A DNA stretch of 25,554 nt from Novosphingobium sp. 9U. GTDB lineage: Bacteria; Pseudomonadota; Alphaproteobacteria; Sphingomonadales; Sphingomonadaceae. The first letter of the stretch is position 1; each line of letters begins with the position of its first letter. This document shows, one piece after another, positions 1 to 25,554 of the stretch. Below the pieces are notes generated by a model. That model made no database searches. It saw only the letters and a list, made by a program, of their open reading frames with translations, and had not been told where the DNA came from. The stretch lies in assembly GCF_902506425.1 (NCBI RefSeq), contig NZ_LR732520.1:1-25554 (forward strand). The letters run 5' to 3'. A program made the translations under genes and the position numbers.

Positions 1-140
1 CAGGCTGGAAGCTTTAACACGTAGTCGATCAACGTCTGCCGGCGCATCGATCGGCGCACCACTACCGCGCCAGCTGCATCGACGCCAACAATGCTGCACG
101 AGTTCTTGCCGAGATCAACACCAAGGATCACAATAGACAT
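1..140 (-). CDS. IS110-family transposase, N-terminal part (cut by window edge)
   Basis: The reverse strand reads from ATG at 140 to the left edge without a stop. The product begins MSIVILGVDLGKNSCS, the first acidic motif of the IS110 (DEDD, RuvC-like) transposase fold, which carries out strand transfer of the insertion sequence. About 46 residues are visible of a protein that is usually 300-400 long, so the rest lies outside the window. A purine-rich ribosome site (AAGGAG, then GAAGGAA) precedes the start. It belongs to a different IS110 subgroup from the fragment at the right edge, whose ETGPLSVW sequence is of another type. Whether this copy is intact cannot be seen. Confidence 0.85.
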   Translation of the reverse strand, partial: MSIVILGVDLGKNSCSIVGVDAAGAVVVRRSMRRQTLIDYVLKLPA

Positions 141-378
141 CGGTCCGTTCCTTCTCCTTTTCTGACGCCAGCATCATATCCGACGCTGGGGGAAAAGGGG
201 CGGGCCATCCCATAATGAGGGGCAGAGGTTGCGGAGCGCGAAGGGCGGTCTGAACGGCCGCAAATGGGTCCGATTGCTATTCGAACAGCAGCGACCCGGT
301 CATTTAGCGATCCTAACTCTGGTGTTTTGGGTCAACAACGAGGACCACGAGGCGCGACCTCCACATGCGGATGGCATA
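141..378 (-). mobile_element. Probable non-coding end of the IS110 element plus intergenic DNA
   Basis: This stretch lies directly upstream of the leftward IS110 transposase and has no convincing gene. It contains an imperfect inverted repeat, CCAGC near 169 pairing with GCTGG near 186, and then a purine-rich run. In IS110-group elements the DNA upstream of the transposase encodes the bridge RNA, so part of this segment could do so. The outer end of the element could not be located; 240-300 may already be host intergenic DNA. The extent is a guess. Confidence 0.35.
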
Positions 379-1725
379 TCAAGCCGGATCGCTCGCTGCC
401 GGTGGTGCGATTACGTCCGAGACCATCACGCGATTGCGGCCGGCGTGCTTCGCTTTGTAGAGAGCAAGGTCTGCGGCTCGGATGAGCTCACTTGGCTCGC
501 CCACCGCGCCTTGCGGGCCGGCCTTAGCACTGCCGACACCAATGCTGACAGTCACCACGTCTGAGGTGAAGCTGCTTCCGTGGGGAACGCTCAGACCTAC
601 GACACTTGCCCGTATCCGCTCAGCTACGTGCTGCGCCCCAGTGCTGTCCGTGTTGGCTAGGATCACAGCCAGTTCTTCGCCACCGTACCGAAAGGCCGCG
701 TCGCCTGGTCGCTTGATTTTGGCGAGAACGCACTTCGCTATAGCCCGCAGGCAATCGTCGCCGGACAGATGCCCGTACTCGTCGTTGAACTGCTTGAAGT
801 GATCCACGTCAATCATCAGCAAGCTCATCTGCATCTGCTCACGCTGAGTACGGCGCCATTCGCGAGCTAGTGTCTCATCAAAGAGGCGCCGGTTGCCCAG
901 GCCAGTCAAGCCGTCCTGGCGAGCCAGCGCTGTGAGTTCATCTTCAAGCCTCTTCTTCTCAGTGATGTCGCGAGTGACCTTGGCGAACCCGACGTGCTCC
1001 CCCGCATCATTGTAGATCGGTTCGATGATGACATGAGCCCAGAACGGCGATCCGTCCTTGCGAACACGACGAGCCTCAGCTTCGAACTTGCCTGTGTCAA
1101 ACGCGGTCTGCAGTGCGAGTGTCGGTGCCCCGCTGGCCTGATCGTCATGTGTGTAGAAGCGGGAGAAGTGCTGTCCGACGATCTCGGACCACTTGTAACC
1201 CTTAATGGTCTCTGCACCGAGGTTCCAGCTGGTGACATGCCCGTCTATGTCGAGCATGTAGATGGCATAGTCTCGCACGGATTGTACGAGCATGCGGAAT
1301 TGCACCTCGCTATCGAACAGCGCCTGCTCGCGCTTGCGCACCTCCGTTATGTCGCGCGTGATCTTGGCGTAACCGAGCAGTTCACCATCATCGTCGCGAA
1401 TGGGGTCAAGGATGGCGTGAGCCCAGAACTCGCTCCCGTCTCTTCTGACCCTCCAGCCTTCTGCCTCAAAGCGCCCGTCTCTCGCAGCTATCCTCAGCGC
1501 TCGCCCGGGTAAGCCCGCGTCACGATCTTCCCGGCGAAAGAAGCACGAGAAGTGTTGGCCTATAATCTCGTCTGCGAAGTATCCCTTGAAGCGCTGCGCA
1601 CCCGCGTTCCAGGTGACAACCCGCCCCTCGGGATCAAGCATGTAGATGGCGTATTCCGAGATTGAGCCGACCAGCAGCTGCAAGCGTTCATTCGTCAGAT
1701 GCTTGTCGAACTGGAACCCTGTCAT
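379..1725 (-). CDS. PAS-PAS-GGDEF diguanylate cyclase
   Basis: This is a predicted cytoplasmic diguanylate cyclase of 448 residues, making cyclic-di-GMP from two GTP. Two PAS domains (about 20-130 and 145-256) each end in TRDITE. They share so many positions (YAIYMLD, GQHFS, FEAE, FWAH) that they look like an internal duplication. The GGDEF domain covers about 270-435. The active site is GGEEL at 348-352 with metal-binding D306. The inhibitory I-site RPGD (339-342) lies exactly five residues before the active-site motif, so product inhibition should work. No membrane segment or signal peptide is seen, so the PAS pair probably senses an internal ligand or redox state. The ATG at 1725 is preceded by GAGG at good spacing. 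It is separated by about 240 bp from the broken SRAP gene and appears monocistronic. Confidence 0.93.
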   Translation of the reverse strand: MTGFQFDKHLTNERLQLLVGSISEYAIYMLDPEGRVVTWNAGAQRFKGYFADEIIGQHFSCFFRREDRDAGLPGRALRIAARDGRFEAEGWRVRRDGSEFWAHAILDPIRDDDGELLGYAKITRDITEVRKREQALFDSEVQFRMLVQSVRDYAIYMLDIDGHVTSWNLGAETIKGYKWSEIVGQHFSRFYTHDDQASGAPTLALQTAFDTGKFEAEARRVRKDGSPFWAHVIIEPIYNDAGEHVGFAKVTRDITEKKRLEDELTALARQDGLTGLGNRRLFDETLAREWRRTQREQMQMSLLMIDVDHFKQFNDEYGHLSGDDCLRAIAKCVLAKIKRPGDAAFRYGGEELAVILANTDSTGAQHVAERIRASVVGLSVPHGSSFTSDVVTVSIGVGSAKAGPQGAVGEPSELIRAADLALYKAKHAGRNRVMVSDVIAPPAASDPA

Positions 1726-1962
1726 CTAGCCCTCGCAACTGGCTATCACGGCCTTTAGCAGCAGTGCTGCCAACAAAGCAGGTGGTGCTTTCATGTGCAA
1801 GCCGCTCGTGATGCGACCAGAGGCACCTCAGCGCGGTCGGTTGCGCGCGTGGACAGCTGTTTCGCGGTAGGTGCGATATCATTGGAATGCAAAGCCCAAC
1901 CGTTGTGCAAGGGGGACTGCCAGCAGCCGGGCTTTGGCCCCAGGAGAGTGGGACGTTGCCGA

Positions 1963-2619
1963 CTAACCGCCCAACCTTGCAATTACATTGACAGTTTGCG
2001 ACGAGGCGAGCGCTTCACCTCCCAAGGCGCTCGGCTCCAGTGCAACCTCTGTGCTACGTTCAATCAGAAGTGGGGTGGTGCGAGCCTTGCAAAGCTGCAG
2101 CGCAGCGGCGGCCTTTCCCCGTGTCCACTGCTCCCAATCCTTTTGGGCGAGAATGACTGGCATCTGTCGGCCGCAACCATCGGCCGTGATCACCATCGAG
2201 TACGAGTCCCCCCAGTCGTCCGTCTGCCGCCAGATTCCTGCTACTGCGATGAGCTCGTCGCCCGCCACCTGGTACCAAGTCCAAGTCATGTCGCCGCGCT
2301 CGCCCCCAGCTTCAGCCCATGCCGAAATCGGGATCAGGCAACGACGGAACCGGAAGCTCTCCTTTCACATGGAGAAGGTGCGCAGCTTGTTTGCCCGGAC
2401 GTTGGTCACCGGCTTGGACTTCAGTGCCCTGCCAGTCCTAGGGCTGATCTCCTGACGAGGGAAGCCCCAAGCCATTGTGCGTACTTCGTCGCCTACGACG
2501 ACCAGTCCTTGGTCACCGGGGAAGATAAGGCTTGCAAAAGTCCTCAAGGCCGATGGCGACGCGCCAAAGCTGCTCGCCACTTGCTCGGTCGACTTGCTAA
2601 GACGGTAGACGTTGCACAT
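1963..2619 (-). pseudogene. SRAP (SOS response-associated peptidase, YedK/HMCES-like), interrupted by TGA
   Basis: SRAP proteins protect abasic sites in single-stranded DNA by a covalent bond from Cys2. The reading frame starts MCNVYRL, keeping Cys2, and shows the family blocks MAWGFPR and VTNVRANKLR. At codon 85 a TGA (2365-2367) stops it. The same frame then continues KESFRFRRCLIPISAWAEAGG, a clear family block, and on through WYQVAGDELIAVAGIW and QMPVILAQKDW to 1963. The stop sits where relatives have Trp (an FW motif). The segment before MPVIL is shorter than usual and lacks the family's catalytic His (normally an HDRMP-like motif). Both defects point to a decayed gene. A perfect TTGACA lies about 35 bp upstream of the start, but no good -10 follows. 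The 84-residue N-terminal piece could still be translated. Confidence 0.85.
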
Positions 2620-2882
2620 CGTGCTCGAGCATCGCTACGTTGCGCCAAATGTCAATTACGACAACAGGTTGATCACGGGTGGAGCGCCAGCCTGAGCGAT
2701 CTGCTTCAACAAGCCGGCGCAGAGCTGTACCGGGTCAAAGGAGCAAGAAAGAAGCTGCAATTGGCGACAGCCGTTTGAACACCTGCTGTTGCAAGTAGAA
2801 GAGCCTACCGAACTAGCCAGCGCGGGTAGCGCGTCAGGGGTACGCGGCGATTACAATGAAAGAGGGCGCTCGGTGTGCGTCA

Positions 2883-3059
2883 TCAGCGCAGCTTCTGCCA
2901 GCTATGGTCCACCGTTCCCGTAGCTCGTTCATGTGCTAAGCGTTGACTCACCACTTCGTCGAGCCGCGCGCCTACACGCCATCTTTGTGCTTGTAAGCGC
3001 AGGATCTTTTGGTCGATCTTCTGGATCTGCTCGCGCAAGCAGGCTTCCGACTGGTGCAT
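2883..3059 (-). CDS. Small coiled-coil hypothetical protein (58 aa)
   Basis: The family is not recognised. ATG at 3059 is preceded by a strong ribosome site (AGGAG, seven bases upstream), which favours it over an in-frame start eight codons earlier. The product is short, polar and probably helical: REQIQKIDQKILRLQAQRWR has a heptad-like pattern suited to a coiled coil. No signal peptide, membrane segment or cysteine motif is seen. It lies between the broken SRAP gene and the left end of the repeated helicase module and reads away from the module. Coding status rests mainly on the ribosome site and the helical pattern. Confidence 0.5.
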   Translation of the reverse strand: MHQSEACLREQIQKIDQKILRLQAQRWRVGARLDEVVSQRLAHERATGTVDHSWQKLR

Positions 3060-3099
3060 GTTCGTCTCCTGACCGGACTGCACTCTGGCGCGCTGGGCG

Positions 3100-3143
3100 C
3101 TTCTCGCCCGAGAAGACCGGCGAGAGACGAATCTCTCGCCGGT
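3100..3143. repeat. Two tandem hairpins at the left end of the module
   Basis: Hairpin one is CTTCTCG-CC-CGAGAAG (3100-3115). Hairpin two follows at once: ACCGGCGAGAG, loop ACGAAT, CTCTCGCCGGT (3116-3143), an 11-bp perfect stem. Copy 2 keeps both (23536-23551 and 23552-23579). Its first hairpin has changed centre but still pairs, and its second has one mismatch. There is no T-run, so a simple terminator is unlikely. An element end, a REP-like repeat or a protein-binding site are options. Confidence 0.7.
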
Positions 3144-3235
3144 AGTGGATGAGGATGTTCAGGAACTCTGAACTTCCTCGGGTCGCCTCTTCAAAGGCTT
3201 GCGCTTAGTACCAGGCCTTAACTGCTGTTGCTCGA

Positions 3236-3466
3236 TCAGCCACGCCTTCTGGTCCGCCGCGAGATCTGCGGAGCAGAGCTTGCGCGTCGCTGCGCATAAG
3301 CAATGGCCGACAGCGGCACACTGTCGTGAGCCGCCCAGAACTCGGCGAGGATGTCGCGCTGAGCAGGCGTGCTGGTGATGCGGTGTGCTAGTTCTTGATA
3401 GCCTGACCGAGGCTGCCGGTGCGAAGATCGTTTTACAGTTACCTTGCTCTCAACGGCCTCGGTCAT
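3236..3466 (-). CDS. Hypothetical protein of the repeated module (76 aa), copy 1
   Basis: The family is not recognised. ATG at 3466 follows GGGGGAG about ten bases upstream; the longer open frame upstream of it lacks support. The product (MTEAVESKVTVKRSSH...) is basic, with a middle block TPAQRDILAEFWAAHDSVPLSAIAYAQRR and an Arg-rich end. Copy 2 encodes a protein of equal length (23671-23901) with many amino-acid changes. Another frame over the C-terminal part also reads well (ADQKAWLIEQQQLRPGTKRK), and small indels between copies fall just beyond it, so the true product may have been longer before a frameshift. It is divergent from the helicase gene with 249 bp between them. Confidence 0.4.
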   Translation of the reverse strand: MTEAVESKVTVKRSSHRQPRSGYQELAHRITSTPAQRDILAEFWAAHDSVPLSAIAYAQRRASSAPQISRRTRRRG

Positions 3467-3715
3467 GCGCGGCAAACTCCCCCGTTTGCATTCTCTTGTC
3501 ACCAGGCCAACTCTTATGAGCTCTAGGTGCCGGTGCTGATCTGATTGGACGTTTAGCGCTTCTTGCCGCAACGCTACCAGCATGATTCTGCGTACGGTGA
3601 CGTACCCAGCGGCTGCCGCCATGACGGCATCTTACCGATCTCTCCGCGCGTGCCCGGGCGATTGCAGAGCTAATCGACAGAGCGTTGTCCAACCACATCG
3701 CGCACGTATATTCGG

Positions 3716-5914
3716 ATGATGGCCCTCGGACCTGCCAACCAGACACAGCAGACGGGCATGCGGCCCCATGGCGACCAGATCGCCGGCTCGGTTGAGCGCG
3801 TCACGTTCCACAACGCAGACACTGGCTTTTGCGTTCTTCGGCTGAAGGTCAGGGGCCAGCGCGATCTGGTCACGCTTATTGGTCATGCGGCGGCAATCGG
3901 CGCTGGCGAGTACGTCGAGGCTAGCGGCGTGTGGCTGAACGACCGAAATCACGGCCTCCAGTTCAAGGCCGAGAAGGTCGAGGCGACTGTGCCCACCACG
4001 CTCAAGGGTCTGGAGAAGTATCTCGGATCGGGGATGATCAAGGGTATCGGCCCGGTCTACGCGGCCAAGCTCGTGGCGGCATTCCAGCACGATGTGTTCG
4101 AAGTCATCGAGAAGGAGCCTGAACGCCTCCGAGAGGTGACCGGCATTGGTCCGGTGCGCGAGGCCAAGATCATCAAGGGCTGGAGCGATCAGCGCGCCAT
4201 CCGCGAGATCATCGTCTGGCTCTACAGCCATGGCGTCAGCTCGGCGCGGGCTGTGCGGATCTTCAAGACCTATGGCGAGCAGGCGATCGCCACGATCAAG
4301 GCAGATCCCTATCAACTCGCTCGAGACATCACGGGCATCGGGTTCAAGACCGCCGATGCGATCGCATCGAGCATCGGCTACGGCAAGGAGGATCCACGCC
4401 GTGTCCGCGCGGGTGTCAGCCATGCGCTGACCACTGCGATGGATGATGGCCATTGCGGACTCCCTCGGGACGATCTGCTCAGATCAGGCGCGAAACTCTT
4501 GGAAGTGCCCGAGCCATTGATCGAGCAAGCGCTGGAGGATGAACTTGCCTCCGGCGAGGTGATCTCCGGTGTGACGGAAGGGCGCGAGGTCATGTTCCTC
4601 GCCGGCCTATACCGCGCCGAGCAGTCGATAGCCGATCGGCTGCTCGGCTTGCGCGAAGGTCTGTTGCCATGGCCTGCCATAAACGCCGAGGTGGCGATCC
4701 CCTGGGTCGAGGGCAGAACGGGCTTGGAATTGTCACCAAGCCAGCAGGCAGCGATGCGCCTGGCGCTCTTGTCAAAGACTTGCGTGATTACCGGTGGCCC
4801 TGGTGTAGGCAAGACCACGCTGGTCAACTCGATCCTGAAGACCCTTGCTGCAAAGCGGGTCGTGATAGCTCTTGCCGCTCCGACTGGACGCGCCGCCAAG
4901 CGCCTGGCCGAGTCCAGCGGAATGGAAGCCATGACGCTGCACCGGCTGCTCGAAAGCGATCCAGGAGAGGGTGGCTTCAAGCGCAACGAGCATAACCCGC
5001 TCGAGTGTCAGCTGCTGGTCATCGATGAGGCCAGCATGATCGACGTGATGCTTATGCACGCGACCCTCAAGGCACTACCAGCTGGCGCCGCTTTGCTCCT
5101 GGTCGGAGACGTCGACCAGCTGCCGTCCGTCGGACCTGGGCAGGTTCTGAAGGACGTCATCGCGAGCGGTGCAGTGCCGGTTGTCCGGCTCACCGAGGTG
5201 TTCCGCCAGGCGGCTACAAGCCGCATCATCACCAACGCCCATCGGATCAATGCGGGAACCATGCCGGACCTGTCTGCGAGAGGCGAAGGGGACTTCTTCT
5301 ACGTACAGGCAGACGAGCCCGGGGAGGTTGCGGAGAAAGTGGTGGACCTTGTCTCCCGGCACATTCCCCGGCGCTTCGGCTTTGAAGCGGCCCGCGACAT
5401 CCAGGTTCTCTCGCCCATGCAGCGGGGCGGAGCAGGAGCGCGTGCGCTGAACACGCTGCTACAGCAGCGCATCAATCCGCCAACTGAAGAGTTCGTTGAG
5501 CGCTTTGGCCACCGATATGGACCGGGGGACAAGGTCATGCACATCGTCAACGATCGTGAACGAGACATCTACAACGGCGACCTGGGCGTCGTTACCCGGA
5601 TCGATCATCAAGAGGCTGAGCTAACGGCGATCTTCGGCGAGAACGAAGCCACCTTCGACTTTGGTGAGCTGGACGCTCTCCAGCTCGCCTACGCAACGAC
5701 GATCCACAAATCGCAAGGCTCGGAATACCCCGTCGTGGTTCTCCCGCTAACAATGCAGGCCTACACCATGCTCGGCCGCGAATTGATCTACACGGCCGTG
5801 ACCCGAGCGCGCAAACTCCTCGTCCTGGTCGGGTCGCGAAAAGCGCTCTCCATTGCGGTCAAACAGCGGCAGCCCCGGAGATGGTCACTCCTGCGAGAGC
5901 GGCTCTCCAAGTAG
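3716..5914 (+). CDS. recD2: RecD2-type ATP-dependent DNA helicase (SF1B)
   Basis: This 732-residue protein is a 5'-3' superfamily 1B helicase of the RecD2/TraA type, acting on DNA ends and forks without RecBC. Order: an OB-like N-terminal domain (to about 95), tandem helix-hairpin-helix repeats (GIGPVYAAKL, GIGPVREAKI, GIGFKTADAI; about 105-225), then two RecA-like motor domains. Visible motifs are Walker A GGPGVGKTT (360-368), APTGRAAKRL, Walker B IDEASM with D437-E438, [12 protein letters not shown], a TEVFRQ motif, and late motifs [13 protein letters not shown] and [11 protein letters not shown]. Length fits the family. The start is uncertain: ATG at 3716 and the next codon both lack a good ribosome site, and ATG at 3758 (MRPHGDQIAGSVERVTF) is equally possible. 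A second copy at 24151-25303 is broken, so this is the only copy in the window with Walker A. Confidence 0.95.
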   Translation: MMALGPANQTQQTGMRPHGDQIAGSVERVTFHNADTGFCVLRLKVRGQRDLVTLIGHAAAIGAGEYVEASGVWLNDRNHGLQFKAEKVEATVPTTLKGLEKYLGSGMIKGIGPVYAAKLVAAFQHDVFEVIEKEPERLREVTGIGPVREAKIIKGWSDQRAIREIIVWLYSHGVSSARAVRIFKTYGEQAIATIKADPYQLARDITGIGFKTADAIASSIGYGKEDPRRVRAGVSHALTTAMDDGHCGLPRDDLLRSGAKLLEVPEPLIEQALEDELASGEVISGVTEGREVMFLAGLYRAEQSIADRLLGLREGLLPWPAINAEVAIPWVEGRTGLELSPSQQAAMRLALLSKTCVITGGPGVGKTTLVNSILKTLAAKRVVIALAAPTGRAAKRLAESSGMEAMTLHRLLESDPGEGGFKRNEHNPLECQLLVIDEASMIDVMLMHATLKALPAGAALLLVGDVDQLPSVGPGQVLKDVIASGAVPVVRLTEVFRQAATSRIITNAHRINAGTMPDLSARGEGDFFYVQADEPGEVAEKVVDLVSRHIPRRFGFEAARDIQVLSPMQRGGAGARALNTLLQQRINPPTEEFVERFGHRYGPGDKVMHIVNDRERDIYNGDLGVVTRIDHQEAELTAIFGENEATFDFGELDALQLAYATTIHKSQGSEYPVVVLPLTMQAYTMLGRELIYTAVTRARKLLVLVGSRKALSIAVKQRQPRRWSLLRERLSK

Positions 5915-6057
5915 CAGCAGCGCTCTCGACGAGGTTTGTGGATCGTGCATTCGCGCCTTCAGGCGAGCAGGTAGCGGAGCAGCTAAATCGCATTGCGAAA
6001 ATCAGAACCTTGCTCCGCGTTCTTCGCACTTGCAGCATGACGGTTACGTCAGCATAG
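5915..6057 (+). pseudogene. Truncated IS110-like N-terminal reading frame after recD2, copy 1
   Basis: A frame open from ATG at 5881, overlapping the end of recD2, reads TRFVDRAFAPSGEQVAEQL and stops at TAG 6055-6057. In copy 2 the same frame runs without a stop into ETGPLSVWFFHALTAEGLP, a clear IS110 transposase block. I therefore take 5915-6037 as the damaged beginning of an IS110 gene that in this copy is cut at 6037. The piece lacks the usual start motif with its first acidic residue, and the residues just before ETG fit poorly, so small indels are likely. If this reading is wrong, the segment is simply the non-coding tail of the repeat. Confidence 0.4.
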
Positions 6058-6096
6058 AAGACGAGCCTTTCAGGCATCTTCTTCCAAACTTCATCA

Positions 6097-6127
6097 GGGC
6101 TGGTCTTCGGATCGGCCCTTTCTTTTT
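6097..6127 (+). terminator. Intrinsic terminator with UUCG tetraloop
   Basis: A nine-pair stem GGGCTGGTC / GATCGGCCC (6097-6105 and 6110-6118, two G-U pairs) closes a TTCG loop and is followed by TTTCTTTTT. It would stop rightward transcription arriving from recD2, 183 bp upstream, or from a short transcript starting in between. It lies outside the repeated module, so copy 2 does not have it. Confidence 0.85.
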
Positions 6128-6211
6128 CCAGGGGAGCCAAGATGGTCCGCAACCAAGGCTGGCAAGTTGAACTGCGACCGCTCTTTGGAAACGTGCGGGC
6201 GGCCGGTTAGG

Positions 6212-6703
6212 TCAACAGCAGCCTCCGGTCGGACCTGAACGAATGAGCGAAGTTGGGTAGCAGATATGTGATCCTGAGCGTCCGCATCTAGGCCGATAGG
6301 CGATGCGAAGTGGGGCTGACGGCAGTAAATCCATGCACCATCTGCAGCTTTTCGCAGCCCTGTTACTGCTATTGCGCTGTGGAACCGGGGCCGGCTCCCC
6401 AGGCGTGTGCGAAGTTAGCGCGTGCGCTTCTGCTCGTCCGATGTACGCAGCGATCTCCAAGGTACGATCTTGGCCTTTTGCCGCAACGAAGGCGAGGCGC
6501 CGCTTGACCTTCTTCATGGTCCACTTGCCCGCGGCAAAATTCTGCTCCGCGAGCACCGCTGTGGCTGCATAGAAGGCAGTGGCGAGCAGCGCCTTGCCTT
6601 CGAAGCTGGTAAGATGCCTCACCAGTGGTTTCGCGTTCTTTCGCAGAGCCTTGGGTATTTCGATCCCGCCGACACGCTTTGGCAGCTTCGATGTCTTGGA
6701 CAT
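6212..6703 (-). CDS. Hypothetical basic protein (163 aa), C-terminus possibly frameshifted
   Basis: The function is unknown. ATG at 6703 follows AGAGG at good spacing, so I prefer it to an in-frame start 41 codons earlier. The first 100 residues look real: MSKTSKLPKRVGGIEIPKALRKNAKPLVRHL, then an Ala-rich helical stretch (GKALLATAFYAATAVLAEQ). Small proteins with a KRVAGVKVPK-like start and an Ala-rich helix are, as far as I recall, common in sphingomonads. The last 60 residues are rich in Arg, Cys and Ser and read like out-of-frame sequence, so a frameshift near residue 105 is possible. It is divergent from chrB. Confidence 0.55.
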   Translation of the reverse strand: MSKTSKLPKRVGGIEIPKALRKNAKPLVRHLTSFEGKALLATAFYAATAVLAEQNFAAGKWTMKKVKRRLAFVAAKGQDRTLEIAAYIGRAEAHALTSHTPGEPAPVPQRNSSNRAAKSCRWCMDLLPSAPLRIAYRPRCGRSGSHICYPTSLIRSGPTGGCC

Positions 6704-6903
6704 CACAGACCTCTCGTCGGACACAAAGGTTGCGAAGGACGGTAAGATCCCCGCGACGGCCCTAATCCGCACTCCTGATGACCGACGAAGTGTGCTGGCG
6801 GGAAGCGCTTCTCCAGCTTTCAGCATCGCGGCGGTCGGGATTTCGTTGGCATACGGGCTGGGAGTGGAGCGGCGGGCTGATCAGCAATTTCGAGCACTCG
6901 CGT

Positions 6904-6943
6904 TATGATATAGATGTATCATCCACGTGCGATGTCTGATACA
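6904..6943 (+). promoter_or_regulatory. Probable chr promoter and ChrB-type operator
   Basis: Upstream of chrB there are three related half-sites: TGATATA (6906-6912), TGTATCA (6915-6921) and TGATACA (6937-6943). The last two form an inverted repeat 22 bp centre to centre, two helical turns. ATGATA and TATCAT (6905-6910, 6917-6922) make a second inverted repeat. A good -10 (TATGAT, 6904-6909) overlaps the first half-site; no clear -35 is seen. Chr operons are commonly controlled by their own ChrB, which is released by chromate, so these repeats are the natural operator candidate. Confidence 0.5.
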
Positions 6944-6954
6944 CAAGCATCCAC

Positions 6955-7911
6955 ATGGAATCGTCCTACACGACTGAGTGGCTCACACTCCTGCATCAGC
7001 TGCCTGCTAAGCCGCCCTATTTACGGGTGAAAATCTGGCGCAAGCTTCAGGGTGTCGGTGCCTTGCCGATCAAGAATGCGGCGCATGTTCTCCCGCCCGG
7101 CGAGGAGAATGAAGCGGCCTTCCAGAACATCCTTGAAGACGTGGTCGCAAGCGGTGGAGAAGCGATCCTGCTTCGCGCTCGACTGCTGGCGGGCCAAACT
7201 GACCCTGAGCTTCGAGCACTGTTCGACGCGGCTCGCGACGCCGACTACGACGAAATCGCCCAAGCGGCGCGGCGCCTTTTGCATACCGGTCCTGCGAGTG
7301 GCTCCGACATAGCAAAGCTGCACAAGCGACTGGCAGAGGCCGAACGCTTTGACTTCTTCGGAGCGCATGGCCGACAGGCAGCCGAGGCGGCGCTCGCCGA
7401 AGTAGACCGACAACGGTACCGGCACCCTGACGTGAGCAGGCAAGAACCTGCTGCGGCACTGGAGCCGGCGACTCTGATCGGCCGTACCTGGGTCACCCGC
7501 CGCGGGGTTCATGTGGATCGTATCGCGTGCTCGTGGTTGATCCGTCGCTTTATCGATCCGCAGGCGAGGTTCCGTTTCGTTGACGCCAAGACGCATCAGC
7601 CGGCGCCGGGCGAGCTTCGCTTCGACATGTCGGATGCCGAGTTCACGCACGAGGGTGATCGCTGCAGCTTCGAGACACTCCTCTTGCACTCGGGTTTCGC
7701 CGAGGACCCGGGGCTCTCGGCGATCGCCGAGATCATCCACGAGCTCGACATCGCAGACGGCAAATTCGGCCGGCCAGAAACGGCGGGCGTGGGCGCGATG
7801 CTCTCCGGCGTATGTGCAGCCATCGACGATGACATCGAGCGTATCGCCCGCGCCAGCGACGCACTGGACCAGTTCTACGCCTTCTTCTCCGATCGAAAGT
7901 CGAGCCGATGA
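6955..7911 (+). CDS. chrB: ChrB, chromate-responsive regulator/resistance protein
   Basis: The 318-residue product matches ChrB, which senses chromate and controls the chr operon. The N-terminal part (RVKIWRKLQGVGALPIKNAAHVLPPG, about 20-50) is the winged-helix-like segment of the family. The C-terminal domain (about 155-310; WVTRRGVHVDRIACSWLIRRFIDP, then FDMSDAEFTHEGDRCSFETLL) is the chromate-resistance domain with conserved Arg, His and acidic residues. Length is typical. ATG at 6955 fits the family start, but no ribosome site is visible, so translation may be leaderless-like or weak. Its stop overlaps the chrA start by four bases (ATGA), indicating translational coupling. Half-site repeats upstream suggest autoregulation. 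Confidence 0.95.
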   Translation: MESSYTTEWLTLLHQLPAKPPYLRVKIWRKLQGVGALPIKNAAHVLPPGEENEAAFQNILEDVVASGGEAILLRARLLAGQTDPELRALFDAARDADYDEIAQAARRLLHTGPASGSDIAKLHKRLAEAERFDFFGAHGRQAAEAALAEVDRQRYRHPDVSRQEPAAALEPATLIGRTWVTRRGVHVDRIACSWLIRRFIDPQARFRFVDAKTHQPAPGELRFDMSDAEFTHEGDRCSFETLLLHSGFAEDPGLSAIAEIIHELDIADGKFGRPETAGVGAMLSGVCAAIDDDIERIARASDALDQFYAFFSDRKSSR

Positions 7912-9311
7912 GTGTCACCGCCGTTCATGCTACGACCGGGCCGGCAGCGGTGCCGGATCACGGGATCACGTTCAATGAGGCCGTTCGTGTCTGGGCGCGC
8001 GTGGCGGCGCTGTCGTTCGGCGGACCAGCGGGCCAGATCGCGGTCATGCACCGTATCCTGGTCGATGAGAAAAGGTGGATCGGAGAGGAGCGCTTCCTTC
8101 ACGCGCTCAACTATTGCATGCTGCTCCCGGGCCCCGAAGCTCAACAGCTGGCGGCATACATCGGCTGGCTGCTTCACAAGACCAAGGGAGGTCTGGTCGC
8201 AGGCGCGCTGTTCGTCCTGCCCGGTTTCCTGGCCATCCTCGCGCTGAGCTACATCTACGTTCTGCTCGGCCATGTGCCGCTCGTGGAGGGCTTGTTCTTC
8301 GGGTTGAAGGCGGCGGTTCTTGCGGTCGTGCTCCAGGCGGTCGTTCGGGTCGGCTCGCGCGCGCTTAAAAACAACGCCCTTCGCGCGATCGCGGCGGCGG
8401 CATTCGTCGCCATCTTCTTTCTCAACGCGCCGTTCCCGTTGATTGTGCTGCTTGCTGGCCTGGGCGGCTATATCGGCGGACGCGCTGGAGCAGCCGCGTT
8501 CAAAGGAGGCGCAGGCGGACATGGTCCCGCCGGAGGCGAGGTCGTGCACGACCGTGAGACCGCACTAGGCGAAGGTCTGCCCGACCACGCGAGACCCAAC
8601 CTATCCTGGTCGCTGAGGATCTCGGCTCTATTTCTGGTGCTTTGGCTTGCTCCGGTGGGGCTGTTGCTGGCCTTTGCGGGCCCGGACAGCGTGTTCACAC
8701 ATATCGCGACCTTCTTTAGCCAGATGGCGGTCGTTACCTTCGGCGGAGCCTACGCCGTGCTTGGCTACGTGGCACAGGAGGCGGTCGGCACATATCACTG
8801 GGTTTCGCCGGGCGAGATGCTGGACGGTTTGGGGCTTGCCGAGACCACTCCGGGCCCGTTGATCATGGTGACTCAGTTCGTCGGCTTCCTTGCTGCTTAT
8901 CGCCATGCTGGCGTAATGGACTCGCTCGTGGCGGCCACGCTGGGCGCGGTCCTCACGACCTGGGTGACGTTCATGCCCTGCTTCCTATGGATCTTCGCGG
9001 GAGGCCCGTTCATCGAGCGCATGCGCGGCAAAAGGGCAATTTCGGCAGCGCTTACTGCGATCACGGCGGCGGTGGTAGGGGTCATCCTCAATCTGGCGCT
9101 CTGGTTCGCGATCCACACGCTGTTCCGGAGCGTTCACGAGGTGCAGGTAGGCGGCGGAGGCTTCAGCGTGCCCGTGCTCACGAGCATCAACCTGCCTGCC
9201 CTTGCACTGGCGACCGGAGCGGCGGTCGCGGTGTTCCGCTTCAAGGTGGGGATGATCCGAGTCTTGTTCGCCTGCGCCGTTCTCGGCGCCGCTTACGTGC
9301 TCATGGCGTGA
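7908..9311 (+). CDS. chrA: ChrA chromate efflux transporter
   Basis: The 467-residue inner-membrane protein belongs to the long-chain CHR family, which exports chromate from the cytoplasm. It shows the two homologous halves: FGGPAGQIAVMHR with PGPEAQQLA in the first, and FGGAYAVLGYVAQEA with TTPGPLIMVTQFVGF in the second, with many hydrophobic segments between. A Gly/His-rich linker (GGAGGHGPAGGEVVHDR) separates the halves. Length is slightly above the usual 400-450. The ATG overlaps the chrB stop, so it is co-translated. Fourteen bases separate it from the superoxide dismutase gene. It is the central resistance determinant of the window. Confidence 0.97.
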   Translation: MSVTAVHATTGPAAVPDHGITFNEAVRVWARVAALSFGGPAGQIAVMHRILVDEKRWIGEERFLHALNYCMLLPGPEAQQLAAYIGWLLHKTKGGLVAGALFVLPGFLAILALSYIYVLLGHVPLVEGLFFGLKAAVLAVVLQAVVRVGSRALKNNALRAIAAAAFVAIFFLNAPFPLIVLLAGLGGYIGGRAGAAAFKGGAGGHGPAGGEVVHDRETALGEGLPDHARPNLSWSLRISALFLVLWLAPVGLLLAFAGPDSVFTHIATFFSQMAVVTFGGAYAVLGYVAQEAVGTYHWVSPGEMLDGLGLAETTPGPLIMVTQFVGFLAAYRHAGVMDSLVAATLGAVLTTWVTFMPCFLWIFAGGPFIERMRGKRAISAALTAITAAVVGVILNLALWFAIHTLFRSVHEVQVGGGGFSVPVLTSINLPALALATGAAVAVFRFKVGMIRVLFACAVLGAAYVLMA

Positions 9312-9325
9312 ATGGAGAAATCTCA

Positions 9326-10054
9326 ATGACGGACTTCACCCGGCGTTCTGCCGTTAAGGCATTTGGAGCAGGCGCGCTGGCGGTGGCGACCATCGACAGC
9401 GCAGCGGCAGCGGCCCCACAACCGGCGACGAGCCCCCCGGCATTCACGGGAAACTTCCAGCCCAAGCCTCTGAAATTCGACCCGGGGAAGCTTGATGGCC
9501 TATCCGAACGCCTGATCAAGTCTCACTGGGAGAACAACTATCAAGGCTCGGTCAAGACGCTCAACGCCGTGCGCACACGTCTCTCTGCCGCGCTCGCCGA
9601 CAAGGATGCGCCACCGGCGATCTATGGCGGGCTCAAGCGGGAGGAACTCCATCGCACCGGTTCGGTCGTGCTGCACGAGATCTACTTCGATGGCTTGGGT
9701 GGCAATGGCCAGGTCGCTGGATCGATCAAGGACGCGCTCGGAGCGGCTTTCGGATCGTACGCGACTTGGGAAGCTGAGTTCCGCCGCACCGGCATGTCGC
9801 TCGCTGGGGGATCTGGTTGGACGATCCTCACCTTCAACCAGCATACAGGCACATTGAGCAACCATTGGGCCTGGGATCACATGCATGGCGCCGCGGCCGG
9901 TCTGCCGCTGCTGGCGCTCGATATGTACGAGCATAGCTTCCACATGGACTACGGGACGCAAGCGGCCAAGTACATCGATGCCTGGTTTCGCAATGTAGAC
10001 TGGGAAGTCGTCGATCAACGGTATCGTCGCGCCATTGGCGCATCGCGCGCCTGA
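9326..10054 (+). CDS. chrC: Tat-exported Fe/Mn superoxide dismutase of the chr operon
   Basis: The 242-residue protein is of the Fe/Mn superoxide dismutase family; a related gene follows chrBA in some chr operons, where it is called chrC. ATG at 9326 has GGAG eight bases upstream and lies 14 bp after chrA. The N-terminus (TRRSAVKAFGAGALAVATI, ending SAAAAA) is a twin-arginine signal, so the enzyme should act in the periplasm. The four metal ligands are in place: H67, H117, D199 and H203. The second-sphere positions differ from classical SodB: the HH..Y pattern after the first ligand reads NNYQGS, so the gateway Tyr appears to be Ser. That may be normal for this subfamily but makes full dismutase activity uncertain. 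It probably counters superoxide made during chromate reduction. Confidence 0.9.
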   Translation: MTDFTRRSAVKAFGAGALAVATIDSAAAAAPQPATSPPAFTGNFQPKPLKFDPGKLDGLSERLIKSHWENNYQGSVKTLNAVRTRLSAALADKDAPPAIYGGLKREELHRTGSVVLHEIYFDGLGGNGQVAGSIKDALGAAFGSYATWEAEFRRTGMSLAGGSGWTILTFNQHTGTLSNHWAWDHMHGAAAGLPLLALDMYEHSFHMDYGTQAAKYIDAWFRNVDWEVVDQRYRRAIGASRA

Positions 10055-10081
10055 CACTCCGATACGCGAGCCTGGGAGTCT

Positions 10082-11017
10082 TTACCTCGTCTCGACCGTA
10101 AGGTGAGCCAGTTCATGAACTGGCCGGAGGCGCTCGCGGATCGATTCAACGTCGCTGATGCCGGTCACGCTGACGATAGCCGCGTGGGCCTCGGGGCCGA
10201 CGCGCCAGACATGAAGATCCGTCAGCCGAGCGTCTCCGGGCCCCTCGACGAGGTCTCGTACCTCCTGAGCGACGTGAGCGTCGGTGGTGTCGAGAAGGAT
10301 CGCAGCGGTCTCTCGCATGAGGCTCCAGGACCAGCGGGCGATCACCACCGCGCCGACAATCCCCATGGCCGCGTCCATCCACACCCATCCGAGATAGCGG
10401 CCGGCAAGTAGCGCGGCGATCGCCAGGACAGAGGTAAGGGCATCCGCCAGCACGTGGATGTACGCGGACCGCAGATTGTTGTCGCTGCTGTGCGCCCCGT
10501 GTCCGTGATTGTGCCCGTCGTGGTGATGACCGTGATCATGTCCGTGCCCATGCCCATGGCCATGTCCGCCGCTCAGCAAAAAGGCGCTGGCAATGTTCAC
10601 GAGCACTCCAATCACGCCAATCCACGTAGCGGTTCCGAAAGCCACCGTGACGGGCTGAAGCAAGCGCAGCACCGACTCCGCCCCAATACCGTAGGCGATG
10701 AGACCCAGGACCAGCGCCGACGCGAAGCCCGCCAAGTCGCCGACTTTGCCCGTGCCCAAGCTGAACTGCGCGCTGGTTGCATGGCGTTTGGCAAAGGCAT
10801 AGGCGGCGGCCGCTACCGATAGGGCACCCGCATGCGTTGCCATGTGGAATTCGTCGGCCAGGAGCGCCATCGAGCCGGTGATGTAGCCGTCCGCGATTTC
10901 GCCCACCATCATCGCGGCTGTCAGCACGACGACCCACGAGGTTCGCCGCGCGTTCTCGTCGTGCGCCGCGCCAAGGAAGACGTGGTCGTGTGTGAGGGGC
11001 GCAGCGTTGGCTTCCAT
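10082..11017 (-). CDS. dmeF: Cation diffusion facilitator, DmeF-type divalent metal efflux
   Basis: This 311-residue inner-membrane antiporter of the CDF family resembles DmeF, which exports Co2+ and Ni2+ in exchange for protons. Evidence: the N-terminal THDHVFLGAAHDENARRT block typical of DmeF; six hydrophobic segments; HMATHA (HxxxH) in the second helix and HVLADA (HxxxD) in the fifth as the transport site; and a long His/Gly/Asp-rich loop (GHGHGHGHDHGHHH) between helices four and five that likely gathers metal. The C-terminal cytoplasmic domain ends TVETR. ATG at 11017 has GTAGG eight bases upstream; a GTG at 11026 is an alternative. It is convergent with the chr operon, 27 bp between stops. 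No DmeR-type repressor is in the window, and which metal it exports is inferred from the family. Confidence 0.92.
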   Translation of the reverse strand: MEANAAPLTHDHVFLGAAHDENARRTSWVVVLTAAMMVGEIADGYITGSMALLADEFHMATHAGALSVAAAAYAFAKRHATSAQFSLGTGKVGDLAGFASALVLGLIAYGIGAESVLRLLQPVTVAFGTATWIGVIGVLVNIASAFLLSGGHGHGHGHGHDHGHHHDGHNHGHGAHSSDNNLRSAYIHVLADALTSVLAIAALLAGRYLGWVWMDAAMGIVGAVVIARWSWSLMRETAAILLDTTDAHVAQEVRDLVEGPGDARLTDLHVWRVGPEAHAAIVSVTGISDVESIRERLRPVHELAHLTVETR

Positions 11018-11530
11018 CCTCGACACCTACTTCGCGTAGCGGCGGATCGGCCTCGCGAGCGAGTGTGAGGCTTGCATTAGAGGCACTCGCGATGAGAGCC
11101 ACTGTTGCGGCGCCGACGCGAAATGATCCGGCGATCCGGCGCACCCACAGAACCGGGCTGGATTGATTGTGTGCACACCGAGGATGATCGTTCACTGGCA
11201 CCAATCTGACGTGGGTTAAACTTGCTTCGCCGCGCATCACACGGACGCCTGTCCTGAGCCAGCGTGAAAGTGCATATGGGGCGCACAGGTGTTACCTATG
11301 GCGGCGTTGGCCTAGGTACGTGCAAGCAGTTCATTCATTGCGCGTGCTCTTCTTCGCTGAGTTGCTCTTCCGTTGCAGTGCGTCGTGGATCCCGCAGCCG
11401 ATCCGAATAAATATGAACCGACATAATACAAGGACCACCGTACCGAACGTCCATGCACGATAGGTAGGTAGGGCAATGCCCGATCAACCCCGCGTTCAAG
11501 GGCCGGGCTAGCCGCTGCCAATGCGCTGCG
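11018..11530. other. 513-bp intergenic region, no firm gene
   Basis: No convincing gene is found. A 10-bp palindrome GTGTGCACAC sits at 11169-11178, upstream of dmeF, and is a possible regulatory site with no further support. On the reverse strand, a frame ending at 11331 reads FGTVVLVLCRFIFIRIGCGIHDALQRK, which looks like one membrane segment followed by a basic tail, but it has no clear start codon or ribosome site. I do not call it a gene. Confidence 0.4.
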
Positions 11531-13483
11531 TTACGCCGCCGCTCCGATCCGGCGGTCGTCGGCGAGTAGGAGTGTGTCTTTCGCAGTTACCGGGCGGGAG
11601 CACAGCTCGGCAATCTCGATGCGGTCTCGGCCGCCTGCCTTCGCCCGATAGAGCGCTTCGTCAGCCCGCTGTACGAGCGTGTGCAGCCGTTCGGCCGTCC
11701 TGCAGCAGACGATGCCAACGCTGAACTTCACAGGTACAACACCTCCAGCGGTGCTCACCCCGGCTGCCAGTGCGTCCTTTACCCTGAACAGCGCGCCAAC
11801 GGCCTCGGCCTCGGATGCGCGCGGGAAGATGACCAGGAACTCTTCGCCACCCCAGCGCGCAATCACGTCGTCCTTGCGCAGAGCACCACGGGCGACGTCG
11901 GCGAAGGCCACCAGCACCTGGTCGCCGCCATCGTGTCCATAGGTGTCGTTAATGGCCTTGAAGTGATCAATGTCGACGATTGCAAGGGCGAGCGAGTCTC
12001 CGGTCTTGGTGTGGGTGGACACAAGGAGGCTCTCATGCTCGCTGACGAAGCGCCGGTTCAACAAGCCGGTCAACGGGTCAGTGTTCGCGATCCTTGTCAG
12101 CTTACGCCGATGGTAGAAGCTCATGCCCAGGATGATGAGGACAAGCAGCAGGCCGATGAATGCGGCCCCGGCCAGGATGGACTCGCGCTTGGCGCGCTCA
12201 CGCTCCCTTGTGGCAGAAAGGTCAAGTTTCTGCCGCAGCTCCTCGTTGCGCGCCACCGCTCGGTCCGCGTCGAGTCTAGCGCGCAGTACAGCATTCTGCT
12301 TCATCTGTTCGGACGCGCGTTGCCGCTCGATGCCACGCACATAGATGTTAAGGTCGCGATATGCGGCTGCCGTCCTCCCAAGCTGTTGGTTCACATCGGA
12401 TCGCAGGCGAAACGCCTCTGGAGCAGAGCTGGAGGCTGAGAGAGCGTCCGCCTTGGCGAGAAGGCCGTTCAGAAGATCGAGCGCCTTCTTGTGCTCGCCG
12501 GTCAGATTGGAGATGCGCGCGAGAAGCAGGCGTGCTTGCGCCTGTGCGAGCTCGCCGTAACGGCCGAAAACCACTTCGGCTCGCTGGCACGCAGCCCTGG
12601 CGCGATTGAGGGCCCGCAGCTCAATGAGCGCTGAGCAAGTCTGGAGATCGAGGAAAGCAGAGCCGACCGGATCGACGCCTGCAGGCGCAAGCGCGCGCGA
12701 CCGGTTGAAGTCTGTAAGAGCGGCCTGAAATGCACCGCGCCCGAGGTTAAACACGCCGCGAAAGTAGAAGTCGGTCGACAGTGCTACCATCCGCTTGCGT
12801 GCCTGATCCCAATCGATAACTTCACCGATCAAGGAGATGGCTTGCAGATGATCGCCTGCCCAGTCCACCACGCGTGCGAGCTTCTCGGTCGCTATGACGT
12901 GCTGCCGGCTGAGACGTCGATCAGAAGTCGCCCGATACGCCTCGGCCAGGTAGACGACGGCGCGCTCCGGAGCTCCGCGCATCCGCTGCATCTCACCAAG
13001 TGCGATCTGCAGACATGCGTCAGCGGCGGATCCTCGTAGGGCACCTTGCCGGGCCCTTTCGACAAGCGCTACAGCGCTGTCGATCTCGTCTTTGTTGAAG
13101 CCATTGATTGCAAAGCGGGTGAGCAGTTCGACACGCAGCGGGTTGTTTGAGCTCAGTTCGCCTTTCAGCAGGCGCAGCGCCGTTCGTCTTGCGTCTGCAG
13201 GGCGCGACAAGGTGTCGTAGGCCTCAGCCCGCGCCGCTTGGCGCCAGCTATACCGCATGGTCCCCAACGAAGCCGGAGCGTCCCTCGCGGTTCTGGCAAG
13301 CACCGCTCCTGGGTCTTGACCGGCCAACTCAGCCAACTGGCGCAGCTCCTTCGTAGGAGCGTCCATGCAGCCGGCATGCGCAACCTCTACGCTCGCCAGT
13401 GAGGAGCAGATCAGCACACAGGCGACCGCAATTGTGCGGCAGCACGGGAGCAATCCGTTGATGACATGGGCAACGGCTCGCAT
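11531..13483 (-). CDS. Membrane-bound diguanylate cyclase with periplasmic TPR-like sensor
   Basis: This 650-residue protein makes cyclic-di-GMP. Order: signal peptide (about 1-37, ending VAHA), a long helical TPR-like domain outside the inner membrane (about 45-390), a coiled coil rich in Glu and Arg (about 390-435), one membrane helix (436-456) and a cytoplasmic GGDEF domain (about 465-625). The active site is GGEEF (545-549), with IDHFK before it. The I-site RKDD (536-539) is exactly five residues upstream, so feedback inhibition should be intact. The architecture suggests that a periplasmic peptide or protein interaction is relayed by the coiled coil to the cyclase. ATG at 13483 follows AGGA at nine bases. 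It is monocistronic, with about 200 bp to the next gene. Confidence 0.93.
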   Translation of the reverse strand: MRAVAHVINGLLPCCRTIAVACVLICSSLASVEVAHAGCMDAPTKELRQLAELAGQDPGAVLARTARDAPASLGTMRYSWRQAARAEAYDTLSRPADARRTALRLLKGELSSNNPLRVELLTRFAINGFNKDEIDSAVALVERARQGALRGSAADACLQIALGEMQRMRGAPERAVVYLAEAYRATSDRRLSRQHVIATEKLARVVDWAGDHLQAISLIGEVIDWDQARKRMVALSTDFYFRGVFNLGRGAFQAALTDFNRSRALAPAGVDPVGSAFLDLQTCSALIELRALNRARAACQRAEVVFGRYGELAQAQARLLLARISNLTGEHKKALDLLNGLLAKADALSASSSAPEAFRLRSDVNQQLGRTAAAYRDLNIYVRGIERQRASEQMKQNAVLRARLDADRAVARNEELRQKLDLSATRERERAKRESILAGAAFIGLLLVLIILGMSFYHRRKLTRIANTDPLTGLLNRRFVSEHESLLVSTHTKTGDSLALAIVDIDHFKAINDTYGHDGGDQVLVAFADVARGALRKDDVIARWGGEEFLVIFPRASEAEAVGALFRVKDALAAGVSTAGGVVPVKFSVGIVCCRTAERLHTLVQRADEALYRAKAGGRDRIEIAELCSRPVTAKDTLLLADDRRIGAAA

Positions 13484-13682
13484 TGCGCTAATCCTGAGAG
13501 AACTACGCCGATGTTAGCTGGGAGACGATAATCTAAGGTAAACAGGGCCGTGCTGCGCAACCCGAAGCCGACCGCTTGTGGCTGCCTTCTGGGCCGGAAT
13601 AGGTGGATGGCGACAGCTAGGGCGCTGCAAGTTGCCGCTCAAGGATCACAACTAGGTCTCGCTGAGGCACCTCAACTTGGGG

Positions 13683-15038
13683 CTACTTCAGCGCCTTTGA
13701 AACGTCCGCGGCAAAGCGGGCGATGTCGAACCGAGCCGTGCTGGGATCTTCGCCGCGCCGGACTACTACCAGACGTTCAGACGGAATGACCATGACGTAC
13801 TGTCCGCGGTTGCCTTGTGCGGCGAAGCTGCCTTGAGGCAGCCCTTCTTCAGGACCGAACAGCCACATCGTCGCGCCATAGCCTGGCCCGCTAGGCGGCT
13901 GCGGTCCGGTGGGTGCGGTCATGATGCGCATCCATCCTTGCGGCAATAGCCGCTTGCCTGCCCAGACTCCGTCCTGCGGCCAGAACAGTCCCAGTCTCGC
14001 CAAGTCTCGCGCTGTCGACCAGACCTGACTGGAGAGGATGTAATTGCCATGCCAGTCCGTTTCGGCAACCGTGTGCGACATCCCGAGCGGGCCGAACAAG
14101 CTGTCTGGCAGCGACCGGTACGGTTCCTCGCCGATTGCCTGTCGTGTGGCATAGACAGCCAACAGGATGTCGTTGTTGGCATAGCGGAAACGGCTGCCGG
14201 GCTGGGCCTCCAATTGCCAAGATACGACCTGGTCATCGACGGTACTGCCACCGAAGTAGATGTCATCCGTGCGGTTACCGGCGGTTTCGCTATGCAGCCC
14301 TGATGCCATACGCAGAAGGTTGTCGTACGTGATCGCCCGCCGTGGGTCGCCGGGCTTCCACTGCGGCACGGATGCGGGTGCATCTAGCGGGCTTGCGCCA
14401 GCGAGGCCGATGAGCGTGCCGGCAATCGACTTGCCCACCGACCATGTGCGATTGGACACGAACGGTCCAAAGCCGCTGCCGTACCGCTCGGCAACAACTC
14501 GGCCGTCCTTCAATACGATCACGCCTGCTGTCTTCGCGCCCACGCCATATGCGTTCCCGAACGCCGCGCCAACGGTTCTGGCCAGCTTGGGGGAAGGGTG
14601 CGGTGCTATGCCAGCATCACCCTGCGGCCAGTGACGAGGATCCGCTGCCGCGATCGAGGGCGCCGAGGCAAACCTGCCGGCACTGGGTGCTGTGCTGCCG
14701 ATCGGCAGGGTCACGCAGCCACGCTTGTTGGTCCACATCGCATAGCGAGGGGGCATCTGTGGATCGAACGACACTGCAACGTTGCGGGTATGATGATCGA
14801 CGGCGGCTTTCAGGGTCGGCACGATCTTGTCGTACTCGGGGTAAATGCCGGTCAGCTCGTCAGCGTCGATCTGCGCAGGGGTGCGCCCGGCGTTGAAGAT
14901 GCCGGAACAGTAGAACGCCGCCTTGTAACCGGCTGCTATCGCCCACTGGTAGGTACCTGCTGAGGGCTGCGCGACAACCTGCGCGTCTGCGGGGGACGAA
15001 AAAAGGAGAACGAGGCCGGCTGTCTTCAGGATCCGCAT
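13683..15038 (-). CDS. Secreted beta-lactamase-fold serine hydrolase
   Basis: The 451-residue product belongs to the class C beta-lactamase/esterase superfamily. ATG at 15038 gives a clean signal peptide (MRILKTAGLVLLFSSPADAQ); a GTG 24 codons upstream would bury it, so it is rejected. Catalytic motifs: SVGK (S200 and K203 as nucleophile and general base), YANN (Y286), and GNRGQY near the end in place of KTG or HxG. The N-terminal 150 residues carry an extra block (AAFYCSGIFNAGRTPAQIDADEL) seen in some secreted hydrolases of unknown substrate. It is probably a periplasmic or outer-surface esterase or peptidase rather than a true antibiotic-resistance enzyme. It is divergent from the Nudix gene across 226 bp containing a perfect palindrome. 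Confidence 0.9.
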   Translation of the reverse strand: MRILKTAGLVLLFSSPADAQVVAQPSAGTYQWAIAAGYKAAFYCSGIFNAGRTPAQIDADELTGIYPEYDKIVPTLKAAVDHHTRNVAVSFDPQMPPRYAMWTNKRGCVTLPIGSTAPSAGRFASAPSIAAADPRHWPQGDAGIAPHPSPKLARTVGAAFGNAYGVGAKTAGVIVLKDGRVVAERYGSGFGPFVSNRTWSVGKSIAGTLIGLAGASPLDAPASVPQWKPGDPRRAITYDNLLRMASGLHSETAGNRTDDIYFGGSTVDDQVVSWQLEAQPGSRFRYANNDILLAVYATRQAIGEEPYRSLPDSLFGPLGMSHTVAETDWHGNYILSSQVWSTARDLARLGLFWPQDGVWAGKRLLPQGWMRIMTAPTGPQPPSGPGYGATMWLFGPEEGLPQGSFAAQGNRGQYVMVIPSERLVVVRRGEDPSTARFDIARFAADVSKALK

Positions 15039-15186
15039 GACCGCGTCATTCCATCCGGCCAGCCAAACGGCAATCCGTTTCTCAGATCCCCACACTTCGA
15101 GGCATAGCACGCCTCATGCGTTTACGGCGGTCATTATGCGAGATTACGCTCGATCCCTGCCGAGCCAATCGAAGGCCACCGTTTCA

Positions 15187-15202
15187 GTTGTTGGCCAACA
15201 AC
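15187..15202. promoter_or_regulatory. 16-bp perfect palindrome, candidate operator
   Basis: GTTGTTGGCCAACAAC is fully self-complementary and lies between the divergent serine hydrolase and Nudix starts, 63 bp before the Nudix ATG. Position and symmetry suggest binding by a dimeric repressor; no cognate regulator gene is adjacent. Confidence 0.4.
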
Positions 15203-15264
15203 GGGTCAATGATCAAAGGGCTAAGATGATGGGGGCGTCACAAAGAAGTTGGGTCGGGGGATCG

Positions 15265-15711
15265 ATGGCTGAAGTGATAGAGGTCACCCAGGCTATCCTG
15301 GTAGATGACACCGGACGCCTTCTTGTGGGATTGAGGTCGCATGACAAGGTGGCTTGGCCAAACTGCTGGGACGCAATCGGCGGCAAGCTCGACAAAGGGG
15401 AAAGCCCTGCCGAAGCTTTAGCCAGGGAACTGAACGAGGAGTTGGGGATCACTCCGACCGCTATAGCCTCGCTCGGATCGTACGAGAGTCCTGGTGCGGG
15501 AGGTAGCTCGATTTTGCGCCGGCATATGTTCGCTCTCGCCGAATGGAACGGCGGTGAGCCCACCAACGTATCTGGGGAGCACACCGACGTGCGGTGATTC
15601 GATGCCACACGAATCAGCCGACTAGAGAACCTCGCTTTCGAGAACATCATCCAGCAGGCACCGCTTGCCTTTGCCTTCGCATCTTCGAGGCCTGTAAGCG
15701 GGCCGTTCTAG
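15265..15711 (+). pseudogene. Nudix hydrolase interrupted by TGA at codon 111
   Basis: ATG at 15265 opens MAEVIEVTQAILVDDTGRLLVGLRS. A complete Nudix box follows (GGKLDKGESPAEALARELNEELGI), so the pyrophosphohydrolase site is intact. The frame is stopped by TGA at 15595-15597, just after EHTDVR. Related Nudix proteins have Trp there (VRWF), and the same frame continues FDATRISRLENLAFENIIQQAPLAFA to TAG at 15709-15711. A single TGG-to-TGA change therefore truncates a protein of about 148 residues at 110, losing the last helix. The shortened enzyme may still fold, so this could be a working truncated gene. No strong ribosome site precedes the start. It is divergent from the serine hydrolase. 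Confidence 0.8.
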
Positions 15712-16146
15712 ATCAAGCAGTGTCTGCGCCCCACCAGAAGCAAGCTGCCGTAGCCAATCTGACCGGCATCTATTCTCACAGCTCTGTGCAGCTCATAGTC
15801 GCCGGTCCGCTCACCACCCGATCTCGCCCTTCTACTTTTGAACTATGCCCCCTGAGAGCTGCCCGCCGTTCAGATGAACGAATAGGCGAAATCGGGAAGC
15901 GGGGATTGCGGTCTAAGTGACCGCAACTGGGTCTAATCGTGGTCTGACCGGCGGATGATGTCACATTGCGAATAGTGACGGCCACGAACACTTGCGCAAT
16001 CGGATGGCCCACAGCACTCCCAGTGAGTAGGTTTGCTGTTGCCCTGAGATCGGTTAAAATGTCGTCGCAAGACCGGCACTACCGGCGTTCGATGCGACTG
16101 GGTTGATGCTCCGAGCCATACGCCTGCTGCGTTCGACTGCCTTTCT
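15712..16146. other. 435-bp intergenic region, no gene seen
   Basis: No coding frame with family resemblance or a ribosome site was found on either strand. The segment 15845-15935 (GACCGCAACTGGGTC) resembles 250-275 (GGCCGCAAATGGGTC) near the left end; similar phrases recur, from memory, between sphingomonad genes, but this is too weak to call a repeat. At 16140-16160 an imperfect CCTTTCT/AGAAAGG inverted repeat overlaps the PAP2 stop and might aid termination. Confidence 0.4.
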
Positions 16147-16740
16147 CTAAGAAAGAAAGGTTATCGGCAGCGCGATTGTTGCACCTAGAAGGCCTCCCGC
16201 AGCGATATCGCTAGGGTAATGGTGGCCACAACCCATGCGCGCCCAGGCCATCGCCAGCCAGAAGCCGAGCGCCAACGGCCACACAATGGGCACAGCCTGC
16301 ACAAGCGGGATCAGTGCTGCGGCCAGCGTCATCGCGTGGCCGCTGGGGAAGCTGTGCTCATCCAAGGAGGCCAGCAGCGGCTCAAGGCTGTCGCGCAAGT
16401 TGCAGGGGCGGCTGCGTGCGCATGCCGCCTTCAGCCATGGATAGAGCAGGTGCGCTATGGCCATGCTCAGTGCAGCCGCAACAAGGGGTCGCGCCACCCA
16501 GTGTGCCATGTACCACAGGGGAAGGGCTATGATCGGATAGATGGCGCCGTTGCCGAGCCAACTGATAGAAATCGCGAGCGCGCGTATACCCGGCCGTCGG
16601 GTGCCACGCCAGGCCAACTCCACAAACTTGATTTCGCGTTCCGATAAGTCGTTGAAAAGCGATCGAAGAGGATCAAGCGCCTCATGGCCGGCGATCCTTG
16701 TCCGTGCAGATGCGAGTAATATCCTAGGTCGCGCAAGCAT
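16147..16740 (-). CDS. Membrane PAP2-family phosphatase
   Basis: The 197-residue inner-membrane protein carries the full type 2 phosphatidic acid phosphatase signature: KAACARSRP (motif 1), FPSGHAM (motif 2) and ARMGCGHHYPSD (motif 3, with the catalytic His and Asp). About five hydrophobic segments are visible. It probably dephosphorylates a lipid phosphate such as phosphatidate or undecaprenyl pyrophosphate; the sequence does not tell which. ATG at 16740 follows GGGGGTG six bases upstream, so I reject the much longer open frame upstream. The charged N-terminal stretch (DPLRSLFNDLSEREIKFVELAWRG) is cytoplasmic in style. It appears monocistronic. Confidence 0.92.
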   Translation of the reverse strand: MLARPRILLASARTRIAGHEALDPLRSLFNDLSEREIKFVELAWRGTRRPGIRALAISISWLGNGAIYPIIALPLWYMAHWVARPLVAAALSMAIAHLLYPWLKAACARSRPCNLRDSLEPLLASLDEHSFPSGHAMTLAAALIPLVQAVPIVWPLALGFWLAMAWARMGCGHHYPSDIAAGGLLGATIALPITFLS

Positions 16741-16872
16741 GGCGGCACCCCCGTGATAAGCGAAAGATCGCTCTTTTTCGCTTCCACGGCAAGTAAAAGG
16801 TGTTGAGTGCCTGGCTGAATTGGCGTTTGCTATTCGACGTGGAGTGCTCCGTGGGCGGGATTGGAGGGTGTC

Positions 16873-17076
16873 ATGGCTACAGATGCGCACGCGTATCCTT
16901 ACGCGTTTCACGTTGCGCTCGATGGTAACGGCGTAAACGGCTTGGAAGGCATGGCCGGGGTCTGCCTGTTCCGGTTCGATCCGGACGGCAATCGGTACGC
17001 CTGGAAGGTCAGCTACTTCGATGGCATCGGGGCAGGTCATGCCGTCTCGATCGATCCTACAGGGCGCCTGGAATGA
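16873..17076 (+). pseudogene. N-terminal fragment of a beta-propeller-like protein
   Basis: ATG at 16873 has an excellent ribosome site (GGAGG). The 67-residue product reads MATDAHAYPYAFHVALDGNG... with YFDGIGAGHAVSIDPTGRL, then stops. This looks like the first blades of a seven-bladed propeller found, as far as I recall, in sphingomonads, where the frame continues for several hundred residues. The stop therefore marks a truncation. A C-terminal propeller fragment in the same orientation occurs at 23242-23478, and the two may be the ends of one gene. The function of the family is unknown to me. Confidence 0.6.
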
Positions 17077-17125
17077 ACCCGATCGAGTGGGCCGCCTCAA
17101 CCCATCGGGGAGCAAGCGGGCAGGC

Positions 17126-17305
17126 TTAGCTTGGCTCACGCGAGGCGGTAGATGTGACCGGCCTCCTCGCATGCCATTTGCCTTTGCTGTCGCGCGCCAG
17201 CGGAACACCGCAAGCCTCGCACAAGGCGATGTATTCCCCATCCTTGTCGCGAGCTATCGAGACCACCGAGGGTTTGTGGCGGCCGATGGCGCAGAAGATC
17301 GACAT
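17126..17305 (-). CDS. Small CxxC protein, putative zinc ribbon (59 aa)
   Basis: This reverse-strand frame starts at ATG 17305 and ends at TAA 17126-17128. The product begins MSIFCAIGRHKPSVVSIARD and contains CEACG: C5, H10, C29 and C32 could bind one zinc ion. The pattern FCAxGRH...LCExCGxPLxR is one I associate with small conserved sphingomonad proteins of unknown role. No good ribosome site is visible. It lies between the propeller fragment and the IS256 remnant, facing left. Coding status rests on the cysteine pattern and remembered family resemblance. Confidence 0.55.
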   Translation of the reverse strand: MSIFCAIGRHKPSVVSIARDKDGEYIALCEACGVPLARDSKGKWHARRPVTSTASREPS

Positions 17306-17396
17306 GTCGTTTGAACCCGCTCTCGGATCAGCTTGTGCCTTCTTTGTCCGCTACTGTCGATCCTTGGATATCCAAGTTGGGGACACAACGTGGATC

Positions 17397-17621
17397 GATT
17401 TTTAGGTTGAGCGTGCCGAGCCGCGTATCCAAGCTGCGGTCGCGGTAGCCATTGCGCCAGGTGCTGCGCTCGGCAGACGGCTCGTGGCGGCCGGCACCGA
17501 TAAGGCCATCGACATCGGCCTCCATGATGATCTGCAGCACGCTCTCTGCGAAACTACGCAGGGAATCGCCGTCTCCGGTCTTCGCCATCAGCTCGGCAAG
17601 CGGTAGTCTGTCGTCGGTCAT
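17397..17621 (-). pseudogene. IS256-family transposase, 5' remnant
   Basis: ATG at 17621 follows GGAG (GAGGAGTTTTTCCCG). The product MTDDRLPLAELMAKTGDGD...LIGAGRHEPSAERSTWRNGYRDRSLDTRLGTLNLKI is the N-terminus of an IS256-type (DDE) transposase. After residue 75 the resemblance ends abruptly near 17397, where the family continues with PKLR and its first catalytic Asp. None of the DDE triad is present, so the remnant is inactive. The frame stays open to 17328 in unrelated sequence. The breakpoint next to the truncated propeller gene suggests the element was involved in the rearrangement there. Confidence 0.85.
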
Positions 17622-17698
17622 CGGGAAAAACTCCTCGGGTGTTGGTGAAGCTCGACACTTCCACCTTAACCGATGAGCCCGGTGGCACCGAGCCGCCG

Positions 17699-17731
17699 AT
17701 GCCGGGGTGGGGCCTCGCCCCACCCCGGCAT
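17699..17731. repeat. 15-bp perfect hairpin upstream of the IS256 remnant
   Basis: ATGCCGGGGTGGGGC (17699-17713) and GCCCCACCCCGGCAT (17717-17731) pair perfectly around a three-base loop CTC. It lies 78 bp upstream of the transposase start, so it probably belongs to the IS256 end and may shield the transposase gene from outside transcription. The outer end of the element was not identified but is probably near 17760. Confidence 0.75.
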
Positions 17732-17946
17732 ACACCGTCATCTACACCCGGGAAATTACACCACGACCGCGGACGCCAGCCAATCGGTCGGCATGCTGCT
17801 GACGCGACTACCCGAGTTCTGCACCTTAACCGAAACCGCGAGAGGCGGCAGGTCGAGTACGTCGACTACATCGCAGCGGCAATGACGCTACCGCGTGCCG
17901 TTCCGTCTACGGACCTCGACCGATTAGCGTAGCAAGCAGGGCCACC

Positions 17947-17963
17947 GGTCAGCTCTGCTGACC
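17947..17963. repeat. Short hairpin upstream of the EAL gene
   Basis: GGTCAGC, loop TCT, GCTGACC forms a seven-pair perfect stem 27 bp before the called start of the CHASE2-EAL gene. If the true start is the later GTG at 18104, it would sit in the untranslated leader. No T-run follows. A role as operator or leader structure is a guess. Confidence 0.35.
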
Positions 17964-17989
17964 TGCTTAAGCGGTGTACAAGTGATTAG

Positions 17990-20419
17990 ATGGACTATGC
18001 TGCAAGCCGGCTGACGGGCCCGCGCCCGCCATCAAGGCTTTGCCGATTCGTCAACTATTTTAGTGCAAGCTCCTTTTGTCCTTCACTATGCAGTTGCCAA
18101 CCCGTGTTCCCTTGGAAAGCCAGCAAGTTCGGTAAGCGTTACAGGTCACTTGCGATAGTGGTGTGTCTCGGAGCGCTTTTTGGCGTTTTAGGCGCAGGGG
18201 ATCCACTCGAAGATGCTTTTCACGTCGCGCGGAATAAGCTTCGGATGCACCAAGCGAGCGGCCAGGTAGTCCTCATCGGCGTGGATGAGCGTAGTGTTGC
18301 CGAAGTAGGCACCGCGACTTGGTCGGAAAGAGATCTCACGCGACTTCTGTCGGCTGTACGGAAGGTCAATCCCCGGCGCGTACATTTCGATCTAGATCCG
18401 ACAAATTCGGCATCACTCCCGCAGGATGGCTTACTGGCGAAAGAAATGCGCCGACTGGGTTCCCGTCTGTCTTTGTCTACGCGTTTTGCCATCGACCCGG
18501 CGACAGGTCAGCGCAGCGAAAGTAGCCCATTGACGAACCTTGCGCGCGACGCGCCTCTTGTCAACGTCAACACCAAGATCGGGTGGGACAACGTGGTGCG
18601 GCAACAACCGTTCGCGGTGCGATCCCACGGACGTGCCGTCTTGTCGCTGCCCGCCTATCTCGCAGGATCAACTCGGTTCGATACAGAAGCCGTGTTCCCA
18701 ATTGATTACGCGATTGATCTCAGAAGTATTCCTGTTCTGAGTGCCAGCGACGTCATCAACGGGCGCTTTAAGGCGGCTCAGCTAGCAGGCAAAGACGTGG
18801 TAGTCTCAAGGACCGATGTTGACGCGAGGCGATATAATGCTCCCGGGTACTCGGTCGTGCCCGCTATTTTGATCCAGATCGTAGCGGCAGAAACGCTTAT
18901 CTCTGGCTCTCCTATAGACCTGGGCTGGGTCGCAGCCTTCATATTAGCCGCTGTGCTCGCGTATGGCGTACTACAGAGCTCGACTCGAGCCTCGGCGGGT
19001 GTAACGACAGCTTTAGGCGTGGTCGCGCTGCTGACGATTCCACTGTGGCTGGAGAGCGTTCAGGTCCACCTCGTCGTCATCCCGTCAATTGTAGTCTTGC
19101 TTGGGGCAGGCTGCGCGCGCGCATGGGCAGAGTGGCGAAATCATCTGCACCGGCGAGGCAATACAAACCCGGTCTCCGGGTTGCCGAACCTGCTGGCGCT
19201 TCTAGAAATCGGTACGGTGGCGCAAGGCATACTTGTCTCGCTCAGGATTCAGAACCGCTCCCAGATACGCGCTTCCCTTGAAGACCAGCGCGAAAAGGAG
19301 CTGGTAGAGCAGGTTGTGAACAGGCTTCGCTTTGGCGCCAATGGTTCTCCCGTCTACCAAGCGGACGACGGCACCTTTGTATGGATGAGCCAAGCTCCAG
19401 AGGGCGAGTTACAGCAGCAACTGGACGGTCTTTATGCGCTGTTCCGAAGCCCTGCCGTTGTCGGCGCTAGACTGCTGGATGTACAAGTCGCCTTCGGTTA
19501 TGATGTAGACGAAGGGCGGCCACTCTCGCAGCGCATTGCCGGCACGCTCGCCGCCGCCGATGAAGCAGCCCGCGAGGGGCTGCGTTGGAAGTGTTTCGAT
19601 CCTGCTTCGCTTGACGATGCAGAGTGGACCCTGTCCCTGCTGAGCCGTCTTGATCAAGCGCTTGAGGCAGGGCAACTCTGGGTGGCATACCAACCCAAAC
19701 TTGATTGCATTACTGGTGTAACGGTTGGTGCTGAAGCGTTGGTTCGGTGGACGCACCCCGAAAAAGGCAACATCTTCCCTGACCAGTTTATTGGAGCCGC
19801 GGAGCGAAGTGGCCGTATAGCGGAGCTTACCAGGTTTGTCCTCGACGATGCTGTGAGCACGGCATCCCATATCAACGGCTTAGGACGTAAGTTCTCTGTC
19901 GCTGTGAACCTTTCAGCTACGCTTCTTGCGGGTGATGCCATCATTTCGATGGTGCGGGATACCATACACAAGTATCGGTTCGCTCCTGATCTTCTGGTTC
20001 TTGAGATAACGGAAACCAGCACTCTGCGAAGTGGAGCCGAAGCAGAAGAAGTGCTGCGTGACCTAAGTCAAATGGGTGTGCAGCTTTCTATCGACGACTA
20101 TGGTACCGGTTTTTCGACGCTAGAGTATTTGAAGCGAGTTCCCGCGTCCGAGATCAAGATCGACAGAACTTTCATATCTATGCTTCACCGATCCCAGAGT
20201 GATCGGATCATGGTGAATTCTACGATCCAGTTGGCCCACTCGTTGGGCCGTAAAGTCGTAGCGGAGGGCGTTGAGAACGCCGAAATCTTGGATGAACTGA
20301 TTTGGATGGGGTGTGACATGGTGCAGGGATACCACACCGCGCGACCGATGCCGAAATGGGCGTTGCACAGCTTCCTAGAATTAAACGGAACTGATAACCG
20401 GTCCGAGGCGTTGGGTTAG
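17990..20419 (+). CDS. CHASE2-(degenerate GGDEF)-EAL cyclic-di-GMP phosphodiesterase
   Basis: This predicted inner-membrane enzyme cleaves cyclic-di-GMP. An N-terminal membrane helix (about 52-68) leads to a periplasmic CHASE2 sensor (about 70-300, with VVLIGVDERS and HFDL), then hydrophobic segments (about 311-374), a degenerate GGDEF domain (about 390-530, with ADDGTF where GGDEF should be, so no cyclase activity) and an EAL domain (about 548-795). The EAL catalytic set is complete: E582-A-L, N640, E672, D702-D703 in DDYGTGF, K723, E759 and Q779. The first 40 residues of the longest frame (from ATG 17990) look unnatural. GTG at 18104 (VFPWKASKFGKR) may be the real start; neither has a clear ribosome site. 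It opposes the two cyclases in this window. Confidence 0.92.
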   Translation: MDYAASRLTGPRPPSRLCRFVNYFSASSFCPSLCSCQPVFPWKASKFGKRYRSLAIVVCLGALFGVLGAGDPLEDAFHVARNKLRMHQASGQVVLIGVDERSVAEVGTATWSERDLTRLLSAVRKVNPRRVHFDLDPTNSASLPQDGLLAKEMRRLGSRLSLSTRFAIDPATGQRSESSPLTNLARDAPLVNVNTKIGWDNVVRQQPFAVRSHGRAVLSLPAYLAGSTRFDTEAVFPIDYAIDLRSIPVLSASDVINGRFKAAQLAGKDVVVSRTDVDARRYNAPGYSVVPAILIQIVAAETLISGSPIDLGWVAAFILAAVLAYGVLQSSTRASAGVTTALGVVALLTIPLWLESVQVHLVVIPSIVVLLGAGCARAWAEWRNHLHRRGNTNPVSGLPNLLALLEIGTVAQGILVSLRIQNRSQIRASLEDQREKELVEQVVNRLRFGANGSPVYQADDGTFVWMSQAPEGELQQQLDGLYALFRSPAVVGARLLDVQVAFGYDVDEGRPLSQRIAGTLAAADEAAREGLRWKCFDPASLDDAEWTLSLLSRLDQALEAGQLWVAYQPKLDCITGVTVGAEALVRWTHPEKGNIFPDQFIGAAERSGRIAELTRFVLDDAVSTASHINGLGRKFSVAVNLSATLLAGDAIISMVRDTIHKYRFAPDLLVLEITETSTLRSGAEAEEVLRDLSQMGVQLSIDDYGTGFSTLEYLKRVPASEIKIDRTFISMLHRSQSDRIMVNSTIQLAHSLGRKVVAEGVENAEILDELIWMGCDMVQGYHTARPMPKWALHSFLELNGTDNRSEALG

Positions 20420-20446
20420 CTTTTTTCTAAATTTTTCAGTTAAGGC

Positions 20447-20475
20447 TTGTTAACGATCTTACGGCGGGTTATATC
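20447..20475 (+). promoter_or_regulatory. Promoter of the short leader transcript
   Basis: TTGTTA (20447-20452) and TATATC (20470-20475) are separated by exactly 17 bp, a good housekeeping-type promoter. The predicted start is near 20482, giving a transcript of about 126 nt to the terminator at 20607. Confidence 0.6.
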
Positions 20476-20516
20476 GATCTGCGACGCATGGGGGCGTCGG
20501 CAGAGCGGAGACTTCT

Positions 20517-20555
20517 ATGATCTGGCGTTGGCTTTATGGCGAAGGTTGGGGTTGA
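20517..20555 (+). CDS. Tryptophan-rich leader peptide (12 aa), attenuator-like
   Basis: ATG at 20517 has GGAG seven bases upstream and encodes MIWRWLYGEGWG followed by TGA: three Trp in twelve residues. It lies inside a short transcript unit with its own promoter and terminator. The codons for GEG (GGCGAAGG, 20538-20545) can pair with CCTCGCC (20584-20590) in the terminator's left arm, a possible antiterminator. A second hairpin, GGTTGG with CCAACC (20544-20549, 20557-20562), encloses the last Trp codon. These are the parts of a ribosome-stalling tryptophan attenuator, but no trp gene follows; the next gene is a LuxR-type regulator. It could be an orphan attenuator, a regulatory RNA like the rhizobial trp leader RNA, or chance. 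Confidence 0.5.
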   Translation: MIWRWLYGEGWG

Positions 20556-20579
20556 TCCAACCTGTTGGTAGTCAATCAG

Positions 20580-20607
20580 AAAGCCTCGCCACGGCGAGGC
20601 TTTTTTT
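20580..20607 (+). terminator. Intrinsic terminator of the leader transcript
   Basis: AAAGCCTCGC (20580-20589), loop CACG, GCGAGGCTTT (20594-20603), then four more T. The seven G-C-rich pairs with A-T extension and the T-run make a strong rightward terminator, 25 bp after the leader peptide stop and 38 bp before the LuxR-type gene. Confidence 0.92.
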
Positions 20608-20645
20608 GTGAAGCACTGGTTTTTTAATCGTCGCGCATCCTTCGC

Positions 20646-20930
20646 GTGCCGAAACGGGCATATCCACGTATGGAAGCCGTCGCCCGCATTGGTAATGTCA
20701 GGCAGAACAAGTACAGGTCGTCGTCAGCGCTAGTATTGCTTGATCTCACCCCTCGCGAGCGCGAGGTGCTCGGCCTCATCTGCGAAGGCTTCGACGACAA
20801 GGCCATTGCGAAACGCCTCGCACTTTCCGGAAACACGGTGCGCAATCATGTCGCCGGCATCTACGGGAAGATTGGTGTCAACCGCCGCGCCGCCGCCATC
20901 GCCTGGGCTCGCGAAAGGAAGCTCACCTAG
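20646..20930 (+). CDS. Stand-alone LuxR-type HTH regulator (94 aa)
   Basis: The protein contains only the LuxR/FixJ DNA-binding domain: LTPREREVLGLICEGFDDKAIAKRLALSGNTVRNHVAGIYGKIGVNRR (about 34-82), a complete four-helix HTH with the usual recognition helix. There is no receiver or autoinducer domain. The longest frame starts at GTG 20646; ATG at 20670 is possible. Neither has an obvious ribosome site, and a strong terminator lies just upstream. Small LuxR-type proteins of this kind act as transcription factors or as partners of other regulators. Expression might depend on readthrough of the upstream terminator. Confidence 0.82.
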   Translation: MPKRAYPRMEAVARIGNVRQNKYRSSSALVLLDLTPREREVLGLICEGFDDKAIAKRLALSGNTVRNHVAGIYGKIGVNRRAAAIAWARERKLT

Positions 20931-20972
20931 ATAAGGCAAGCAGATCGGCCAGGCACGAGTTGGCCCCCAGAT

Positions 20973-20984
20973 CGTTAGCTAACG
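20973..20984. promoter_or_regulatory. 12-bp palindrome upstream of the hemerythrin gene
   Basis: CGTTAGCTAACG is perfectly self-complementary and lies 39 bp before the hemerythrin ATG. It is a candidate operator; no regulator can be assigned. Confidence 0.3.
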
Positions 20985-21022
20985 GAGAATTGCAGAAAAC
21001 CGTCTAACGCGAGGACAGATCC

Positions 21023-21550
21023 ATGACCGAAGCTAAGACTGCTACGAAGGCCAAGAGCAAGAGCGGCTCGAAAACGGCGCGCAAGACGCAACGCGCGGCC
21101 GCAAAGCCCGCCGATGCGATCAAGCTGCTCAAGGACGATCACCGCGAAGTGCAGAAGTGGTTCAAGGACTACGACAAGCTGGAAGACGATACCGCAAAGC
21201 AGGAACTTGCCGACCGCATCTGCCTGGCTCTGACTATACACACGCAGATTGAGGAGGAGATCTATTATCCCGCCGCGCGCGAGGCGATCGACGACGACGA
21301 TCTACTTGATGAGGCCGAGGTCGAGCATGCCAGTGCCAAGCAGCTTATCGCCGAGATTCAGTCGATGAAGGCGGGCGATCGACTGTTTGACGCAAAGGTC
21401 ACCGTGCTGGGCGAGTACGTGAACCACCATGTCGAGGAGGAAGAATCCGAGATGTTCCCCGAAAGTCGGGACAGCGATCTTGATCTGAAAGCGCTCGGTG
21501 TCCAGCTGGCGGAGCGAAAGGCCGAGCTGATGGCAGAGGCGCAGAAGTAA
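21023..21550 (+). CDS. Hemerythrin HHE-domain protein
   Basis: This 175-residue soluble protein has a Lys/Ala-rich N-terminal extension (about 1-30) and a four-helix hemerythrin domain. Putative di-iron ligands are the His in KDDHREV, His and Glu in HTQIEEEIYYP, the His in VEHASAK, and His and Glu in NHHVEEEESEMFP. The family binds O2, NO or peroxide, or takes part in iron and stress responses. ATG at 21023 is preceded by an AGGA-type site (GAGGACAGATCC). It is separate from the LuxR-type gene (92 bp) and followed by a GC-rich hairpin. A stress role fits the metal and oxidative-stress setting, but the ligand is unknown. Confidence 0.92.
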   Translation: MTEAKTATKAKSKSGSKTARKTQRAAAKPADAIKLLKDDHREVQKWFKDYDKLEDDTAKQELADRICLALTIHTQIEEEIYYPAAREAIDDDDLLDEAEVEHASAKQLIAEIQSMKAGDRLFDAKVTVLGEYVNHHVEEEESEMFPESRDSDLDLKALGVQLAERKAELMAEAQK

Positions 21551-21962
21551 TCGCAGCTGGCGCACGGCCGGCGATCATTGCCTCCATGCGCCGGCCCAGC
21601 TCGCGCCTCGGGGCCCAAGGCGTTTGATGAGTCAAATGTAAGTGGAAGAACATCCCATCCTACGCTCCTTCCTCCAGAGGTCCTGGTAGAGCGGGCAAGC
21701 GCTTCCTGCTTCCCAGTATTACCGCCAACCACGGGAATTCAGCAGCTCATGTTTGGACCTGCGCCGCCCGACTTGAAAATCCTAACGGCAGCTTCGGCTT
21801 ATCGGACTTGCCTTCGACTATGATGAACGCGAGCGACCGGAGTGGGGAAGCCGTATCAAAGGGCTGAATGGCGGTAACTGGCTCCGTGTAGCCGCGCTAA
21901 TAACGGCTGCACGACGGCACTGGGATCGCGCGGCAGGTCTAAATCGGTCCGAAAGCTGCAAC
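21551..21962. other. 412-bp intergenic region with a GC-rich hairpin
   Basis: No gene is seen. Just after the hemerythrin stop, GGCCGGCG (21566-21573) and CGCCGGCC (21589-21596) pair perfectly around a 15-base loop, which may end transcription from the left although there is no T-run. The rest of the stretch, up to the end of the convergent glycosyltransferase gene, shows no motif I can support. Confidence 0.45.
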
Positions 21963-23072
21963 TTAGAACCGAAGCGACAGCAGCAAGCCCGACGCAATCT
22001 GCACTTTGAGCATGCTGCCCAGCCAGTGCCGTGCTCGCGCAGCACCTATCTGGCGGGCGGCTTGCCCGCTGACCAGCCGTCGTGCCGCCGTAGCCCACCC
22101 AATTGTTGGTGCAGCTTCGGCACATGCCCGTGCCCAAAAGAACGCACTTGCGAGGCTCAGCGATCGGTCATCGACTAGCCGGCTCGATCCGTTGGCGCGT
22201 GCCATGCGGACCAGCCACTCATCGGCCCAGGAAAGAAGGTCTGCGCTTGGGTTAACGCTCGGCAACTTGGGGTTGCCGAGCTGCACATGTTTAGCGACGT
22301 CATCGGCTTCCATGGTCATACCCAAGCGCTCGAGCTGTTTGGCAAACAATTCGAACTTGAGACGACGCATGTCGCCGACGCGCTCGCGTATGCTCTGCCC
22401 CGGGTGCAACCGGCGGTCAATCAGCACAGCCGGCAGGTTCGCTGTTCGGTGCCTCGCAGCGATCCTTTGGAACTGGTCAATGTCTTCGCAGACACAAAAC
22501 TTCGGCCGGTACGGAAACTGGCGAAAAATGTCCGCTCGGCCGGTGATCGCAGAGTTTTGAAATGCAGAGCGAAACAGGAGCCAAGCGGCGATGTCCTCGT
22601 ATGCCAAGGGTGGAACACGTACACCGTGACGGCGCCTGCCCTTCCAGCAGATTTTTCCGGCACAGGCACCGACGAAGGCGACGTCCTCATGCACGGTCAG
22701 GTACTTCAACTGCCGCTCGATGCGCGTGGGCCTCGCGATGTCGTCACTGTCGAGCCAAGCCACGTATTCGGCACGTGCCGCTGCCAATCCGGCATTTCGC
22801 GCATCGGGGATGCCGCGGTTCTCACCCAAGCGGATAAGGCGAACACGACCGTCATCGATCTGCTGAACAGCTTCTGCGCTCCCGTCGGTCGAGCCATCAT
22901 CGATCACGATGACCTCGAGATCGCCCATCGTCTGCGCCAGGACACTCCTCAAGGCGCTGCCAACCGTCTGCACTCGGTTGAACACCGGTATGATGACCGA
23001 GACCTTTGGCAAGTGGCAGAAACTCCGGAGTTTTCGAGCGCAGCGCTTACCACAGTAAGTAAGCTGCACCAT
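21963..23072 (-). CDS. Family 2 glycosyltransferase
   Basis: The product is a GT-A fold inverting glycosyltransferase that adds sugars from nucleotide donors, probably to a surface polysaccharide. The catalytic domain starts at VSVIIPVFNR and shows DDGSTDGS, NRGIPDARNAGL and the metal-binding LDSDD. A C-terminal half of about 150 residues without recognised motifs follows. The last residues (SMLKVQIASGLLLSLRF) may form an amphipathic membrane anchor. The start is uncertain: ATG at 23072 has no ribosome site, whereas TTG at 23012, right before PKVSVIIP, has GGAG ten bases upstream. It stands alone, without other polysaccharide genes nearby, so its glycan target cannot be inferred. Confidence 0.88.
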   Translation of the reverse strand: MVQLTYCGKRCARKLRSFCHLPKVSVIIPVFNRVQTVGSALRSVLAQTMGDLEVIVIDDGSTDGSAEAVQQIDDGRVRLIRLGENRGIPDARNAGLAAARAEYVAWLDSDDIARPTRIERQLKYLTVHEDVAFVGACAGKICWKGRRRHGVRVPPLAYEDIAAWLLFRSAFQNSAITGRADIFRQFPYRPKFCVCEDIDQFQRIAARHRTANLPAVLIDRRLHPGQSIRERVGDMRRLKFELFAKQLERLGMTMEADDVAKHVQLGNPKLPSVNPSADLLSWADEWLVRMARANGSSRLVDDRSLSLASAFFWARACAEAAPTIGWATAARRLVSGQAARQIGAARARHWLGSMLKVQIASGLLLSLRF

Positions 23073-23241
23073 GAACGGCTAGCGAGAGATTGAGACCTCA
23101 AGATGCCAAGGGCTCCAGATTTTGGCGCCTAGCCAGGTGCTGATCGGGTCGGCGACTCTGGGCAAATCGATCTCGCAGCAGACTACGTGCACGAAGGCGC
23201 GCGGGACCAAGGGGCGCCGCGCAAACGGTGCTCTAAAGGAG

Positions 23242-23478
23242 CCGTTCGACGGCCTGCTCTATGTGACGAGCCACGATCTGCCGCAGATGTACGTGCTGCG
23301 CCTTCCTGCGGCCGGATCGAGCCTGGAGCATGTCGCCACCGTGCAGATCCCGGGTGAGGGTCGGACGATCTCATGGCAGCGAGCCGCCCGGCGCATGCTC
23401 TGGTCGATCAGTCGAGCCCGGCACGAGGCCATTCAGGCCCATGTGCCAGCGACATCGGTTCCGGCGTTTGGCGAGTAG
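23242..23478 (+). pseudogene. C-terminal fragment of a beta-propeller-like protein
   Basis: The frame reads PFDGLLYVTSHDLPQMYVLRLPAAGSSLEHVATVQIPGEGRTISWQRAARRMLWSISR... and ends at TAG 23476-23478. The repeated strand pattern (LYVTSHD, MYVLRLP, GRTISW, LWSISR) is that of the closing blades of a propeller. The frame stays open upstream to 23122, but that part has no family resemblance and no convincing start, so the gene has lost its 5' part. It may be the other end of the gene whose start lies at 16873. It directly precedes the left end of helicase module copy 2. Confidence 0.6.
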
Positions 23479-23670
23479 CACCGGTCGGCAAGGCCGCCTG
23501 TCGCCCGCGTTCAAGTGGCGGTGACAAGCGGACGGCTTCTCGCGAGAGAAGACCGGCGAGAGACGAACCTCTCCCCGGTAGTGCATGAGGATGTCCAGGA
23601 AATCTGCACTTCCTCCGGGTCGCCTCTTCAAGGCTTGGCTTAATACCAGGCCTTAACTGCTGTTGCTCGA

Positions 23671-23901
23671 TCAGCCACGCCTTCTGGTTCGCCGCGAGAT
23701 TTGCGGGGCAGAGCTTGCGCGTCGTTGCGCATGAGCGATGGCCGACAGCGGCACACTGTCGTGAGCCGCCCAGAACTCGGCGAGGATGTCGCGCTGATCA
23801 GACGTGCTGGTGAGGTGGTGTGCTAGTTCTTGATAGCCTGACCGAGGCTGTTGGTGCGAAGAACGGTTTACAGTTATCTTGCTCTCAACGACCTCGGTCA
23901 T
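23671..23901 (-). CDS. Hypothetical protein of the repeated module (76 aa), copy 2
   Basis: This is the counterpart of the ORF at 3236-3466, with the same start context, length and Arg-rich end. Changes include A to V, V to I, K to N, and HRITSTPAQ to HHLTSTSDQ. Many differences alter amino acids, unlike in the helicase gene, so selection on this protein looks weak in at least one copy. The function is unknown, and it may be decaying or not expressed. Confidence 0.3.
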   Translation of the reverse strand: MTEVVESKITVNRSSHQQPRSGYQELAHHLTSTSDQRDILAEFWAAHDSVPLSAIAHAQRRASSAPQISRRTRRRG

Positions 23902-24150
23902 GCGTGGCAAACTCCCCCGTTTGCATTCTCTTGTCACCAGGGCAACTCTTATGAGCTTGAGGCGCGGGTGCTAATCCGATTGGACGTTTAGCGCTTCTTG
24001 CCGCGACGCTACCAGCATGATTTTGCGTACGGTGACGTACCCAGCGGCTGCCGCCATGATGGCGTCTTACCGATCTCTCCGCGCGTGCCCGCGCGATTAA
24101 GACGCTAATTCACAGTGCGTTGTCCAACCACATCGCGCACGTAGGTTCGG

Positions 24151-25303
24151 ATGATGGCCTTCGGACCTGCCGACCAGACACAGCAGACGGGCATGCGGCC
24201 CCATGGCGACCAGATCGCTGGCTCGGTTGAGCGCGTCACGTTCCACAACGCCGATACAGGCTTTTGCGTTCTGCGGCTGAAAGTCAGGGGCCAGCGCGAT
24301 CTCGTGACGCTTATTGGCCATGACGCTGCACCGGCTGCTCGAAAGCGATCCAGGAGAGGGTGGCTTCAAGCGCAACGAGCATAACCCGCTCGAGTGTCAG
24401 CTGCTGGTCATTGATGAGGCCAGCATGATCGACGTGATGCTTATGCACGCGACCCTTAAGGCACTACCAGCTGGCGCCGCTTTGCTCCTGATTGGAGACG
24501 TCGACCAGCTGCCGTCCGTCGGCCTTGGGCAGGTTTTAAAGGATGTAATCGCAAGCGGCGCGGTGCCGGTTGTCCGGCTCACCGAGGTTTTCCGCCAGGC
24601 GGCGACAAGCCGCATCATCACCAACGCCCATCGGATCAATGCGGGGTCGATGCCGGACCTGTCTGCGAGGGGCGAAGGGGACTTCTTCTACGTACAGGCG
24701 GACGAGCCCCGGGAGGTCGCGGAGAAAGTGGTGGACCTTGTCTCCCGGCACATTCCCCGGCGCTTCGGCTTCGAAGCGGCGCGCGACATCCAGGTTCTCT
24801 CGCCCATGCAGCGGGGCGGAGCAGGAGCGCGTGCGCTGAACACGCTGCTACAGCAGCGCATCAATCCGCCAACTGAAGAGTTCGTCGAGCGCTTTGGCCG
24901 CCGATATGGACCGGGGGACAAGGTCATGCACATCGTCAACGATCGTGAGCGAGACATCTACAACGGCGACCTGGGCGTCGTTACCCGGATCGATCATCAA
25001 GAGGCTGAGCTAACGGCGATCTTCGGCGAGAACGAAGCCACCTTCGACTTTGGTGAGCTGGACGCTCTCCAGCTCGCCTACGCAACGACGATCCACAAAT
25101 CGCAAGGCTCGGAATACCCCGTCGTGGTTCTCCCGCTAACAATGCAGGCCTACACCATGCTCGGCCGCGAATTGATCTACACGGCCGTGACCCGAGCGCG
25201 CAAACTCCTCGTCCTGGTCGGGTCGCGAAAAGCGCTCTCCATTGCGGTCAAACAGCGGCAGCCCCGGAGATGGTCACTCCTGCGAGAGCGGCTCTCCAAG
25301 TAG
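24151..25303 (+). pseudogene. RecD2-type helicase, copy 2, broken by internal deletion
   Basis: The first 56 codons match the intact gene. At CATG (24319-24322) the sequence jumps to the codons around residue 405 of copy 1. The missing 1,046 bp is not a multiple of three, so the N-terminal frame ends after 77 residues in foreign sequence. The C-terminal frame (from 24314, 329 residues) keeps Walker [24 protein letters not shown] and TAVTRA. Walker A and the helix-hairpin-helix repeats are gone, so no ATPase activity is expected. The C-terminal piece could be made as a free protein, but no ribosome site supports this. Most base differences from copy 1 are silent, so the deletion seems recent. 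Confidence 0.93.
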
Positions 25304-25554
25304 CAGCAGCGCTCTCGACGAGGTTTGTGGATCGTGCATTCGCGCCTTCAGGCGAGCAGGTAGCGGAGCAGCTAAATCGCATTGCGAAAATCAGAACCTT
25401 GCTCCGCGTTCTTCGCACTTGCAGCAGGTTCGAGACCGGTCCGCTGTCAGTCTGGTTCTTTCATGCCCTTACGGCCGAAGGCTTGCCAGCGATCTGCATC
25501 GATGCCCGTCACGCCAAGGCTGCGCTCGACATGGCAGCCAACAAGACGGACGCA
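25304..25554 (+). CDS. IS110-family transposase, partial (cut by window edge)
   Basis: From 25429 to the right edge the frame reads FETGPLSVWFFHALTAEGLPAICIDARHAKAALDMAANKTDA, an unmistakable IS110 (DEDD) transposase segment just before the second acidic motif. The frame is open leftward through the repeat tail (FVDRAFAPSGEQVAEQL) to ATG 25270, inside the end of helicase copy 2. Part or all of 25304-25428 may therefore be the transposase N-terminus, though it lacks the expected first Asp motif and fits poorly just before ETG. The gene may be 5'-damaged. It differs in subgroup from the IS110 gene at the left edge. Confidence 0.8.

Follow-up and report, generated by a model that had tools for sequence, protein, structure and literature searches.

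The window analysed here, the whole 25,554-nucleotide stretch of Novosphingobium sp. 9U contig NZ_LR732520.1, carries on its forward strand a gene for a CHASE2-EAL protein (17990..20419), a predicted membrane c-di-GMP phosphodiesterase (Pfam EAL 5e-68, CHASE2 1.3e-14). The true start of this gene is uncertain, and homology with Novosphingobium chloroacetimidivorans runs from position 18033. Directly 3' of it, on the same strand, lies a compact unit (20439-20607), and no terminator belonging to the CHASE2-EAL gene itself was visible by eye in the gap between the two. The unit begins with a CtrA-like GTTAA-N6-TTAAC box (20439..20454), which overlaps the -35 region of the promoter-like hexamers TTGTTA-N17-TATATC (20447..20475; -35 at 20447-20452, -10 at 20470-20475). 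These are followed by a hairpin at the 5' end of the predicted transcript (20478..20504), a Shine-Dalgarno (SD) sequence GGAG (20507..20510) and an ORF of 12 codons, MIWRWLYGEGWG, which extends from the ATG at 20517 to the TGA at 20555 and has TGG as codons 3, 5 and 11. A GGTTGG/CCAACC hairpin (20544..20562) spans Trp-11 and the stop codon, and the unit is closed by an intrinsic terminator, a hairpin with a T run (approximately 20578..20607; -19.2 kcal/mol). The RNA is predicted to be about 130 nt long, and the folding z-score of the unit is -2.69. The hexamers, the GGAG-led ORF with its three Trp codons, the hairpin over the last of these codons and the strong terminator had all been pointed out in an initial annotation of the locus, and each of them is present in the sequence. 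The window unit exceeds the chance expectation for a Trp-rich ORF combined with an SD and a terminator: a 422-kb sample of the genome, read on both strands, contained 39 short ORFs with three Trp inside 12 codons, four of which had an SD and only one, that of the window, both an SD and a terminator.

The gene that follows the unit had been regarded in the initial annotation as a lone LuxR-type regulator. It is actually the 3' portion of a PAS-LuxR gene that has been truncated (20737..20930, forward strand, within an ORF at 20646-20930) and lies outside the unit. Residues 30-94 of this ORF share 95% identity with the end of a 489-aa PAS-LuxR protein encoded elsewhere in the genome, and window positions 20737-21828, comprising the LuxR 3' fragment and a hemerythrin gene, are a 95.7% copy of positions 7733-8822 of contig C10. 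The window also contains a direct duplication (3099-3895 and 4928-6037 versus 23535-24330 and 24317-25426; 92% and 98%) surrounding a recD2-like helicase gene. The middle part is missing from the second copy, and the window is thus framed by a long repeat with a partial deletion. At 6955-10054, a ChrB-like chromate-resistance gene, a gene whose translation resembles a transporter on visual inspection and a Fe/Mn superoxide dismutase domain follow one another.

The sole close relative of the unit was found in N. chloroacetimidivorans (79% DNA identity, MIWRWLYGEAWG). When the window was compared with 20 kb of the relative's contig, the homologous block covered positions 18033-20606, that is, the CHASE2-EAL gene (72% identity) and the unit, and ended at the terminator. 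In the box region (20438-20458) 20 of 21 bases were kept, whereas the adjoining positions 20459-20485 were 52% identical and the -10 hexamer of the relative reads TATTGC. The GGAG and the 5' hairpin were retained; in the hairpin, one change is compensatory and two are one-sided, as counted between two sequences only. The ORF kept 36 of its 39 bases, including all three Trp codons, and the two synonymous and one nonsynonymous changes are too few to judge selection from this pair. Downstream of the stop codon 12 of 21 columns were identical, in the terminator 25 of 31, and the hairpin over Trp-11 and the stop had a different form, GGGG/CCCC. The next long ORF in the relative lies on the opposite strand and is transposase-like by eye. 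Among the matches listed from 195 genomes of the genus, the only close copy of the window enzyme was again that of N. chloroacetimidivorans (G037, 76%), the next copies reaching at most 37%.

The DNA search with the unit matched 3 of the 195 genus genomes, its own genome counted, and the third match (G157) was 31 bases long and, by eye, within a coding sequence. There was no match to the unit in a search of plasmid DNA and none in a pattern scan of viral sequences. A degenerate peptide pattern recovered N. chloroacetimidivorans and two further stretches from a genome-contig collection. A family-wide pattern search gave places in 4 of 298 genomes, and the three other than that of the unit lie inside long open frames. 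A covariance model built from the two units was used to scan the 195 genus genomes and 397 genomes of the family, which we take to be the Sphingomonadaceae of GTDB. The two best scores were 160 and 151 bits, followed by 38 bits or less. The covariance search in sphingomonads that the initial annotation had recommended provided no further strong match, but its weak matches revealed relatives by position. Several of them had a W-rich short ORF before a terminator, and the five weak matches taken for closer inspection were each located immediately 3' of an EAL gene belonging to the same group. The view that the unit is restricted to two species was overturned by these hits, in which the relatives could be recognized from position and peptide. 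Hits below 40 bits were mostly terminators (29 loci read, the two known units among them), and the model is unfit as a classifier of the family; as loci L105-L109 were found through it, they do not count as independent support for the presence of the peptide. For the subsequent loci, we read the downstream DNA of CHASE2-EAL genes picked on the enzyme alone.

Judged from sequence and position, the ORF of the window is a member of a family of predicted micropeptide genes that, in many genera of Sphingomonadaceae, stand immediately 3' of the CHASE2-EAL genes of one particular group. The peptides are 8-35 aa long and have a core like FW-x-W-L-[FL]-GGGW. The core of the window peptide has the pattern W-x-W-L-[FY]-G-x-G-W, and its IWRWLYGEGW can be read as a pared-down version of FWSWLFGGGW. 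Other examples are MYSWNWGSLGR, MNKDIWGGGWWGGGI, MKKVNAGRGFWSWLCGGGWTNAGSNG and MSFWEWFENCFGGR. Given this recurrence of the W-rich core and the three Trp codons kept in the close relative, the lack of Trp-codon conservation that the initial annotation had named as a refutation of its proposal was not observed. The second CHASE2-EAL gene of the genome carries a peptide of its own, MIWHWGWSSFE. On plasmid NZ_CP142674.1 of Qipengyuania sp. HL-TH1, the ORF MWRWWNELFGSR is located between WP_320179827.1 and WP_320179828.1 and has no listed gene, the gene table of this plasmid being known to be incomplete. The family sequences are very variable over their 8-35 residues, so that a single function is not assured.

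The traits proposed for the family, all of which the window unit has, are a TTAAC box, an SD, an ORF of 7-40 codons in which aromatic residues cluster, and a terminator. The criteria for a candidate ORF were fixed beforehand as an ATG or GTG start, 7-40 codons, an SD tetramer, a distance of no more than 450 nt from the stop of the EAL gene, and a W that has a second W, an F or a Y at most four residues away. Under the final criteria, such an ORF was found at 25 of the first 28 genus loci, L013 and L014 having an SD-led ORF with one Trp and L040 an ORF without an aromatic residue. Of 40 further genus loci, 32 likewise had one and 8 failed, and the order search contributed 19 loci, 18 of them with such an ORF, after 11 duplicates had been dropped; the genome G055 appears in both of these sets. 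A held-out set consisted of 40 loci from other genera among the matches listed, which were picked, non-randomly, before the downstream DNA was read. Here a candidate was detected in 26 of 40 loci, the doubtful L197 and L221 included, and a candidate with a terminator in 22 of 40. We judged 24 of the 26 candidates, from 13 genus codes, to be sound, so the shortfall of 16 loci is made up of 14 without a candidate and the two doubtful ones. In the antisense control of the same size, the numbers were 3/40 and, with a terminator, 0/40; at 450-850 nt further downstream they were 0/40 and 0/40. Behind long frames of this genome (open frames of at least 350 codons, some of them surely non-genes), candidates were present in 5 of 281 cases and in 0 of 281 with a terminator. 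Taken together, the sets comprise 132 locus records, of which 106 had a candidate ORF, a tally that leaves out the 11 duplicates as well as L197 and L221.

The substitution pattern shows purifying selection on the codons of the peptide ORFs. The pooled pN/pS was 0.50 (P = 0.004) in 15 equal-length pairs, the window pair included, which is only a moderate value; with the reading frame shifted, it was 0.90 and 1.17. These pairs were picked by EAL-gene similarity alone, with the peptide disregarded, and 9 of 24 pairs were left out because their lengths differ. Another value, 0.38, comes from pairs picked by peptide identity and is therefore biased, 0.50 being the fairer estimate.

In addition, the presence of the peptide followed the phylogeny of the enzyme. 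Presence and absence required 2 changes on a tree of 87 CHASE2-EAL proteins (shuffle mean 14.9, with 0 of 500 shuffles as low), the absences being fifteen in one clade and a single loss at L266. The tree was made by a quick method with a midpoint root, includes near-copies and has some weak deep branches, and its labels were assigned by hand: four loci (L013, L014, L040 and L176) were scored as present although they do not satisfy the automatic criteria, and L237 and L266, which have doubtful candidates, were scored as absent. L248, L249, L264 and L265 gave no protein, the duplicate L165 was dropped, and L267-L270 were left off because their downstream state was not read. The window enzyme clustered with copies from other genera (L105, L106, L108 and L109; support 99) and not with the second CHASE2-EAL of its own genome. 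The enzyme gene and the peptide were likely transferred as a unit, an old duplication with loss being a conceivable alternative origin. A fragment of a Mutator-family transposase (17328-17741) lies just upstream of the CHASE2-EAL gene and may be connected with how the pair came to this site. In Hyphomicrobiales, EAL genes matching the window CHASE2-EAL on Bosea and Rhizobium plasmids (L189, L190) follow FecR-domain genes. In a partial Mantel test over 62 loci, peptide distance correlated with EAL distance at r = 0.278 and with CHASE2 distance at 0.158; the EAL domain correlates at least as well as CHASE2, and no contact domain is thus singled out.

From shuffled sequences, a TTAAC/GTTAA box would be expected within 150 nt upstream of 19.7 of the 106 ORFs; it is present at 95. 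Of the 16 held-out loci that lack a sure ORF, one has the box in its first 150 nt. The exact arrangement TTAA-N6-TTAAC is found at 4 places in 4.6 Mb, one of which precedes a DUF1153 gene that we take to be SciP-like; sites spaced by N7 occur at six places in this genome. The CtrA motif has been published as TTAA-N7-TTAA (PMC9437464), and the CckA-ChpT-CtrA relay is reported to be conserved in Sphingomonadales (PMC2877005). The window unit resembles CtrA-controlled promoters in having a TTAAC palindrome at its -35 region; however, its spacer is N6 and the published one is N7. We infer that the unit may be controlled by CtrA through putative binding at the N6 palindrome.

On balance, we lean towards the explanation that the unit is the gene of a micropeptide that partners the upstream CHASE2-EAL protein, is controlled by CtrA and modulates the enzyme. 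Its own CtrA-like promoter would drive an RNA of about 130 nt with the 5' hairpin, the SD, the 12-codon ORF and the terminator, and the comparative data support the peptide as the probable conserved product. The peptide would most likely reside at the membrane surface by means of its aromatic residues, where it could modulate the activity or the localisation of the phosphodiesterase, an action suggested by the linkage of the two genes. If so, c-di-GMP breakdown would be tied to the CtrA programme. The function of EAL domains and the biology of CtrA, on which this mechanism draws, are established knowledge. The Trp codons would then be present because the peptide needs tryptophan and not for sensing it.

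The initial annotation had proposed instead that the unit couples the charging of tRNA-Trp to the LuxR regulator. In an orphan or decayed attenuator of this kind, stalling at the Trp codons would disable the terminator for LuxR or for a lost gene, and the three Trp codons, the hairpin on the last one and the terminator do conform to the anatomy of a leader. The antiterminator pairing that had been suggested, between GGCGAAGG (20538-20545) and CCTCGCC (20584-20590), can form with one bulge but is lost in N. chloroacetimidivorans. An alternative pairing of approximately 20523-20536 with the 5' arm of the terminator is available in both species (-17.4 in the window, with 10 of 500 shuffles as good; -13.5 in N. 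chloroacetimidivorans, with 45 of 500), and the family leans slightly to complementarity between the ORF and the terminator arm (median rank 0.29). However, this pairing sits on Trp codons 3 and 5, so that a stalled ribosome would mask it, and only 5 of 68 members reach a rank of 0.05 or better. Moreover, the number of Trp residues is inconstant, varying from 1 to 4 across 96 peptides whose W counts and composition are biased by the selection rule. In neither species does an intact gene on the same strand directly follow the unit, the LuxR fragment and the opposite-strand ORF being its neighbours, and no gene for Trp synthesis, transport or use was found after it in the window or in N. chloroacetimidivorans. 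The trpE gene of this genome, assigned from its Chorismate_bind domain and gene neighbours, is on a different contig and overlaps its upstream gene, which leaves no room for a leader. Rfam gave no match over the whole window at the gathering score, and the sub-threshold matches were mostly on the terminator. Attenuation of LuxR was rejected on account of the broken gene, the absence of a neighbour common to both species and the unconserved antiterminator, and a role of the unit as a Trp attenuator is very unlikely. The other suggestion of the initial annotation, a trans-acting RNA and peptide, fared better: a free-standing short transcript with a peptide in trans is near the result of the comparison, although not as a trp leader.

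Equally far-fetched is a chance ORF in the 3' end of the CHASE2-EAL transcript. The lack of a visible terminator ahead of the unit would agree with it, but the held-out test with its controls, the codon-level selection and the TTAAC box separating the gene from the ORF all argue against it. A small regulatory RNA that base-pairs by way of its hairpin-flanked transcript, the ORF being secondary, is unlikely as well. The size of the unit, the compensatory change in the 5' hairpin, the strong terminator and the folding z-score could be taken in its favour; however, the RNA is barely alignable across genera (at most 38 bits, mostly terminator), whereas the W-rich coding is kept under codon-level selection and the frame survives length changes around the core, e.g., in L184 and L186. 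We also regard it as unlikely, if a little less so, that the micropeptide is free-standing (membrane-active, a signal or toxin-like) and linked to CHASE2-EAL by shared control with no action on the enzyme. Its own box and terminator, the short aromatic peptides and a peptide variation not particularly tied to the CHASE2 domain are compatible with this, but it is less easily reconciled with the fact that the peptide is inherited almost strictly along with one section of the CHASE2-EAL tree. A more speculative and rather improbable possibility is that the short aromatic peptide of each strain is released and acts as a ligand of the extracytoplasmic CHASE2 sensor encoded next to it, forming a CtrA-switched Gram-negative pheromone circuit that would set c-di-GMP; the partial Mantel result does not favour this reading.

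Compared with databases, no Pfam or NCBIfam model matched any of the four members tested, and no PDB match was obtained for the one member tested. Among three members searched against PHROGs there was one weak match, to phrog_29326 (E = 0.016), a 36-position phage family of unknown function. In the open-access literature we found no paper on CHASE2-EAL in Sphingomonas, on CHASE2 with a small protein and c-di-GMP or on the core motif, none linking a microprotein to a c-di-GMP phosphodiesterase, and none treating Trp leader-peptide attenuation in Alphaproteobacteria and Novosphingobium together. The pairing of CHASE2-EAL with a micropeptide is thus undescribed in the databases and open-access papers searched; as only open-access papers were covered, the pair may still have been reported. 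We know of no description of the input of the CHASE2-EAL sensor enzyme. With the micropeptide as partner of the phosphodiesterase, an apparent orphan attenuator becomes part of a family of 8-35 codons, too short for usual gene calling and retained in many genera alongside a single group of predicted c-di-GMP phosphodiesterases. This names a small candidate partner for the sensor enzyme and points to a possible connection of CtrA with c-di-GMP. At the same time, it cautions that Trp-rich short ORFs ahead of terminators need not be attenuators.

Among known systems, trpL-type attenuators and the rhizobial rnTrpL/peTrpL, whose peptide was shown to act in trans, share with the unit a multi-Trp short ORF, a terminator and a short RNA (PMC7298713). 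Unlike them, the window unit is not upstream of trp genes, its antiterminator is unconserved, its Trp residues are non-consecutive and vary in number, and it is linked to CHASE2-EAL. Gram-positive leaderless peptide signals are very short hydrophobic peptides encoded beside the gene of their receptor, and the family likewise places a very short hydrophobic peptide next to a putative receptor gene. However, the host here is Gram-negative, and the predicted peptides show no preferential co-variation with the CHASE2 sensor domain. The genes of the small proteins KdpF, CydX, AcrZ and SgrT lie next to that of a membrane enzyme or transporter, on which the small protein acts. The family resembles them in that a tiny peptide gene is paired with the gene of a membrane protein. 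It differs in that its peptides, of 8-35 aa, are aromatic- and Gly-rich and in many cases below the length of a membrane span, that the gene has its own box and terminator, and that the partner is a predicted c-di-GMP phosphodiesterase.
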